From Rhodococcus sp. P-2 (GTDB lineage Bacteria > Actinomycetota > Actinomycetes > Mycobacteriales > Mycobacteriaceae), in NCBI RefSeq assembly GCF_016598535.1, contig NZ_CP066779.1:5826053-5890052 (forward strand): DNA of 64,000 nucleotides. The letters run 5' to 3'. The translations under genes and the position numbers were made by a program. Of the stretch, positions 1 through 64,000 are shown piece by piece. Each line of letters opens with the position of its first letter. The first letter of the stretch is position 1. The notes beneath the pieces were generated by a model. The model was given only the letters and a program-made list of their open reading frames with translations. It searched no databases and was not told the origin of the DNA.

Positions 1-511
1 CGGGATCGTCCGGTGAGTTGTCGGACACCACGGTCAGCATATTTCGCAGTTGTTGCAGATCAAGGTTTTCCGAAGTGGTTTGTGCTCCTCGTCCGAGATC
101 GTCGAGAGTGAACGGAACACTCGTGTTCTCGACGGGAATGGTCGAACCTCCGGGTAGCGAGCGCGATCCGTTCGGAGTGATGTCGAGCGAGCGTCGGCCG
201 AGCAGAGTCGAGATCTTGATGTCCGCACGGGAGTCTTCGCCGAGTGTGACGCCGTCGTCGAGGCGGAAGGTGACTTCAACGGAATTGCCGCTGACCGCCA
301 ACGAGGTGACCACCCCGCTCGGGACTCCTGCGACGTTGACCGGATCGTCCTGCGTCAATCCGGTGGCGTTGGCAAAGACGGCGTGATACTCGTTGGTCTT
401 GACCTTCAAGATCAGTTGAGGGACAACGAGTGCGGCCAGAACTACACAGACTCCGACGAGAATGCAGATGATTCCGTTGCGGACCGGGTTCTTGACGGTG
501 AGCCAGTTCAT
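1..511 (-). CDS. Mce family protein, third of operon (MceC-like), 3' end outside window
   Basis: Predicted cell-envelope lipid-binding subunit of an Mce (mammalian cell entry) importer. The start ATG (509-511) overlaps the TGA of the preceding mce gene in an ATGA junction. The product begins MNWLTVKNPVRNG, followed by a hydrophobic segment at about residues 14-34 that would anchor it in the membrane. An MCE/MlaD beta-barrel domain follows, with the typical phrase VFANATGLTQDDPVNVAGV. The reading frame is open to base 1, so the helical C-terminal domain is missing. In known Mce operons the third subunit is one of six forming a tunnel for lipids or sterols; the substrate here cannot be read from sequence. 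Confidence 0.85.
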   Translation of the reverse strand, partial: MNWLTVKNPVRNGIICILVGVCVVLAALVVPQLILKVKTNEYHAVFANATGLTQDDPVNVAGVPSGVVTSLAVSGNSVEVTFRLDDGVTLGEDSRADIKISTLLGRRSLDITPNGSRSLPGGSTIPVENTSVPFTLDDLGRGAQTTSENLDLQQLRNMLTVVSDNSPDDP

Positions 512-1518
512 CGGCACACCGCCGAACGCTCGGGGCCGCCGAGAGTCACCGACTGGTCCAGCGCGCTGAGTCGGAAGTTGCAGATGTAGATGTTCGCCCA
601 GCTTCCGTAGCTCATCGCGATCCCCAACTGGGTGAACAATTGATCGAACGCGGTGATACCGGTCGCCAGCGACTCACGATTGTCGACGACGACCCGAGCC
701 GATTGATCGACGGAAGTCAGCGCGCCAGCCAACTCGGGTTCCACGCGCGTCACCAGGTCCTGAAGGGAAGAAGTCAGGGAACCCGCGGAATCAACTGCGG
801 CCGAGATCTGTTGGCGGTCCTGTGCCAAACCGCCGACCAGTGTGTCGAGCGTGTTGATCATCTCGACGAAGTTGGGTCGATTCGTCGTGGTGACGGTGAG
901 TACCCGGTCCAGGTTGGTCAGTAGTTGGTCCAAGATCCCGTCTCGGGACGTCAAGTTCTCGGTGACGGCAACAGTGCGCTCCAGCAGGCTTTCGATGGTG
1001 GAACCTTGTCCTTGGAATACCTGGACGACGTGTGCGGCAAGCTCGTTGACTTCTGTGGGGTCGAGCGCGTCGAACAGGGGACGGAAGCCGCCGAGGATGT
1101 CGGTGAGGTCGATCGCGGGCTGAGTCTGTTCGACGGGAATGGTGGCCCCGGGGGAGAGGTAATTGCCGGTTGCGCCCCCGTCTTGCCCTGGTTCGATCGA
1201 GATCGTCCGTGCCCCCAACAGATCCGCGTACCTCACCACCGCCCGACCGTCGGTCGGAATACGTTGTGTGGATTCGAGTTCGAACCCGACGACGGCTTGG
1301 TTGTTCACCAACTCGACGCTGTCGACGCGCCCGACTCGGACTCCGGCGATCTGGACATCACTGCCGGTGACCAGACCGGACGCATTGACGAAGACAGCCT
1401 GGTACTGCGAGCTCGACCCGGAGACGGGGTTGATCAGGGTGCTCACCACGACGACGGTGGCGAGAATTGACAGTGCGGCAAACAATCCGAACCTGATCAG
1501 AGATTGCTTCACGCTCAT
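508..1518 (-). CDS. Mce family protein, second of operon (MceB-like)
   Basis: Second substrate-binding subunit of the Mce importer, 336 residues. The chosen start, MSVKQSLIRFG, is the ATG at 1516-1518, which overlaps the TGA of mceA; longer in-frame starts lie inside mceA and are unlikely. An N-terminal hydrophobic helix (about residues 8-28) is followed by the MlaD/MCE domain (VFVNASGLVTGSDVQIAGV, then VRYADLLGARTISIEPG). The rest is a long, mostly helical region typical of Mce subunits. It ends overlapping the next mce gene by ATGA, so all these genes are probably translationally coupled and cotranscribed from upstream of 4380. Confidence 0.88.
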   Translation of the reverse strand: MSVKQSLIRFGLFAALSILATVVVVSTLINPVSGSSSQYQAVFVNASGLVTGSDVQIAGVRVGRVDSVELVNNQAVVGFELESTQRIPTDGRAVVRYADLLGARTISIEPGQDGGATGNYLSPGATIPVEQTQPAIDLTDILGGFRPLFDALDPTEVNELAAHVVQVFQGQGSTIESLLERTVAVTENLTSRDGILDQLLTNLDRVLTVTTTNRPNFVEMINTLDTLVGGLAQDRQQISAAVDSAGSLTSSLQDLVTRVEPELAGALTSVDQSARVVVDNRESLATGITAFDQLFTQLGIAMSYGSWANIYICNFRLSALDQSVTLGGPERSAVCR

Positions 1519-2699
1519 CTGCCCACCACCGTCGTGCCGCGAAATACCGGCCCCGCCACGAGAGTGTCCAAAGCTGTACCGCCCTGGGTGATAGCTGAGA
1601 TCAGGGATTGTTCGGCAGGGCTGCCGACCGGGCCGACGGTTCCGCCGAACGCGGTCGCGGAGGCAGGACAGTTGGGGCCGCGGGTCCCGTCGTATTGCGG
1701 GCAGTCGGTCTTTCCGTACGGATACAGATCTGTGACAGACAACCGTAGGTCGGTGCTGAGCCATGGACCGTGGGCCAACGCGGGCGGAAGTTCGATCGTG
1801 AGATTGCGCAGGCCGTTGTAGAAGGTGGTGATGTGGTCTGGCCGCGAAGTGATTGCACCGGTGAGGGAATCGGCGTCGTCGATCAAGGTGATCATGCGGT
1901 CGCGATTGTCACCGATCAGACTTGTGGCGGCAGATCCCGTACTGGTGCCGGCCCGCAGAAGCCCCGCTAATCCGTCGGATTTCTCGACGACGGTCTTGGA
2001 TGTGGTGATGGAGTTCTCGAATGCGGCGAGCATGTCCGGCGCACTCGTCGAGAGACTGTCGGCGAGCGTCGCTATGTCGTCGAGGTCGTCGCCGAGTCCG
2101 TCGATGACGGGCTGCGCACCGACCAACGCTTGACGGACTGAATCGAGAGACTCGCCGATCTGGTTTCCCTTGCCGCTCATCGCATCAGAGACTGCCGTGA
2201 GCGCCACGTTGATGTCGGCGGGGTCGAGGGAAGAAACGAGCGAGTAGATCCGTGAGATCGATTGGTAGAGCTGGACCGCGACTTCGGACTGATCGGATAC
2301 CAACTCGGTACCCGGTGCGAGAGCAGGACCACGCGAGAGTTCGTCAGGTTGAATGAGGTCTACGAAGAAGTCGCCGAAGATGTTGCGGGGCATCAGCCGC
2401 ACCTGACTTGTCGACGGTATGTCCTCGAACGCACCCTCGTCGATTGCGAGCGAGATGGTGGAAGCGGTGGTGCCAGGCTCGATGTCGGCGACCGAACCGA
2501 CGACGACCCCGCGGTACTGAACCGATGATCCGATTCTCAACGCACCGGCGCCGGCGGGGACGACAGCACTGACCTGCGGTGTGGAACTGAACGTGTCCGT
2601 GCCCCTGCTGAACAAGAAGACGTAGGCGACGATCAGCAGGACTACCGCAAGTAAACCACGCAGTGCCAGTGCAATTCGACTGGTGTCCGTGACGATCAT
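1515..2699 (-). CDS. Mce family protein, first of operon (MceA-like)
   Basis: First substrate-binding subunit of the Mce importer, 394 residues. The sequence has an N-terminal transmembrane anchor (about residues 8-30, ALRGLLAVVLLIVAYVFLF), the MCE domain (RIGSSVQYRGVVVGSVADIEPG), then a long helical segment. It ends in a Pro/Gly-rich tail carrying two cysteines (CPQYDGTRGPNCP), a feature often seen near the C terminus of Mce proteins. Its start overlaps the stop of the second permease gene and its stop overlaps mceB. Family knowledge places such proteins on the outer face of the cytoplasmic membrane, where they shuttle lipids to the YrbE permeases. Confidence 0.88.
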   Translation of the reverse strand: MIVTDTSRIALALRGLLAVVLLIVAYVFLFSRGTDTFSSTPQVSAVVPAGAGALRIGSSVQYRGVVVGSVADIEPGTTASTISLAIDEGAFEDIPSTSQVRLMPRNIFGDFFVDLIQPDELSRGPALAPGTELVSDQSEVAVQLYQSISRIYSLVSSLDPADINVALTAVSDAMSGKGNQIGESLDSVRQALVGAQPVIDGLGDDLDDIATLADSLSTSAPDMLAAFENSITTSKTVVEKSDGLAGLLRAGTSTGSAATSLIGDNRDRMITLIDDADSLTGAITSRPDHITTFYNGLRNLTIELPPALAHGPWLSTDLRLSVTDLYPYGKTDCPQYDGTRGPNCPASATAFGGTVGPVGSPAEQSLISAITQGGTALDTLVAGPVFRGTTVVGR

Positions 2700-3544
2700 C
2701 CGGTCAACCCGGGAACCTGAGGTTTGAGTCCCCAGAGCGCGATGGTCATGGCGACGTCGGTGAAGGCAAGGAAGACGATGCTGGTGCGCAGCGCTCGTCC
2801 GGCTGCTCGGCCGACGCCTTCAGGCCCACCCGTCGCGGTATATCCGTAGTAGCAGTGCACGAGGGTCACGACGACCGCGAACACCATGACTTTTATCAAG
2901 GACAACCAGATGTCGTTGGGAGAGAGGAAAAGACTGAAGTAGTAGCCGTATGTTCCTTCCGACTGGCCTTTGACCCGGATCACCGCAAGCGCCGTTGCCA
3001 TGTACGAAGCGAACAGGCCGACGAGGTACAGCGGGACCACCGCGATGAGCGCCGCGATCATTCGGGTGGTGACCAGGTACCGCAGCGAGGGAATCGCCAT
3101 GACCTCGAGTGCGTCGATCTCCTCGGAGATCCGCATGGCTCCGAGTTGCGCGGTGAATCCGGTTCCGACCTTGGCAGCCAGGGTGATTGCGGCAACGAGT
3201 GGGGCGACCTCGCGAGTATTCGCGATGGCGGACATCACGCCGGAAAGCGGTGCGAGGCCGACGAGGTTCAGTCCGCGGTAGCCCTCGAGTCCGATCTGGG
3301 AACCTGCGAAGAACGAGATCGCGAAGATCACGACGACGCTGCCGCCGCCGGCGAGCAGGGTGCCAGAACCGAAGGCCACCTGGGCGACGAGACGGGCGAC
3401 TTCACGCCAATAGCGCTTGAGGGTTGCCGGAATCGAGGTGATGACACGCGCGTGGAACGTGAACTGATCGCCGAGGCGACTCAGGCCGTCGACGGTGCGC
3501 GAACTGACACGTTTGGCACGAATTGCGATGGGCAGGTGCATCAA
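2696..3544 (-). CDS. MlaE/YrbE family permease, second (YrbEB)
   Basis: Integral membrane permease of the Mce lipid ABC importer, 282 residues, with about five to six hydrophobic segments. The diagnostic MlaE stretch around the cytoplasmic coupling helix is present (GTGFTAQLGAMRISEEIDALEVMAIPSLRYLV), where ISEEIDALEVM corresponds to the conserved EExDAL motif that contacts the MceG/MlaF ATPase. That ATPase gene is not in this window, as is usual in actinobacteria, where one MceG serves several Mce operons. The gene overlaps both neighbours by ATGA. The substrate (lipid or sterol) is unknown. Confidence 0.92.
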   Translation of the reverse strand: MMHLPIAIRAKRVSSRTVDGLSRLGDQFTFHARVITSIPATLKRYWREVARLVAQVAFGSGTLLAGGGSVVVIFAISFFAGSQIGLEGYRGLNLVGLAPLSGVMSAIANTREVAPLVAAITLAAKVGTGFTAQLGAMRISEEIDALEVMAIPSLRYLVTTRMIAALIAVVPLYLVGLFASYMATALAVIRVKGQSEGTYGYYFSLFLSPNDIWLSLIKVMVFAVVVTLVHCYYGYTATGGPEGVGRAAGRALRTSIVFLAFTDVAMTIALWGLKPQVPGLTG

Positions 3545-4380
3545 TAGGCACCTTTCACCGAGACGAACAGCGGGTAGAACTGAGTAATTGCGAGGTTGGC
3601 GACAAACACGAGAACGAACGAGAGCACGACGGTCTCGTTGACGGCATCGCCGACGCCTTGGGCTCCACGCTTGACGGTCAGGCCTTTGTAGCAGGCCACG
3701 ATTCCCGAGATGAGCGCAAAGGCAACGGCTTTGATGCCGGAGACGACGAAATCGCTGGGCTGACTGAATTGAACGAGATTGCGCAGGAAGCTCTGGGCGT
3801 TGCCGTCGAGGATCAGGACGTGCACGAAGAGGCTTGCGCCCAAACCGATTACGAGAACTATCGAGTTCAGGAGAAGGCAGACGACGGCGATGGCGATCAT
3901 CCGCGGGACGACCAGGCGTTCGAGTACCGGCAGTCCCAGCACTTCGAGCGCATCGATTTCCTCACGGATCGTTCGCGCGCCCAAGTCTGCGCAGATTGCG
4001 GAACCGCCGACGCCGGCGATGATCAGGGCGCACACCAGAGGCCCGGCCTGTCCGATGATGAGGAACGCGACCACGGCACCGCTGTACGCACCTGCACCGA
4101 TTTGATCTGCGAGCGCACCGATCTGCAGCGCCACTCCCACGCCGAGGGGAATCATCACCAGCGCCGAGGCGACCGAGGTGACGTGGGCGAGAAACCACAT
4201 CTGGTCGAGCGCCTCACGCCAGGCGAGACGCTTGCGTCGCAGGGTCGTGATCACAGCAACGCACACGCGAACGGTGAAGGTGAACAGCAGTCCGACTTCG
4301 GACAGCAGGTTCGAGAACATGTTCGTCTTGGCGGGGGAGGCGGGTGTTGCGTCCCCGGTTGTTCCAAGTTCGGTGCTCAC
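3541..4380 (-). CDS. MlaE/YrbE family permease, first (YrbEA)
   Basis: First gene of the Mce operon, 279 residues. It carries the MlaE signature SAICADLGARTIREEIDAL and, near the C terminus, CYKGLTVKRGAQGVGDAVN, both strongly conserved in actinobacterial YrbEA proteins. Several transmembrane helices follow a hydrophilic N terminus (MSTELGTTGDATPASPAK). It is expected to form the membrane channel with YrbEB. The promoter must lie in the roughly 230 bases between this start and the divergent carbonic anhydrase gene, where a direct repeat occurs at 4424-4465. I cannot tell whether this is the sterol type (mce4) or another Mce class. Confidence 0.92.
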   Translation of the reverse strand: MSTELGTTGDATPASPAKTNMFSNLLSEVGLLFTFTVRVCVAVITTLRRKRLAWREALDQMWFLAHVTSVASALVMIPLGVGVALQIGALADQIGAGAYSGAVVAFLIIGQAGPLVCALIIAGVGGSAICADLGARTIREEIDALEVLGLPVLERLVVPRMIAIAVVCLLLNSIVLVIGLGASLFVHVLILDGNAQSFLRNLVQFSQPSDFVVSGIKAVAFALISGIVACYKGLTVKRGAQGVGDAVNETVVLSFVLVFVANLAITQFYPLFVSVKGAY

Positions 4381-4423
4381 GCCATTCCCCTTTCCGGCCG
4401 CATCGTTCTGGTCGGGTTTCTTC

Positions 4424-4465
4424 GGTCACATTCGGAAGCTCAAAGTGCTCCAGGTCACGTTCGGA
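4424..4465. promoter_or_regulatory. Direct repeat upstream of the mce operon
   Basis: Two near-identical 13-mers, GGTCACATTCGGA at 4424-4436 and GGTCACGTTCGGA at 4453-4465, sit 29 bases apart, start to start, about 45-85 bases upstream of the yrbEA start. The spacing is close to three helical turns, so a dimeric regulator could bind both on one face. This is inference from the repeat only; no regulator is identified. Confidence 0.35.
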
Positions 4466-4608
4466 GACGGTATCAGGAAACTGACTCTGAAGTAAGTTCC
4501 AATTCGGGCATGCCATCACAAGGCGTGAATGTGGACGCGGAGCTTCCGTTTGCGTCTACGCAACCTTCCCGGCGAGAGCCCGAAATGCGACGGGTGCACA
4601 ATGAGGGA

Positions 4609-5238
4609 ATGCCACGATCAAGCCCCATTTCCGCTTGGAAGTCCCTTCGCGAAGGCAACGAGCGATTTGTCAACGACGCGTCCATTCACCCCAGCCAGGG
4701 AATCGCCGATCGCGCGAAGCTGGTCAACGCACAGCACCCCACCGCGGTGCTGTTCGGTTGCGGTGATTCGCGCGTAGCCGCCGAGATCATCTTCGACCAG
4801 GGCCTCGGCGACATGTTCGTCGTGCGCACGGCAGGTCATGTGCTCGACGATTCGGTGCTCGGTTCGATCGAGTACGCCGTTCACGTGCTCAACGTGCCGC
4901 TCATCGTCGTCCTCGGGCACGACGGTTGCGGTGCCGTGAAAGCAACGCTCGACGCCCTGGACAAGGGTGCGGTTCCCGACGGCTTCATCCGCAGCGTGGT
5001 CGAGCGCGTTGCTCCGTCCATCCTGATGGGCCGCAACGAAGGCTTGTCCACCGTCGACGAACTCGAAGGTCGTCACGTCGTGGAGACCGGCTCGTTGATC
5101 ATGCAGAGGTCGCGGATCATCGCCGACAAGGTGGACAAGGGTGCGTGCGCGATCGTCGGCGTCACGTACACATTGTCCGACGGTCACATGCGTGTTCAGG
5201 GCGCTGTCGGCGACATCGGCGAGAGCGTCGAGGGTTAG
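4609..5238 (+). CDS. canB: Beta-class carbonic anhydrase
   Basis: Interconverts CO2 and bicarbonate in the cytoplasm; 209 residues from the ATG at 4609 (MPRSSPISAWKSLREGNERF). An in-frame ATG at 4585 is an alternative start. The beta-class zinc ligands are visible: Cys in FGCGDSRVAAE with its Asp-Arg dyad, and His and Cys in VLGHDGCGAVKA. It is divergent from the mce operon and lies next to a small membrane protein gene. That matches the pairing of Rv3588c (CanB) and Rv3587c in M. tuberculosis, which supports the assignment. Confidence 0.93.
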   Translation: MPRSSPISAWKSLREGNERFVNDASIHPSQGIADRAKLVNAQHPTAVLFGCGDSRVAAEIIFDQGLGDMFVVRTAGHVLDDSVLGSIEYAVHVLNVPLIVVLGHDGCGAVKATLDALDKGAVPDGFIRSVVERVAPSILMGRNEGLSTVDELEGRHVVETGSLIMQRSRIIADKVDKGACAIVGVTYTLSDGHMRVQGAVGDIGESVEG

Positions 5239-5335
5239 ATCTTCCGGGGCAGTGATCCCTGGCACCGGACAATGGGTACCGACACGCCGTCTCAGCTGAC
5301 GGTTAGTCGACCCTGAGCCAACTACCGTTGAGTCC

Positions 5336-6082
5336 GTGTTGGAACCGAATGGACCACTGCCCCCTGAGATCTACTGGCGTCGCCGGGCGCTGGCCATTGG
5401 TGCCGCCGTTATTGCGCTGGCGTTGATCATCTGGGCGGCGTCCGCCCTCTTCGGCGGTGGAAGTGATACCCCGGAGGCCGATTCGGCCGCTGCGAGTTCC
5501 TCGCTGACAACAGACGTCTCCTTCACCCCCAACCCTTCCGGATCCAACGCACCGGACGGTGGCGGTGGCTCGGGTGGCGGTGCTGCCGGTGGTTCGGGCG
5601 GCTCGGGCACGCAGGCTTCGGGATCTTCTTCGTCGTCTTCGTCTTCGTCGACCACCACCGGGGCTCCGGTCCCGGCCGGTCAGTGTGCCGACTCGTCGCT
5701 GGCAGTCAAGGCAACCGCAGACAAGGCGACCTTTGCTCCCGGCGAAGAGCCGTCGTTCACGATCGTCATCACCAACATCGGTTCGGCACCCTGCGATCGA
5801 GATCTGGCGGGCGGCCTTCAGCAGGTGCTCGTCTACAGCATCGACGGCAAGACCCGTCTGTGGTCCAACGTCGACTGCTACCCGCAGCCCGCAGCTGACG
5901 TGCGCAATCTCGCTCCGGGTGAGCAAGCCGCGTTCAAGGTCGCCTGGTCGGCAACGACGTCGACCCCCGAGTGTGCGACCGCGCAGAACCCCGAGCGCAA
6001 TCCGGTGGGCGCAGGCGCATACACGGTTGTCGGTCAGCTCGGCGCACTGCGAAGCTCTCCGGAGCCGTTCAACATCGCGTGA
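5336..6082 (+). CDS. Membrane-anchored exported protein of Rv3587c type
   Basis: Function unknown; 248 residues from the GTG at 5336. One transmembrane helix (about residues 20-40, ALAIGAAVIALALIIWAAS) is followed by a low-complexity Gly/Ser linker (about 78-115) containing a run of serines. An extracellular beta-rich domain comes next, beginning at the Cys in GQCADSSLAVKA and containing three further cysteines (APCDRD, NVDCYPQ, PECATA) that could form two disulfides. Position beside the carbonic anhydrase and disA matches Rv3587c of M. tuberculosis. The domain reads like a small immunoglobulin-like fold, which is inference. Confidence 0.8.
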   Translation: MLEPNGPLPPEIYWRRRALAIGAAVIALALIIWAASALFGGGSDTPEADSAAASSSLTTDVSFTPNPSGSNAPDGGGGSGGGAAGGSGGSGTQASGSSSSSSSSSTTTGAPVPAGQCADSSLAVKATADKATFAPGEEPSFTIVITNIGSAPCDRDLAGGLQQVLVYSIDGKTRLWSNVDCYPQPAADVRNLAPGEQAAFKVAWSATTSTPECATAQNPERNPVGAGAYTVVGQLGALRSSPEPFNIA

Positions 6083-6103
6083 GAGCGAGCCTGACCGGGC
6101 CCG

Positions 6104-7201
6104 CTAGTTGAACGATCCGGTGATCGACGTTTCCGCGAGCCGGGAAAGTCCTTCACGGATGTGACGGGCCCACAGCCCGCCGATGCCCTCGACCGACTGC
6201 AGATCGGCGGCCGTAGCGGCCAGCAGCGACTGAAGAGTGCCGAAGGATCCGACCAACCGGTGGATCTGATGGAACTGCAATCGAGGCACCCTCATCAGCA
6301 CGCGGTATCCGCGAGGGGTCATCGGAGTGTCGAGTGCTTCGATCGTGCCCGGATAACCGAGAACCCGCGCAAGTGTCGTGAGATCGAGGAGGTCGGCGTC
6401 GGTGACGCGATCGAGTGCGACGAGGACGTTGTCCATCGCCGCGGTGCCGATCGGTTCGGGACCGGCCAGGTAGTCCCGAACGATCAGTTGGCGTGCAATG
6501 TCGTTGTCGCCGACCAGTTCCTCGAGCTGCAATGCAAGCTGGCGACCGTCGGTGCCGAGCTCGAGGACGTCCTGCTCGATCTCGATCGACACACGGCGAA
6601 CCATTTCGAGCCGCTGCACGACTGTCAACGCGTCGCGCAGGGTCACGAAATCCTCGATCTCGACGACCGACAGTTGCCGTGTCACTTCGTCGAGTCGCGC
6701 TTTGTATCGTTCGAGCGTGGCGACGGCCTGGTTGGCACGCGAAAGTATGGTGGCCGATCCGTCGATGACATGCCGGATACCGCCGACGTACACACTGACG
6801 ATCGACATCGACTGGCTGACCGAGACCACGGGATAGCCGGTTTGAATTGCCGTGCGCTCGGCGGCGCGGTGCCTGGTACCGGATTCGACGGTGGGAATCT
6901 TGTGATCGGGAACGAGCTGGACGTTGGCACGCACGATGCGTGTGCCGTCGGTCGAGAGGACGACCGCGCCGTCCATCTTCGAGAGTTCACGCAAGCGAGT
7001 CGGGGCGAACTCCACGTCCAGATTGAATCCGCCGTCACAGAGCGCTTCCATCTCCTCGTCGTATCCGAGGACGATCAGCGCGCCGGTACGACCGCGAAGT
7101 ATGCGTTCGAGCCCGTCTCGCAGCGCGGTACCCGGCGCCAACCTGGCGATGGTCTCTCGCAATGCCGACGACGACTGTGTGTCCGCCATCGCACTGATCA
7201 T
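6104..7201 (-). CDS. disA: DNA integrity scanning protein / diadenylate cyclase DisA
   Basis: Makes cyclic di-AMP from two ATP and scans DNA for branched structures. The product has 365 residues from the ATG at 7199-7201, chosen because AGGGAG lies seven bases upstream; a GTG at 7231 and an ATG at 7189 are alternatives. The N-terminal DAC domain carries both catalytic motifs, DGA (about 77-79 in [10 protein letters not shown]) and RHR (about 110-112 in [11 protein letters not shown]). A central helical linker and a C-terminal helix-hairpin-helix domain ([19 protein letters not shown]) follow. In many bacteria disA is cotranscribed with radA; here a plus-strand thioesterase gene lies between them, so separate expression is likely. 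Confidence 0.96.
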
Positions 7202-7285
7202 TGAGAAACTCCCTGCTGAGGTCGATGTCACTTCGGTCGGGTCCGATGCCTGCGCCGGACTGATCCCCGTTTAGATTACCTATCC

Positions 7286-7846
7286 ATGAGTAGTACCTGG
7301 ACCCTGCCTGACGACCTGACCCTCCCGGAGCCGACCGAATTCTTTCCGGCCGCCGGCGAGAAGCTGCCTCAGCACTGGTCGAAATGCTTCGGCTGCGGCG
7401 ACGACCAGCCTGCGGGAATGGCGATGAGTTTCAGGGCCGGCAACGGGCTGGAAGTGACCGGTCGTCTGGAGGTCGCCAAGAAGTATCAGGGCGGTCCGGG
7501 TGTCATTCACGGCGGCATTCTGTCGACGGCATTCGACGAGGCTCAGGGCATGGCATGCATGGCTCTCGGCTCGCCGGTGGTGACCGGGCACCTCGAGATC
7601 GACTTCGCCCGACCGATCCCGTTGGGATCGGTGCTCGAATTCCGGGCTCGCATCGACGGGGTTTTGCGCCGCAAGGTCTACACCAGCGCGGAAGCAGTGA
7701 TCGTCGAAGGCCCGACAGCGGATCCGGACACGGTGGTGGGAACCTCCCGAGGGCTGTTCCTGACCATCACCCCGGAACACTTCGCCAAGACCAAGGAGTT
7801 CGTGGACGGCGAACCGACTTCTCCGTTCGGCACCTCGTCGGTCTGA
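7286..7846 (+). CDS. Hotdog-fold thioesterase (PaaI-like)
   Basis: Predicted acyl-CoA thioesterase, 186 residues, inserted between disA and radA on the opposite strand. The hotdog core is visible: GGPGVIHGGILSTAFDEAQG supplies the catalytic-face Asp/Glu helix region, then GHLEIDFARPIPLGSVLEFRA forms the paired strands. A short N-terminal motif, CFGCGDDQPAGMAM, typical of actinobacterial members of this family, precedes the core. The substrate is unknown. The start ATG at 7286 follows the disA promoter region closely, so the two divergent genes share about 84 bases of control DNA. Confidence 0.85.
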   Translation: MSSTWTLPDDLTLPEPTEFFPAAGEKLPQHWSKCFGCGDDQPAGMAMSFRAGNGLEVTGRLEVAKKYQGGPGVIHGGILSTAFDEAQGMACMALGSPVVTGHLEIDFARPIPLGSVLEFRARIDGVLRRKVYTSAEAVIVEGPTADPDTVVGTSRGLFLTITPEHFAKTKEFVDGEPTSPFGTSSV

Positions 7847-7869
7847 CGCGGTAGTCGGACACAAGTCGG

Positions 7870-9303
7870 TCATTTCACCGGAGTGAGCTTGGGGCGAGAC
7901 GGGGCTTGTTTGCCGCCCATCAATCCGGCATAGGCGAGTGCCTCGGCCAGGTTCGCTACTTCGTTGACGCGCATGCCGGGAATGTTCGGGCCGGAATCGA
8001 CCGGCACGATGGCGCTGGTGAATCCCAATCGGGCAGCTTCGATCAGCCGCCGGTTGACGCCGGCAACTCGTCGAACCTCTCCGGCGAGTCCGACCTCGCC
8101 GAGGATGACGAGCCCTTTGGGGACGGGTTTGGCTTTCACCGCGGAAGCGACCGCTATGGCGAGAGCCAGATCGGCACCCGGCTCGGTCATTCGCATACCG
8201 CCGACGGTCGCGGCGTAGACGTCGGCCTTCGAGATCGACACTCCGACGCGGCGCTCCAACACGGCCAGAACCATGGCCACACGGGCGGTGTCGAGCCCGC
8301 TGACGGCTCGGCGAGGTGTCGGTAGAGGCGTGGCGGCGACGAGGGCCTGAACTTCACCGAGTAGAGGTCGCTTACCGTCCATCATCACTGTGACTGCAGT
8401 GCCTTCCACGGCTTCTTCACGGTGATGCAGGAACAGGCCGGACGGATCGCTGATCTCGTTGATGCCCTGCTCGCTGAGTTCGAAGCATCCCACTTCGTCG
8501 GCCGCACCGAATCTGTTCTTGACGCCGCGGACCATGCGCAGGGTGGAGTGCTTGTCACCTTCGAAGTGCAGAACCACGTCCACGAGATGCTCGAGCGAGC
8601 GCGGACCGGCGACGGCGCCGTCCTTGGTGACGTGGCCGATCAGAAGCACCGGGATCCCGCTGGCCTTTGCCAGGGAGGTCAGGGCGCTGGTGACGGCCTT
8701 GACCTGAGTCACGCCGCCGACGACTCCGTCGACGTCGGCAGCAAGCATGGTCTGTACCGAGTCGACGATGACCAGGGTCGGCTTGACCTGCTCGATGTGG
8801 CCGAGAATGGTCGCGAGATCGGATTCTGCCGCCAGATACATCCGTTCGTGGACAGAGTTGGTGCGGTCTGCCCGAAGTCGAACCTGACCGGCAGACTCCT
8901 CGCCCGTGACGTACAAGGCTCGATCGTCCGCGCTGCGCATCGCCCAGCGGTAGACGACCTCGAGAAGTAGCGTGGATTTTCCGACACCGGGTTCTCCGGC
9001 GAGCAGAACCACCGAACCAGGTACGACGCCACCGCCGAGTACACGGTCCAACTCGCCGATCCCGGTGGGCTTGGCCTGCGTCGAGGTGCTGTCGATCTGT
9101 GTCAACGGTGTGGCCGGCGTCGTCGGTAGCACGGCGCTTGATCCCGCTTTTGCGAGTGAGGCGCCGGCGCGGCTGGCGACGGGTGCCACTACGGCGACCT
9201 CGGTCATCGAGCCCCACGAATCGCAGTCCGGACATCTACCGACCCATTTGGGCACTACCGACTGGCATTCGGAGCAGCGGTAGTTCGATTTCACTTTGGC
9301 CAC
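7870..9303 (-). CDS. radA: DNA repair protein RadA
   Basis: RecA-like branch-migration ATPase acting in recombinational repair, 477 residues, the normal length. The N-terminal zinc finger has Cys at about 10, 13, 24 and 27 ([20 protein letters not shown]). The ATPase core has Walker [10 protein letters not shown] (about 103-111), the Walker B region [11 protein letters not shown], and the RadA-specific KNRFG motif ([12 protein letters not shown]). A C-terminal Lon-protease-like domain follows ([20 protein letters not shown]). It lies between the thioesterase (convergent) and lpqE (upstream, same strand), as in the M. tuberculosis lpqE-radA-disA neighbourhood. Confidence 0.97.
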
Positions 9304-9312
9304 CGGGACAGA

Positions 9313-9347
9313 CTAGAGGCGGGGTCCGACATGGACCCCGCCTCTAG
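9313..9347 (-). terminator. Strong hairpin between lpqE and radA
   Basis: A perfect 15-bp inverted repeat (CTAGAGGCGGGGTCC at 9313-9327 and its complement at 9333-9347) with a five-base loop. It lies downstream of the lpqE stop and ten bases upstream of the radA start. No T-tract follows on the minus strand, so termination may be imperfect and some transcript may read into radA. Confidence 0.7.
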
Positions 9348-9401
9348 TGCATTACTGAAGTTGTTCTGCGAAGCGCAATGTGCGCCTTGGTGATTCGGGG
9401 C

Positions 9402-10037
9402 TCAGTGCCCGGCTTCTGCAACGTCAGGCGACTTGTCCGACTCGTTGCGCTCGAGCTGCGGGCCGGCGTCGACAGGCACGTCGACGGTGACCGAACCGGC
9501 CTTCTCGAACTTGAAGGTGATCGGGACGGTCAGGCCCGGGCGAACGCCCGCCTTGATGTCCTGGAGAACGACGAGAGTGAGCGCAGCGGGTGCGTCGTCG
9601 TTCTCTTCGTTGTTCTTGATCTGGGTCTCGGCCTCGGTCGCGGCACCTTCGCCTGCGGGCAACTGGCCGGCCTGCAGCGACGTCTGCGGCTTGATCGTCA
9701 GGCCGCCGACCTCTTCACCTGCGACGACGCGTGCTGCGTAGTCGGTGGTGATGCTGACGAGCTTGTCCGTGGTCTCGGCGCTGTCGTTCACGATGCTGAA
9801 GGCGAGCACGGCGTTGCCGCCCGGCTCGATGCTGTACTCCTCGGACGAGGGGTAAGCGATGTGCACGTTGCGCAGTGCGATCTCACCGAGGTCGGCGCTG
9901 TTGCCGTTCACGGCGGCCTGCTGGACGGCGGTCTGGCTCACCTGTCCGGAACCGCAAGCGGACAGCGCGATGGCTGCGCCTGCAGCCAGTGCAATGGCGG
10001 TAGCGACTCGACGAGTCGGCTTACGGATAGCAGTCAC
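9402..10037 (-). CDS. lpqE: Lipoprotein LpqE-like
   Basis: Exported lipoprotein, 211 residues. The signal peptide ends in the lipobox LSAC (ALSACGSGQ), so Cys at about residue 28 should be lipidated. The mature part contains a PCuAC-like beta domain (LRNVHIAYPSSEEYSIEPGGNAVLAF and later ALTLVVLQDIKAGVRPGLTVPITFKFE), and ends in a charged tail. M. tuberculosis LpqE (Rv3584) sits in the same place, between carD and radA. Some family members have been linked to metal handling. No clear Met-rich copper motif is visible here, so function remains open. Confidence 0.85.
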   Translation of the reverse strand: MTAIRKPTRRVATAIALAAGAAIALSACGSGQVSQTAVQQAAVNGNSADLGEIALRNVHIAYPSSEEYSIEPGGNAVLAFSIVNDSAETTDKLVSITTDYAARVVAGEEVGGLTIKPQTSLQAGQLPAGEGAATEAETQIKNNEENDDAPAALTLVVLQDIKAGVRPGLTVPITFKFEKAGSVTVDVPVDAGPQLERNESDKSPDVAEAGH

Positions 10038-10240
10038 GATTTGTCCTCCACGGCGTCAGGTTCGCACTCCACTAGGCAGAGTAGTAGATAAGGTCCCGCG
10101 GGCTGGCCGTCGGGTAGCCACAACGGTTGTCTGCGTGGGCTTTCAGTCGGTTACGCAGGGGTGCTCCAGACCAGTTGAATGCACGTACAACAAGCCCTGT
10201 CAACCCCTACGCTCGAGCAAGGATGCCCCTGACCTGCACA

Positions 10241-10791
<551 letters not shown>

Positions 10792-10813
10792 CTGCAACTC
10801 AACAAAGCTGACA

Positions 10814-11512
10814 GTGGCAGTAGTAGCCCTGGTACCTGCCGCAGGTCGGGGAGTGCGATTGGGTGAGAAAGTGCCCAAGGCATTTGTCGAACTCGGTGGG
10901 TGCACCATGCTTGCACGCGCGGTCGATGGACTCCGGAAATCCGGGGCGATCGACCGCGTTGTTGTCATTGTGCCGCCTGAACTGGTCGAATCCGTCGTAG
11001 CCGACCTCGGTCGTGCAGCGGACGTCGACGTCGTCGGCGGTGGTGACGAAAGAACCGATTCGGTTCGTGCCGGCCTCAGTGCGGCAGGCGATGCAGATTT
11101 TGTTCTCGTGCACGACGCTGCGCGGGCATTGACACCGCCGGAGTTGATCGCGCGCGTCGTCGACACCCTCCGAGCGGGCAGCTCCGCGGTCATCCCGGTA
11201 CTCCCGGTTACCGACACGATCAAGTCGGTCGACGTGCTCGGCGCAGTCACCGGTACGCCTCTGCGTTCGGAGTTGCGTGCGGTGCAAACTCCTCAGGGCT
11301 TCTCCACCGACGTCCTGCGCAGTGCGTACGAAGCCGGTGACGTCGCCGCGACCGACGACGCCGCTCTGGTCGAGCGTCTCGGTGTCTCGGTACAGACGAT
11401 TCCCGGCGATGCTCTCGCCTTCAAGATCACCACTCCGCTCGACCTGGTCCTGGCACGGGCGCTCCTGAGCTCGGAGACAGAGTTGAGCGCGGATTCACAG
11501 GACGGAAATTAG
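10814..11512 (+). CDS. ispD: 2-C-methyl-D-erythritol 4-phosphate cytidylyltransferase
   Basis: Third step of the MEP isoprenoid pathway: joins MEP and CTP to give CDP-ME. It has 232 residues from the GTG at 10814 ([17 protein letters not shown]), 22 bases after carD; starts further upstream lie inside carD. The nucleotide-binding loop is [17 protein letters not shown], followed by [13 protein letters not shown] and the C-terminal KITTPLDL motif of IspD. The stop codon abuts the ispF start, and the two act at nearby steps of the pathway, so translational coupling is likely. Confidence 0.96.
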
Positions 11513-11989
<477 letters not shown>

Positions 11990-12000
11990 GATCGCTGGTC

Positions 12001-13395
12001 GTGACCCTGCGCCTATACGACACCGGTACGCGGGCCCTTCGGGATTTTGTTCCGTTGGCCCCCGGACATGCATCGGTGTACCTGTGTGGGGCGACAGTTC
12101 AGGGTGATCCTCACATCGGACACGTTCGCAGCGGCGTCGCTTTCGACGTGCTGCGACGCTGGCTGTTGGCGCACGGCAACGACGTTGCCTTCGTGCGCAA
12201 CGTGACGGACATCGACGACAAGATTCTCAACAAGGCCGCCGACGCCGGTCGACCTTGGTGGGAGTGGGCGACGACGTTCGAGCGTTCGTTCACGTGGGCC
12301 TACGACCAACTGGGTGTGCTGCCGCCGTCCATCGAGCCACGGGCCACCGGTCACGTGACGCAGATGGTCGAGATGATGGAACGCCTGATCGAGAACGGTC
12401 ACGCGTACGCGGCGGGCGGCGACGTCTACTTCGACGTGCAGAGCTATCCCGAGTACGGCGCGCTGTCCGGCCACAAACTCGACGACGTTCATCAGGGCGA
12501 GAGTGCCGCCGAGGGAAAGCGTGATCCTCGCGACTTCACACTCTGGAAGGCCGTGAAGCCCGGTGAGCCCTCGTGGCCGACACCGTGGGGACCCGGCCGT
12601 CCGGGCTGGCACCTCGAGTGCTCGGCCATGGCGGAGTTCTACCTCGGGGCGGCATTCGACATCCATTGTGGTGGACGCGATCTCGTCTTCCCGCACCACG
12701 AGAACGAAATTGCGCAGGCCAAGTGTGCCGGCGACGATTTCGCTCAGTACTGGTTGCACAACGGCTGGGTCACGATGAGTGGCGAGAAGATGTCCAAGTC
12801 GTTGGGCAATGTTCTCTCGGTGCCGAACGTGCTCAAGAAGGTTCGTCCGCAAGAACTTCGGTACTACCTCGGTAGTGCGCACTACCGTTCCAATCTCGAG
12901 TACTCGGACGAGGCGTTGGACGAAAGCGCGAAGTCCTACCAGGGGCTGGAGTCGTTCGTCCTGCGCACACACAAGCGTGCGGGTGGCGTCGAACTCGGCA
13001 CGTGGACCGAAGGTTTCGCGGCGGCTCTCGACAACGACTTGTCGGTGCCGATCGCGTTGGCCGAGATTCACGGCAAGGCGAGCGAAGGTAATTCCGCGCT
13101 CGCTGCCGGTGATCTCGACGCGGCTCGGGTGGCTGCCGGTCAGGTGCGGGCCATGCTCGCGATCCTGGGCGTCGACCCACTCGACGAGCATTGGACGCAG
13201 TCCGGTGGCGACACCGAGACGGCAATGGAAGCTTTGGACGTGTTGGTGCGGGCCGATCTCGATCGTCGGCAGCAGGCACGTACGGAAAAGAACTGGGCGG
13301 TGGCGGACGAGGTCCGCGATCGCCTCATCAAGGCGGGTATCGAAGTAACCGATACTCCCGACGGACCCGAATGGTCCCTTAAGGCAGGGCAGTAA
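12001..13395 (+). CDS. cysS: Cysteinyl-tRNA synthetase
   Basis: Charges tRNA-Cys; 464 residues from the GTG at 12001 ([16 protein letters not shown]). Longer in-frame starts overlap ispF and are rejected. Class I synthetase signatures are both present: HIGH in [11 protein letters not shown] (about residue 38) and KMSKS in [13 protein letters not shown]. Zinc ligands include the Cys in YLCGATVQ and the GWHLECSAM and [13 protein letters not shown] segments. The gene is followed two bases later by the rRNA methyltransferase gene, a pairing found widely in actinobacteria. Confidence 0.97.
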
Positions 13396-13397
13396 CA

Positions 13398-14369
13398 ATG
13401 GCTGGAAACTCGAGCAGGCGCGGCGCAGTCCGTAAGGGCGGCACCAAGAAGGGCCAGGTTGCCGGTTCCGGCGGTAAGCACCGTCGAGGTCTCGAAGGGC
13501 GTGGCGCTACGCCGCCCGCCGAGGCACGCACCAAGCATCCCGCGGCAAAGCGTGCAGCGCGCGCCGCACGTGCCGACGAGAAGCAGGGCCGCGGTGGCCG
13601 TCCGGGTCCGGGCCGCAAGGTTCTCGACGGTCCCGAAACAGTGCTCGGACGCAACCCGGTGGTCGAGTGCCTACGCGCCGGCGTTCCGGCGACGGCACTG
13701 TGGGTCGCCGTCGGCACCGAGAGCGACGATCGACTGAAGGAATCCGTTCAGCTCGCTGCGGACGCCGGCATCTCCATTCTCGAGGTGCCCCGCACCGATC
13801 TGGATCGCCTCAGCGCCAACGGTCTTCACCAGGGCATCGCCCTGCAGGTTCCGCCGTACCGCTACGCGCACCCGGACGATCTTCTGTCCGAGGCACGCAA
13901 GCATGCCGAGCCGCCGCTGCTCGTCGCGCTGGACAACATCACCGATCCCCGCAACCTGGGTGCCGTTGTGCGCTCGGTCGCAGCTTTCGGTGGACACGGC
14001 GTCGTGATTCCGGAGCGTCGCAGCGCGAGCGTGAGTGCTGTCGCTTGGCGTACCAGCGCCGGTGCTGCCGCTCGTCTGCCGATCGCTCGGGCCACCAACC
14101 TCACTCGTACGCTCAAGGACTGGGCGTCGAAGGGTGTTCAGGTCGTCGGTCTCGACGCCGAAGGTGACACGACCCTCGACGATTTCGACGGCAGCGGTCC
14201 CGTGGTGATCGTTGTCGGTTCCGAGGGCAAGGGCCTTTCGCGCCTCGTCCGCGAGAACTGCGACGCGATCCTGTCCATTCCGATGGCCGGTCCGGTCGAG
14301 TCGCTCAACGCCTCGGTTGCCGCCGGAGTCGTCCTGGCGGACATCGCCCGCAGGCGTCGTAGCAGCTGA
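13398..14369 (+). CDS. rlmB: 23S rRNA (guanosine-2'-O-)-methyltransferase, TrmH/SpoU family
   Basis: SAM-dependent ribose methyltransferase of the SPOUT class, 323 residues. A basic, low-complexity N-terminal extension (about residues 1-75, rich in Lys, Arg and Gly) precedes the substrate-binding domain ([14 protein letters not shown]). The knotted SPOUT domain has its three motifs: [31 protein letters not shown] and [15 protein letters not shown]. The assignment to G2251-type methylation (RlmB) rests on family similarity; the exact target nucleotide cannot be seen. It ends the carD-ispDF-cysS run. Confidence 0.92.
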
Positions 14370-14403
14370 GTTGTAACGGCTTTCAGGTGAGCCTGGCGGG
14401 CAT

Positions 14404-16185
14404 CTAGCTCCGTACCGACCAGGCTTCCCAGAGCGCAGCGTAGGAACCGTCCGCGCCGATCAGTTCGTCATGTGTCCCGCTCTCGACTACGCGGCCACCG
14501 CTCATGACGAGTATCCGATCGGCGCGGACTGCTTGGCTCAGGCGGTGCGCTATCACCACGGCAGTCCTGCCGCTGACCGCAAGCTCGGCTGCCTGATCGA
14601 GAAGACCTGCTGCGGTGGTTCCGGCTTCGGCGGTCGCCTCGTCGAGGATCACGACTGGCGGATCGAGCAGAGCCAGTCGGACGAGGGCTATGTGCTGTGC
14701 CTGCGCCGCCGTCAACTGGTACCCGCCGGCCCCGACCCTGGTCTCGAGCCCGTCCGGAAGCTCGTGAATCCATTGAGCTTTCATTCCTTCGACGGCTTCG
14801 ACGATCTTCGCGTCGTCCGAATCTGGTGCACACAACCGGAGATCGTCGGCGATCGTCCCGACGAATACGTGAACTTCCTGGCTGACCAGGACGACTTTGT
14901 GTCGAAGTTCGGCGTCACTCAGGTCGTCAATCGGTGTGCCGTCGACGGTGATTCGCCCGTTCCCGACGGGAATGATTCCCGCAATCAGTTTGGCGAGTGT
15001 GGTTTTTCCGGCACCACTGCTGCCGACGACGGCGATTCGTTCCCCCGGTGCAATCGAGATCGAGATCGAATCGATCACCGGGGTGGACTGGTCGTACGAG
15101 TACGAAACCCGGTCCACCTCGACGCCGATGGGTTCGGACCGAGCCGAGACAGGAATGCTCGCGGGACGCCCCGGCATCGCGGTGACGCCGATCAGGCGAG
15201 CCAGGCTGGCACCCGCATCCTGCAATTCGTCGATGTTCGAGAGAAATACCGCGATGGGGCTGAACAGACTGTGGAAGTAGAGGGCAGCGGCGGTAGCGGC
15301 CCCGATGGACACCGATCCCGTGGTCACGAGCCAGTAGCCGACGCTCAGGACCGCAGCGAGTCCGAGCAGTTCGGCGCCGTTGAGTTGGGCGAAGAAGTTG
15401 GTACGCAATCGAACTGCCTGCATGTCGAAGCTGATGGCATGCTCGGAGGTCGCGGCGATTCTGCCGATGTGCTCGTCAGTTCTCCGCAGGGCAGTGACAG
15501 TGCCTGCGCCACCGAGGGTTTCGATGAGCTGCTGCCCTCGCCTGGCCTGCGCGGCGCGAGAGCGTCGGTAGACGGGTCCGGAGCGTCGGAGGAAATGTCG
15601 GAGAGAGAAGTAATGAATCGGCGCAACGGCAACGATTGCTACGGTGAAGCGCCAATCGATCACTCCCACGCCGACAAGCGTCAATGAAATCATGAACAGG
15701 GCAGACACCGTTGCGGGCAGTACCCGGGCGATGACAGTGTTGACCGCTTCGACATCACCCGAGACCCGAGAAATCAGATCACCGGTTCCGGCATCCTCGA
15801 CCAGCGACGACGGTTGCGCGAGCGTAGCGGCGAACACGTCTTCCCGAAGATCGGCCAGCACGTTCTGCGCGACATTCGCGAGAAGCTGTGTGCTCCACCA
15901 GGTCAGCGCAACTCCGGCCGCCGCTGCACCGAGCATGAACGCGGTGATGCGCAGGAGCGCGGCAAATGGTTTGCCCTCTGTGACCGCATCGACCATGAGT
16001 CCGAGCAACGCCGGGGTGGACAATCCGCAGGCTGTGGCGGAGAGAAGTACGACGGTCGTGAGTGCGAGCGCTCGCCTACGTGGCCGAAGCAGTGCCATCA
16101 ATGCGCGGACGGTCTGCTTGGTCGACGCGATCGGCAGGGCAGATGCAGGCGGAACAACAGATGCATCCGGAAGGGTATCGGTCAC
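14404..16185 (-). CDS. ABC transporter, fused permease-ATPase, catalytic-site half of a heterodimer
   Basis: Exporter-fold (type IV) ABC half-transporter, 593 residues, with six transmembrane helices in about residues 35-310 and a C-terminal nucleotide-binding domain. Walker A (GSSGAGKT, about 388-395), Q-loop Gln (about 436), Walker B with catalytic Glu (VVILDE, about 511-516) and switch His (IAHR, about 547) are all intact. The signature motif, however, is LTAAQ (about 491-495) instead of LSGGQ. The upstream partner has the opposite pattern, so one good composite ATP site would form. Its start overlaps the partner stop by ATGA. Proximity to a siderophore-binding lipoprotein and an iron-boxed AraC gene suggests an IrtAB- or YbtPQ-like siderophore importer; this is inference. 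Confidence 0.85.
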   Translation of the reverse strand: MTDTLPDASVVPPASALPIASTKQTVRALMALLRPRRRALALTTVVLLSATACGLSTPALLGLMVDAVTEGKPFAALLRITAFMLGAAAAGVALTWWSTQLLANVAQNVLADLREDVFAATLAQPSSLVEDAGTGDLISRVSGDVEAVNTVIARVLPATVSALFMISLTLVGVGVIDWRFTVAIVAVAPIHYFSLRHFLRRSGPVYRRSRAAQARRGQQLIETLGGAGTVTALRRTDEHIGRIAATSEHAISFDMQAVRLRTNFFAQLNGAELLGLAAVLSVGYWLVTTGSVSIGAATAAALYFHSLFSPIAVFLSNIDELQDAGASLARLIGVTAMPGRPASIPVSARSEPIGVEVDRVSYSYDQSTPVIDSISISIAPGERIAVVGSSGAGKTTLAKLIAGIIPVGNGRITVDGTPIDDLSDAELRHKVVLVSQEVHVFVGTIADDLRLCAPDSDDAKIVEAVEGMKAQWIHELPDGLETRVGAGGYQLTAAQAQHIALVRLALLDPPVVILDEATAEAGTTAAGLLDQAAELAVSGRTAVVIAHRLSQAVRADRILVMSGGRVVESGTHDELIGADGSYAALWEAWSVRS

Positions 16186-17840
16186 TGTGAGTCTCCTTCC
16201 CGAGCGTCGTCGTCGATCGTGACGACACGGTCACACGAATGGAGCAAGGTCGGACTCGAGGTGATCACCAGTATGGCCTTGTCGGGAAAGTTTCTCAGCG
16301 AGTGTGCAATTCGATGCTCGGTGACAGAATCCACGGAAGTGGTGGGTTCGTGAAGGACCAGGATCGGCTGCGGTTGATGGAGAGCGCGGGCGAGTAGTAG
16401 TCGTTGGCGCTGACCTCCGGAGAGCTTCTTTCCCTGCTCACCGACCTCGGAGTGGTGGCCGTCGGGCAGATGTGTCAACACGTCGTCGAGCGCCGATGAC
16501 GTCATTGCCGACGAGTCGACGCTCGGTGCTGCCAGATTGTCGAAGACGGTACCGGTGAACACGGTTCCTTCATGGGCGGAGACGAACACCTGATCGCGAA
16601 CTGCGTCCGGACCGAGTTGTGTTGCATCGGTGCCGAATACGAAATATCGGTTGCGGCCCAGCGGCGTCTGAAAGGCGAGTTGCAGTGCCAGTCGGTGAGC
16701 GGAATCGTCAGCGCGCACGCCCACCACTTCTCCGCGGCGAGCCGAGACGACCGTTCCGTTGTCGGTCGAAATCAGCAGGGCGTCTTCACTTCTGTCGGAG
16801 TCGATCGCGGCCGTGGAGTGCAGCGATTCGATCAGGTGTGGCTCGGCCAGCAGTTCGGACAGTCTGCGCGCGGAGCCTCGCTTTGCGGCGAGTTCGGCAC
16901 CGAAGAATCCCAGCGTTTCCATCGGCCCGGCAATCACCCTGCTCAGTCCGACCACGGTGACGAAGTTGCCCACGGTGATCGTGCCTTGATGCGCCATCCA
17001 CGCCGCCCCCAAGGCGACCGACGCCAGTACCAACGCCGAGACCCCGGAATTCAGCGCGGTCAGGCTGGACATCGCTCGGACCGTCCGGATCGCTGCCTTC
17101 ATGGATTCGCGGCTTGCGTGCACGTAGCGCGACAGTGCGGTGGGTTCGGCCCCGAAACCTTTCAATACCCGCAGGCCCAGCGTGAAATCCGTTGCCAGCG
17201 TTCCTGCCTCGGCTGCCTTCTTCTGCTCTGCATACACGCGCTCGTCCAGCGGACCGCTGATCTTGTGGATGAAAGCGAGTTGCGCAGCCGTGATGAGAAC
17301 GACGATCAGCGCGAGGGGCCAGGAGACGAAGGCAAGCGAAATCACTGCCGCGGCGAGCCCTGCGAAAGCCGAGCCCTGCTCGGCGACAACCCAGGAAAAG
17401 CCCGAGACGTGTGAGGCATCCGAGGTGGAGATGGTGAGAACTTCACCCGTCGAACGCTGAGCTTTCATGCCCCTGGCGTCGAGTACCCGTCTGGCTGCAT
17501 TCAGTCGTAGGTCGTGTTCGCCGTAGACGAAGACCTGTGTGTTCAGGCGAACCGCGATGCGCCACGACAGAGCAAGTCCGACGAACAGAGCACACAGCAC
17601 CGCAAGCCACACGAGAAGGGCTGTGCTGTCGGACTTTCCGATTGCCCGGTCGACGACGGTGCCGATCAGCACCGGAATGAGGGCCTGAGCTACCTGATAC
17701 GACGCCTGCCCTGCGACGGCTGCGACCAACCGCGGTCCGCGTCCGGAGGAGAACGATCCGATCTTGATCATCTCGATAGGACCGGTACGAGTTTCGGGCA
17801 GCGCTGACACTCGTGAAACTCCTCGCCCAGATCTGAACAC
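16182..17840 (-). CDS. ABC transporter, fused permease-ATPase, degenerate half of a heterodimer
   Basis: Partner half-transporter, 552 residues from a GTG at 17840; an ATG at 17771 (MIKIGSF) is an alternative start. Transmembrane helices occupy about residues 35-300. Its ATPase domain keeps a perfect signature, LSGGQ (about 473-477), and a normal D-loop (SVDS), but has lost the rest. The Walker A position reads GVRADDSAHR (about 374-383), with no GKS/T. The Q-loop Gln is Ala (FVSAHE), Walker B reads ILVLHE with His for Asp, and the switch His is Ser (VITSS). It can donate only the signature half of an ATP site. It is divergent from the binding-protein gene across 170 bases. Confidence 0.85.
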   Translation of the reverse strand: MFRSGRGVSRVSALPETRTGPIEMIKIGSFSSGRGPRLVAAVAGQASYQVAQALIPVLIGTVVDRAIGKSDSTALLVWLAVLCALFVGLALSWRIAVRLNTQVFVYGEHDLRLNAARRVLDARGMKAQRSTGEVLTISTSDASHVSGFSWVVAEQGSAFAGLAAAVISLAFVSWPLALIVVLITAAQLAFIHKISGPLDERVYAEQKKAAEAGTLATDFTLGLRVLKGFGAEPTALSRYVHASRESMKAAIRTVRAMSSLTALNSGVSALVLASVALGAAWMAHQGTITVGNFVTVVGLSRVIAGPMETLGFFGAELAAKRGSARRLSELLAEPHLIESLHSTAAIDSDRSEDALLISTDNGTVVSARRGEVVGVRADDSAHRLALQLAFQTPLGRNRYFVFGTDATQLGPDAVRDQVFVSAHEGTVFTGTVFDNLAAPSVDSSAMTSSALDDVLTHLPDGHHSEVGEQGKKLSGGQRQRLLLARALHQPQPILVLHEPTTSVDSVTEHRIAHSLRNFPDKAILVITSSPTLLHSCDRVVTIDDDAREGDSQ

Positions 17841-17927
17841 TCGTTGTGCAGTTCTACGGTAGAGCCGGTGTGAGTGCGGAAAGTGCTCGCAGATGCCAAG
17901 GGCTACGCGGCAGCGGACAGATGGAGC

Positions 17928-17960
17928 ATCGAGACCCCATTACCGGGATCAGGTCTCGAT
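17928..17960. promoter_or_regulatory. Inverted repeat between ABC pair and binding-protein gene
   Basis: A perfect 9-bp inverted repeat, ATCGAGACC at 17928-17936 and GGTCTCGAT at 17952-17960, separated by 15 bases, lies in the 170-base divergent gap. Arm centres are 24 bases apart. It could be an operator for the nearby AraC-type regulator or a leader hairpin of the lipoprotein mRNA. No good DtxR/IdeR box was seen in this gap. Confidence 0.4.
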
Positions 17961-18010
17961 ATACCTGCTTGGTCGAAACAAAGTACGTTTGCGAAGAGAG
18001 CTGACAGAAG

Positions 18011-19000
18011 ATGAAAAGCACTATCCGAATAATGGCTGCGGTGGCCGCAATTGCCCTGCTCGCAGGATGCCAGAGCAGCACCGAGTCAACAGCGTCGGAG
18101 GACGTGACGCAGTTGGCCGAGGCCGGCGCGCTGCCCGTTACCGTTGATCATGCGTACGGCTCGACCACCATCGAGACCGAACCTCAGCGGATCGTGACCA
18201 TCGGTTGGAACAGCCAGGATTCGGTCCTCGCACTGGGCAAGACGCCCGTCGCCATGGAGTCGTTCAGTGGGGCAGGCTTGGAGAACGGAATCCTGCCCTG
18301 GGACGAAGAATTGTTGGGCGATGTCGAACCCACGTTGCTCGACAGCACTTCCGGTGTGCCGTTCGAGCAGATCCTGGCGTTGGAGCCGGACGTGATCATC
18401 GCGGTGGTCTCGGGAATCACCGAAGACGACTATGCACGTCTTTCTCAGATCGCACCCACGATTCCGTTCAAGGAGACCGCATGGGCGACTACGTGGCAGG
18501 AGCAGTTGTCGACCATCGGTTCAGTACTCGGACAACCGAAGCGGGCGGCTGAGCTGATCGAGGAAACCGACGATTCCATCGCCGACCTGGCTGCGGGTTC
18601 CCCGAATCTGAACGGGAAAACCCTGACCTTCCTGTCGGGAAACATCGACGGCCTCACCAACTACTGCGCTGACGACGGCAGAGTCATCCTGATGTCCCAG
18701 CTCGGACTGAAGCAGTCGGCCGGAAGCGCCGAGCTGTGCGGCGACACCCAGGGATCGGTGACTGCATCGCGCGAACAGTACAACGAACTGGACGCGGACG
18801 TGATCGTGCTCAACGACGCGAGTGGTCAGGGGCTCCCCGGGTTGATGGGGGACAAGTTGTTTGCCGACCTGCCGGCAGTCAAGGACGGCAGGCTGATTCA
18901 GCAGCTCGGTCTGGCACGAGTCATGGCCTTGGCCTCACCCACGTCGCTGAGCGTCAAATATGCCTTCGCCGAACTGGTCTCGAAGATGAACGGGTTCTGA
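18011..19000 (+). CDS. Iron-siderophore-binding lipoprotein (FecB/FepB class)
   Basis: Periplasmic-type substrate-binding protein tethered to the membrane, 329 residues. The signal peptide ends in lipobox LLAGC (Cys about residue 20). The TroA/FecB fold phrases are clear: STTIETEPQRIVTIGWNSQDSVLALG, then FEQILALEPDVIIAV, and near the end LFADLPAVKDGRLIQ. Ligands of this class are ferric siderophores, sometimes heme or cobalamin. It is divergent from the two fused ABC proteins and convergent with an AraC regulator. No classical FecCD permease is nearby, which is why the exporter-fold pair is the leading candidate partner. Confidence 0.88.
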   Translation: MKSTIRIMAAVAAIALLAGCQSSTESTASEDVTQLAEAGALPVTVDHAYGSTTIETEPQRIVTIGWNSQDSVLALGKTPVAMESFSGAGLENGILPWDEELLGDVEPTLLDSTSGVPFEQILALEPDVIIAVVSGITEDDYARLSQIAPTIPFKETAWATTWQEQLSTIGSVLGQPKRAAELIEETDDSIADLAAGSPNLNGKTLTFLSGNIDGLTNYCADDGRVILMSQLGLKQSAGSAELCGDTQGSVTASREQYNELDADVIVLNDASGQGLPGLMGDKLFADLPAVKDGRLIQQLGLARVMALASPTSLSVKYAFAELVSKMNGF

Positions 19001-19004
19001 CCAG

Positions 19005-19802
19005 TTAGGCTGACAATTCGCACGCGTCCGAGTAATAGTTCTTCGGTGTCCGTCCGGTGACCTTGCGGAACACGCTGGTGAAGGCGCTGGGGGTTTCGTA
19101 TCCGACGCGACGGCTCACCGTCGAAACGGGAACGCCCGCAGCGAGATAGGACATCGCGGCGCGGACGCGAACTTGAATTCTCCACTCGGTGAAGGACATC
19201 CCCGTGCCCTGAGAGAACACGCGGCTCAGGGTGCGGGGGCTTCCACCGACCACATAGGCCCAATCGGCAAGCCCGCGTTGATCGGCGGGGTCGGCGATCA
19301 AGCGGCGTGCAACGGCGAGGGCCCGGGGATCGGCGGGCATCGGCACCGCGACATCGGCCGCCTCGATGGGTGCGAGGGTGTCGAAGACTACTGATTCTGC
19401 CCGCAAGCGAGCTTCGGTCGGCATGTTTCGCTGGTGCAGATGGATGAGCATCGTCTTGACCACGTCGTCTATGCCGATGATCGCGGGTTTGGTCCACGGG
19501 TGGGGAAACGACTCGGGCCGGAAGTAGGTGAAGCGTGCCTCGGTGGATGCGCCGAGCGTGATGCGGCGTGGAGTTCCAGCCGGAATCCACATGCCGACCG
19601 TCGGTGGGATCTGCCAACGAACGTCGTCGATATACGCGCTCATCTCTCCGGAAGCGCCCCACAGGAGTTCATGTTCGGGATGGCGGATCTCGCGCCACAC
19701 CCGCTTCTGATCGCGCCCGATGGTGGACGTCGTCATGGCGAAGGGGAGCGGTACGTACCGGCCCGCCGGCACAGCCCAGTACGGAAATCCTGTGGAACTC
19801 AT
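19005..19802 (-). CDS. AraC family transcriptional regulator, probable iron regulator
   Basis: 265 residues from the ATG at 19800-19802 (MSSTGFPYWAVPAGRYVPL). An N-terminal cupin-like sensor region (about 1-150) includes VGMWIPAGTPRRITLGA. The C-terminal double helix-turn-helix has a first helix near GLADWAYVVGGSPRTLSRVF and the AraC signature VSTVSRRVGYETPSAFTSVF. A DtxR/IdeR-like box lies 24-42 bases upstream of the start, so iron probably represses this gene. RipA of Corynebacterium glutamicum and YbtA of Yersinia are family precedents for iron-linked AraC regulators. It ends four bases from the convergent lipoprotein gene. Confidence 0.87.
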   Translation of the reverse strand: MSSTGFPYWAVPAGRYVPLPFAMTTSTIGRDQKRVWREIRHPEHELLWGASGEMSAYIDDVRWQIPPTVGMWIPAGTPRRITLGASTEARFTYFRPESFPHPWTKPAIIGIDDVVKTMLIHLHQRNMPTEARLRAESVVFDTLAPIEAADVAVPMPADPRALAVARRLIADPADQRGLADWAYVVGGSPRTLSRVFSQGTGMSFTEWRIQVRVRAAMSYLAAGVPVSTVSRRVGYETPSAFTSVFRKVTGRTPKNYYSDACELSA

Positions 19803-19825
19803 CGATGGATCATACCGCGAATGAC

Positions 19826-19844
19826 TTAGGTAATGCTTTCCTAT
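19826..19844. promoter_or_regulatory. DtxR/IdeR-like iron box
   Basis: TTAGGTAATGCTTTCCTAT matches the 19-bp DtxR/IdeR consensus TTAGGTTAGGCTAACCTAA at 14 positions, including both outer TTAGGT and CCTA arms. It lies just upstream of the AraC gene start, where binding of the iron-loaded repressor would block transcription. The match was made by eye against the known consensus. Confidence 0.7.
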
Positions 19845-19973
19845 TTGGTTGTTCGATGCAGAGCGCGACGGAGTGCGATCGCGACAAAAGTTCGAGGGTG
19901 GCACCGAGTCCGAAGATTCGATGCCACCCTCGATCACATTCCCCGACGGAGTGTTCTTGGTGGAGCGGGTGAA

Positions 19974-20696
19974 TCAGCTGCCGTTGGCCAGGACACCGCT
20001 GATGATGTCTGAGATGAAGCCGGCCGGGTTGTCCAGGATGGAGGAGCCGGCCGAACCGGTTCCTCCCTCGCCGTCAGAAGAGCCGAAGCCCAGATCTGCA
20101 GAGCCCGATGCGGCCGCCTCGCCGGGGTTCTTGGCACGGATCTTGGCGTAGACGCCGCTGATGTTCTGGTCGGTGCCCCACAGCGAGATGCCGATGGAGC
20201 TGGGGAGCTCGACGTAAGTTCCCGGTTGTGCGTTGTCCGGAACCAGGTAGCTCACCTCGAAAGTGACCGTCTTGCTGCCGGTGATCGAGACATTCCAACC
20301 CGCATCGGGGATGGTGACGGTGCGCGCCGCATTGTCGACGGTGGGGGAGACCTTCTCGGTTTTCTGAGTCAGCCCGAGAAAGTGCCAGGAATCGATCGAG
20401 GCGCTGTCCTTGATGTATGTGTATCCGGCCGGAAAGCGGTCCACGAATTTGTTGACGAAGAAGTCCGGATGGCCGTTGGCCGAAACTGTGGTGCGGACAG
20501 TCAATTTCCCGCCGGGCGCCACTTCTCCGTCGCCCACGACGCTCTTGGTGATCGTGACCTGGTTCGAAGTCACGGTGCTGGTCTTCGGGTGCGCGGTATC
20601 TGCGTGCGCAGCGCCGGTGCTGATGAGAAGTCCGCTGGTTGCAAGCGCAGCGATTGCTACTCCGGTGAGTGTTTTACGCATTGAAAAACGTGACAT
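19974..20696 (-). CDS. Secreted protein with a single DUF11-like beta domain
   Basis: Exported protein of unknown function, 240 residues. GGAG lies a few bases upstream of the ATG at 20694-20696. A Sec signal peptide (about 1-32) ends at AHA or nearby (STGAAHADTAHP). The mature part starts with KSVVGDGEVAPGGKLTVRTTVSANG, a phrase typical of DUF11/cell-surface beta-sandwich repeats. It ends in a Gly/Ser-rich linker (SADLGFGSSDGEGGTGSAGS) and a short hydrophobic helix (ISDIISGVLANGS). A similarly built secreted protein is encoded divergently at 21005. Both may be cell-wall or capsule-associated. Confidence 0.75.
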   Translation of the reverse strand: MSRFSMRKTLTGVAIAALATSGLLISTGAAHADTAHPKTSTVTSNQVTITKSVVGDGEVAPGGKLTVRTTVSANGHPDFFVNKFVDRFPAGYTYIKDSASIDSWHFLGLTQKTEKVSPTVDNAARTVTIPDAGWNVSITGSKTVTFEVSYLVPDNAQPGTYVELPSSIGISLWGTDQNISGVYAKIRAKNPGEAAASGSADLGFGSSDGEGGTGSAGSSILDNPAGFISDIISGVLANGS

Positions 20697-21004
20697 GAAA
20701 TTCTCCGTTCGAGGGGTTCACGCTGACGGCGATGGGATGACTCTTCAAAGGTTGCGCCGTGGTAACCATTGAAACCTATCGGACGCTTGCCTATGTGTCA
20801 GTTCGGCAGAATTTGCGGAAAAGTCCGAATTGAGAGGACTTTTTCGATCTTGATTGCCTGCTGTTAACTGATTGGCGATCAATTCGGCGAAAAGCTGGGC
20901 GAATGTCCAGGTCGACTGTATCGTACTTCGAGAGTCGGGTTGCAACAAGTTCCAGTAATCAACGAATTCGGTTGTCCTGGAACCACTAAGAGTGGAGATT
21001 ATTC
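20697..21004. other. 308-base divergent intergenic region
   Basis: No gene recognised. The region is clearly AT-richer than its surroundings and must hold both promoters for the two secreted proteins. A small hairpin, CCACT-AAG-AGTGG (20983-20995), overlaps the ribosome binding site (GGAG, 20994-20997) of the rightward gene and could tune its translation. No -35/-10 pair was convincing. Confidence 0.5.
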
Positions 21005-21733
21005 GTGGCAAAGTTTGGATCCAGGAATCGTGGTCTGTCCACCGTCGGAGCTGGCTTGGGGGTGATCGCTCTTGCTGTGGGTGCAAGCGCGCTGGGCGCG
21101 GGAGTCGCGACTGCCGAGACCGCAACTTCTGGTGCCTACACATTTACTCGCACCGTGGACAATGCTTCCCCGAAGGTCGGCGACACGATCACCTACACGA
21201 CCGTTTCGAGCAAGAGCGGGCTCGAAGGGTACGTCAACCGGCTGACCGAGATCCATGCCGGCTGTCTCGAGTTCGTGCCGGGCTCGGCAAAGATTTCGAA
21301 GGTCATGGGTGGCCTCCCAGGTTTGGGAGGTGCCATCAAGGAAACGGTGGAATCCCCGAATACCTCGCAGTCGACCGCAACCACGAAGGTCTTCACAAGT
21401 AGCGGGTGGTACAACAACGGCAAGAACCCGATAACGATGAAGACCAGCTATGTCGTGAAGTGTGATCCGGGTACCTACGGCAGCGGGTTGACTGTCGGCG
21501 CGACACTCATGGGTGGTGGGGCCGGAACCAGCGCCAGCTTCCCTGAAATGGGTCCCACCATCGTGGTGCAGGCAACGGATCCGACCGGCCCAGGTACGGA
21601 TCCTGGTACTGATCCCGGAACCAACCCCGGCACGAACCCCGGAACGAACCCTGGAACCGGTGGCGGAACCGGATCGCTCGGCTCGTTGAGCGGTGGCCTG
21701 GGTTCCCTCAGCGGCCTGTTCGGCTCGAGTTAG
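21005..21733 (+). CDS. Secreted protein with Gly/Pro repeat tail
   Basis: Exported protein of unknown function, 242 residues from a GTG with GGAG upstream. The signal peptide (about 1-38) ends near GVATAETATSG. The mature domain (about 40-195) resembles the divergent neighbour in layout, with FTRTVDNASPKVGDTITYTT, typical of a DUF11-like beta-sandwich, and has two cysteines (AGCLEF, VKCDPG). A tail of five PGT(D/N) repeats precedes a Gly/Ser/Leu segment (LSGGLGSLSGLFGSS). The repeat tail may act as a wall-spanning spacer. The two divergent genes probably arose from one ancestor, which is inference from architecture. Confidence 0.75.
   Translation: MAKFGSRNRGLSTVGAGLGVIALAVGASALGAGVATAETATSGAYTFTRTVDNASPKVGDTITYTTVSSKSGLEGYVNRLTEIHAGCLEFVPGSAKISKVMGGLPGLGGAIKETVESPNTSQSTATTKVFTSSGWYNNGKNPITMKTSYVVKCDPGTYGSGLTVGATLMGGGAGTSASFPEMGPTIVVQATDPTGPGTDPGTDPGTNPGTNPGTNPGTGGGTGSLGSLSGGLGSLSGLFGSS
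21593..21652 (+). repeat. Five 12-base tandem repeats encoding PGTD/PGTN units
   Basis: Units beginning GGTACGGATCCT, GGTACTGATCCC, GGAACCAACCCC, GGCACGAACCCC and GGAACGAACCCT follow each other without gaps. They encode the Pro-Gly-Thr-Asp/Asn spacer of the secreted protein. Copy number could vary between strains by slippage. Confidence 0.85.
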
Positions 21734-21750
21734 CCGAGAATTGTGATACG

Positions 21751-21781
21751 GCGGGCCGAGACTGTCGAAGTCTCGGCCCGC
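21751..21781. terminator. Bidirectional hairpin terminator
   Basis: Perfect 13-bp inverted repeat (GCGGGCCGAGACT at 21751-21763, complement at 21769-21781) with a five-base loop, placed between the convergent ends of the secreted protein and the LpqN-like gene. No T-tract. Confidence 0.7.
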
Positions 21782-21821
21782 CGCGGTCGTTCGGTGATCA
21801 GGTGTTCAAATCTTTAGGCGC

Positions 21822-22499
21822 TCAGCCGAATTCGATGGAGGTATTGATTTCTTCCACCTGGTTGGAGGTCTGCATGTTCGTCGTGTCGGTGAACTGGTTT
21901 GCAAAGCTGACCAAGTAGACCGGCGAGTTGTCGTCGGCTTGGTAAGCAACGACTGTCATGACGGCGTAGAGCGGAACGTCCAGGTTTGGCGCTGTCCAGG
22001 TTCCGGAGAGGCGGAACCCCTGCTGTCCGTCGACGTCGATCTCGGTGTACTTCACCTCGGTCCATCCGTCGAGGGTGGCGATGGTTTCACGCGCAGCGGC
22101 AAGAACCTCGTCTTTTGTTGCGGTGCCTTGGTTTTCGACCGTCACCGTGGTGTTGGGCATGAAACCGCTGGGTTCCTGGCTGTTGCTGGACAACGCATCC
22201 GTAACGCCGGCAGGGATGTTCTCGCCGTGAGTCCAGCTCGGCGGGAGGCTGACGCTGATGCTCGGCGCTTCGGGGTCGTCGCCGGTTTCGATCGTCGTCC
22301 GTTCACCGATGAACGGTGTCCCGTCCCGCAAGGTTGGCGTCGCGGCAGCGGCAGACGGCGAAGATGCAGAACTTTCGGAGGCGGTGGTATCACTGGAGAC
22401 TGCGTCTCCGCTTTCCGAACTGCTGCATCCGGACAGGACGAGTGCAGCAGTGATCAGTGACGCTATTCCGAGAGCAAGTGTGCTGCTCTTAGGGCTCAT
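21822..22499 (-). CDS. LpqN/LpqT-like lipoprotein
   Basis: Exported lipoprotein, 225 residues from the ATG at 22497-22499 (MSPKSSTLALGIASL). The lipobox is LVLSGC (Cys about 25), followed by a long Ser/Ala/Thr-rich linker. The globular domain has SVSLPPSWTHGENIPAGV, DEVLAAARETIATLDGW and the FRLSGTWTAPN strand, a pattern typical of the LpqN family of mycolata (a Mog1/PsbP-like fold). The function of this family is poorly known; in mycobacteria members are surface lipoproteins. It lies between a terminator and the pxp operon; whether it is cotranscribed with pxpC is not visible. Confidence 0.78.
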   Translation of the reverse strand: MSPKSSTLALGIASLITAALVLSGCSSSESGDAVSSDTTASESSASSPSAAAATPTLRDGTPFIGERTTIETGDDPEAPSISVSLPPSWTHGENIPAGVTDALSSNSQEPSGFMPNTTVTVENQGTATKDEVLAAARETIATLDGWTEVKYTEIDVDGQQGFRLSGTWTAPNLDVPLYAVMTVVAYQADDNSPVYLVSFANQFTDTTNMQTSNQVEEINTSIEFG

Positions 22500-22576
22500 A
22501 GTGTGACAGTCCTTCAGGTTCTGGCGACGGCCGAGCGCCGCCGGCCGCATAGCTGGCGCGGCTGAGACTATCAGCG

Positions 22577-23449
22577 CTAGGACGGCCGAGTAGTGGCCTT
22601 CAAGGTAATGGTGCTGCCGGGCCGCAACTGTGCCAACGACGCAATCCCCGCGTCGGACACTACAGCGATGACCGGGTATCCGCCGGTCACGGGATGGTCG
22701 GCCAGAAACACGACGGGCTGTCCGCCCGGCGGCACCTGGATGGATCCCATCACGACGCCTTCGCTCGGCAGTTCCTCGGTGCGAGAGCGATGCAAAGGCC
22801 CCTGCCCCTGCAACCGGACGCCGACTCGGTTGGTGTGTTCGGTGACTTTCCATGTGGTGTGAAGGAGCGCGTGAACGGATGCGGCGGTGAACCAGGAATT
22901 TCGGGGGCCGAGCGTGATCTCGATCGGAACTGGGCCGAGCGCAGGTGCCGGCGGTGGAATCAATTCTTCGGTGGGCCACGTTCCTTCTTCGGCCCCGAGG
23001 AGGAGTAGATCGCCGGCGGCGAGCGGCGGAGGCCCGAGTCCGGAGAGTGTGTCGGTGGATCTGCTGCCGAGTACCTGCGGGACGTCGACGCCACCGCGTG
23101 CAGAGATATACGTTCTCAACCCGGTTGTGCTGTAACCCAATTCGAGAATGCTGCCACCGCCAAGGTGGATGCTCGCGTAGTCAGGTGCCGGCTGTCCGTC
23201 GACGGTCAGCGGCACCCGCGCGCCTGTTGCTGCCACCGTCATCGAACCGACGGCCCGCATAGCGAAACCCCCAGTGGTGACTTCGATGGTTGCTGCTCGA
23301 AAAGTGTTGCCTACGAGTCTGTTAGCGCTGTCGTGCGAGACCATGTCGACGGCGCCGGATCTGCCGACCCCGAGGGCGCCGTAGCCCGTCCGCCCGCGGT
23401 CCTGAACTGTGGCGAGCGGGCCGGTACGCACTACCTCGAGCCAGGCCAT
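22577..23449 (-). CDS. pxpC: 5-oxoprolinase subunit C (biotin-dependent carboxylase-like, KipA family)
   Basis: Third subunit of the ATP-dependent 5-oxoprolinase that opens pyroglutamate to glutamate; 290 residues from the ATG at 23447-23449 (MAWLEVVRTGPL). GGGAG lies upstream; a TTG at 23470 is possible but weaker. Family motifs include TVQDRGRTGYGALGV, GAVDMVSHDSANRLVGN and FLADHPVTGGYPVIA. It follows pxpB after 57 bases, a gap that contains part of a short direct repeat. It works with PxpA and PxpB. Confidence 0.92.
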   Translation of the reverse strand: MAWLEVVRTGPLATVQDRGRTGYGALGVGRSGAVDMVSHDSANRLVGNTFRAATIEVTTGGFAMRAVGSMTVAATGARVPLTVDGQPAPDYASIHLGGGSILELGYSTTGLRTYISARGGVDVPQVLGSRSTDTLSGLGPPPLAAGDLLLLGAEEGTWPTEELIPPPAPALGPVPIEITLGPRNSWFTAASVHALLHTTWKVTEHTNRVGVRLQGQGPLHRSRTEELPSEGVVMGSIQVPPGGQPVVFLADHPVTGGYPVIAVVSDAGIASLAQLRPGSTITLKATTRPS

Positions 23450-23481
23450 GAATCCATTCTCCCGCAACAACGCGGTGAAGA

Positions 23482-23512
23482 CACCAAAATCATGCTTGCA
23501 CCAAAATCATGC
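23482..23512. repeat. Short direct repeat across the pxpB stop codon
   Basis: CACCAAAATCATGC occurs at 23482-23495 and 23499-23512, a 17-base period. The second copy includes the pxpB TGA stop (23507-23509). It looks like a small local duplication at the end of pxpB and has no obvious function. Confidence 0.6.
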
Positions 23513-24121
23513 ACGGACAAAGGTGACTGTGGTGCCGGGTAGAAGCAATGCCGGCGGTCGACGCTCGGCATCCCACACCGACAGTTCCGTCGTTCCGATC
23601 AACTGCCAGCCGCCCGGGGAACTGCGCGGGTAGACGCCCGAGAACGGTCCGGCCAACCCGACTGCACCAGCCGGGACCTGCCTGCGCGGGTCCGATCGAC
23701 GTGGAACCTCGAGCTTTCTCTCGTTGCTGGTCAGATATGCGAAGCCAGGGGCGAAACCGATGAACGCGACGGTCCACGACGCAGCCGTGTGAGCATCGAT
23801 CACACCGTCGACCCCGAGTCCGGTCAGCTTGCCCACCTCTACGAGATCGGCGCCGTCGTAGCGGACCGGAATCTCGACAGCAGGCCCACTCTCATCTGCT
23901 GTGAGTTCGATCGGTACTGCCCCACGGACCCATTTCTCCACGAGTTTGTGTCCGGTGATCGCGTTGTCGTACTCGATCAATATGGTTCGCGCCGCGGGAA
24001 TCAGGTCGATCACTCCGGGGATCCGACTGGCGTCGAGAGCCCTGAAGTTGCCCAGCACGCTCGGCCGTTCGTCGTATTCGACGAGGACTGCGGATTCACC
24101 GGCTGGCAGGATCGTGATCAT
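23507..24121 (-). CDS. pxpB: 5-oxoprolinase subunit B (KipI family)
   Basis: Second subunit of 5-oxoprolinase, 204 residues. The allophanate-hydrolase subunit 1-like fold is shown by [27 protein letters not shown], the motif GFAPGFAYL (about 119-127) and the C-terminal [15 protein letters not shown]. The start overlaps the pxpA stop by ATGA, so the pair is coupled. In Bacillus the homologue KipI also inhibits sporulation kinase A; there is no sign of such a role here. Confidence 0.94.
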
Positions 24122-24879
24122 GTGAAGGGCGTGATCTCGACGTCGGAGGATTCGAGGAGAGCGCGGATCGCTGCGGCCATGTCGACAGCTGCCGGGCTGT
24201 CACCGTGGACGCACACCGATGCTGCGGCGACTTTCACCGTGCTTCCGTCGACTGCGTCCAACTCGCCGTCGACGACCATTCGCCGAACCCGTTCTGCAAC
24301 CAGCGTCGGGTCGTGCAGAACGGCGCCGGACTCGGTGCGGGGAACCAGGGTGCCTTCCGCCGTGTACGCGCGATCGGCAAAAGCCTCGGCGACGATCTCG
24401 AGGCCGGCCTCTCGAGCCTCTTCCAGAAACACCGAACCCGGTAGTCCGAGAACGGGTAGCGAACTGTCGTAGGCGACGACAGCGGCGACGACCGCCCGTG
24501 CTTGCCGACGGTGATGGACTATTGCGTTGTAAAGCGCGCCGTGGGGTTTGACGTACGTGACCCGCGATCCGGAGACACGAGCCAAACCGTCGAGCGCTCC
24601 TATTTGATAAATGACGTCGGCGGTGAGGTCCTTCGGGGACATGTCGATGAAGCGTCTCCCGAAACCGGCGAGGTCTCGGTAACCCACCTGCGCGCCGATC
24701 CGCACGCCGCGGGTGGCTGCGGATTCGCAAGTCGCCCACAGCGTTGTCGGGTCCCCGGCATGGAATCCGCAGGCGATGTTCGCGCTGGTGACAAGTTCGA
24801 GCATGGCGTCGTCGTCGCCCAGGGTCCAGGCTCCGAAGCCCTCGCCGAGGTCGCTGTTCAGATCAACGCTGTAGCCCAT
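24118..24879 (-). CDS. pxpA: 5-oxoprolinase subunit A (LamB/YcsF family)
   Basis: First gene of the pxp operon, 253 residues. YcsF-family motifs are in order: [33 protein letters not shown] and [10 protein letters not shown]. Conserved Asp, His and Glu residues in these motifs form the putative active site. With PxpB and PxpC it converts 5-oxoproline, an unavoidable damage product of glutamine and glutamate, to glutamate using ATP. The operon starts 49 bases from the zinc permease gene on the same strand, so read-through from znuB is possible. Confidence 0.95.
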
Positions 24880-24928
24880 ACCTCGATTCTAGGTACATGA
24901 GCTTCGAGATATGCGTGGCTCTCGGTGT

Positions 24929-25810
24929 TCAGGCGTGCGCCGGAATCCGTCCGGCATTCTTGCGACGTGCGGATCCGAAGAGTCGGCATATCAGGTAGAT
25001 CACGAACGAGACCGAGGTGACGAAACTCGAGACGGGAACGCCGGGTGCCAGCGAGAGAAGGATGCCGCCGACGGCTGCCAGTTCGGCGAACACGACGGAG
25101 AGGATCGTGGCCTTGAGTGGGCTTGCCGTGACGTACGCGGCGGCCGCTGCGGGGGTGATCAGCAGCGACATCACCAGCAGCGCGCCGACGATCTGCACGC
25201 CCAGTGCTGCGGTGATGCCGACCAACACGGCGAACACGATCGACAGTGCCCGAACCGGAACACCGCGAGCTGCAGCAACTTCGGGGTCGGTGCTCGCGAA
25301 CAGCAAAGGGCGGTAGATGAATCCGAGTGTGCCGATCACGATGACCGCGCACAGCAGCAGAAGTTCGAGACCACTGTTTCCCGGCGCCACGATCTGTCCG
25401 ACCAGCAGTGAGAAGCTGGTTCCCGTGCGACCGTCGTATGCCCACAGGAACAACACCGACAGGCCGAGACCGAAAGCCATGATCACGCCGATCACCGAAT
25501 CCCGGTCCCGCGCTTTCGCTCCCAGCAGTCCGAACAGCACCGCGGCGACGACCGAACCGACGATGGCACCGAAGCCGACGCCCACACCGACGAGAAGTGC
25601 GGCCGATGCGCCGGTCAGTGACAACTCGCTCGTGCCGTGCACCGAGAACGACATCTGACGACTCACGATGAGCGGACCGATGATGCCTGCCAGCAATCCG
25701 AGGATGGCACCGGCGATTAACGCCTGTTGGACGAAGTCGTACTGCAGTAGATCGACGGTGGCGGACACGTCGAACATCCGCGACATCGCGTCGGTGAACT
25801 TGTTACTCAC
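24929..25810 (-). CDS. znuB: Zinc/manganese ABC transporter permease (ZnuB family)
   Basis: Membrane permease of the metal ABC-3 family, 293 residues with about eight hydrophobic helices. It has the family phrase HGTSELSLTGASAALLVG, with the His that lies in the metal path, and later GVQIVGALLVMSLLITPAAAA. The start overlaps the ATPase stop by ATGA. The Zur-like site upstream of the binding-protein gene, and the His-rich loop in that protein, favour zinc over manganese. Confidence 0.93.
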   Translation of the reverse strand: MSNKFTDAMSRMFDVSATVDLLQYDFVQQALIAGAILGLLAGIIGPLIVSRQMSFSVHGTSELSLTGASAALLVGVGVGFGAIVGSVVAAVLFGLLGAKARDRDSVIGVIMAFGLGLSVLFLWAYDGRTGTSFSLLVGQIVAPGNSGLELLLLCAVIVIGTLGFIYRPLLFASTDPEVAAARGVPVRALSIVFAVLVGITAALGVQIVGALLVMSLLITPAAAAAYVTASPLKATILSVVFAELAAVGGILLSLAPGVPVSSFVTSVSFVIYLICRLFGSARRKNAGRIPAHA

Positions 25811-26730
25811 TGGTGGTGATCCTCATCAGAATGGTGAACGCCTTCTCCCGGGCGTAGTCCGCCGGCGCTGCCGAGTGCGTCGATGGCGTCTCCGGTGCCG
25901 ATCACGACGAGACGGCCACGAACCTGCAACACTTCGACGTCGGTGTTGTACAGATCCGAGAGAACCTCGGACGTCATCACTTCGGCCGGCGTCCCGATCC
26001 GGAATTTGCCGTCCACCAGATAGAGCACTCGATCCACCAACGGCAGGATCGGATTGATCTCGTGCGTCACGAACAGCACCGCGGTGTCATGGCTGCGCCG
26101 ACGCTTGTCGATCAGCGTCGAGACCAGGTGCTGGTTGGCGAGGTCGAGGCTGAGTAGCGGCTCGTCGCACAGCAGGATCCGCGGGTCGCCGACCAAAGCC
26201 TGCGCGATCCGCAGTCGCTGCTGCTCGCCGCCGGACATGGAACCGATAGGAGCGTCGGCAAACGACTGGGCACTGACCTGTGCGATGGCGTCGTCGACGA
26301 TCTTGCGGCGACGACCCCGACGCAGTAACCCCGTACCCCACTGGTGACCGTCGACGCCGAGGCCGACCAGGTCGCGGCCGCGGAGCGGGAGGCCGTCGTC
26401 GATGGATTTCTGCTGCGGGATGTACCCGACGTGTGAATTCCCGGCCCGTGCCGGCGTGCCGACGATCTGTGCGCTACCGCCGCTGAGTTGCAGTTGGCCC
26501 AGCAGAATCTTCAGGAGCGAGGTCTTGCCCGACCCGTTCGGTCCGAGTACGGCGATGAACTCACCTGGCTGTACCTCGAGGTCGAGTCCGTCCCAGAGGG
26601 TGCGGGCGCCGAAAGACAATCGAGCACCCTTCAGCGTCACAGCGGGCACGGTGTTACCTGAAGGCACGGTGTTTCCTGAAGGCACGGTGTTACCCGGAGG
26701 CACAGGAGTATTCGCGGAAGTTTCTGTCAC
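25807..26730 (-). CDS. znuC: Zinc ABC transporter ATPase (ZnuC)
   Basis: Cytoplasmic ATPase of the zinc importer, 307 residues from a GTG at 26730. Walker A GPNGSGKTSL, signature MSGGEQQRLRIAQAL, Walker B ILLCDEPLLSLD and switch His VTHE are intact. The first 35 residues are unusual: a low-complexity extension with PSGNTVP-type repeats encoded by an 18-base tandem repeat (26645-26698). The conserved fold begins only at VTLKGARLSFGARTL. No in-frame start between the repeat and the fold was identified, so the extension is probably translated. It lies 39 bases after znuA. Confidence 0.93.
   Translation of the reverse strand: MTETSANTPVPPGNTVPSGNTVPSGNTVPAVTLKGARLSFGARTLWDGLDLEVQPGEFIAVLGPNGSGKTSLLKILLGQLQLSGGSAQIVGTPARAGNSHVGYIPQQKSIDDGLPLRGRDLVGLGVDGHQWGTGLLRRGRRRKIVDDAIAQVSAQSFADAPIGSMSGGEQQRLRIAQALVGDPRILLCDEPLLSLDLANQHLVSTLIDKRRRSHDTAVLFVTHEINPILPLVDRVLYLVDGKFRIGTPAEVMTSEVLSDLYNTDVEVLQVRGRLVVIGTGDAIDALGSAGGLRPGEGVHHSDEDHHQ
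26645..26698 (-). repeat. Three 18-base tandem repeats at the 5' end of znuC
   Basis: Units on the plus strand are GGCACGGTGTTACCTGAA, GGCACGGTGTTTCCTGAA and GGCACGGTGTTACCCGGA, in frame with znuC. They encode the repeated Pro-(Ser/Gly)-Gly-Asn-Thr-Val motif. Length variation by slippage would keep the frame. Confidence 0.85.
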
Positions 26731-26769
26731 AAGCCGATCGGTTCTTCTCGGAAATGGTGGGGCAAATAA

Positions 26770-27720
26770 TTACTGGGCAGAGAGGGCGTTTGCGAGCGAC
26801 TCCGCGGTCTGCGTCTGCCACTGAATGTAGTCCAGGCCCTCGGGGAGAGTCTCCGTAACCTCGACGACGGGCACTCCGGCGGTTTCGGCTGTGGTGCGCA
26901 TGTCCTGGGTCACTTTGTCCTGCGTCTGGATGTTGTAGACCAGTGCGCGGGCCTGCTTCTCCGAGAGGAGTTGCCGGGTTGCGGCGATTGCGGCGGGTGA
27001 CGGATCGTTGCCGTCTTCGATGGCACTGGTGAACTCCTCGGGAGTTGCGTCCTTCAGTTCAGCTGCGACCAGGAGGTAGTGCGCGATCGGCTCGGTCTGA
27101 GCCACCGGTGCGCCCGCGTGGGCAGCGGCGATGGAATCGGTGATCGCGGTGACGCCTGCGAGCTTCTGGCTGTATGCCTTCGCATTGTCCTCGTAGGTCG
27201 CCGCGTTGTCCGGATCGAGAGCGCTCAGCTGATCGGCAACCGAATGTGCGACGGCGTCGACGGTCGGGATGTCGAACCAGACGTGTTCGTTGACTGCGCC
27301 GTGGGTGTGACCGTCATGCGATTCGCCCGCGGTTTCGCCGGCGTGGATGCCGCCGTCGAGCAGGTTGTAGGCGTTGACCGTCTTCTGCTCGCCCTTGCCT
27401 GCGTCGAGGACGTCGGTGATGAACTGGTCGTAGCCGCCACCGTTGTAGACGACGAGCGATGCGTCGGTGATCTTGGCGGCATCGGCGGGCGTCGCCTCGA
27501 ACGAGTGCGGGTCCGCGGACGGTTCGTTGATGATCGACGTCACGGTCAGCTTGTCGCCGGCGACGGCCTGCGCGACGTCGCCCCACACGTTCGTCGATGC
27601 GACGACGGTGATGCCGTCGTCCTTCGAGGAGGTTGAGCTGCACGCGGTGAGCGCGAATGCTGCGGCGACCGAGACGGCCGCGAGGGCGGTGGCGGTGCGG
27701 AATTTCGACGACGAACGCAC
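26770..27720 (-). CDS. znuA: Zinc-binding lipoprotein (ZnuA/TroA class)
   Basis: High-affinity metal-binding lipoprotein, 316 residues. The lipobox is FALTAC (Cys about 27). Metal ligands of the TroA fold are visible: first His in DPHSFEATPAD, a His-rich flexible loop (GESHDGHTHGAVNEHVWFD), a further His in EPIAHYLLVA, and the C-terminal Asp/Glu region before TLPEGLDYIQWQ. The His loop is typical of zinc-specific members. It is first in znuACB; the Zur-like palindrome 40 bases upstream suggests repression when zinc is plentiful. Confidence 0.94.
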   Translation of the reverse strand: MRSSSKFRTATALAAVSVAAAFALTACSSTSSKDDGITVVASTNVWGDVAQAVAGDKLTVTSIINEPSADPHSFEATPADAAKITDASLVVYNGGGYDQFITDVLDAGKGEQKTVNAYNLLDGGIHAGETAGESHDGHTHGAVNEHVWFDIPTVDAVAHSVADQLSALDPDNAATYEDNAKAYSQKLAGVTAITDSIAAAHAGAPVAQTEPIAHYLLVAAELKDATPEEFTSAIEDGNDPSPAAIAATRQLLSEKQARALVYNIQTQDKVTQDMRTTAETAGVPVVEVTETLPEGLDYIQWQTQTAESLANALSAQ

Positions 27721-27759
27721 GTGCTTTTCTCCTGAACAAAGGCTGGGCTAAATGCTATT

Positions 27760-27772
27760 GGAAACCGTTACC
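27760..27772. promoter_or_regulatory. Putative Zur operator upstream of znuA
   Basis: GGAAACCGTTACC is a near-palindrome (five of six base pairs symmetric around a central C) located 40 bases before the znuA start. Its AAAC/GTT core is in the style of actinobacterial zinc-uptake-regulator sites. Assignment rests on position and symmetry, not on a matrix score. Confidence 0.45.
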
Positions 27773-27859
27773 GTTACACATTAGCGCATAGTCGCTGGTA
27801 GTTCACCTTCGGTTCAGCCCCAACGCGCCGTCTGCGGGCACTACGGCTAACGTCCGTTT

Positions 27860-28948
27860 ATGCCCCGGTCCCGTCAGCCACGCCGTCAAGCCACTTTGGC
27901 GTCGCTTGCCGCCGAGCTCAATGTGTCGAGAACTACAGTCTCGAACGCGTACAACCGACCCGATCAGCTCTCCGTCGAGCTACGGGATCGAGTGCTCCAA
28001 GCGGCCAAGCGACGCGGATATCCCGGACCCGATCCGGTCGCCCGCTCCTTGCGAACTCGCAAAGCCGGCGCCGTCGGTCTTCTGCTCACCGAAGCACTCA
28101 GTTATTCGTTCCGTGACCCGGCCGCCATGAGCTTCCTTGCCGGTCTCTCGGAATCGTGTGAGGACGCCGGCCAGGGCTTGCTGCTCATCCCGGCCGGGCC
28201 TGGCCGCGACGAGGTGGATGCTGCAGCCGTGGTCCAGCAGGCGGGTGTCGACGGCTTTGTCGTCTACTCCGTGGCCGACGACGATCCGTATCTCGCTGCC
28301 GTGCTCGAGCGTCACATTCCGATCGTCGTGTGCGACCAGCCTCGTGAGATCCCCGGTGCGTCTCTCGTGGGCATCGACGACCGCGCTGCCATGCGCAAGG
28401 TCGCCGATTACCTCATCGGTCTCGGACACCGCGACATCGGCGTGCTCTGCATGAGGCTGGGGCGCGACCGGATGGACGGCGTGGTCAGCCAGGAACGACT
28501 CAAGTCCCCGCACTTCCACGTCCAGCGTGAGCGGATCGAAGGCGTGCGCGACGCGATGGTGGCGGCCGACATGGACCCACTCTCACTCACGGTGATCGAG
28601 CGGTACGTCCACACATCGCAGTCCGGGCACTCGGCGGCGGCGGAAGCTCTCGCGACCAACCCTGAGATCACCGCACTGGTCTGCACCACCGACGTGCTGG
28701 CTCTCGGCGCCTTGGACTGGGCGCGCTGGCAGGGCATCGATGTACCTGGCCAACTGTCGATCACCGGATTCGACGGCGTCGACGAGGCGCTGCGCGAATC
28801 GCTGACAACGGTGCGCCAGCCCCAGGAAGAGAAGGGCCGACGCGCCGGTGCGCTCCTGATGTCGCCGTCCGGATCCGGCGTCCCGATCGTCGAGATGCTC
28901 GACACCGAACTACTGACAGGACGAACATCAGGTCGGATCCGGGTGTAG
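27860..28948 (+). CDS. LacI family transcriptional regulator
   Basis: 362 residues. The N-terminal LacI helix-turn-helix reads ATLASLAAELNVSRTTVSNAYN, followed by the hinge helix region PDPVARSLRTRKAGAVG. The effector domain is of the periplasmic-binding type (GFVVYSVADDDPYLAAVLER, ending SITGFDGVDEALRESLTTVRQP). No clear ribosome binding site precedes the ATG, and a TAAC-containing -10-like stretch is close to it, so the mRNA may be leaderless. M. tuberculosis has a LacI regulator (Rv3575c) beside kstR; this is probably its counterpart. The effector is unknown; the adjacent trehalose gene is a candidate target. Confidence 0.88.
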   Translation: MPRSRQPRRQATLASLAAELNVSRTTVSNAYNRPDQLSVELRDRVLQAAKRRGYPGPDPVARSLRTRKAGAVGLLLTEALSYSFRDPAAMSFLAGLSESCEDAGQGLLLIPAGPGRDEVDAAAVVQQAGVDGFVVYSVADDDPYLAAVLERHIPIVVCDQPREIPGASLVGIDDRAAMRKVADYLIGLGHRDIGVLCMRLGRDRMDGVVSQERLKSPHFHVQRERIEGVRDAMVAADMDPLSLTVIERYVHTSQSGHSAAAEALATNPEITALVCTTDVLALGALDWARWQGIDVPGQLSITGFDGVDEALRESLTTVRQPQEEKGRRAGALLMSPSGSGVPIVEMLDTELLTGRTSGRIRV

Positions 28949-28965
28949 CCGTCAGGGTGTAGCGC

Positions 28966-31506
28966 TCACGCCAGGAGTTGGGCGCAGCGCAACAATCCCA
29001 GATGGCTGTACGCCTGGGGATGGTTGCCCAGCGAGCGTTCCGCGATGGGGTCGTACTCCTCCGCGAGTAGTCCGGTGGGACCTGCCGCCGCGACCAACTG
29101 GTCGAACAGTGCCTCTGCTTGTAGGCGTTGTCCGATCAGTAGGTAGGCCTCGACGAGCCAGGCGGCGCAGAGGTGGAATCCACCTTCGATGCCGGGCAGA
29201 CCGTCGTCGTGATGGTACCGGTATACCGTTGAGCCGCTGCGTAGTTCAGCCTCGGTGGCTACGACGGTCGCTGCGAAGCGTGGATCCGTCGGATCGATCA
29301 GCCCCGACAGTCCGATGTGGAGAGTGGCTGCGTCGAGATCGGTACCGTCGTAGGCTGCGGTGTACGACTGGACGTCGTCCTTCCAGCCCTTGTGGCGCAC
29401 TTCGTCGGCGATCTGGTCACGCAGTTCCGCCCACTCGGGCAGAGCCTCGCGAGAAAAGCGGGTGGCAAGATCGACAGCGCGGTCGACGGTGACCCAACCC
29501 ATCACCTTGGAATAGACGTGGTGACGCGGGTTGTCGCGAATCTCCCAGATGCCGTGATCGGGTTCGAACCAGCGTCGCTGCACCGCCTCGACCATGGCGC
29601 ACACCAGTTCCCAATCGCGGTCGCTCAAAGGATCGGGGGCACCGGCCTTTTCGCGTGCATTCGCCAGTTCGACGATCAACTCGACGATCGGGCCGAACAC
29701 GTCCAGTTGAACCTGCTGATTCGCGGCGTTTCCGACGCGGACCGGCCTCGAGCCGGCGTATCCGGGAAGCGAATCGATGACGGCCTCGGGCGGTAGCGAA
29801 GTTCCGTAGAGCGTGTAGAGGGGGTGCAGGCGCTCGGGTCCCGGCAGCGTTTCGAGTACGCGGTGGACCCAGTCGAGGTAATTCTCGGCTTCGTCGGTGG
29901 ACCCGACACTCACGAGAGCTGTTGCGGTGAGGGCTGCGTCGCGCAACCAGCAATAGCGGTAGTCCCAGTTACGGACTCCGCCGATCTCTTCCGGCAGGGA
30001 TGTCGTCGCGGCGGCCATGATGGAACCGGAATCGGCATGAACCAACCCGCGCAAGGTCAGCGCAGAGCGTTTCATCAAGTCCGGCTTCAGCTTCGGGAGT
30101 TCGAGCGTCTTGGCCCAATCGGACCAATAGGCTTCAGAAGTCCCTCGACGTTCGATCTCCGGAACTTCCGAGGGTCCGATTTCTTCTGTTCCGCAACGCA
30201 ATTCGAGTACGACGTCACCCTTGGACGGTTCGACGATGGCGTGGGCGGTCTGCTGATTTCCGTCGGTGGCGATGTTCCACAGCACGCCGGGGGAGCGGAG
30301 CACGTACGGCTCGTTGGTGCCGAGGACACGAATGCCCTCGTCGACGACCTCGAGCGTGACCTGACCCTGGCCGAACTCGGGGCGGGGTGCAAACGAGACG
30401 ATCGCGTCGGCCTGACCGGAAATGATGCGGGTCAGGTCGGTTCGTCCTTGTGGGACGTCGTGGGGGAGGTAGTCGGTGACGGACAGGCTCGCCCAGCGGG
30501 TCTGAACGGTCATCGTGCTGTCGATGTACTTCTGGCTCAGCGGCAAGGCTGTTCGGCGAGGCCCGACCGAGAAGTGGCCGGCCCCGGTTCCGCCGAGAAG
30601 GTGCGCGAAGACCGCCGCCGAATCCGGTTCCGGGTGACACAACCAGGTCAGCGTCGCATCCGGGGTCACCAGAGCGACGGTGCGCGGACTCGCGAGCATC
30701 GAGAGTCGCTCGATGGGCGGAGCGTCGGCACCGGAAAGCCACGTGCGACGCTCGTCGAGCAGGAACGCCAGAGCGGCAGCGACATCCTCGGTGCTGTCGA
30801 CGCGATAGTCGGCGACGGTGTCCCCGCTGCCGACCTTGATTCCGATGTCCGGCCCCTGAAGCCTGCTGAACGCCTTTTCGTCGGTGACGTCGTCCCCGAT
30901 GAAGACGGCAGCGGTAGCGCCGTCCTGATGGCGAATCAAGTCGAGTGCGTGGCCCTTGTCTGTGGCGATGACCGCCAACTCGACCACCGACTTACCCTCG
31001 GTGACCTGAACACCCGGCCAGAGGGCTGACTCGGTGCGAACGGCGATGAGTGCCTTCTCGGCGTCGTCGGCGCTGGTGTTGCGTACGTGCAGGGCGACGC
31101 TGGCGGGCTTCTTCTCCACAGTTGCGCCGGGGGTGTCGGCGGCGATTCGGCCCAACTCGGTGACGATCTCGTCGAGCAGTTTCCTGGCGTCGGCGTCGAT
31201 CGCGTGAACGAATCCGATGTCGAACTCGGAGCCGTGGCTGCCGACCAACTGCACTTCGGCAGGAAGCCGGGACAGTGCAGCCAGATCCTTGAGAGCGCGG
31301 CCCGAGATCACGGCCGCCGTCGTCGACGCCAGGCTGGCGAGGGAGCGGAGCGCACGCACCGTTTCCGCGCGGGGATAGGCCTTGTCCGGGTTGGCGACGA
31401 TGGGGGCCATCGTCCCGTCGTAGTCGGAGGCTACGAGCAGGCGCGGGGTGCGTGCCACGCCCGACAGCGCTCGGCGGAGTTCGATGGACAGATCTTGTGC
31501 GCTCAC
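28966..31506 (-). CDS. Trehalose-6-phosphate phosphatase fused to GH15 trehalase/glucoamylase
   Basis: Bifunctional protein, 846 residues. The N-terminal HAD domain (about 1-255) has trehalose-phosphatase motifs: catalytic SDYDGTMAP, VISGR, the KGHALDLI lysine and GDDVTDEKAF. The rest (about 270-846) is a GH15 protein: a beta-sandwich region followed by the alpha-toroid with RNWDYRYCWLRDA and the C-terminal EEYDPIAERSLGNHPQAYSH, which contains the GH15 acid/base Glu region. All key motifs look intact. One half would make trehalose from trehalose 6-phosphate and the other could hydrolyse trehalose or another glucoside. It is convergent with the LacI gene and lies downstream of kstR on the same strand. 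Confidence 0.9.
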   Translation of the reverse strand: MSAQDLSIELRRALSGVARTPRLLVASDYDGTMAPIVANPDKAYPRAETVRALRSLASLASTTAAVISGRALKDLAALSRLPAEVQLVGSHGSEFDIGFVHAIDADARKLLDEIVTELGRIAADTPGATVEKKPASVALHVRNTSADDAEKALIAVRTESALWPGVQVTEGKSVVELAVIATDKGHALDLIRHQDGATAAVFIGDDVTDEKAFSRLQGPDIGIKVGSGDTVADYRVDSTEDVAAALAFLLDERRTWLSGADAPPIERLSMLASPRTVALVTPDATLTWLCHPEPDSAAVFAHLLGGTGAGHFSVGPRRTALPLSQKYIDSTMTVQTRWASLSVTDYLPHDVPQGRTDLTRIISGQADAIVSFAPRPEFGQGQVTLEVVDEGIRVLGTNEPYVLRSPGVLWNIATDGNQQTAHAIVEPSKGDVVLELRCGTEEIGPSEVPEIERRGTSEAYWSDWAKTLELPKLKPDLMKRSALTLRGLVHADSGSIMAAATTSLPEEIGGVRNWDYRYCWLRDAALTATALVSVGSTDEAENYLDWVHRVLETLPGPERLHPLYTLYGTSLPPEAVIDSLPGYAGSRPVRVGNAANQQVQLDVFGPIVELIVELANAREKAGAPDPLSDRDWELVCAMVEAVQRRWFEPDHGIWEIRDNPRHHVYSKVMGWVTVDRAVDLATRFSREALPEWAELRDQIADEVRHKGWKDDVQSYTAAYDGTDLDAATLHIGLSGLIDPTDPRFAATVVATEAELRSGSTVYRYHHDDGLPGIEGGFHLCAAWLVEAYLLIGQRLQAEALFDQLVAAAGPTGLLAEEYDPIAERSLGNHPQAYSHLGLLRCAQLLA

Positions 31507-31593
31507 CTCTTCAAATCTAGGTGATGCAGCGACTCCTGGCTCGATACGTTTCTGCCAGATCAGTGCAAAAATGACAGATGCGACAAAGGATGT

Positions 31594-32238
31594 CTATTCG
31601 GGTTTCCGCGTTCCGTCACCGAGCAGCAGTTCAACCGTCAATTCCAGGCGATTGGCGACATCGGTAGCCGAAGAACGTCGCGTGAGCCATGCCACCAAAT
31701 TGGACAGCCACACATCGGAGATCACGCGCGCGATCGCCAACTGCTCCTCGGTCGGCTCCTCTTCGGTCATCGCCCGTGCGAAGAGACGGTCCATCAGCTG
31801 GCCCACCTGATCGACCTCTGCCGCTGCGGAGGCGTCGGCGAACATGAACGCGCGAGTCATGGCTTCGGTGAGGAGCGGATCGCGCTGCATCGCGCGGGTG
31901 ATGAGGCTGAGGATCAGCTGCATCCGCTCGAGCGGGCTGGTTCCAGGTGGGATCTTGCCCTTGGAGTCGATCTTCTCGAACTCGCGTGCCAGAGCGGACA
32001 CCAAAAGGTGAACCTTGGACGGGAAGTAGCGATAGAGCGTTCCGACTGCGACGTCGGCGCGCTCGGCCACGGCGCGCATCTGAACGGCCTCGTAGCCGCC
32101 CTTGGACGCCAAGGCGAGTGTTGCGTCGAGAATCCGCTTGCGGCGTTCACGTTGCGCGTTGGAGCTGAGATCGTCGTCCCCGAGCGTTGCAGAAGCAACC
32201 GCGTTGGAGCGGGATCGGGATGTTGTGGTCATCGACAA
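31594..32238 (-). CDS. kstR: TetR family repressor of cholesterol catabolism, KstR
   Basis: 214 residues. A TetR helix-turn-helix lies at about 30-75 (RKRILDATLALASKGGYEAVQMRAVAERADVAVGTLYRYFPSK), and a helical ligand-binding domain follows. In mycobacteria KstR represses the sterol side-chain regulon and is released by a cholestenoyl-CoA thioester. Assignment as KstR rests on the HTH sequence, divergence from fadE34 exactly as in Rv3574/Rv3573c, and the palindrome TAGAACACGTTCTA between the two genes, which fits the KstR motif TnnAACnnGTTnnA. That site would also give autoregulation. Confidence 0.94.
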   Translation of the reverse strand: MSMTTTSRSRSNAVASATLGDDDLSSNAQRERRKRILDATLALASKGGYEAVQMRAVAERADVAVGTLYRYFPSKVHLLVSALAREFEKIDSKGKIPPGTSPLERMQLILSLITRAMQRDPLLTEAMTRAFMFADASAAAEVDQVGQLMDRLFARAMTEEEPTEEQLAIARVISDVWLSNLVAWLTRRSSATDVANRLELTVELLLGDGTRKPE

Positions 32239-32275
32239 ATTCCTTCGCGCCTTGACTCTTGGCCAGGTGTCATAT

Positions 32276-32289
32276 TAGAACACGTTCTA
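32276..32289. promoter_or_regulatory. KstR operator between kstR and fadE34
   Basis: TAGAACACGTTCTA is a perfect 14-bp palindrome fitting the KstR consensus TnnAACnnGTTnnA. It lies 37 bases from the kstR start and 38 from the fadE34 start, so one dimer could control both directions. Confidence 0.92.
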
Positions 32290-32326
32290 AACAATTGTGT
32301 CACTTATCGAGAGGCGGGAACCAGTT

Positions 32327-34489
32327 GTGACAATCGCCACGACCGATGAACAGCGGGCGGTCCAGGAATCGATAGAGGCCTGGGCGCGCTCGGCCACGCC
32401 GATGGACATGGTACGCCGTGGACCAGCAGTTTCGTGGCGGGAGAAATGGTCCGAGTTCGCGTCTCTCGGGATCTTTTCGGTCGCCGTTCCTGAAGCGGTA
32501 GGCGGAGTCGGAGCCGAAATCGTCGATCTCGCGGCAATGCTCGAGCAGGCGGCAATCGAACTCGTGCCGGGTCCTGTTCTCACGACTGCGCTGGCCGCTC
32601 TGGTGGTGGGGCGTAGTTCGTCGCCCGCTGCCAAACGGTGGTCCGAAACGCTCGCCGACGGTGCGCTGCCGTGTGCCGTCGTATTGGACGAAAGTCCAGT
32701 TACGGCAACGGCGAACGCGTCCGGTGGCATCGAGCTTCATGGCGAAGGAGGTTACGCCTGGGGCGCAGATTCGGGTGTATCGGTACTCGTTCCGGCGAGC
32801 GTGGTGTCCGGAACCGACGGTTCGCGTGTCGTCTGGGCTCTCGTCGACGGTGACAGCGAAGGCGTGACCTACGAAGCGGTCGACACCATCGACAAGTCGC
32901 GACCACTGGCACGAGTCTCGTTCGACCGAGTGACAGTCGACGCCGACCGAATCCTCGATGACATTGCCCCAGGATCGGTTTCCGATCTCGCGGCGGTGCT
33001 GGGGGCTGCCGAAGCGGCCGGAATTGCGGCGTGGAGCCTGCGTACTGCGGTGGAGTACGCGAAGATTCGCGAACAATTCGGAAAGCCCATCGGCTCGTTC
33101 CAGGCGATCAAACACATCTGTGCCGAAATGCTGTGTCGCGTAGAGAATGCCGGAGCCGTCGCCTGGGACGCCGCGGTCGCTGCAGAGTCGGGCGACGAAC
33201 TTCCGATCGCGGCGGCGGTGGCGGCCGCGGTGTCTCTGGACGCCGCTGTCGAGACGGCGAAAGACTGCATTCAAGTGCTCGGCGGCATCGGATTCACGTG
33301 GGAGCACGAGGCACACTTCTACCTTCGTCGAGCACTGTCACTCCGGCAGATTCTGGGCGGATCATCTCGCTGGCGCGCACGCGTTGCGGAATTGACGATC
33401 GGCGGCGCACGGCGTCACCTTCAGATCGACTTGAGTGAACTGGAATCCGACCGGTCCGACATTCGCGAAGAGGTAGCGCAACTGGTGGCGCTACCCGAAT
33501 CCGAACAGCGCAACGCGCTGGCCGAATCCGGCTACCTTGCACCGCACTGGCCGAAGCCGTACGGCCGGGGCGCCAAGGCCGCACAACAGATTTTGATCGA
33601 GGAAGAGTTGGCGGCCGTCGGTATCGGCCGACCCGATCTCGTGATCGGCTGGTGGGCCGTTCCCACCATCCTCGAGCACGGCAGTGCGGAGCAGATCGAA
33701 AGATTTGCGACTCCGACGCTCAAAGGTGAGATCACCTGGTGCCAGCTCTTCAGTGAACCCGGTGCAGGTTCGGATCTTGCGGCGCTGCGCACGACCGCGG
33801 AAAAGGTCGAGGGTGGTTGGAAGCTGAACGGCCAGAAAGTGTGGACTTCGCTTGCGCGTGAGGCGGACTGGGCCATCTGCCTTGCCAGGACCGATCGCGA
33901 TGTTCCCAAGCACAAGGGCATCACGTACTTCCTTCTCGACATGAAGACGGCTGGGATTCGGATCTCGCCGCTGCGTGAGATAACAGGCGACGCCCTGTTC
34001 AACGAAGTCTTCCTCGACGACGTCTTCGTGCCGGACGAGTGTGTCGTCGGCCAGCTCGGCGGAGGCTGGAAACTGGCCCGCACGACCCTCGCCAACGAGC
34101 GAGTCGCGATGAGCGGAGGGTCTTCGCTCGGCGGTGCGATGGAGGAATTGCTCGAGCTGGCCGGCGATCCCGATCCTGTGGTTGCAGACAAGCTCGGTGG
34201 GCTGATCGGAACCGCCATGGTGGGCTCGTTGCTGGAATTGCGTACGACACTGCGGCAGTTGGACGGTCAGGATCCGGGCCCGGCGTCGAGCGTCCGCAAG
34301 CTGGTAGGCGTGCGTCAGCGTCAGAATGTCGCAGAGTTCGCCATGGAATTGGGTGGCCCGGCCGGATGGGTGGAGGGCCCGCTCTCGCGTGAGTTCCTCA
34401 ACACGCGATGCCTGTCGATTGCCGGCGGAACCACGCAGATCCTGTTGACCGTCGCCGCGGAGAGAATTCTGGGCCTGCCCCGTGACTAG
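32327..34489 (+). CDS. fadE34: Acyl-CoA dehydrogenase FadE34 (steroid side chain)
   Basis: Double-length acyl-CoA dehydrogenase, 720 residues from the GTG at 32327 (MTIATTDEQRAVQESIEAWA); an upstream GTG at 32297 is closer to the operator and less likely. Two ACAD modules are fused: the first (about 1-370) ends with REQFGKPIGSFQAIKHICAE and the second starts near residue 375. The second has the FAD-contact segments WCQLFSEPGAGSDLAALRT and LNGQKVWTS, and ends with GGTTQILLTVAAERILGLP. In mycobacteria FadE34 (ChsE3) acts on five-carbon side-chain steroid CoA thioesters. It is the first gene of the KstR-controlled run. Confidence 0.93.
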   Translation: MTIATTDEQRAVQESIEAWARSATPMDMVRRGPAVSWREKWSEFASLGIFSVAVPEAVGGVGAEIVDLAAMLEQAAIELVPGPVLTTALAALVVGRSSSPAAKRWSETLADGALPCAVVLDESPVTATANASGGIELHGEGGYAWGADSGVSVLVPASVVSGTDGSRVVWALVDGDSEGVTYEAVDTIDKSRPLARVSFDRVTVDADRILDDIAPGSVSDLAAVLGAAEAAGIAAWSLRTAVEYAKIREQFGKPIGSFQAIKHICAEMLCRVENAGAVAWDAAVAAESGDELPIAAAVAAAVSLDAAVETAKDCIQVLGGIGFTWEHEAHFYLRRALSLRQILGGSSRWRARVAELTIGGARRHLQIDLSELESDRSDIREEVAQLVALPESEQRNALAESGYLAPHWPKPYGRGAKAAQQILIEEELAAVGIGRPDLVIGWWAVPTILEHGSAEQIERFATPTLKGEITWCQLFSEPGAGSDLAALRTTAEKVEGGWKLNGQKVWTSLAREADWAICLARTDRDVPKHKGITYFLLDMKTAGIRISPLREITGDALFNEVFLDDVFVPDECVVGQLGGGWKLARTTLANERVAMSGGSSLGGAMEELLELAGDPDPVVADKLGGLIGTAMVGSLLELRTTLRQLDGQDPGPASSVRKLVGVRQRQNVAEFAMELGGPAGWVEGPLSREFLNTRCLSIAGGTTQILLTVAAERILGLPRD

Positions 34490-34536
34490 ACGGCGTGAGT
34501 AGAGGCCTTTAGAAATGTCCACGTTGGTGATACAAC

Positions 34537-34550
34537 TAGAACACGTTCTA
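34537..34550. promoter_or_regulatory. KstR operator upstream of fadE28
   Basis: A second copy of TAGAACACGTTCTA, identical to the site at 32276, lies in the 83-base gap between fadE34 and fadE28, 22 bases before the fadE28 start. It implies that the fadE28-ltp2 genes have their own KstR-repressed promoter in addition to any read-through. Confidence 0.92.
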
Positions 34551-34572
34551 CATCAGAGACAGGATTGCCAGC

Positions 34573-35613
34573 GTGGACTTCACTCCCGATGAAACCCAGG
34601 AAGCGGTAGCCGAGGTGGCTACCGCGCTCCTTGCCCGTGAACTGGAGCCGGACGCGCTCTGGGCGGCATTCGCCGAAGCCGATCTGCTCACGTTGGCATT
34701 GCCCGAGCGTCTGGGCGGTGAGGGCCTCTCGGTGACTGACGTCGGTTCCCTCCTCGTCGAGGTCGGCCGGGCCGCTGCACCCATTCCGGCTCTCGCGACC
34801 CTGGGCTTCGGCGTACTCCCCATCGTTGCTCTGGGGACCGACGCGCAGCAGGACGAATTGCTCACCGGAGTCAGCGATGGCCGGGTGTTCACCGCGGCCC
34901 TCGGTGAACCGGGGCAGCAGTTCCCGAAGCAGCCGTCGACTACCGCGCAGCAGTCGGGCGACTGGTATCGCGTCAGCGGGACCGTGCTTGCCGTGCCCTT
35001 CGCGGCGAGCGCACACAGAATTCTTGTGCCCACAGACGCCGGAGTCGTTCTTGTCGATCCAACTGCCGCCGGCGTCGCACTGACACCGACTCCCAGTGCG
35101 TCCGGCAGTCCGGAGTTCGCAGTCACCATGGACGAGGCGGTCGGTGAACTTCTCGGTGCCGGCGAGGAAGCCGTCCAGACGCTGTACCGGATCGCCACGG
35201 CGAGTATCGGAGCCGTTGCAGACGGTTTGGTTTCCGGTGCCGTCGATCTCACTGCGGCACATGTCGGCTCACGCGAGCAATTCGGCAAGCCGCTCGCCAC
35301 GTTCCAGGCGGTCTCACAGCAGATCGCCGACGCCTATGTCACCTCTCGGACCCTTCACGTCGCGGCGCTGTCGGCGTCTTGGCGCGTGTCGGAGGGCCTG
35401 GATGCCCAGTCGGACCTCGACGTCATGGCGTACTGGATCGCCCAGGAGGTTCCCGCCACGATGCAGGTGCTCCACCATCTGCACGGCGGTCTGGGCGTCG
35501 ACGTCACCTATCCGCTTCATCGTTACTACTCGACTGCAAAAGACTTGGCGCGCCTTCTCGGTGGCGCTTCGCAGCGACTCGACCTCGTGGGGGCCCGGTG
35601 TTCATCGATCTGA
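34573..35613 (+). CDS. fadE28: Acyl-CoA dehydrogenase FadE28, ChsE1 subunit
   Basis: One subunit of the alpha2beta2 dehydrogenase ChsE1-ChsE2 that oxidises the three-carbon (isopropionyl-type) steroid side-chain CoA. It has 346 residues, shorter than normal acyl-CoA dehydrogenases. The N-terminal helical domain begins MDFTPDETQEAVAEVATALL; the C-terminal domain includes GSREQFGKPLATFQAVSQQIAD and HHLHGGLGVDVTYPLHRYYS. FAD-binding elements are partly missing, as expected for the half that relies on its partner. Its last 16 bases overlap the fadE29 start, consistent with coupled, equal synthesis. Confidence 0.93.
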   Translation: MDFTPDETQEAVAEVATALLARELEPDALWAAFAEADLLTLALPERLGGEGLSVTDVGSLLVEVGRAAAPIPALATLGFGVLPIVALGTDAQQDELLTGVSDGRVFTAALGEPGQQFPKQPSTTAQQSGDWYRVSGTVLAVPFAASAHRILVPTDAGVVLVDPTAAGVALTPTPSASGSPEFAVTMDEAVGELLGAGEEAVQTLYRIATASIGAVADGLVSGAVDLTAAHVGSREQFGKPLATFQAVSQQIADAYVTSRTLHVAALSASWRVSEGLDAQSDLDVMAYWIAQEVPATMQVLHHLHGGLGVDVTYPLHRYYSTAKDLARLLGGASQRLDLVGARCSSI

Positions 35614-36749
35614 CCGACAGTCAGCACGCATTGCAAGCTGAACTTCGACGCTACTTCTCGACGCTGATCTCGCCCGAGGAGGCCAAGATCATGCGTGTGG
35701 AGCGGCATGGCCCTACCTACCGCGAGGTCATCCGTCGCATGGGCAAGGACGGCTGGCTCGGCGTCGGCTGGCCCGTGGAGTACGGCGGACGTGGGTTCGG
35801 CGAGGTCGAGCAGCAGATTTTTGTCAACGAGGCTGTGCGGGCGGATGTCCCACTGCCTTCGGTCACTCTGCAGACCGTCGGCCCGACTCTGCAGAAGTAC
35901 GGCAGCGAGGAGCAGAAGCAGAAATTCCTGCCCGCGATCCTCGCCGGTGAAGTGCATTTCGCGATCGGCTACACCGAACCGGAGGCCGGCACCGACCTTG
36001 CAGCGCTGCGTACCTCGGCAGTTCGAAGTGGAGACGAGTACATCGTCAACGGTCAGAAGATCTTCACCACTGGCGGGCATGACGCCGACTACGTGTGGCT
36101 CGCCGTGCGAACAGGTTCCGCTGATTCGCGGCACCGCGGCATCTCGATCCTGATCACGGACACCAAAGATCCCGGTTACACCTGGACGCCGATCATCACC
36201 TGCGACGGCGCGCATCATGTCAACGCCACCTACTACGAGGATGTTCGCGTTCCGGTGAACATGCTTGTGGGTGAGGAGAATCAGGGTTGGCGCCTGATCA
36301 CGACGCAGCTCAACCACGAGCGCGTCATGCTCGGCCCTGCAGGTCGTGTCGCAGGGATCTACGACCACGTCTTCGATTGGGCCAAGCGTGAAAACCTGCT
36401 CGATCACGTCGACGTACGGCGCGCGCTCGGCGAGATTCACGCGACGTATCGCCTCAACGAACTGCTCAACTGGCAAGTGGCGTCGAGTGATTCGGATTCG
36501 GTGGACATCGCCGACGCTTCGGCGACCAAAGTGTTTGCGACCGAACGCATCCAGCGAGTCGGTCGACTCGCGGAAGAGATCGTCGGACGGTACGGAAATC
36601 CGATCGATCCCGAAACGGCTGATCTCATGGAGTGGCTGGACATGCAGATCAAGCGCAACCTGGTGATCACCTTCGGCGGTGGAGTCAACGAGGTGATGCG
36701 CGAATTGATCGCTACCGCCGGCCTGAAGCTTCCCCGCGTTCCGAGATAG
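35598..36749 (+). CDS. fadE29: Acyl-CoA dehydrogenase FadE29, ChsE2 subunit
   Basis: Partner of FadE28, 383 residues from the GTG at 35598 (MFIDLTDSQHALQAELRRYF), which lies inside the end of fadE28. Conserved segments are FAIGYTEPEAGTDLAALRT (FAD/substrate loop), VNGQKIFTTGGHDADYVWLA, and the C-terminal RNLVITFGGGVNEVMRELIA. The catalytic base region is donated to the shared active site. The sequence closely follows what I recall of M. tuberculosis Rv3543c. It lies 10 bases before chsH2 in the igr-type operon. Confidence 0.94.
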   Translation: MFIDLTDSQHALQAELRRYFSTLISPEEAKIMRVERHGPTYREVIRRMGKDGWLGVGWPVEYGGRGFGEVEQQIFVNEAVRADVPLPSVTLQTVGPTLQKYGSEEQKQKFLPAILAGEVHFAIGYTEPEAGTDLAALRTSAVRSGDEYIVNGQKIFTTGGHDADYVWLAVRTGSADSRHRGISILITDTKDPGYTWTPIITCDGAHHVNATYYEDVRVPVNMLVGEENQGWRLITTQLNHERVMLGPAGRVAGIYDHVFDWAKRENLLDHVDVRRALGEIHATYRLNELLNWQVASSDSDSVDIADASATKVFATERIQRVGRLAEEIVGRYGNPIDPETADLMEWLDMQIKRNLVITFGGGVNEVMRELIATAGLKLPRVPR

Positions 36750-36759
36750 GAAATAAATC

Positions 36760-37776
36760 GTGTCAGATCCCATTCTCACTGCTGCCGAGCGGGTTCGAGA
36801 GGACGGGCCGAGCGCTCCTCGCGCCGGCCGGGACCCCGTGAACCTGCCGATGATCCGCAACTGGGTCGAGGCGATCGGTGACGAGAACCCGATCTACGTC
36901 GACGAATCGGCCGCCCGCGCTGCCGGACACGACGGAATAGTCGCACCGCCGGCGATGGCGCAGGTATGGACGATGCGCGGTCTGGGGGCGATTCGAGAAG
37001 CCGACGATCCGTTGGGCCGGATGACGGACATTCTCGACGAGGCCGGATTCACGTCCGTCGTCGCGACCAACTGCGATCAGATCTACCACCGCTACTTGAA
37101 ACCAGGTGAAGAAGTCACCATCTCCTCGGTGTTGGAAGACGTTGTGGGACCCAAGAAGACAGGTCTCGGCGAAGGGTGGTTCTTCACTACCCGCAGCTTC
37201 TGGCGGGTCGGCGAAGAACTGGTCTCGGAGATGATGTTCCGGATCTTGAAGTTCGCGCCGCCAGTCAACGAGACGCCCTCGACTGACGTCCCTGCTGACC
37301 TGGACGCATCGCGGATGCTGCGCCCGACGCCGTCTCTCGACACACAATTCTTCTGGGACGGTGTTGCCGCACACGAGCTGCGTATTCAACTGCGTTCGGA
37401 TGGTTCGGTGCAGCACCCGCCGGTGCCCGCGATCTGGAAGGACAAGTCGGAGCAGACCGACTACGTGGTCGCGTCCGGACGGGGAACGGTCTTCAGTTTT
37501 GTCGTTCACCACGCGCCCAAGGTTCCTGGTCGGTCGTTGCCGTTCGTCGTGGCCCTGGTCGAACTGCCCGAGGGTGTGCGGATGCTCGGCGAATTGCGCG
37601 GTGCCGATCCCTCGAGTGTGTCGATCGGAATGGAGGTGGAGGCGATCTACCTCGACTTCCCCGGAGACGACGAGACCGGGGGAACTCCCTGGACCTTGTA
37701 CGCGTGGCAGCCGGTTGATGTGTCTGATGTGTCTGCTGTGTCTGGGGCTTCAGCGGTTTCTGCGGTGAAGGAGTGA
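36760..37776 (+). CDS. chsH2: Steroid enoyl-CoA hydratase large subunit with DUF35 domain, ChsH2
   Basis: 338 residues with two parts. The N-terminal MaoC-like hotdog (about 1-175; NLPMIRNWVEAIGDENPIYVDES, GIVAPPAMAQVWTM) forms the 2-enoyl-CoA hydratase with ChsH1. The C-terminal DUF35 OB-fold (about 190-315; AAHELRIQLRSDGSVQHPP) is the part known to bind the aldolase Ltp2. The usual Cys residues of a DUF35 rubredoxin-like finger are absent in this segment. The C-terminal tail is a Val/Ser/Ala-rich run made of repeated codons. It overlaps chsH1 by GTGA. Confidence 0.94.
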   Translation: MSDPILTAAERVREDGPSAPRAGRDPVNLPMIRNWVEAIGDENPIYVDESAARAAGHDGIVAPPAMAQVWTMRGLGAIREADDPLGRMTDILDEAGFTSVVATNCDQIYHRYLKPGEEVTISSVLEDVVGPKKTGLGEGWFFTTRSFWRVGEELVSEMMFRILKFAPPVNETPSTDVPADLDASRMLRPTPSLDTQFFWDGVAAHELRIQLRSDGSVQHPPVPAIWKDKSEQTDYVVASGRGTVFSFVVHHAPKVPGRSLPFVVALVELPEGVRMLGELRGADPSSVSIGMEVEAIYLDFPGDDETGGTPWTLYAWQPVDVSDVSAVSGASAVSAVKE

Positions 37777-38219
37777 CGATGACTTTGACGACGGATATCA
37801 CTGTGGGAGAGGTTCTTCCGCAGCTCTCGATCTACGGCGACCCGACGTTTGTGGTCTCGGCAGCGCTCGCTACCCGCGACTTTCAAGATGTTCACCACGA
37901 CCGTGATCTCGCACAGAAACGCGGCTCGAAAGACATTTTCGTCAACATCCTCACGGATACCGGCCTGGTGCAGCGATTCGTGACCGACTGGGCAGGGCCG
38001 CGGGCAGTACTCACGTCGATCAAGCTCCGCCTCGGGGTCCCCTGGTACGCCTACGACACTTTGACGCTCTCCGGAACGGTGACCTCCTACGACGAGGATC
38101 TCGTTTCGCTCGCGGTGGTCGGCAAGAACAGTCTGGGAGATCACATCACCGCGCAGGTCACACTGGCATTTCCGGCGTCGGGTTCGAATGGAGACATTGA
38201 AAACGGAGACATTGAATGA
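37773..38219 (+). CDS. chsH1: Steroid enoyl-CoA hydratase small subunit, ChsH1
   Basis: MaoC-like hotdog subunit, 148 residues from GTG 37773 (ATG 37779 also possible). The catalytic Asp/His pair of the hydratase lies in ATRDFQDVHHDRDLAQKRG (about 35-53). With ChsH2 it hydrates the double bond introduced by ChsE1-ChsE2. The C terminus ends in SNGDIENGDIE, produced by a 15-base tandem duplication (near 38187-38216), an oddity that probably does not affect the fold. The stop overlaps the ltp2 start. Confidence 0.93.
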   Translation: MTMTLTTDITVGEVLPQLSIYGDPTFVVSAALATRDFQDVHHDRDLAQKRGSKDIFVNILTDTGLVQRFVTDWAGPRAVLTSIKLRLGVPWYAYDTLTLSGTVTSYDEDLVSLAVVGKNSLGDHITAQVTLAFPASGSNGDIENGDIE

Positions 38220-39385
38220 GCGCACTGTCCGGCAAGGCCGCGATCGTCGGAATCGGAGCCACGGATTTCTCGAAGGACTCCGGTCGCAGTGAACTGCGAC
38301 TGGCCGCCGAGGCTGTTCAAGCCGCGTTGGACGACGCAGGTCTGACACCCGCCGACGTCGACGGTCTTACCTCGTTCACCATGGACACCAACACCGAAGT
38401 CGCGGTGGCTCGTTCGGTGGGTATCCCGAACCTCAAGTTCTTCAGTCGTATTCACTATGGTGGCGGTGCCGCTGCGGCGACGATTCAGCAGGCGGCCATG
38501 GCGGTCGCCACTGGCGTCGCAGACGTCGTCGTCGCTTACCGCGCGTTCAACGAGCGATCGGGTGCGCGTTTCGGGCAGGTGAACTCCGGCCTTGTGGCGC
38601 AGGTCAATTCGTCGGGGACGGACAACGCCTTCTCCTATCCTCACGGATTGGGTACTCCCGCATCGTTTGTCGCGATGGTCGCGCAGCGGTACATGCACGT
38701 ATACGGAGCGTCCAGCGAGGACTTCGGTCGAATCGCCGTCGCGGACCGTAAGCACGCAGCCACCAATCCGAAGGCGTTCTTCTATGGAAAACCGATCACC
38801 CTCGAGGACCATCAGAACTCGCGATTCATCGCCGAACCTTTGCATCTCCTCGATTGCTGCCAGGAATCCGACGGAGGCATCGCCATCGTCGTCACCTCGG
38901 CCGAACGAGCCAAAGATCTGAAGAACACCCCTGCCGTTATCGCTGCGGCCGCACAAGGCAGCGGGGCAGATCAATACATCATGACCAGCTATTACCGTGA
39001 CGGTCTGACCGGCCTACCGGAGATGGGCCTTGTCGGCGATCAACTCTGGTCACAAAGTGGGCTGCGCCCGTCGGACATGCAGACGGCGATCTTCTACGAC
39101 CACTTCACGCCCTATGTTCTGATGCAGCTCGAGGAACTCGGTTTCTGCGGTAGGGGAGAGGCCAAGGACTTCATTGCCGGTGGCGCAATCGAACTCGGCG
39201 GCAAGCTTCCGATCAACACCCACGGTGGACAGCTCGGCGAGGCATACATCCACGGGATGAACGGTATCGCCGAGGGAGTTCGGCAGATCCGCGGTACTTC
39301 GGTCAACCAGGTCGACTCCGTCGAGAATGTACTGGTGACTGCGGGCACGGGAGTTCCGACATCGGGGCTTGTGCTGACTCGCTGA
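38216..39385 (+). CDS. ltp2: Steroid side-chain aldolase Ltp2 (thiolase-like lipid-transfer protein)
   Basis: 389 residues, thiolase superfamily. It catalyses the retro-aldol cleavage releasing propionyl-CoA and leaving a 17-keto steroid, in complex with the DUF35 domain of ChsH2. Motifs include GIGATDFSKDSGRSELRLAAEA at the start, GGGAAAATIQQAAMAVATG, and the C-terminal PINTHGGQLGEAYIHGMNG. A catalytic Tyr replaces thiolase Cys chemistry in this family. It is the last gene of the operon; two hairpins follow (39428-39458 and 39479-39497). Confidence 0.95.
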   Translation: MSALSGKAAIVGIGATDFSKDSGRSELRLAAEAVQAALDDAGLTPADVDGLTSFTMDTNTEVAVARSVGIPNLKFFSRIHYGGGAAAATIQQAAMAVATGVADVVVAYRAFNERSGARFGQVNSGLVAQVNSSGTDNAFSYPHGLGTPASFVAMVAQRYMHVYGASSEDFGRIAVADRKHAATNPKAFFYGKPITLEDHQNSRFIAEPLHLLDCCQESDGGIAIVVTSAERAKDLKNTPAVIAAAAQGSGADQYIMTSYYRDGLTGLPEMGLVGDQLWSQSGLRPSDMQTAIFYDHFTPYVLMQLEELGFCGRGEAKDFIAGGAIELGGKLPINTHGGQLGEAYIHGMNGIAEGVRQIRGTSVNQVDSVENVLVTAGTGVPTSGLVLTR

Positions 39386-39427
39386 TTGATCGAGGGCACA
39401 GCTCCGTCCCGCGTCACGGCCTGTTGG

Positions 39428-39458
39428 CACCGCATCGGAGGATCTCTTCGATGCGGTG
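39428..39458 (+). terminator. Hairpin after ltp2
   Basis: CACCGCATCG at 39428-39437 pairs perfectly with CGATGCGGTG at 39449-39458 around an 11-base loop, 43 bases after the ltp2 stop. A second hairpin, CCTGAGG-TTCGT-CCTCAGG, follows at 39479-39497. Either could end the steroid operon or the HNH remnant that converges on it. Confidence 0.6.
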
Positions 39459-39492
39459 CTCGGCTATGTTCTGTTGTGCCTGAGGTTCGTCC

Positions 39493-39609
39493 TCAGGTTG
39501 TGAAGGTGGTGTTCGCCGGCCGCGGGTGCCGCTGCGGATCGATCGAGGGCGGCGGGATGAACCACGGCTTGTTGTCGACCCCGATCCGGATCTCCCATTT
39601 GCCGACGAA
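39493..39609 (-). pseudogene. C-terminal remnant of a DUF222/HNH (13E12-type) endonuclease
   Basis: Read on the minus strand from 39609 the frame gives FVGKWEIRIGVDN, then KPWFIPPPSIDPQRHPRP and a TGA stop at 39493-39495. The phrase PWFIPPPSIDP followed by an Arg/Pro tail is the usual C-terminal end of actinobacterial DUF222/HNH endonucleases (13E12 repeat family). Only about 38 codons remain. The upstream part, with the HNH motif, is replaced by the 5S rRNA gene that begins a few bases away at about 39614. It cannot be expressed as a functional enzyme. Confidence 0.75.
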
Positions 39610-39613
39610 CCCG

Positions 39614-39732
39614 TTACGGCGGTCATAGCGAAGGGGAAACGCCCGGTCCCATTCCGAACCCGGAAGCTAAGCCCTTCAGCGCCGATGGTACTGCACTCGA
39701 CAGGGTGTGGGAGAGTAGGACACCGCCGAACA
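39614..39732 (+). rRNA. rrf: 5S ribosomal RNA, solitary copy
   Basis: The sequence runs TTACGGCGGTCATAGCG, CCATTCCGAACCCGGAAGC, then GGGTGTGGGAGAGTAGG and ACACCGCCGAAC, all standard actinobacterial 5S elements. The ends pair (CGGCGGT with ACCGCCG) to form helix I. Length of about 119 bases is normal, and no disabling change was seen. No 23S or 16S sequence precedes it: the upstream 230 bases are the HNH remnant and the end of the steroid operon. A strong terminator follows. Its own promoter is not evident. Confidence 0.93.
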
Positions 39733-39743
39733 CACTGTAAGAG

Positions 39744-39775
39744 AAGCCCCCCAACCAGTCATGGTTGGGGGGCTT
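39744..39775 (+). terminator. Intrinsic terminator after 5S rRNA
   Basis: A 14-bp perfect stem (AAGCCCCCCAACCA at 39744-39757, complement at 39762-39775) with a GTCA loop, followed by TTCTCA. It is the kind of terminator normally found at the end of an rrn operon. Confidence 0.92.
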
Positions 39776-39805
39776 TCTCATACCCAAAACACACCCACCA
39801 CCCCG

Positions 39806-39865
39806 CCCGACGTCGAGCGAACGGTACGTCTGTCGCCTCAGATCGACCGAACGTACCGTTCACAC
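39806..39865. repeat. 60-bp repeat, copy 1, with internal inverted repeat
   Basis: This 60-bp block recurs at 39914-39973 with only two differences. Internally GAACGGTACGT (39819-39829) is complementary to ACGTACCGTTC (39851-39861), so each copy could fold into an 11-bp hairpin with a 21-base loop. The block does not look coding and may be an extragenic palindromic element. Confidence 0.8.
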
Positions 39866-39913
39866 CACCAGGGGCAGGCCACTGGCGGCACCGTCACTGC
39901 CGGCTCACCACCC

Positions 39914-39973
39914 CCCGACGTCGAGCGAACGGTACATCCGTCGCCTCAGATCGACCGAACGTACCGTTCACAC
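39914..39973. repeat. 60-bp repeat, copy 2
   Basis: Same block as copy 1, starting 108 bases later; the 48 bases between them are unrelated. The inverted-repeat arms have one mismatch here (GAACGGTACAT). The following 170 bases, up to the gene at 40144, hold a GGGCA-rich microsatellite (39979-39996) and otherwise nothing recognised. Confidence 0.8.
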
Positions 39974-40143
39974 GATCAGGGCAGGGCAGGGCAGAGCGAA
40001 GGCAGACGGGGTGAGGAAGATGCCGGCGCCGAAGCACATAGCGACTTATTAGCCAAGGTACAGATTGTGAACCCCCTCATAAGTTCGAAGTACTCTCCGA
40101 TTTTGTGCCTTTGTCCCTAGCACTTTGGCCTAGGCTGAGTGAC

Positions 40144-41565
40144 ATGGTGGGGTTGAGCAGCTCGAGGGTGTCGCATTTGCGACTCGTTCCGACGGAACCG
40201 GAAGAACTGCAAAGGTTTGTTCAAGAAGTTGGCGGAGAGCGTGGGGGCTTTCCGTTTGCGCGCTCGTTGCGTTCGCAGCGGCGCTCGGTTCCAGCGCAGT
40301 ACGCGATACGTATCAGTGTCGACAATGTTTCCACTCAGATCTGGCGACGAATTCTCGTCACTTCAGATCTGAATCTGGATGACCTGCATTCCGTGGTCCA
40401 ACAAGCAATGGGGTGGAGTGACCTCCATTCGCACGCCTGGTCCAAGTCCGGAAGGAGATTTCCGGGTGAGGTCGAAGAGTATGTGGCGTCCGGAAGCAAC
40501 GCAGAACAGCGCCGCCCCGGCCGAGTGGCGGTCGTGGAGTCCGCGGTACGCCTGGACGAGGTCATGGTCTTGCCAGGTGATGAGCTCAGCTATCGCTATG
40601 GGCGTTACGGGAATTGGCGCCACACACTGACTCTCGAATCTTCGGACCGACTGCCCGACGGTTTTCAAGTTGTGTGCGCCGCGGGTCGCGGCGCATGTCC
40701 TCCGGAAGAATGCGTCGGGCCTGACGAGTACGAGCAGCTCCTCGGTGTCCTCGCTTCGGAGAAGCTGCGCTCCCACGAGTGGACTCTCGAATGGCCGCAA
40801 ACTGAATTCGAGCCGACACGATTCGAAATCGCCGAGGTCAACGGTCGCCTGTCCGACAGGCGTACATCTCGACCGGACGAGATCGTTGCGCCGTACGACG
40901 TTGCAAAGCTCGTCGAATGCCTGGAACCCGCGCGAGTCCCGGAATTGCACGCGGTTCTGGACCGAGCCGGCATCGAAGATCGGTCGGCAGTCGGAGAGCT
41001 GATCCACCTCGAGGCCGGCCACCGCCTTCAGGCGGTCCTGACGCTGATCGGTGTCGAAGGGATCGAGGCGGATGATTTCTTCACGACCGTCGATGCGATG
41101 CTCGACGAACCTGAACTAGGACCTGTCAATCTCCCCAAAGGGCGTTCACTCTTCGCAGTACTCAAGAGGTTTGGCCTGGTACGAAAGCACAAAGGGCAGA
41201 TTGTTCTGACGAAGCGGGGACAGTCAGCCCAGCGGGACGCGTCGATGATGTGGTCGGTAATCGTCGAAGGGGTTCCGGTTGCGCCGGGTGGCTCGCAGCG
41301 GGCGGTGGAGCTCCTTGCACTCCTCGCAGTTGCGGCTGGCATGTCGCCGTCAGATCGTCATCGCTTCGTCTCGCGTGCGCTCGAACCGATTCGCGCGTCG
41401 AGCATCCTGATGTCAGGAGCTCAGACCGCCAAACGTGACACATCGGGGAGCACCGTAGAGGTGCTTGGTTTGATCGGGGCTACGGGCTACGAGCTAGGGA
41501 AGTTCGGCACCAAAGCGGACTCGTCCTGGGCTCCCTATCTCGCGAGGGCGATTCTGCAGCGTTAG
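40144..41565 (+). CDS. Plasmid pRiA4b ORF-3-like protein
   Basis: 473 residues from the ATG at 40144; function unknown. The N-terminal half (about 45-220) is a pRiA4b ORF-3 domain: YAIRISVDNVSTQIWRRILV, then LDDLHSVVQQAMGWSDLHSHAW and the late phrase CPPEECVGPDEYEQLL. This domain is frequent on plasmids and in genomic islands. The C-terminal half contains a segment like the end of such proteins in actinobacteria (LFAVLKRFGLVRKHKGQIVLTKRG), resembling a winged-helix. No enzymatic motif is visible. Its position beside the solitary 5S gene and repeats suggests acquired DNA. Confidence 0.8.
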   Translation: MVGLSSSRVSHLRLVPTEPEELQRFVQEVGGERGGFPFARSLRSQRRSVPAQYAIRISVDNVSTQIWRRILVTSDLNLDDLHSVVQQAMGWSDLHSHAWSKSGRRFPGEVEEYVASGSNAEQRRPGRVAVVESAVRLDEVMVLPGDELSYRYGRYGNWRHTLTLESSDRLPDGFQVVCAAGRGACPPEECVGPDEYEQLLGVLASEKLRSHEWTLEWPQTEFEPTRFEIAEVNGRLSDRRTSRPDEIVAPYDVAKLVECLEPARVPELHAVLDRAGIEDRSAVGELIHLEAGHRLQAVLTLIGVEGIEADDFFTTVDAMLDEPELGPVNLPKGRSLFAVLKRFGLVRKHKGQIVLTKRGQSAQRDASMMWSVIVEGVPVAPGGSQRAVELLALLAVAAGMSPSDRHRFVSRALEPIRASSILMSGAQTAKRDTSGSTVEVLGLIGATGYELGKFGTKADSSWAPYLARAILQR

Positions 41566-41587
41566 CTCAAGCATGGTCGCAGACAAA

Positions 41588-41632
41588 CGAAACGGGGTTC
41601 AATCCGGAAATACCGGATCAAACCCCGTTTCG
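41588..41632. terminator. Bidirectional terminator between pRiA4b-like gene and terD
   Basis: A 20-bp stem with two mismatches: the left arm begins CGAAACGGGGTT at 41588 and ends at 41607; the right arm ends AACCCCGTTTCG at 41632; the loop is AAATA. It lies between two convergent genes. Confidence 0.85.
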
Positions 41633-41646
41633 CGTACCGATAGAGA

Positions 41647-42222
41647 TCAGATGTTGACGCCGTAGTCGCGGGCGATGCCGGCGAGTCCGGATGCGTATCC
41701 CTGTCCGACTGCGCGGAACTTCCACTCGCCGTTGTGGCGGTAGAGCTCACCGAAAAGCATGGCGGTCTCGGTGGAAGCGTCTTCCGAGAGGTCGTAGCGT
41801 GCCAGCTCGGAGCCATTCGACAGATCTACGACGCGGATGTAGGCGTTGGTGACCTGCCCGAAGGACTGGAGTCGAGCATCGGCGTCGTGAATCGAGACGG
41901 GGAAGAAGATGTTGGTGACGTTGGGCGGTACAGCCGGGAGGTCGACGTTGATGACCTCGTCGTCGCCGTCACCTTCACCGGTGAGGTTGTCGCCGGTGTG
42001 CTCGATGGACCCGTCGGGCGAGCGAAGGTTGTTGTAAAAGACGAAGTGCAAGTCGGAAAGGACCTTGCGTTCCGGGCCGGTGACCAACGCGCTGGCGTCG
42101 AGGTCGAAGTCGGCACCACTGGTACTGCGTGCATCCCAGCCGAGACCGACTGCGACCTTGGTGAGGTTGGGTGCGGCCTTCGACAGAGATACGTTGCCGC
42201 CCTTGGCAAGTGTGACGCCCAT
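41647..42222 (-). CDS. terD: TerD family calcium-binding stress protein
   Basis: 191 residues, the standard length. The calcium-binding acidic motifs of TerD are intact: [13 protein letters not shown] (about 35-47), [22 protein letters not shown] (about 74-95) and [13 protein letters not shown]. Related proteins are linked to tellurite resistance, phage inhibition and general stress; a lone terD is common in actinobacteria. AGAGGAA upstream of the ATG is a good ribosome binding site, and a 9-bp hairpin sits just before it (42239-42263). No other ter genes are in the window. Confidence 0.93.
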
Positions 42223-42238
42223 TCAGGTTCCTCTCGTT

Positions 42239-42263
42239 CGAACGAAGTGAATTTCTTCGTTCG
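42239..42263 (-). promoter_or_regulatory. Inverted repeat in the terD leader
   Basis: CGAACGAAG (42239-42247) and CTTCGTTCG (42255-42263) form a perfect 9-bp inverted repeat with a seven-base spacer, ending about five bases before the terD ribosome binding site. It could be an operator or a leader hairpin affecting translation. Confidence 0.5.
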
Positions 42264-42335
42264 GGAGTTCTGTGTTGTCCGTTCTCGACTCACATTACCG
42301 TGAGCGGGTGGGTGCGGTTCGACCGAATAGGCACC

Positions 42336-45518
<3,183 letters not shown>

Positions 45519-45630
45519 GGGGCCAGCCTAGTAGCGGCGACCGACAGATATTGTCGTGGTCGTTTGTCCAAGAAAGTTCGAACTGCACGGTATGTTCACG
45601 GAAAACATCTTTGACTGGTTTGGGAGTTTC

Positions 45631-46749
45631 ATGAGGACTGAGCGGCGTGCGTGGATCCGATCTGCGCGCACAGGTGCGGTGTGTGTGGCCGTTTGTGCAC
45701 TTTCTTTGCAGTTGGGCGGACTGTCGACGGCAGCGCCGAGTTCCGGGAGCGCGGGAAGCTCGGGAAGTCTGGGCAGCGTCGAGGGCAGCGTGAGTTCGGG
45801 GTCGACGATCCCGGGACCACTTCAGGAGGATCCGGGCCCCAAACCGGACCTGCGCGACGACATCGTCGTCCCGGCCATCGTCGGTGAGAAGGTGACCGCA
45901 CCGCAGGCGGTCAGGCTGACGGTGGCGTCGCCTGCACTTCGACGCGAGGTCGGCGTCGAGATTTTGCTACCCGCTGACAATTCGGTTCCGCGCCCGGCGC
46001 TGTACATGCTCGAGGGTGTCGATGCCGGTGAGAAGAGCAGCGGATGGATGACGATCGGCGGCGCTCCGGCGTTCTTCGCCGACAAGAACGTCAACGTCGT
46101 GATGCTCAACGGTGGAATCGCGAGCCTGTACTCGGACTGGGAGAATCCGGATCCGCGGCTGGGACTGCACAAGTGGGAAACCTTCATCACCGAAGAGTTG
46201 CCACCGCTGATCGACGCACGGTTGAAGACCAACGGCATCAACGCGATTGCCGGCAATTCCATGGGTGCAATGGGTGCAATGATGCTCGCCCAACGCTTTC
46301 CGGACATGTATCGTGGCGTCGCGGTTTTCAGTGGCTGCTACTCCACGATGGATCCGCTCGGCCGAACTGCCGTCCAGGCCACGATTTCTTCGCGAAGCGG
46401 AGATCCGGCCAACATCTGGGGTGTGCCAGGAGGCCCCGAGTGGGAGGCACACGATTCGTTGATCAACGCAGAGAAGCTGCGTGGCAAGGAGATCTACGTG
46501 TCGACGGCCAATGGTCGTCCCGGATCCGACGAGACTCTGCAGACTCCGGAACTACTCGAGCGTCTGGTGATCGGCGGCGGCATCGAGGTTGCTGCGCACG
46601 CCTGTACCAAGATGTTCGACGCGCGGTTGCAGGAGCTGAAGATTCCGGCGCAGGTGGATTACGAGCCGAACGGCACACATGCGTGGGCATATTGGCGTGA
46701 ACGACTACCCAAGGCGTGGCCGACTTTGTCCCGGGCGTTGGGCGTCTGA
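45631..46749 (+). CDS. Exported antigen-85-like mycolyltransferase/esterase
   Basis: 372 residues from the ATG at 45631, with GGGAG upstream. A signal peptide (about 1-35, with CVAVCALSLQLGGLSTAAP) is followed by a Gly/Ser linker (about 38-60). The alpha/beta-hydrolase domain has the nucleophile elbow GNSMGAMG (Ser about 210), an oxyanion-side region PALYMLEGVDAGEKSSGW, and the catalytic His in NGTHAWAYW (about 352). This is the layout of Ag85-type enzymes that transfer mycolates to trehalose or arabinogalactan in mycolata. Mycolyltransferase activity is inferred from the family; a simple esterase is possible. Confidence 0.85.
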   Translation: MRTERRAWIRSARTGAVCVAVCALSLQLGGLSTAAPSSGSAGSSGSLGSVEGSVSSGSTIPGPLQEDPGPKPDLRDDIVVPAIVGEKVTAPQAVRLTVASPALRREVGVEILLPADNSVPRPALYMLEGVDAGEKSSGWMTIGGAPAFFADKNVNVVMLNGGIASLYSDWENPDPRLGLHKWETFITEELPPLIDARLKTNGINAIAGNSMGAMGAMMLAQRFPDMYRGVAVFSGCYSTMDPLGRTAVQATISSRSGDPANIWGVPGGPEWEAHDSLINAEKLRGKEIYVSTANGRPGSDETLQTPELLERLVIGGGIEVAAHACTKMFDARLQELKIPAQVDYEPNGTHAWAYWRERLPKAWPTLSRALGV

Positions 46750-46789
46750 CGGTTCGGCAACAGTTTGTGCAGTTCCGGGTGAAAAGCAA

Positions 46790-46823
46790 CGTCCCCGCAC
46801 CGTATTGCTCAGGTGCGGGGACG
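46790..46823. terminator. Bidirectional terminator
   Basis: CGTCCCCGCACC (46790-46801) pairs with GGTGCGGGGACG (46812-46823) around a ten-base loop, between the convergent esterase and symporter genes. Confidence 0.85.
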
Positions 46824-46842
46824 CTGCTGTTGTCAGCGAGGG

Positions 46843-48216
46843 TTACGCGTCGACAAGTTCCTCGGCGAAGGGATCACCGTTGCGGGGAGCGTCGAAGCGC
46901 TCCTTGTCGAGGATGCCCTCACGCTTTGCGACGATGACCGGAACCAGAGCCTGGCCGGTGACGTTGACTGCGGTACGGCCCATGTCGACGATCGGTTCGA
47001 CTGCGAGGAGCAGTCCGACGCCGGCCAGGGGAAGACCCAGGGTGGAGAGCGTGAGTGTGAGCATGACTGTCGCACCGGTGGTTCCGGCCGTTGCTGCCGA
47101 GCCGATGACCGAGACAACGACGATCAGCAGGTAGTCGGTGAAAGTCAGCGGGACGTCGTAGAAGCCGGCGACGAAGATTGCCGCGATCGCGGGATAGATT
47201 GCAGCGCAACCGTCCATCTTCGTGGTGGCACCGAGCGGAACGGCGAACGAGGCGTACTCACGCGGAACACCGAGGTTGCGTTCGGTGACGCGTTCGGTCA
47301 GCGGCAGAGTGCCGATCGACGAGCGCGAGACGAAGCCGAGTTGAGTTGCAGGCCAGACACCGGAGAAGAAGCTTCGGACCGAGAGGCCGTGCGCGGCAAT
47401 CAGGATGGGGTAGACCACGAAGAAGACGATGGCCAGACCGATGTAGATGGCGGCGGTGAATACGCCCAGCGAGCCGATTGCATCCCAGCCGTAGGTGGCG
47501 ACAGCGTTGGCGATCAGTGCGGCCGTACCGATCGGGGCAAGGCGAATGATCCACCACAGGACCTTCTGGACGATCGCGAGCAGTGACGCGTTGAACTCGA
47601 GGAACGGAGCAGCCTTGGGGCCGATCTTCAGCGCCGCGATACCGATTGCGCCGGCGATGACGAGCAGCTGCAGGACGTTGAAGCTCAGGGATGTGGTTGC
47701 TACTCCCTCTGCGACGGAAGTCTTTGCGCCCAGCCCCAGGAAGTTGTTCGGAACCAGTCCGGTGATGAACGCCCACCATGAACCCGAACTCTTGGGTTCC
47801 TTCGCAGCGTCGGCGGCGACGTCGGTCCGCGAACCGGGATCGGTGATCAGGCCGACGATGATGCCGATGATCACGGCGATGAAAGCGGTGATGGCGAACC
47901 AGAGCAAGGTCTGCACGGCCAGGCGAGCTGCATTGGCGACCTGGCGGAGGTTGGCGATCGAGCTGACGATGGCGGTGAACACCAGCGGGATCACCGCAAC
48001 GGTGAGCAGCTTGACGTAACTAGAACCGATGGTCTGTACGGTGCCGACCAACCAGTTGACGTTGCCGTCGGCTGCGTCAGGCATTGCCCGGGCGACGAGA
48101 CCGATGATGACACCGAGTACGAGACCCGCGACGATCTGCGGTCCGAATGCCGTCGCCCAGGACGGAAAACGGGACGTGGACTTTTCCGGCACGCCGGTGG
48201 AGGTGGAGCTGGGCAT
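46843..48216 (-). CDS. Dicarboxylate/amino acid:cation symporter (DAACS family)
   Basis: 457 residues, multi-pass membrane protein. Family landmarks are present: VGTVQTIGSSYVKLLTVAVIPLVF near the start, the serine-rich re-entrant loop region SRSSIGTLPLTERV, KMDGCAAIYPAIAAIFVAGF with the conserved Asp-Gly, and GTTGATVMLTLTLSTLGLPL followed by VEPIVDMGRTAVNVTG, the substrate and cation site. Likely substrates are C4-dicarboxylates, glutamate or aspartate, taken up with H+ or Na+. A clear hydrophilic insert (about 120-150) is seen in many actinobacterial members. Confidence 0.92.
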   Translation of the reverse strand: MPSSTSTGVPEKSTSRFPSWATAFGPQIVAGLVLGVIIGLVARAMPDAADGNVNWLVGTVQTIGSSYVKLLTVAVIPLVFTAIVSSIANLRQVANAARLAVQTLLWFAITAFIAVIIGIIVGLITDPGSRTDVAADAAKEPKSSGSWWAFITGLVPNNFLGLGAKTSVAEGVATTSLSFNVLQLLVIAGAIGIAALKIGPKAAPFLEFNASLLAIVQKVLWWIIRLAPIGTAALIANAVATYGWDAIGSLGVFTAAIYIGLAIVFFVVYPILIAAHGLSVRSFFSGVWPATQLGFVSRSSIGTLPLTERVTERNLGVPREYASFAVPLGATTKMDGCAAIYPAIAAIFVAGFYDVPLTFTDYLLIVVVSVIGSAATAGTTGATVMLTLTLSTLGLPLAGVGLLLAVEPIVDMGRTAVNVTGQALVPVIVAKREGILDKERFDAPRNGDPFAEELVDA

Positions 48217-48555
48217 GACTATGCCTTTCGAAAATCATGGGAGCGAAACGCAGCGCGGCACCAGAGGCCGGGCAGAATCGAAGAAATGTTTCCTGGTACG
48301 CGTCAAGTCAGAGCGAGCGCGGACACATTGCGCTCGCCTGCAGGCGAAGGTCGACGTAACGCCGACTGGTCAGGAACAACACTGTCCACACACTACTCGC
48401 AGCTTCAACTACTCGATCCCGAGGGTGGCCGCGGGAGTTCGCTTCGTGTTCGTCGGGCGTGCCCCGATCAGTCACTGTTGGTCGGTTGACTAGTCTCGAC
48501 GATCAGTAGGTGCCGCACCGGCGCCTACGCGTCGGCAAGCGGAAGCGAGAGACCG
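48217..48555. other. 339-base divergent intergenic region with overlapping hairpins
   Basis: No gene recognised. It must hold the symporter and phosphodiesterase promoters. Two overlapping structures are visible: GCGAGCGC (48313-48320) with GCGCTCGC (48330-48337), and the 14-bp palindrome TCGCCTGCAGGCGA (48334-48347). They share four bases, so they are mutually exclusive as RNA. TTGACT near 48486 is a possible -35 for the rightward gene. Confidence 0.5.
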
Positions 48556-49461
48556 ATGAGCGTTCGGAATGCCGAGTACCCGCGTCCGAAGCATTTCCTG
48601 GTGCACCTCAGTGACACGCATCTGGTGGCTCAGGGGGAGTTGTACGACGCCGTGGATGCGTCGACGAGATTGCGGGAAGTGCTCAGCGGGATCGTGGCCT
48701 CGGGCGCACGCCCGGACGCACTGATATTCACCGGCGACCTGACCGACCAGGGGCACCCCGACGCATACGCGGAACTGAAAGCCATCGTGGAACCTGTGGC
48801 GGCCGAGATCGATGCGCAGGTCGTCTGGGCGATGGGCAATCACGACGACCGCCCAATGTTCAGATCGTTGCTGCTGGGCGAGGACGCCACCGATCATCCC
48901 GTCGACAACGTCTACGACCTTGACGGACTGCGGGTGATCACCCTGGATTCGTCGGTTCCCGGTCATCACTACGGTGAGATCACGGATCGTCAATTGGATT
49001 GGCTACGAGCAGAATTGGCGGTGTCGGCGCCCGACGGAACAATTCTGGCGCTGCATCATCCGCCGGTTCCGTGCATTCAGGATCTCGCCGTTCTGGTGGA
49101 GTTGCGCGATCAGTCCCGGTTGGCAGACGTATTGCGTGGCAGCGACGTCCGAGCGATTCTTGCCGGGCACCTGCACTATTCGACGACGGCGACGTTTGCC
49201 GGCATTCCGGTGTCCGTGGCGTCGTCGACGTGTTACACCCAGGACTTGAACGTGGAAGTCGGTGGGCAGCGTGGTCGTGACGGGGCTCAGGGGTGCAACC
49301 TGGTGCACGTGTACGACGAGACAATTGTTCATTCGGTCGTTCCACTCGGTGCACACGTGACGGTCGGTGAGCCCGTCGACGCGGCCGAGGGTGCCCGCAG
49401 GCTCGGCGCTGCCGGTATTCGAATCCGCGAGAGCGAAAAGGCAGGCCGCTCGATCGTCTGA
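48556..49461 (+). CDS. cpdA: Class III cyclic nucleotide phosphodiesterase (CpdA/Icc, Rv0805-like)
   Basis: 301 residues, calcineurin-like metallophosphoesterase. All metal-binding motifs are in order: SDTHLV (about 18), [11 protein letters not shown] (about 58), MGNHDDR (about 95), LALHHPPVP (about 170) and [10 protein letters not shown] (about 208). The single DTH start motif, in place of DxH with a longer insert, is typical of the CpdA/Rv0805 group, which hydrolyses 3',5'-cAMP and other cyclic or phosphodiester substrates. The likely role is lowering cAMP, but substrate cannot be fixed from sequence. A SAM riboswitch begins about 75 bases downstream. Confidence 0.9.
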
Positions 49462-49535
49462 GGTGACAGGCGGTTTCCGGCACCCCCGCGCAGTTCTGGG
49501 CGATTGCCGCGCGGTCGCGTACTCACTACCGTCGA

Positions 49536-49655
49536 GGTAGGTGCAGAGCTCCAGCAACAAGGACCGGCTAGCTGGACGGCAACCCTTCATGCCGATGGGG
49601 TGCCCCGGAATCACACCTGGCGATACGCGCGGTGCGTGTCGCAAGCGGCAGTCGC
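49536..49655 (+). ncRNA. SAM-IV riboswitch
   Basis: The leader of the LLM oxidoreductase genes follows the actinobacterial SAM-IV aptamer nearly element by element. P1 is AGGTG (49539-49543) with CACCT (49614-49618). P2 is TCCAGC with GCTGGA. The conserved core reads CGGCAACCC, then GGGGTGCCCCGG, followed by the P4-like hairpin CGATACG/CGTGTCG (49621-49641) and the pseudoknot strand GCAAGCGG. SAM binding is expected to switch expression off. A 9-bp hairpin follows at 49662. Confidence 0.88.
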
Positions 49656-49661
49656 CACGAG

Positions 49662-49686
49662 AACCGTCAGTCGGGTGCTGACGGTT
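49662..49686 (+). terminator. Expression-platform hairpin after the SAM-IV aptamer
   Basis: AACCGTCAG (49662-49670) pairs with CTGACGGTT (49678-49686) around a seven-base loop, followed by TCTG. It lies between the aptamer and the ribosome binding site (AGGAG, 49727-49731). It is short of T residues, so it may be a weak intrinsic terminator or a spacer structure. Confidence 0.5.
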
Positions 49687-49740
49687 TCTGCGGTCGGCAC
49701 TGTGCGCTCCCGAGTAGTTCTCGAACAGGAGTATGCGCCG

Positions 49741-50979
49741 ATGACCTCCACCCCTTCTCGTCTTGCTCCGCTGCATCTCGCCGTAGCGCTGGACGGCGCC
49801 GGTTGGCACCCTGCAGCCTGGCGAGAGCCACACTCGCGTCCGAGTGAACTGTTCAGCGCGTCGTATTGGACCGACGTGGTGACGACCGCCGAGCGTGGTC
49901 TGCTCGATTTCGTCACCATCGAGGACAGTCTCTCGGTGCCGGCCAACCCACTCGAACCCGTCGACGACGCGGTTGATCGGGTACGTGCTCGGCTCGATGC
50001 GCATCTCGTGGCCGCCCGCCTGGCACCGATCACGAGCAACATCGGCTTGATCCCGACCATCACCACCATTCACACCGAGCCGTTCCACGTGTCCAAAGCC
50101 GTTGCCACGCTGGATTACACCTCGCGTGGTCGCGCCGGGTGGCAGGTGAAGGTGTCGGTGTCGGAACCCGAGGCAGCACAGTTCGGGCGTCGCGACATCC
50201 CGGCCCTCACCGATGCCGACCGTCAGTCGATCGTTTCCGGCGTCCTCCCGGACTTCGTGCGCGACCTGTTCGACGAAGCTGCGGAGGCAGCTGACGTCGT
50301 CCGGAGACTCTGGGACAGTTGGGAGGACGACGCCGAGATCCGCGATGTCGAACAGCGTCGATTCATCGACCGGGACAAGCTGCACTACATCGACTTCGAA
50401 GGAAAGTACCTCTCGGTTCGTGGACCGTCGGTGACTCCGCGCCCGCCGCAGGGCCATCCCGTCGTCACCGCATTGGCTCATCAGCGGGTCGCATACGACC
50501 TGGCGGCGCGGACGGCCGACCTGGTGTTCGTGACGCCGTTCGACGACGAGCAGGTCACGGCGATCCTGGGTGAAGTGCGGGCAGCCGAGGAACACGTGCA
50601 GCGCACCGGCGAAGCGCTTCGGGTCTTCACCGACATTGTCGTCTTCTTCGATACGACCGAAGAAACAGGGAAGGAACGACTCGCTCGCCTCGACGCGCAG
50701 GCCGGCGCCGAATACCGTTCGGACGCAATGACCTTCACCGGCTCCGCTGCTGAGTTGGCGGATCTCCTGCTCCGGTGGCAGCAGTTGGGAATCGGCGGCT
50801 TCCGGTTGCGGCCGGGTGTCGTCGTGGACGACCTCGACGCCATCGCCGGTGAGCTGGTGCCTGAATTGCAGCGGCGCAGCGCATTCCGTACCGAGTATCC
50901 GCAGACGAATCTTCGCGGACTACTTGGTCTACCCATCGACGTTCCCAACCGCTACGCCGCCGGTACTCCGGCCGCCTGA
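49741..50979 (+). CDS. LLM-class flavin-dependent monooxygenase (SnaA/NtaA type), riboswitch-controlled
   Basis: 412 residues from the ATG at 49741, nine bases after AGGAG. The bacterial luciferase-like barrel is recognised from LHLAVALDGAGWHPAAWRE, FVTIEDSLSVP, then VSKAVATLDYTSRGRAGWQVKVS, a standard LLM phrase, and VVRRLWDSWEDDAEIRD. Such enzymes use FMNH2 from a partner reductase to attack C-S, C-N or related bonds. Control by a SAM-IV riboswitch implies a role when SAM, and so sulfur amino acids, are low; the substrate is probably an organosulfur compound. A second LLM gene follows after 20 bases. Confidence 0.9.
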   Translation: MTSTPSRLAPLHLAVALDGAGWHPAAWREPHSRPSELFSASYWTDVVTTAERGLLDFVTIEDSLSVPANPLEPVDDAVDRVRARLDAHLVAARLAPITSNIGLIPTITTIHTEPFHVSKAVATLDYTSRGRAGWQVKVSVSEPEAAQFGRRDIPALTDADRQSIVSGVLPDFVRDLFDEAAEAADVVRRLWDSWEDDAEIRDVEQRRFIDRDKLHYIDFEGKYLSVRGPSVTPRPPQGHPVVTALAHQRVAYDLAARTADLVFVTPFDDEQVTAILGEVRAAEEHVQRTGEALRVFTDIVVFFDTTEETGKERLARLDAQAGAEYRSDAMTFTGSAAELADLLLRWQQLGIGGFRLRPGVVVDDLDAIAGELVPELQRRSAFRTEYPQTNLRGLLGLPIDVPNRYAAGTPAA

Positions 50980-50999
50980 CAGACGAGGAATACATTTTC

Positions 51000-52367
51000 A
51001 TGAGTTCTCAGAAGCGTAAGCAGGTCATCCTCGGCGCCTACCTCGGCGGCGTCAACCATCACACTGCATGGTGGGATCCGCAGGCGGGCAGCCAGATCGA
51101 GTTCGATTCTTTCGAGCACACCGCTCGAACCGCCGAGCGTGGGAAATTCGACTTCTTCTTCCTCGCCGAAGGTCTCGCCCTTCGTGAACGCGCGGGACAG
51201 ATATTCGATCAGGACATTATCGGTAGGCCGGACACCTTCACAGTCCTTGCATCGTTGGCGGCAGTAACCGAACACCTCGGCTTGGCCGGCACCATCAACG
51301 CCACGTTCAACGAGCCGTACGAACTGGCCCGCCAATTCGCGACGCTCGACCAGTTGTCCGGTGGCCGCGCCGCCTGGAACGTCGTCACCTCGTTCGACGC
51401 ATTCACCGGCCAGAACTTTCGCCGCGGCGGATACCTCGACCGCGCGCAACGATACGAGCGTGCGGAGGAGACCGTAGCGCTGGTGCGTGAACTGTGGGAT
51501 TCGTGGCGCAGTGACGATATCGTGGCCGACAAAGCATCAGGGCGCTTTCTCGCGCGACCGGATGCCGGTGAATTCGCTTTTCATGGATCACATTTCGACG
51601 TGAACGGCCGATTCACAGTGCCGCGAAGCCCGCAAGGGCGCCCGGTTATTCTGCAGGCCGGGGTGTCGCCGCAGGGGCGAGATTTTGCTGCTGGTAATGC
51701 CGACGCGATCTTCTCACCGTACGGTCAGTTGCCCGAGGCGGCCGACTTCTATCGCGATATCAAAGCACGTGCCGTCGCGGCCGGACGCGACCCGGGTGAC
51801 ATCAAGATCCTGCCGTCGGCGAGTTTTGTTCTCGGCACCTCGGAGGCAGATGCGATCGAGAAGTACCGCGATATTCGCGACCAGCAGGTCACCGGTCAGA
51901 CGGCCCTGGTGTTGCTCGAGCAGATCTGGAATCTCGATTTGTCGAAGTACGACCCCGAAGGGCCGCTACCCGATATCGCTCCGGACCCCGAAGCTCCGCC
52001 GATCATCCAGGGGCGCGCCTTTATTCACCAGGATCGTTTCGCGACCGTGGCAAAACTGCGCGCGGTCGCGGAGAGCAAGAAGTTGAATTTGCGCGAGGTG
52101 GTGATCGATCAGTTCGAGCGTGGACCGATCGTGGGTACACCGCAGCAGGTTGCCGCGAAAATCGATTCGTTTGTCGGCAACGACGGTTCGGACGGATTCA
52201 TCCTCGGCTCGCACCTCGTACCGACGGGACTCGACGAGTTCGTCGACGACGTGGTGCCGTTGCTGCAGGATCGAGGTGTTCTCCGCAGCGACTACGAAGG
52301 AACGACGTTGCGTGACAACCTCGGTCTGCCTATTCCGGTGCAGCGGGAGCATGTGACAGCACGCTGA
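51000..52367 (+). CDS. LLM-class flavin-dependent monooxygenase (NtaA/SnaA/DszA family)
   Basis: 455 residues, full length for the NtaA/SnaA/DszA group. It starts KQVILGAYLGGVNHHTAWWDPQAG, then FFLAEGLALRERAGQ, ATLDQLSGGRAAWNVVTS, RAEETVALVRELWDSW and VPRSPQGRPVILQAGVSPQGR, which are the FMN and substrate-loop motifs of this group. Known relatives act on nitrilotriacetate, pristinamycin intermediates and dibenzothiophene sulfone; Bacillus relatives function in recycling S-alkylated cysteines. With its upstream paralogue it forms a two-gene unit under the SAM riboswitch and ends at a strong terminator. Confidence 0.93.
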   Translation: MSSQKRKQVILGAYLGGVNHHTAWWDPQAGSQIEFDSFEHTARTAERGKFDFFFLAEGLALRERAGQIFDQDIIGRPDTFTVLASLAAVTEHLGLAGTINATFNEPYELARQFATLDQLSGGRAAWNVVTSFDAFTGQNFRRGGYLDRAQRYERAEETVALVRELWDSWRSDDIVADKASGRFLARPDAGEFAFHGSHFDVNGRFTVPRSPQGRPVILQAGVSPQGRDFAAGNADAIFSPYGQLPEAADFYRDIKARAVAAGRDPGDIKILPSASFVLGTSEADAIEKYRDIRDQQVTGQTALVLLEQIWNLDLSKYDPEGPLPDIAPDPEAPPIIQGRAFIHQDRFATVAKLRAVAESKKLNLREVVIDQFERGPIVGTPQQVAAKIDSFVGNDGSDGFILGSHLVPTGLDEFVDDVVPLLQDRGVLRSDYEGTTLRDNLGLPIPVQREHVTAR

Positions 52368-52379
52368 TCGACCGCAGTG

Positions 52380-52413
52380 GCGAGGGCCCAGCCGAAATCG
52401 GCTGGGCCCTCGC
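52380..52413. terminator. Strong bidirectional terminator
   Basis: A 16-bp perfect stem (GCGAGGGCCCAGCCGA and its complement) with a two-base AA tip, followed by TTCGTCT on the plus strand, between two convergent genes. Confidence 0.88.
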
Positions 52414-52418
52414 TTCGT

Positions 52419-53945
52419 CTAGGCTTCCCAGGGAGCAGGGATGGGGTAGTAGCTCTCCAGGAACTCCGTGATCTTGCGCGTGCGAAGTTCCAGATCGATC
52501 TCCGGAGCGCTGCCGTCGTTGAGGCAGAAGAAGTCCATGGAGCGCTTGGCGAGCAGCGAATCCATGTCGCGCAAACCGGCCTTGACCGTCGTGTCGACGT
52601 ATTTGACGGCTGCGGACTTCTGCACCACCGACCGTCCACTCATCAGTGTGTAGTAGTGATACAGCGAATTGGTCACCGAGATATTGGAACTCGCGCGGAA
52701 GGTGCTTGCTGCAGTTGCCGCGAAGTCTTCGGCGAACTCGCGTTCCATCTCGGCCATCACACTCTTGCGCAGTGGCGTCGCTGCATGCTCGAGATGCCTG
52801 GTGGTCATCAGACCGAAGCGGTCCTGCAGCAGTCGGCGGTTGACGCGGGCGGCATTCTCGAACCCGCTGCGGTCGTTGTCGTTGTGGCCCAAACCGATTC
52901 TGGTGTCGGCCTCGATGAACATGCTGATCCCGCCGGGGGAGAAGAACATGTCCGGGCCGACGGGGCGACCGAAGAACATGTCGTCATTGGAGTAGAGGAA
53001 GTGTTCTGCCAGACCCGGAATATGGTGCAGCTGGCACTCGACAGCTTGAGAATTATGAGTGGGCAAGACACTTGGATCGGCGAAGAACTTTTCGCTGGGC
53101 ATGAACGTGACTCGCGGATCGTCGGCAAGCCAGTCCGGACGATCGGAATCGGTTGCGACGAAGATCCGTCGGATCCACGGCGCGTACATGTGGATGGACC
53201 GTAGCGCGTACTTGAGCTCGTCGATCTGACGGAAACGCGCCTCTGATTCGTCCCCCTCACCGACGATGTAGTTCTGCATCCGCTTGGCGCGCTGAGCCTG
53301 AAACTCTTTGGAAGAGCCGTCGACCCAGGAAAAGACAAGGTCGATATCGAAGCTGATATCGGAGGCATGATCGGCGAACATGTTCTCGATAGTCGGCCAG
53401 ATCCGGCCGAATCGCTCGACGGTTCCTCGGACAGCTTCTTCGGGGAGGACGGTTCGTCGTGTCAGTGAGTTCTCGACGGGTAGGACGATTTCTTCGTCGG
53501 AAATCGACCACAATTCGATTTGAACGCCGATGTTCGCGCCGTAGTTCATCCCGCTTGCGACGTGAACCCTCGGACGGAACAAGCGGAAGATCCGTGACTT
53601 GTTGGTTTTCGACAGGGCACCGTCCGCGACCAGGAGCGCTGGGCTCTTCTTCGCGTCGACAGTTTTGGAATAGAAGGGTGCGTTGGCGCATCCCTCGACA
53701 AGTGCCTGCCGCAGGTTCTTGCGTTCGGTCCAGCTGACCGCGATGACCGGGCGCTCGTCGTTCCCGCGCACGAGTAGATACTCGATTCCTGCGGCGTCGA
53801 GGATGTCGCGGATGAAGAGCAGATCTTCGACCATCGCTTCGAGCGGCGTGGTGGTCGTGATCGCGAGGGCAAAACGATTCTTGAATCGGACAGTCTCGGG
53901 TAGTTCACCCATCCGTGCGCGTGACGCGGCCGACGCCGGTTCCAC
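52419..53945 (-). CDS. Stealth family sugar-phosphate transferase
   Basis: 508 residues from a GTG at 53945. The four Stealth conserved regions are visible: CR1 IDLVFSWVDGSS (about 202), CR2 RQIDELKYALRSIHMYAPWIRRIFVATD, CR3 HNSQAVECQLHHIPGLAEHFLYSNDDMFFG, and CR4 near FFCLNDGSAP. Relatives transfer hexose-1-phosphates in capsule or wall polysaccharide synthesis, and include human GlcNAc-1-phosphotransferase. The frame stays open upstream of the GTG, with GGAAGG followed six bases later by ATT near 54008, so a non-standard start giving about 20 more residues is conceivable. An internal ATG at 53912 is the short alternative. Confidence 0.9.
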   Translation of the reverse strand: MEPASAASRARMGELPETVRFKNRFALAITTTTPLEAMVEDLLFIRDILDAAGIEYLLVRGNDERPVIAVSWTERKNLRQALVEGCANAPFYSKTVDAKKSPALLVADGALSKTNKSRIFRLFRPRVHVASGMNYGANIGVQIELWSISDEEIVLPVENSLTRRTVLPEEAVRGTVERFGRIWPTIENMFADHASDISFDIDLVFSWVDGSSKEFQAQRAKRMQNYIVGEGDESEARFRQIDELKYALRSIHMYAPWIRRIFVATDSDRPDWLADDPRVTFMPSEKFFADPSVLPTHNSQAVECQLHHIPGLAEHFLYSNDDMFFGRPVGPDMFFSPGGISMFIEADTRIGLGHNDNDRSGFENAARVNRRLLQDRFGLMTTRHLEHAATPLRKSVMAEMEREFAEDFAATAASTFRASSNISVTNSLYHYYTLMSGRSVVQKSAAVKYVDTTVKAGLRDMDSLLAKRSMDFFCLNDGSAPEIDLELRTRKITEFLESYYPIPAPWEA

Positions 53946-54192
53946 GGGATTGGGGCTGTCCTGCTCCGGGGGTACGAAGTAGATGTCGTGCGGAGCGGGA
54001 GATTCTGTAATGGGATGCCTTCCGATTCTGATCCAGCTGTGTATCTGTCGCCCCCGACGCTGCGAGAGCGTGGTGGCGACGAGCTCAGTCTATGCCGTCG
54101 GCGCCGAAAGTCGGACATGAGTGACGGGGATGGGTAGCGCGGGGCGAGTCGGGTACCCCGAGGACCGAAACGAGAGTGAAGGAGGAGTTCCC

Positions 54193-54426
54193 ATGCGTGT
54201 GAAAGCGATGGTCGGAACGGGGGCGATGGCGGTTGCGCTGGCTGCCGGCCCAGTTGCGACAGCGTCTGCGGAGCGAACCGAGGCAGCGGGGTCGGAGGGT
54301 TCACCGGAGATGCTGACCTGCGAGGTGGTCTTCGATGCACTCGAAGACATGAGCCCTGAATGGACGGAAGAGGGGATCGATCAGGTCGAAGATTGGTGTG
54401 AGGCGATCACCGGCGAAGAAGACTGA
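54193..54426 (+). CDS. Small secreted protein
   Basis: 77 residues, function unknown. An excellent ribosome binding site (AAGGAGGAG, about 54178-54186) precedes the ATG at 54193. The product has a signal peptide (MRVKAMVGTGAMAVALAAG, cleavage near ASA), then an acidic mature part of about 48 residues with two cysteines (LTCEVVFDAL and DWCEAITG) that may form one disulfide. It ends four bases before the convergent SnoaL-like gene. Small acidic Cys-paired exported proteins are common in Rhodococcus but have no general function. Confidence 0.75.
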   Translation: MRVKAMVGTGAMAVALAAGPVATASAERTEAAGSEGSPEMLTCEVVFDALEDMSPEWTEEGIDQVEDWCEAITGEED

Positions 54427-54429
54427 GCG

Positions 54430-54855
54430 TCAGCCGCGCGAGATCACTCGTCGCGACAGTCGCCACCGCCCGTCTTCGAGTTCGAACTCGTCGGCGTAAC
54501 TCCCGACGCCACTGAGCTTGGGAATTGTGGTCGTGTCGACGTAGAACGTCCACACCGCATCCACGCGGGCTGTAGTTTCCGAGGTCACGTCCACGGCGAT
54601 CGCCGTGGTGACGTGGCGTGTGAATGTGCCCGGGCCTTGTATCCCGGCCGCCCGGCGCTCGCGTACTCCAGCAGCAATTTCTTCACGGCCACGTCGTACC
54701 TGTGCGGGGATACTGCGATCGGGATTAGCGGGCATGTTCCATTCGGCCTCGCGGGTGAACTGCTCCACGTAAGCCTCGACCGAGCCGGTATCGGCAAGAT
54801 GCGCGATCCGAGCGAGCGTTGAACGAATCTGTTCGGCAGGGCCCTCGGGTTGCAT
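54430..54855 (-). CDS. SnoaL-like (NTF2-fold) protein
   Basis: 141 residues from the ATG at 54853-54855, with GGAGGA upstream. The NTF2-like cone fold is recognised from EQIRSTLARIAHLADTGSVEAYVEQFTREAEWNMP, then TFTRHVTTAIAVDV and DEFELEDGRWRLSRRVI. This superfamily covers small-molecule isomerases, dehydratases and non-enzymatic binding proteins; key residues do not point to one reaction. It appears to be a single gene between two convergent or divergent neighbours. Confidence 0.82.
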   Translation of the reverse strand: MQPEGPAEQIRSTLARIAHLADTGSVEAYVEQFTREAEWNMPANPDRSIPAQVRRGREEIAAGVRERRAAGIQGPGTFTRHVTTAIAVDVTSETTARVDAVWTFYVDTTTIPKLSGVGSYADEFELEDGRWRLSRRVISRG

Positions 54856-55089
54856 GCTGTCCTCCGTAGACGTGGGTGCGGCAGGTCGCACGCTACAGCT
54901 CATGACGACAACGACGACGGCCTCGTCCCAGTGAGCGGCAATATTCTCCGACGAGGGAGCGGCGAACTTTGAGATCACCTCGAGTTCAACCGTATTCGAG
55001 GCCGCAGCGTCAATGATTGAGTGTTCACAGTAGGCAGCGCCATGACGACTGCCGTGCCCGCAGGCTTGACCGACTCACAGGAGATCGCC

Positions 55090-56064
55090 ATGTCCGTCAC
55101 CGAACTCGAACGCGTTATCCAGACCCCGGAGCAGATCTACGCTGCCGGCGGAATCACCGTCCACAAAGTGGGCGAGCTGATCGGCGCCCGTATCGACGGC
55201 GTCCATCTCTCCGGGGACTTGTCCGAAGAGACCGCCTACGCGATCAACTATGCGCTGGCAGCGCACAAGGTTGTGTTCTTCCAAGGGCAGCAGCATCTCG
55301 ACGACACGTCGCAGTACGAATTCGCCGGAACCCTCGGCACGCAGACCACCCCGCACCCGACGGTGAAGTCCAGGGGCGACAAGCTGTTGGTGCTCGACCG
55401 CGCCGCCAACAGTTGGCATACGGACGTGACGTTCGTCGACCGCATCCCGAAAGCCTCGATTCTGCGAGCGACGACCATTCCCGAGTACGGCGGAGCGACC
55501 ACGTGGGCGTCCACCACCGCTGCATACGACCAACTGCCGCCTTCACTGAAAGTCTTCGTCGAGAATCTGCGGGCCGTTCACACCAATGCCTACGACTACG
55601 CCGAGGTCGCCAACCAGGCGAACCCGGTAGACCCGGAGCGCCTGGCCTACTACGCCGAGTTCACCCGAGAAATCTACGAGACCGAACACCCGGTGGTGCG
55701 GATCCACCCGGCGACGGGGGAGAAGACCCTCCTGCTTGGTCACTTCTTCAAGGAGTTCGTCGGGCTCAAGCCGTCCGAGTCGGTCGCTCTCTACCAGATC
55801 CTCCAGGCGCGAATCATCAAGTTGGAAAACACTGTTCGATGGAACTGGACGGCCGGCGACCTGGCGATCTGGGACAACCAGGCGACTCAGCACTACGGGA
55901 TCGCCGACTACGGGACTCAGGCCCGCAGTGTGCACCGAGTGACATTGGCCGGCGACGTCCCCGTCGACGTCCACGGCGAGCAGAGTCGAATCCTCCAGGG
56001 CGATGCCGCGGAGTATTCGATCATCGCGGACATCGATCGGCTTCCTGGCTTCGCCGCGAACTGA
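55090..56064 (+). CDS. Fe(II)/2-oxoglutarate-dependent dioxygenase, TauD/AtsK family
   Basis: 324 residues from the ATG at 55090 ([18 protein letters not shown]), chosen because AGGAG lies at 55079-55083; ATGs at 55021-55042 would add up to 23 residues. The iron triad is visible: His and Asp in NSWHTDVTF and the distal His in [12 protein letters not shown], with the 2-oxoglutarate Arg close by. [11 protein letters not shown] and [12 protein letters not shown] are typical of the taurine/alkylsulfate group. It would release sulfite or sulfate from organosulfonates or sulfate esters. It ends exactly where the convergent gene ends. Confidence 0.92.
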
Positions 56065-56907
56065 TCAGTCGTGCTGCGGGTGATCCGGCGGGAACATCTG
56101 TCCCCATGAGTGACTGCACGCTCGGCACGTCCATTCGGGGGTGTCCGGTCCCACGACGCAGCCTGTTCCGGCGAGCCACGGTAGGTGATCGAACGGATGG
56201 ACCGGCATCCCCGGGGCACACTGAGCGGTTCTGTGTGCACCGCACTGCGGGCACAGTGGATTCTTCGACAGCATGTAGTCGATGAAGTTGGTGTGCCCGG
56301 AAGTGGCCATCCTTCCGGTGCATTTGCGGCACAGGGCGGCTGGGTAGTCGTCCCCAGGTTCGGCCTGCCTGAAGATCCGTGATGCGGAATGAAAGTGAAG
56401 GCGATCGCCGCTGTTGAACTTTCGCAACGGCATCGGTGCGCTGCAACCTGTGCAGTTTCCCCGCTCGCGCATCAACGTTCGGGCGTGGGCAGCCGTGGAC
56501 GTCGGATCCAGTGTGTCGATGTCGCCGAAGTAGGGCACTTCGTATGACTGGACGGCCGCGAGAATCCGGTCGGCCAGTGCGTCGTCGACCGGCCCTGGAT
56601 CCGTGGGAAAAGTGATGGACCATCGTTGTTCGAGTTCGGGAACGACGGGTAAAGAGCGGAGCGCGCTCACTTCTTCGTCGACTTCCATCCGCGACGTGCC
56701 GTCGAACGGCGCAGCCACGGTCTCGATGCAGAGCACCGTGCGAGGAGTGGTGTCGAGAACAGTGATCACCAGGTCACCGATGGCCATCATTCCGTGCATG
56801 ATCCAGGGATCCACACGCGCTCTGGGTTCGAGAAACGCGACTACGGCATCGATCCATGGCGTGCCGAGTGCGATGAATACGTGTTGACCGGGGCTCCGCG
56901 TGATCAT
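56065..56907 (-). CDS. Hypothetical protein with C-terminal zinc ribbons
   Basis: 280 residues from the ATG at 56905-56907 (MITRSPGQHVFIALG). I do not recognise the family. The N-terminal half is mixed alpha/beta (GTPWIDAVVAFLEPRARVDPW). The C-terminal half has four CxxC pairs: NCTGCSAP, LCRKCTGR, LCPQCGAH and WTCRACSH, enough for two zinc ribbons. Zinc-ribbon tails of this kind usually bind nucleic acid or protein. It lies downstream of the racemase fusion on the same strand after 31 bases, so the two may be cotranscribed. Confidence 0.7.
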   Translation of the reverse strand: MITRSPGQHVFIALGTPWIDAVVAFLEPRARVDPWIMHGMMAIGDLVITVLDTTPRTVLCIETVAAPFDGTSRMEVDEEVSALRSLPVVPELEQRWSITFPTDPGPVDDALADRILAAVQSYEVPYFGDIDTLDPTSTAAHARTLMRERGNCTGCSAPMPLRKFNSGDRLHFHSASRIFRQAEPGDDYPAALCRKCTGRMATSGHTNFIDYMLSKNPLCPQCGAHRTAQCAPGMPVHPFDHLPWLAGTGCVVGPDTPEWTCRACSHSWGQMFPPDHPQHD

Positions 56908-56938
56908 CGGACGATTCTCGCAAGGGCTGCCGACAACG

Positions 56939-58732
56939 TCAGGCTTTGACCACCTTGCGCCCCAGCAGCGATGCAACCAATCCGTCGACGAAGGTCGCCT
57001 GACGGCCGAGAGGATCGGAAGCCGCCGCTGCGACGCTTCCGATCGACATCGATCTCGTCAGGCCGGTCTCGCTGATGAATTCGGCGGCCAGGTGCGCTTC
57101 TCGGAATGTGAGGCCGCCCAGATGCGTCGTGTCGTCGACGCCGAGAACACGCCCGTCGATGATGTCCATGTCGAAGTGGACGTGGACACCGTTCACACCC
57201 TGGCCCGCCGCGGCGAGGACACGAGGCATCAAGGCCGCCATGCCATGACGATCGATCTCGTCGATCGTCACCAGCAACACCCCGTACTCGTCGAGTGCGC
57301 GCTTGTGATCGACCGTGGCGTTCTTGACCCCCACCAAGACGGTGTTCTCCAAACTGGGGCCGTGCAGATCCGCCGCGGACGACAGCAATTGCTCGATATC
57401 GCCGTGGGAGGCGAAAATGATTGCACCCAAATCGGTTCCGGGTTCGGTGGCGATCGGAATTCTGGTGTTCTGCCAGGCCTCGGAAGTGAGCCACAGCGGC
57501 AACGTCGTGAGATCCGCGGCAGCGTTCTCGGCTTGGATGCAGTTGAATCCGATTCCGGACATGTCTTCGCGTAGACCGTGATCGAGGAGATGGCGTGCCA
57601 GGCCGGCAGTTTCGAGGTCGATCAATTCGACTGTTGCATTGGCGTCGATCGGTTCGGTGCCCAGGACATAACGCTTTTCGACGTAGGGCGACGTCATCGC
57701 CATCAAGAGCGCGCCGTAATCGATCGTGAAGTCGACCGTGCCACCCAGTCGGTATTCGTCACCTGTTTCTCCGGCGTCGACGAGGAGGTGATCGCTGCTG
57801 GCACTGATCACCTTCAGACGCGGATCGATCGGGGTCAAGCCTTCCGGCGAGATGTCTTCGCGGCCGATGGACAAGATCAGGCGTCGGCTCGGCTTGTCCT
57901 CGTTGTCGAAGACGGGGCGTCGGCCGAACGCATCTTCGCCTGAGACTCCATACGGCCGCGACGGCTTGACCTTCGCCTCGATGATGTCCGCGGTGAGAGT
58001 GAAGGCATCGTTGTTCAGCAGTTCGTACAGTCCTGGGGGAGTAGGTGATTCGGCCAGTACGATGCTGGCGCCCAAACGCAGATGGTTGATCCCCTCGGGC
58101 ATCGTGCCCGTCTCGAGTAGTGGCAGTGAGAACGTATTGCCGCCGGAAACGATCGGCAGTTCGATCGAGAACCGCTTCGTGATTTCGTCGGCTAGGTAGA
58201 CCAGATTCGACAGGTTGTCGACGGTCGGTTGGATGCCACCGACGCACGCGAGGTTCGCGCCGATTCCGATCAGTCTGATGCCCTCGATGGGAAGGATTTC
58301 AGCGACTACGTCCAACGCCTCCGCCGGCAGGATTCCTTCGCGGAGATCTCCGAGGTCGATCATCAGCACGATGTCGTGGACGACTCCTCGCGTTTGTGCT
58401 GCTCTGCCCAGAGCAGCAATCGTCGTCAACTCGGAGTTGAGGCTGATGTCCGCGTAGCGGATCGTGTCGTCGATCTCGTTGAGCGACGGTGCGCGGATCA
58501 GCATCAGGGGAACGGTGATGCCGTCGCGGCGAATGCGGGCCAGGTTGTCCAGGCGGGAGTCGGCGATCTGCGTGACGCCGCCGCGGACCATTGCTCGTGC
58601 CACTTTGGGGGAGCCGCACGTAGATTTGCTGACACCGGCCACCGATATACCGTGAGCGCTGGACGCCTCGACGAGGACGCGCGCATTCTGTTCGATACGA
58701 CGCAGGTCGACGGTGATGGTCGGGCCGGTCAT
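56939..58732 (-). CDS. PLP-dependent amino-acid racemase fused to a half-arginase domain
   Basis: 597 residues, with GGGAG upstream of the ATG. The N-terminal part (about 1-375) is an alanine-racemase-like PLP barrel of the ornithine racemase/YhfX type; the Schiff-base Lys is probably K36 in GVSKSTCGSP. The C-terminal part (about 460-595) reads like the second half of an arginase/agmatinase: NTVLVGVKNATVDHKRALDEYGV, HFDMDIID (521-526, two metal Asp) and GGLTFREAHL. The first half of arginase, with GGDHS and DAHxD metal ligands, is absent, so hydrolase activity is doubtful. It is divergent from an amino-acid permease. Ornithine or a related amino acid is the likely substrate. Confidence 0.8.
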   Translation of the reverse strand: MTGPTITVDLRRIEQNARVLVEASSAHGISVAGVSKSTCGSPKVARAMVRGGVTQIADSRLDNLARIRRDGITVPLMLIRAPSLNEIDDTIRYADISLNSELTTIAALGRAAQTRGVVHDIVLMIDLGDLREGILPAEALDVVAEILPIEGIRLIGIGANLACVGGIQPTVDNLSNLVYLADEITKRFSIELPIVSGGNTFSLPLLETGTMPEGINHLRLGASIVLAESPTPPGLYELLNNDAFTLTADIIEAKVKPSRPYGVSGEDAFGRRPVFDNEDKPSRRLILSIGREDISPEGLTPIDPRLKVISASSDHLLVDAGETGDEYRLGGTVDFTIDYGALLMAMTSPYVEKRYVLGTEPIDANATVELIDLETAGLARHLLDHGLREDMSGIGFNCIQAENAAADLTTLPLWLTSEAWQNTRIPIATEPGTDLGAIIFASHGDIEQLLSSAADLHGPSLENTVLVGVKNATVDHKRALDEYGVLLVTIDEIDRHGMAALMPRVLAAAGQGVNGVHVHFDMDIIDGRVLGVDDTTHLGGLTFREAHLAAEFISETGLTRSMSIGSVAAAASDPLGRQATFVDGLVASLLGRKVVKA

Positions 58733-58815
58733 GATCTCCCCGTTTTCTCCGAAGGCGGTTCACGGTCCGGGCATTCCAGACCGGACGGTTGGCGTGAGCT
58801 GGACAACTTTGCTCC

Positions 58816-58864
58816 AACTGTTGTGTCGCAGGACACTTACGTGCAGTATGAGGATACAACAGTT
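58816..58864. promoter_or_regulatory. Widely spaced inverted repeat between racemase fusion and permease
   Basis: AACTGTTGT (58816-58824) and its exact complement ACAACAGTT (58856-58864) are 31 bases apart, with arm centres 40 bases apart, in the 160-base divergent promoter region. That spacing is near four helical turns and suits a regulator that binds two half-sites. No regulator gene is adjacent. Confidence 0.45.
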
Positions 58865-58892
58865 TCCTACCAGGCACTCTAGAGGAGCGTCG

Positions 58893-60338
58893 ATGGCTAC
58901 TCTCGTCAAACACGTACTTCGGCGCAAGCCGGCTTTGCAGATAGACCAGGAGACCGACGCAGATACCAACGGCGGTGAGCTGACCCGCAGTATCGGTTTA
59001 GCGCAGTTGTCCATGTTCGGCATCGGCGCCACGATCGGCACCGGTATTTTCTTCGTCCTCTCGCAGGCTGTCCCGGTTGCGGGTCCGGCAGTGATCATCT
59101 CCTTCGTTGTTGCCGGTCTCGTCGCGGGACTCACGGCGATCTGTTACGCGGAGTTGGCCGGAGCTGTCCCGGCGTCGGGCTCGTCGTATTCCTACGCTTA
59201 CGCGACGCTCGGAGAGCTTCCGGCCATGGCCGTCGGCGCGTGTCTGCTTCTCGAGTACGGAGTCTCGGCCGCGGCGGTGTCCGTCGGATGGTCGCAGTAT
59301 TTGAACCAGCTACTGGGTAATCTCTTCGGGTTCCAGATTCCCGACGCGTTGTCACAAGCGCCGGAACAGGGCGGCATCATCAATCTGCCCGCAGTGATCC
59401 TGGTGTGCCTGTGCGGTGTTCTGCTCATCCGCGGCGCCAGCGAATCAGCCAAGGCCAACGCCATCATGGTCTCGATCAAACTCGCAATTCTGCTGCTCTT
59501 CATCGTGGTCGGCATCGCCGGATGGAACAGCAATCACTTCGCCGACTTCGCACCGTTCGGATTCAGTGGCGTCATGTCCGCCGCCGGAATCATCTTCTTC
59601 TCGTACATCGGCCTCGACGCAGTGTCCACCGCCGGCGAAGAAGTGAAGAACCCTCGTCGCAATCTCCCTCTCGCGATCCTCATTGCGCTCGTGTCCGTCA
59701 CCGCGATCTACATCGCCGTTGTCGCCGTGGCGATCGGTGCACAGGATTCCGCATCGTTCGAAGGTCAGGAAGCCGGACTGTCCGCCATCCTCGAACAGGT
59801 GACCGGATCTACCTGGCCGGGAACACTTCTGGCCGCCGGAGCGGTGATCTCCATCTGCAGCGTCACACTCGTGGTCATCTACGGTCAGACCCGCATCCTG
59901 TTCGCGATGTCACGCGACGGCATGATTCCGTCGATCTTCCACAAGGTGAACCCGCGGACTCTGACGCCGGTGCCCAACACCATCATCGTCTGCGTCGTCA
60001 TCAGCATTCTGGCTGGTTTCATTCCGATCAACTTCCTCGCCGAAATGACCAGCATCGGAACCCTGGTGGCCTTCCTCGTGGTCTCGATCGGGGTCATCAT
60101 CCTGCGGCGCAGTGACCCGGACCTGCCGCGCAGCTTCAAAGTTCCCGGCTATCCGGTGACGCCGATCCTCTCGATCCTGGGCTGCCTGTGGATCATCAAG
60201 GACCTCCGAACCGTCACGATCTACGTGTTCCTCATCTGGGTGACCGTCGCGATCATCTGGTACTTCGCCTACGGTATGAAGCACTCGCGCCTCGGTGCGA
60301 AGAACCGCGCCGAACTGGGATCGGAGTCCGAGTCATGA
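58893..60338 (+). CDS. APC-superfamily cationic amino-acid transporter (CAT type)
   Basis: 481 residues from the ATG at 58893, with AGAGGAG upstream. Twelve or more hydrophobic helices are visible. Family motifs are IGATIGTGIFFVLSQAVPVAGPA in helix 1, CYAELAGAVPASGSSYSYAYATLGEL, FFSYIGLDAVSTAGEEVKNPRRNLP, and GQTRILFAMSRDGMIP. The CAT subgroup takes up basic amino acids, matching a divergent ornithine-type racemase. The stop overlaps the start of the Usp gene by ATGA. Confidence 0.92.
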   Translation: MATLVKHVLRRKPALQIDQETDADTNGGELTRSIGLAQLSMFGIGATIGTGIFFVLSQAVPVAGPAVIISFVVAGLVAGLTAICYAELAGAVPASGSSYSYAYATLGELPAMAVGACLLLEYGVSAAAVSVGWSQYLNQLLGNLFGFQIPDALSQAPEQGGIINLPAVILVCLCGVLLIRGASESAKANAIMVSIKLAILLLFIVVGIAGWNSNHFADFAPFGFSGVMSAAGIIFFSYIGLDAVSTAGEEVKNPRRNLPLAILIALVSVTAIYIAVVAVAIGAQDSASFEGQEAGLSAILEQVTGSTWPGTLLAAGAVISICSVTLVVIYGQTRILFAMSRDGMIPSIFHKVNPRTLTPVPNTIIVCVVISILAGFIPINFLAEMTSIGTLVAFLVVSIGVIILRRSDPDLPRSFKVPGYPVTPILSILGCLWIIKDLRTVTIYVFLIWVTVAIIWYFAYGMKHSRLGAKNRAELGSESES

Positions 60339-61255
60339 CGCTGCTCGCGGGATATGCACCTGACGGTGACGGTTCCGGAACCGTCCATCTTGCAACGCTG
60401 TTGGCGCGCTCGTCCGGTGAACCGCTGGTGATCTGCGCGGTGATTCCCTCGCCGCCACCGCCCGGAATGGCGCGTGTCGACGCCGAATACCACCAGCAAT
60501 TGCGAGCCGAAGCCGAAGCGGCACTGGCGAAAGCGCGGGCAGACATGCCCTCCGACGTCGACGTGACTTATGTCGTGCATGAAGCTCAGTCGACGTCGAG
60601 TGGCCTGCTCGATCTCGTTCACGAGCACGAAGCCAAGATGATCGTCCTGGACTCGTCCACAGCCGGGGTGTTCGGCCACGTGGCTCTCGGCAGCGTCACC
60701 TCCCGCTTGCTGCACAGCTCCGACGTCCCGGTCGCGCTGGCGCCGAGGGGATTTCGAACCAAGCCCGGTGAGGTGGTTCGCCGCGTCACCGCCGCATACT
60801 CGGGCACACCCGATCAGGACGACCTGGTGCTCGCCGCCGCGACCGTGGCTGCGCGTGTCGATGCCGGACTCAGATTGGCGGCGTTTGCAGTTCGTGCAAA
60901 CGCGCAGTACACGACCACGCTCGGGACCGAGGGGGACTCGCCGGTCATCTCCGAGTGGGCCGAGGTGGTCGAGCGCGAGACCAACGCTGCCTTCGAGAGA
61001 GTGCGTGCACTGCCCGAAATACCTGACGTCATGGAATCGGTTATCAGCCATGGCCGTAACTGGGCCGAGGCACTCGAGGGCGTCGAGTGGGATCGAGGTG
61101 ACGTTCTGACGGTCGGCTCGAGCAAGGCGGGTCCACTGGCCCGGGTCTTCCTCGGCAGTCGGGCAGCGAAGATCGTGCGGTACTCGCCGGTTCCGGTGGT
61201 GGTGGTCCCGCGATCCGCGTCGACCCGAATTGTCGATCAGGCCGAAGCGGAATAA
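60335..61255 (+). CDS. Tandem universal stress protein (UspA family)
   Basis: 306 residues from the ATG at 60335, which overlaps the permease stop. Two Usp domains are present: the first (about 1-145) has LGSVTSRLLHSSDVPVAL and the second (about 150-300) has FLGSRAAKIVRYSPVPVVVV. Each approximates the ATP-binding GxxG(9)G(S/T) pattern, with some positions lost. Coupling of an APC permease to a Usp protein recurs in actinobacteria and suggests the Usp modulates transport. That link is inference. Confidence 0.88.
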   Translation: MTLLAGYAPDGDGSGTVHLATLLARSSGEPLVICAVIPSPPPPGMARVDAEYHQQLRAEAEAALAKARADMPSDVDVTYVVHEAQSTSSGLLDLVHEHEAKMIVLDSSTAGVFGHVALGSVTSRLLHSSDVPVALAPRGFRTKPGEVVRRVTAAYSGTPDQDDLVLAAATVAARVDAGLRLAAFAVRANAQYTTTLGTEGDSPVISEWAEVVERETNAAFERVRALPEIPDVMESVISHGRNWAEALEGVEWDRGDVLTVGSSKAGPLARVFLGSRAAKIVRYSPVPVVVVPRSASTRIVDQAEAE

Positions 61256-61298
61256 AGATCAGGGCCGACGAGCGGAGTGCTTGTCGGCCCTGATCTTT
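61254..61298. terminator. Bidirectional terminator at the end of the Usp gene
   Basis: AAAGATCAGGGCCGAC (61254-61269) pairs perfectly over 16 bp with GTCGGCCCTGATCTTT (61283-61298). The left arm includes part of the Usp stop codon, and the right arm touches the end of the convergent MBL gene. Confidence 0.88.
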
Positions 61299-62299
61299 CA
61301 GACGGAGCGAGCGAAGAGCGCGGGCTCGGAGCCGGGAACCTGAGAGACCTGCTCTCGGGCAACCAGATGGCGAAGGTGAGCTGCGCCCTCGGAGAGTGCC
61401 ATCGTCTTGCCCATCGGGGAGATCTCGGCCCACGGCTTGTACCACTTCATCTTTGCCGCGACGTCCCACACCGTGAGCTTGTCGTCGGCGAACTCCTGCA
61501 GCAGGTGATCGAGTCGTTCCTGGTGGTGCTCGATCAGCTCGCCGGCGCGACCTCCGACGTCGTCGATCGGAATGCCGTGAGCGCCGAGACCGCGGGTGAT
61601 GTTCATGTTCTGCACCCGTGCGAGCGAATCGAGGAAATCGGCGAGGGCGTCACGCTCGTCGAGTGGGTACACGAAGTTGCCGACGTGTGGGGTTGTCTTC
61701 TGCAGGACGTGGTCGCCGGTGAACATGACGTCGGCGTCGTCGAGGTAGAAGCAGACGTGGCCAGGCGTGTGGCCGGGGGTGTAGACAACGCGGAGGCCGC
61801 GGCCGGTCAGCGCGATGATCTCGTCGTCCGCGAGAAGGCGGTCGGGAGCGGACTCGGGGCCCACGGGAGACTCACCCGCGGCAGTCAACCGGAAGGCATC
61901 GCGGTCGGCTTTCGGGGCTCCAGCGCGTTCCATGTTCTCGAGCTGGTAGGCCATCCACTCGTCGTCGCGTGCAGTCGACATCTGATCGAACAGGTAGTGG
62001 TCGTCCTCGTGCATCGCGATCCAGGCGCCGGATGCCTCGCGGACCCGGCCGCACAGTCCAGTGTGGTCCGGATGGAAGTGCGTGACCACGACGCCTTCGA
62101 TGTCGGTCACCGAATGCCCGATTTCGGCGAGCCCCGCGTTGAGGCCCTGCCAGCCGTTGTCGTCGCCCCAACCAGCGTCGACCAAGATCAGTCCGCCGGG
62201 GGATTCCATGGCGTAGACGAGTGTGTGGCCGAGCGGGTTGTCCGTGATCGGGACAGGAATCTGGAATATGCCATCACCGATGGCTGCCGCACCGTTCAT
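61298..62299 (-). CDS. MBL-fold metallo-hydrolase
   Basis: 333 residues, metallo-beta-lactamase superfamily. Zinc ligands are visible in order: THFHPDHTG (HxHxDH, about 73-81), the His of YTPGHTPGH (about 173) and Asp in VMFTGDHVL (about 192), with a final His in GLGAHGIP (about 240). The strand LVYAMESPGGLILVDAGWG precedes them. A C-terminal helical extension (WDVAAKMKWYKPWAE) resembles members acting on thioesters or lactones. The substrate is unknown. The 297-base gap to the next gene holds no further recognised feature. Confidence 0.88.
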   Translation of the reverse strand: MNGAAAIGDGIFQIPVPITDNPLGHTLVYAMESPGGLILVDAGWGDDNGWQGLNAGLAEIGHSVTDIEGVVVTHFHPDHTGLCGRVREASGAWIAMHEDDHYLFDQMSTARDDEWMAYQLENMERAGAPKADRDAFRLTAAGESPVGPESAPDRLLADDEIIALTGRGLRVVYTPGHTPGHVCFYLDDADVMFTGDHVLQKTTPHVGNFVYPLDERDALADFLDSLARVQNMNITRGLGAHGIPIDDVGGRAGELIEHHQERLDHLLQEFADDKLTVWDVAAKMKWYKPWAEISPMGKTMALSEGAAHLRHLVAREQVSQVPGSEPALFARSV

Positions 62300-62596
62300 A
62301 TCAAGTACCTCTTAACGATAAGGGAACGCACTCTTAGTACTTCATGTTTACCGTGCGCTCGATTGGTCGGTGACACAGGTCCTGCCTGGCGGGAGTTCGG
62401 CATGATTTCGGTCGACTTCGGATCGGCGAGAGTTTTATCGACTGGGTGGTCTCTTCTGGTTGAAAGATGTTGCTGATTAGTAGATTTCGCACGTTGGTTG
62501 CATTGGGAGCGTCGGTCGGTTGGCGGATCCGTCGAGGAACCGCGCACTAGCCTCCGAGGGACAGGCGCGCTGTGCGGTTATCGAGAAAGACGGGTC

Positions 62597-63697
62597 ATGC
62601 GTTTTCAGGTTCTGGACATCATTTTCAACCCACCCCATCCAGTGACCGGCGAGGAAGTTGCCCCGTCCGATCGGCTCAACCGCGTCGTCGAACTGGCAGT
62701 TCTGGCCGAAGAGTTGGGTATCGATTCGTTCTCGGTGGGCGAGCGCCACGCCGGGCCGGTTCTTTCGTCGGCGCCAACCGTCGTTTTGGGGGCAATTGCG
62801 CAGGCCACGGACAGAATCCTGCTCTCGACGGGTGTCACCGTCCTGTCGCTACTCGACCCGATTCGAGTCGCCGAAGATTTCGGAACCATCGATCAGCTGA
62901 GCCGGGGACGCCTCGAGATCGTGATCGGCAAGGGCAACGAGGTCCTTCAGTACCCGCTCCTCGGGTTGGATATCGCCAAGCAGTACGAGTACCTCACCGA
63001 GAACTATGAACTCCTCAAACTGCTGATCAGCGAGGAAAACGTCAAGTGGGTGGGAACCCACCGACCATCGCTCGAGGACGCGACGACGCTACCGCGTCCG
63101 TACGACGGTCCGTTCCGGATCTGGCACGGATCGGCTACCTCGTTCGAGGCCGTCGAACTCGCGGCGAAGTGGGGCGACCCCATCGTCACCGCCAATGCTT
63201 TCCAGCCCCGTGAGAACTACAAAGTGCTCATCGACCACTACCGCGAGCAGTACCTGGCGTACGGGCACGACCCGTCCAAGGCGTATGTCGGTTCGGGTTC
63301 GGGCGGATTGTTCCTCGCCGACACGACCGAGCAGGCCATCGAAGAGTTCCGTCCGATCTACGAAGGCGCCGTTGCGCAGGCCGACAAACGCAAGCACGAT
63401 CCCAAAGCCGTCGGAAAGTCGACGAGCTTCCGGACCATCGAGGAAGCCGTCGACCGTGGGCCGGCGTTGGTCGGGTCCTCGGAGCGGGTCGCCGAGAAGA
63501 TCCTCGATTATCACGAGAGTTACGGCCACGATTTCCAATCGGTGTCCGTCAATCACGTGCTCGACTTCGAGCAGCAGAAGGACACTTTGCGCCGCTTTGC
63601 GGAGGAGGTTATCCCGCTGGTGAAGGCCGAACTGTCGACGACGCTGTGGACCTCGGCCGACGAAGATCGGGCGAAGGGTTTCACCGCCGTCGACTGA
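62597..63697 (+). CDS. LLM-class flavin-dependent oxidoreductase
   Basis: 366 residues from the ATG at 62597 (MRFQVLDIIFNPPHPVTG). This is a luciferase-like barrel of the alkanal-monooxygenase subgroup, different from the two riboswitch-controlled enzymes: LAEELGIDSFSVGERHAGP, TGVTVLSLLDPIRVAEDFGTID and LSRGRLEIVIGKGNE are the N-terminal motifs, with IWHGSATSFEAVELAAKWGD later. It may use F420 or FMN; the sequence does not decide. The substrate is unknown. It is divergent from the MBL gene. Confidence 0.88.
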   Translation: MRFQVLDIIFNPPHPVTGEEVAPSDRLNRVVELAVLAEELGIDSFSVGERHAGPVLSSAPTVVLGAIAQATDRILLSTGVTVLSLLDPIRVAEDFGTIDQLSRGRLEIVIGKGNEVLQYPLLGLDIAKQYEYLTENYELLKLLISEENVKWVGTHRPSLEDATTLPRPYDGPFRIWHGSATSFEAVELAAKWGDPIVTANAFQPRENYKVLIDHYREQYLAYGHDPSKAYVGSGSGGLFLADTTEQAIEEFRPIYEGAVAQADKRKHDPKAVGKSTSFRTIEEAVDRGPALVGSSERVAEKILDYHESYGHDFQSVSVNHVLDFEQQKDTLRRFAEEVIPLVKAELSTTLWTSADEDRAKGFTAVD

Positions 63698-63794
63698 GCG
63701 GAGAAGCCTGACTGTCGGGTAAGCAGGTCCGGCGCTGCGACGGCTCACAAGCTGCAGTAACTTGTTACCGACATCGCGGTCGGTTTTGACTGCA

Positions 63795-64000
63795 ATGAAG
63801 GTATCCGTGAGTGGGAGTAGTGCGTTGACGTTGGGTGTGAACTCGCTTCCCGCGAACGAGCTGAGTCAGACGCTGTGGGTCGATCTGTTTCCTTGGCTGG
63901 ACGACTACGTATCCGATCGTGCGGCGCTGCTCGAGCCGCTGGCCCCGTCGCCTGATTGGTGGTTCAGCGAAGCGCCGTCGTTCACTGTTCTCGAGGTCGA
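63795..64000 (+). CDS. Partial hypothetical protein, 3' end outside window
   Basis: From the ATG at 63795 (MKVSVSGSSALTLGVN) the frame stays open to the window end, with codon use like the neighbours. A GTG at 63807 is an alternative start. The visible 68 residues contain a Trp-rich stretch (TLWVDLFPWLDDYV and SPDWWFSEAPSF) and no signal peptide. I do not recognise the family. Confidence 0.5.
   Translation, partial: MKVSVSGSSALTLGVNSLPANELSQTLWVDLFPWLDDYVSDRAALLEPLAPSPDWWFSEAPSFTVLEV

Follow-up and report, generated by a model that had tools for sequence, protein, structure and literature searches.

The window analysed here, a 64,000-nucleotide stretch of the Rhodococcus sp. P-2 genome, carries on its reverse strand a gene in which a PLP racemase domain is continued, in one open frame, by an arginase-like tail. 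An APC amino-acid permease gene diverges from it and is followed by a universal stress protein gene. The features discussed below are as follows.

56939..58732, reverse strand: whole fusion gene, 597 aa, one open frame
57668..58732, reverse strand: Orr-family PLP racemase domain, residues 1-355 (NF040742, PF01168)
58625..58627, reverse strand: K36, PLP lysine position (column comparison of fusions and unfused homologs)
57857..57859, reverse strand: E292, beside the tyrosine column of the alanine-racemase GY(A/G)DG motif (fusion/unfused filter; hhalign register)
56942..57667, reverse strand: pseudo-arginase tail, residues 356-597, with sure homology over 413-595
57398..57412, reverse strand: probable worn DAHxD motif ASHGD, residues 441-445 (alignments and segment test)
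57362..57364, reverse strand: H457, where the catalytic His of arginase (NIHGM) would probably lie (MAFFT and segment test)
57164..57172, reverse strand: DxD metal pair D521/D523 (phmmer and MAFFT alignments)
57092..57118, reverse strand: GGLTFREAH, residues 539-547 (alignment of fusions)
58893..60338, forward strand: APC amino-acid permease, divergent neighbour of the fusion (NCBIfam amino acid transporter models)
60335..61255, forward strand: universal stress protein, after the permease (PF00582, 1.9e-23)

Two further genes of the reverse strand lie nearby. A frame of about 280 residues just after the fusion (56065-56913) has several Cys pairs and no Pfam match at 1e-4, and a Stealth-type protein (52419-53945) has all four of the conserved regions known to Pfam.

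The racemase domain

Residues 4-355 match the NCBIfam ornithine racemase Orr (NF040742) over model positions 2-351 of 351, with an E-value of 2.3e-117 and a score of 391.9 bits, which falls short of the curated cut-off of 480 for membership by score; because of this shortfall, the substrate is something that we infer rather than read from the family. Pfam likewise recognises Ala_racemase_N (PF01168, 3.6e-23) as well as Arginase (5.1e-12), so that the ornithine-racemase-like PLP domain proposed in a first-pass annotation of this DNA is borne out. K36, at the position of the PLP lysine of alanine racemase, is Lys in all nine fusions compared and in 48 of 49 unfused homologs, the remaining one having a gap.

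A single racemase position, 292, passed a filter for columns that separate fusions from unfused homologs. It is Glu in 9/9 fusions (six from Rhodococcus and three from plasmids), rows that are close relatives within each group and so do not amount to nine independent events, and in the 49 unfused homologs it is Gln (47), Ala (1) or Leu (1). The 58 racemase domains, one of them a fragment, were chosen from the loci collected here, and the pattern was first seen with seven fusion and 27 unfused rows. In one hhalign profile alignment with alanine racemases (2e-11), G290-R291-E292-D293 is laid on the GY(A/G)DG motif, the Tyr of which is the second catalytic base of alanine racemase. On this register, the extra acid at 292 could meet a guanidinium. 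Compared with unfused Orr, then, the fusion shares K36, has Glu in place of Gln at 292 and carries an extra tail of about 240 residues, which is missing from all 24 unfused loci given; these proteins stop 1-40 residues past the racemase match.

The tail and its metal site

The rocF arginase model TIGR01229 matches residues 460-572 (2e-16) at 60.2 bits, below its curated cut-off of 227.6, and a phmmer comparison with solved structures places Thermus arginase over residues 462-594 (7e-16). Together with the Pfam match, these confirm the arginase-like segment of the first-pass annotation, and the DxD pair (D521, D523) and GGLTFRE (539-545) that it had listed are both present; GG.T.RE.H is common to all six aligned fusions. 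The same annotation had described the segment as the distal half of an arginase. That description is doubtful: the hmmsearch arginase match already begins at residue 413 and runs to 595, and structure models align arginase from near its first strand through to its end. The tail model has an arginase fold by a VIA-align second look at Foldseek's ranking; residues 353-433 have pLDDT < 50 in the predicted model. Half an arginase is probably too small a picture, and the models suggest a whole fold in compact form. Relative to bacterial arginase RocF, the tail has about 240 residues rather than about 300 and shares the motifs DxD and GGLT.RE and, by model, the fold.

Six ligands of the binuclear site were counted: the His of GGDHS, all three (Asp, His, Asp) of DAHxD, and both Asp of DxD. 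One register is common to six MAFFT runs (three modes on each of two sequence sets), and in it the Rhodococcus tails have TSEA. or similar for GGDHS, ASHGD or AAHGD for DAHGD, and DLHGP or DGHGP for NIHGM, and retain DxD and GGLTFRE. In this register the first Asp of DAHxD is lost, its His (H443) and second Asp (D445) are retained, and four of the six ligands are left. The plasmid copies described below read CARRR or SARRR, DSDAA, no His, SPT or similar, and GGITVRE; they are without even the DxD pair that Rhodococcus retains and have one ligand of the six.

An ungapped segment test agrees with this register for the DAHGD strand, on which 'TDLGAIIFASHGDI' (residues 433-446) was best placed, with 1 of 300 shuffles as good; the corresponding segment of a second Rhodococcus fusion (L033) gave 2/300, and a plasmid-copy segment such as 'DALGMIWIDSDAAM' was placed on the same strand with 0/300. 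At the NIHGM place the window segment gave 6/300, and 'HGPSL' of L033, which also has the His, was not placed (258/300). No segment was placed on the GGDHS strand by this test, whether from the window ('LPLWLTSEAW', 66/300), from L033 (18/300) or from the plasmid copies ('CARRR', 252/300 and 213/300). The register with ASHGD on DAHxD is also backed by other alignments and by one hhalign comparison with arginases. A further set of alignments and hmmsearch, as well as alignments between the two fusion groups, put 'LWLTSEA' on DAHxD instead, and Rhodococcus then keeps two of the six ligands. For residues of about 405-445 there are thus two alternatives, of which ASHGD on DAHxD is the probable one, and H457 probably occupies the place of the arginase catalytic His.

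Neither register leaves the binuclear site intact. Compared with RocF, at least two of the six ligands are lost in Rhodococcus and five of six in the plasmid copies. Of the two motifs that the first-pass annotation had reported missing, GGDHS is indeed absent; the loss of DAHxD is doubtful, as the ASHGD register keeps its His and second Asp, but the LWLTSEA register leaves the motif lost. The residues with which arginases hold their substrate by its amino-acid end are not retained in the tail alignment, an argument against arginine being bound there in the ordinary manner.

Distribution, selection and origin

Of 28 Rhodococcus genomes, seven have a full-length fusion of equal length, and a search with the single protein found the identical seven among 61 genomes. 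No fusion besides the window's own was found at E <= 1e-30 in 396 genomes drawn from the phylum Actinomycetota or in 394 drawn from the class, no more than three candidates from the first look being scored per listed genome. Outside the phylum, a homologous whole fusion was present in three of 72,556 plasmid records, from Sinorhizobium sp. RAC02, Shinella zoogloeoides and a record labelled Roseateles sp. XES5; the organism of the last is flagged as unverified, and its copy is >90% identical to the other two. Among viral contigs, no relative carrying the fusion was confirmed, and a Bacillus-type arginase found no relative. Given the occurrence of the fusion in seven Rhodococcus genomes and three plasmid records, chance or assembly error can be ruled out, and the fusion is real and conserved. 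Comparison of the Rhodococcus fusion with that of Sinorhizobium gives 47% identity for the racemase and 34% for the tail, the latter over 122 aligning residues.

By the Nei-Gojobori method, four pairs of Rhodococcus fusions give the tail a dN/dS of 0.10-0.14, and three pairs of plasmid copies one of 0.17-0.23; the racemase has 0.05-0.08 in the same seven pairs, so that the value for the tail is about twice that for the racemase in most of them. The tail is in use under purifying selection, looser than that on the racemase. These values rule out decay of the tail, despite a tail stub in Shinella sp. WSC3-e.

That stub (plasmid locus L126:6001-6583) comprises the last 79 tail residues, 71% identical, and lies beside RidA; the other genes of the run described below are not annotated there, and the locus perhaps represents a natural loss of the run. 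On a Roseibium aggregatum plasmid (L146:8001-8465), a short stretch annotated as a hypothetical protein corresponds to no more than the last third of the racemase domain.

In a racemase tree of 34 rows the fusions fall into two groups, and a single clade is not rejected (p-AU 0.335). In a tail tree of 17 rows they form one clade among the arginases (92/92), with a long branch to each group, and the tail is closer to arginase than to agmatinases, the agmatinase of the plasmid run included. A single fusion event followed by transfer would be the simpler reading of these trees.

Gene company

In catabolism by way of D-arginine, L-Arg is converted to D-Arg, 2-ketoarginine, guanidinobutyraldehyde, guanidinobutyrate and finally GABA and urea. 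A run of genes for a D-Arg dehydrogenase pathway was found with the plasmid copies only. In Shinella and in the record labelled Roseateles, the order is permease, universal stress protein, agmatinase, 5-guanidino-2-oxopentanoate decarboxylase, aldehyde dehydrogenase, biotin-carboxylase-like ATP-grasp protein, C45 peptidase, D-amino-acid dehydrogenase, fusion and RidA; the unannotated Sinorhizobium record has the identical order from the stress protein onward. Three of the Sinorhizobium enzymes score above their curated cut-offs: the 5-guanidino-2-oxopentanoate decarboxylase (NF005712, 732 bits against 500), the D-amino acid dehydrogenase (NF001933, 452 against 383) and the agmatinase (TIGR01230, 218.6 against 174.3).

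The arginine run is not in the window, where only the universal stress protein and the fusion matched among the nine run proteins searched. The window's permease is 55.6% identical to that of the Shinella run and is its best match in the genome (538 bits, the next being 186), and the stress protein is 35% identical to its Shinella counterpart. Elsewhere in the Rhodococcus genome there are two weak D-amino-acid dehydrogenase hits (27-29% identical). No Rhodococcus AruI (ketoarginine decarboxylase) was recognised from the best of six hits, which is a thiamine-diphosphate enzyme in an acetolactate synthase/ilv cluster, between the genes for ketol-acid reductoisomerase and dihydroxy-acid dehydratase. 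Arginase-family matches in the genome number three, namely the fusion, a HutG-like gene in an apparent hut cluster and an agmatinase-type hydrolase, the latter two both far from the fusion.

The agmatinase-type hydrolase has a CN-hydrolase and a flavin amine oxidase in its vicinity (L103:7474-11876; G000:C1 5682473-5686875). An arginine-oxygenase route to guanidinobutyrate is known from actinobacteria; this neighbourhood resembles it and possibly encodes such a route. Because genes like those of a guanidinobutyrate route occur in the Rhodococcus genome, the racemase may run towards L-Arg there.

Discussion

With guarded confidence, we favour the view that the gene encodes an Orr-family PLP racemase whose chief substrate is likely arginine and which carries a non-hydrolysing arginase fold for regulation or assembly. 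Arginine appears the most likely substrate on the strength of the gene company and one residue, E292. In the Shinella and Sinorhizobium runs, the racemase would make D-Arg for the D-amino-acid dehydrogenase, RidA may aid hydrolysis of the imine, and the decarboxylase, aldehyde dehydrogenase and agmatinase-family hydrolase would take 2-ketoarginine to guanidinobutyrate, GABA and urea. Rid2 and Rid3 proteins are described as hydrolysing the iminoarginine formed by D-Arg dehydrogenase, and RidA and Rid1 as not doing so (PMC5619798). In Rhodococcus, the enzyme and the permease would probably interconvert imported basic D- and L-amino acids, the racemase probably feeding the genome's own guanidinobutyrase-type route. 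Several observations stand against this view: the Orr score is below its cut-off, RidA and Rid1 are described as inactive on iminoarginine, the residues for the usual binding of arginine are gone from the tail, the fusions fall into two groups of the racemase tree, and the Rhodococcus window has no matching run.

The tail would most likely sense arginine or a guanidino product, or hold the racemase in a larger assembly, and we express no preference between sensing and assembly. The first-pass annotation had likewise suggested a non-hydrolytic module and a D-amino-acid route, suggestions that gain from the plasmid gene run and from the conservation of the tail despite its loss of ligands, the role of the module itself being left at either of these two.

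The published system closest in layout is the ancestral ornithine decarboxylase of Fusobacterium nucleatum, a protein of 783 aa which, in the account given of it, has a C-terminal arginase/agmatinase homologue in which two metal Asp are replaced by Ser and Asn, and which is reported as confined to Fusobacteriaceae (PMC8503589). Common to the two fusions, so far as that account describes its own, are a PLP enzyme of basic amino acids, a C-terminal arginase-family domain and the replacement of metal ligands. The likeness is one of domain layout, the arginase parts being compared by description, for the Fusobacterium enzyme is a decarboxylase of the aspartate aminotransferase fold, whereas the present one belongs to the alanine-racemase family and is found in Rhodococcus and on Pseudomonadota plasmids. 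No published description of a racemase-arginase fusion was found in a literature search that covered few subscription journals. The earlier statement that no enzyme of this layout had been described therefore stands, within that search, for the racemase but not for PLP enzymes with a dead arginase in general, a kind that has a published precedent in a different enzyme class (PMC8503589). A second, unrelated class of PLP enzyme now joins that case, and the role of such tails becomes testable.

Similarly, the metformin hydrolase subunit MetCb is described as an arginase-family fold kept, metal-free, as a binding partner; in contrast to the present tail, it is a subunit of its own, paired with an active ureohydrolase and not fused to a PLP enzyme (PMC11271267). 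As for the reaction, the broad-spectrum Alr of Pseudomonas putida is described as interconverting the L- and D-forms of Arg and Lys and is implicated in L-Arg catabolism via D-Arg; the description consulted, by which rather than by sequence we liken it to the fusion, makes no mention of an arginase tail (PMC6034422). The same report calls D-Arg catabolism in P. putida not clear and states, as of 2018 and to its authors' knowledge, that no pathway of D-Arg catabolism independent of L-Arg had been characterised (PMC6034422). With the present fusion there is now a concrete arginine racemase candidate, the genes of its pathway being set out in one plasmid run.

Several other explanations deserve weighing. 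The protein might, like unfused Orr, racemise ornithine (or ornithine and lysine), its tail being a ligand-free structural passenger serving stability or oligomer contacts. Orr is after all the best-matching family, the usual arginine contacts are gone, and the looser selection on the tail would suit such a part; moreover, the decarboxylase domain of the Fusobacterium enzyme is described as about as active alone as in the whole protein (PMC8503589). However, enzymes for guanidino compounds are encoded in the plasmid run, E292 marks the fusions of both phyla and purifying selection still acts on the tail, and we regard the passenger as rather unlikely, if a serious contender. A tail that recruits a partner, such as the run's agmatinase-family hydrolase or its D-amino-acid dehydrogenase, would follow the example of MetCb, the metal-free subunit that active MetCa is described as needing (PMC11271267), and a ureohydrolase is at hand in the same plasmid run. 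Since the two other arginase-family genes of Rhodococcus are far from the fusion, and since arginase is a closer relative of the tail than agmatinases are, that of the run among them, we consider recruitment distinctly unlikely.

The Rhodococcus tail could, finally, still be a weak single-metal hydrolase working through H443, D445, D521, D523 and H457, as the four ligands and the catalytic-His place kept in the six MAFFT alignments would allow. Yet one DAHxD Asp and the GGDHS His are lost even in Rhodococcus, and the plasmid tail, with its single ligand and no His, is also under purifying selection, so that hydrolysis is not the function the tails share. As the number of ligands kept varies with the register, falling to two in the alternative one, this explanation loses further weight, and we think it very improbable.

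Returning to the arginine racemase with a non-hydrolysing tail, we put forward one speculative extension, unlikely to hold as a whole: that dead arginase domains act as reusable sensors of arginine or its guanidino products. Basic-amino-acid enzymes of two unrelated PLP folds, this racemase and the Fusobacterium decarboxylase, would each have acquired one at the C-terminus independently, and here it would gate arginine racemisation. If so, an ample supply of arginine would be needed for L-Arg to be committed to the D-Arg route.

The ATP-grasp and C45 genes of the arginine run, side by side in Shinella (plasmid locus L040:5214-7691), form a pair that is also found elsewhere. It adjoins genes of the Orn/Lys/Arg-decarboxylase family in R. 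leguminosarum (L124:7541-10020) and Roseobacter ponti (L125:7448-9972), and the proteins of that family beside it have no arginase tail by Pfam or NCBIfam. The pair is a possible ligase and hydrolase for a conjugate of a basic amino acid. Its ATP-grasp member scores above the cut-off of NF005096 in both Sinorhizobium and R. leguminosarum; the R. leguminosarum locus lies on a nif-bearing rhizobial plasmid, and that of Roseobacter ponti is also on a plasmid.
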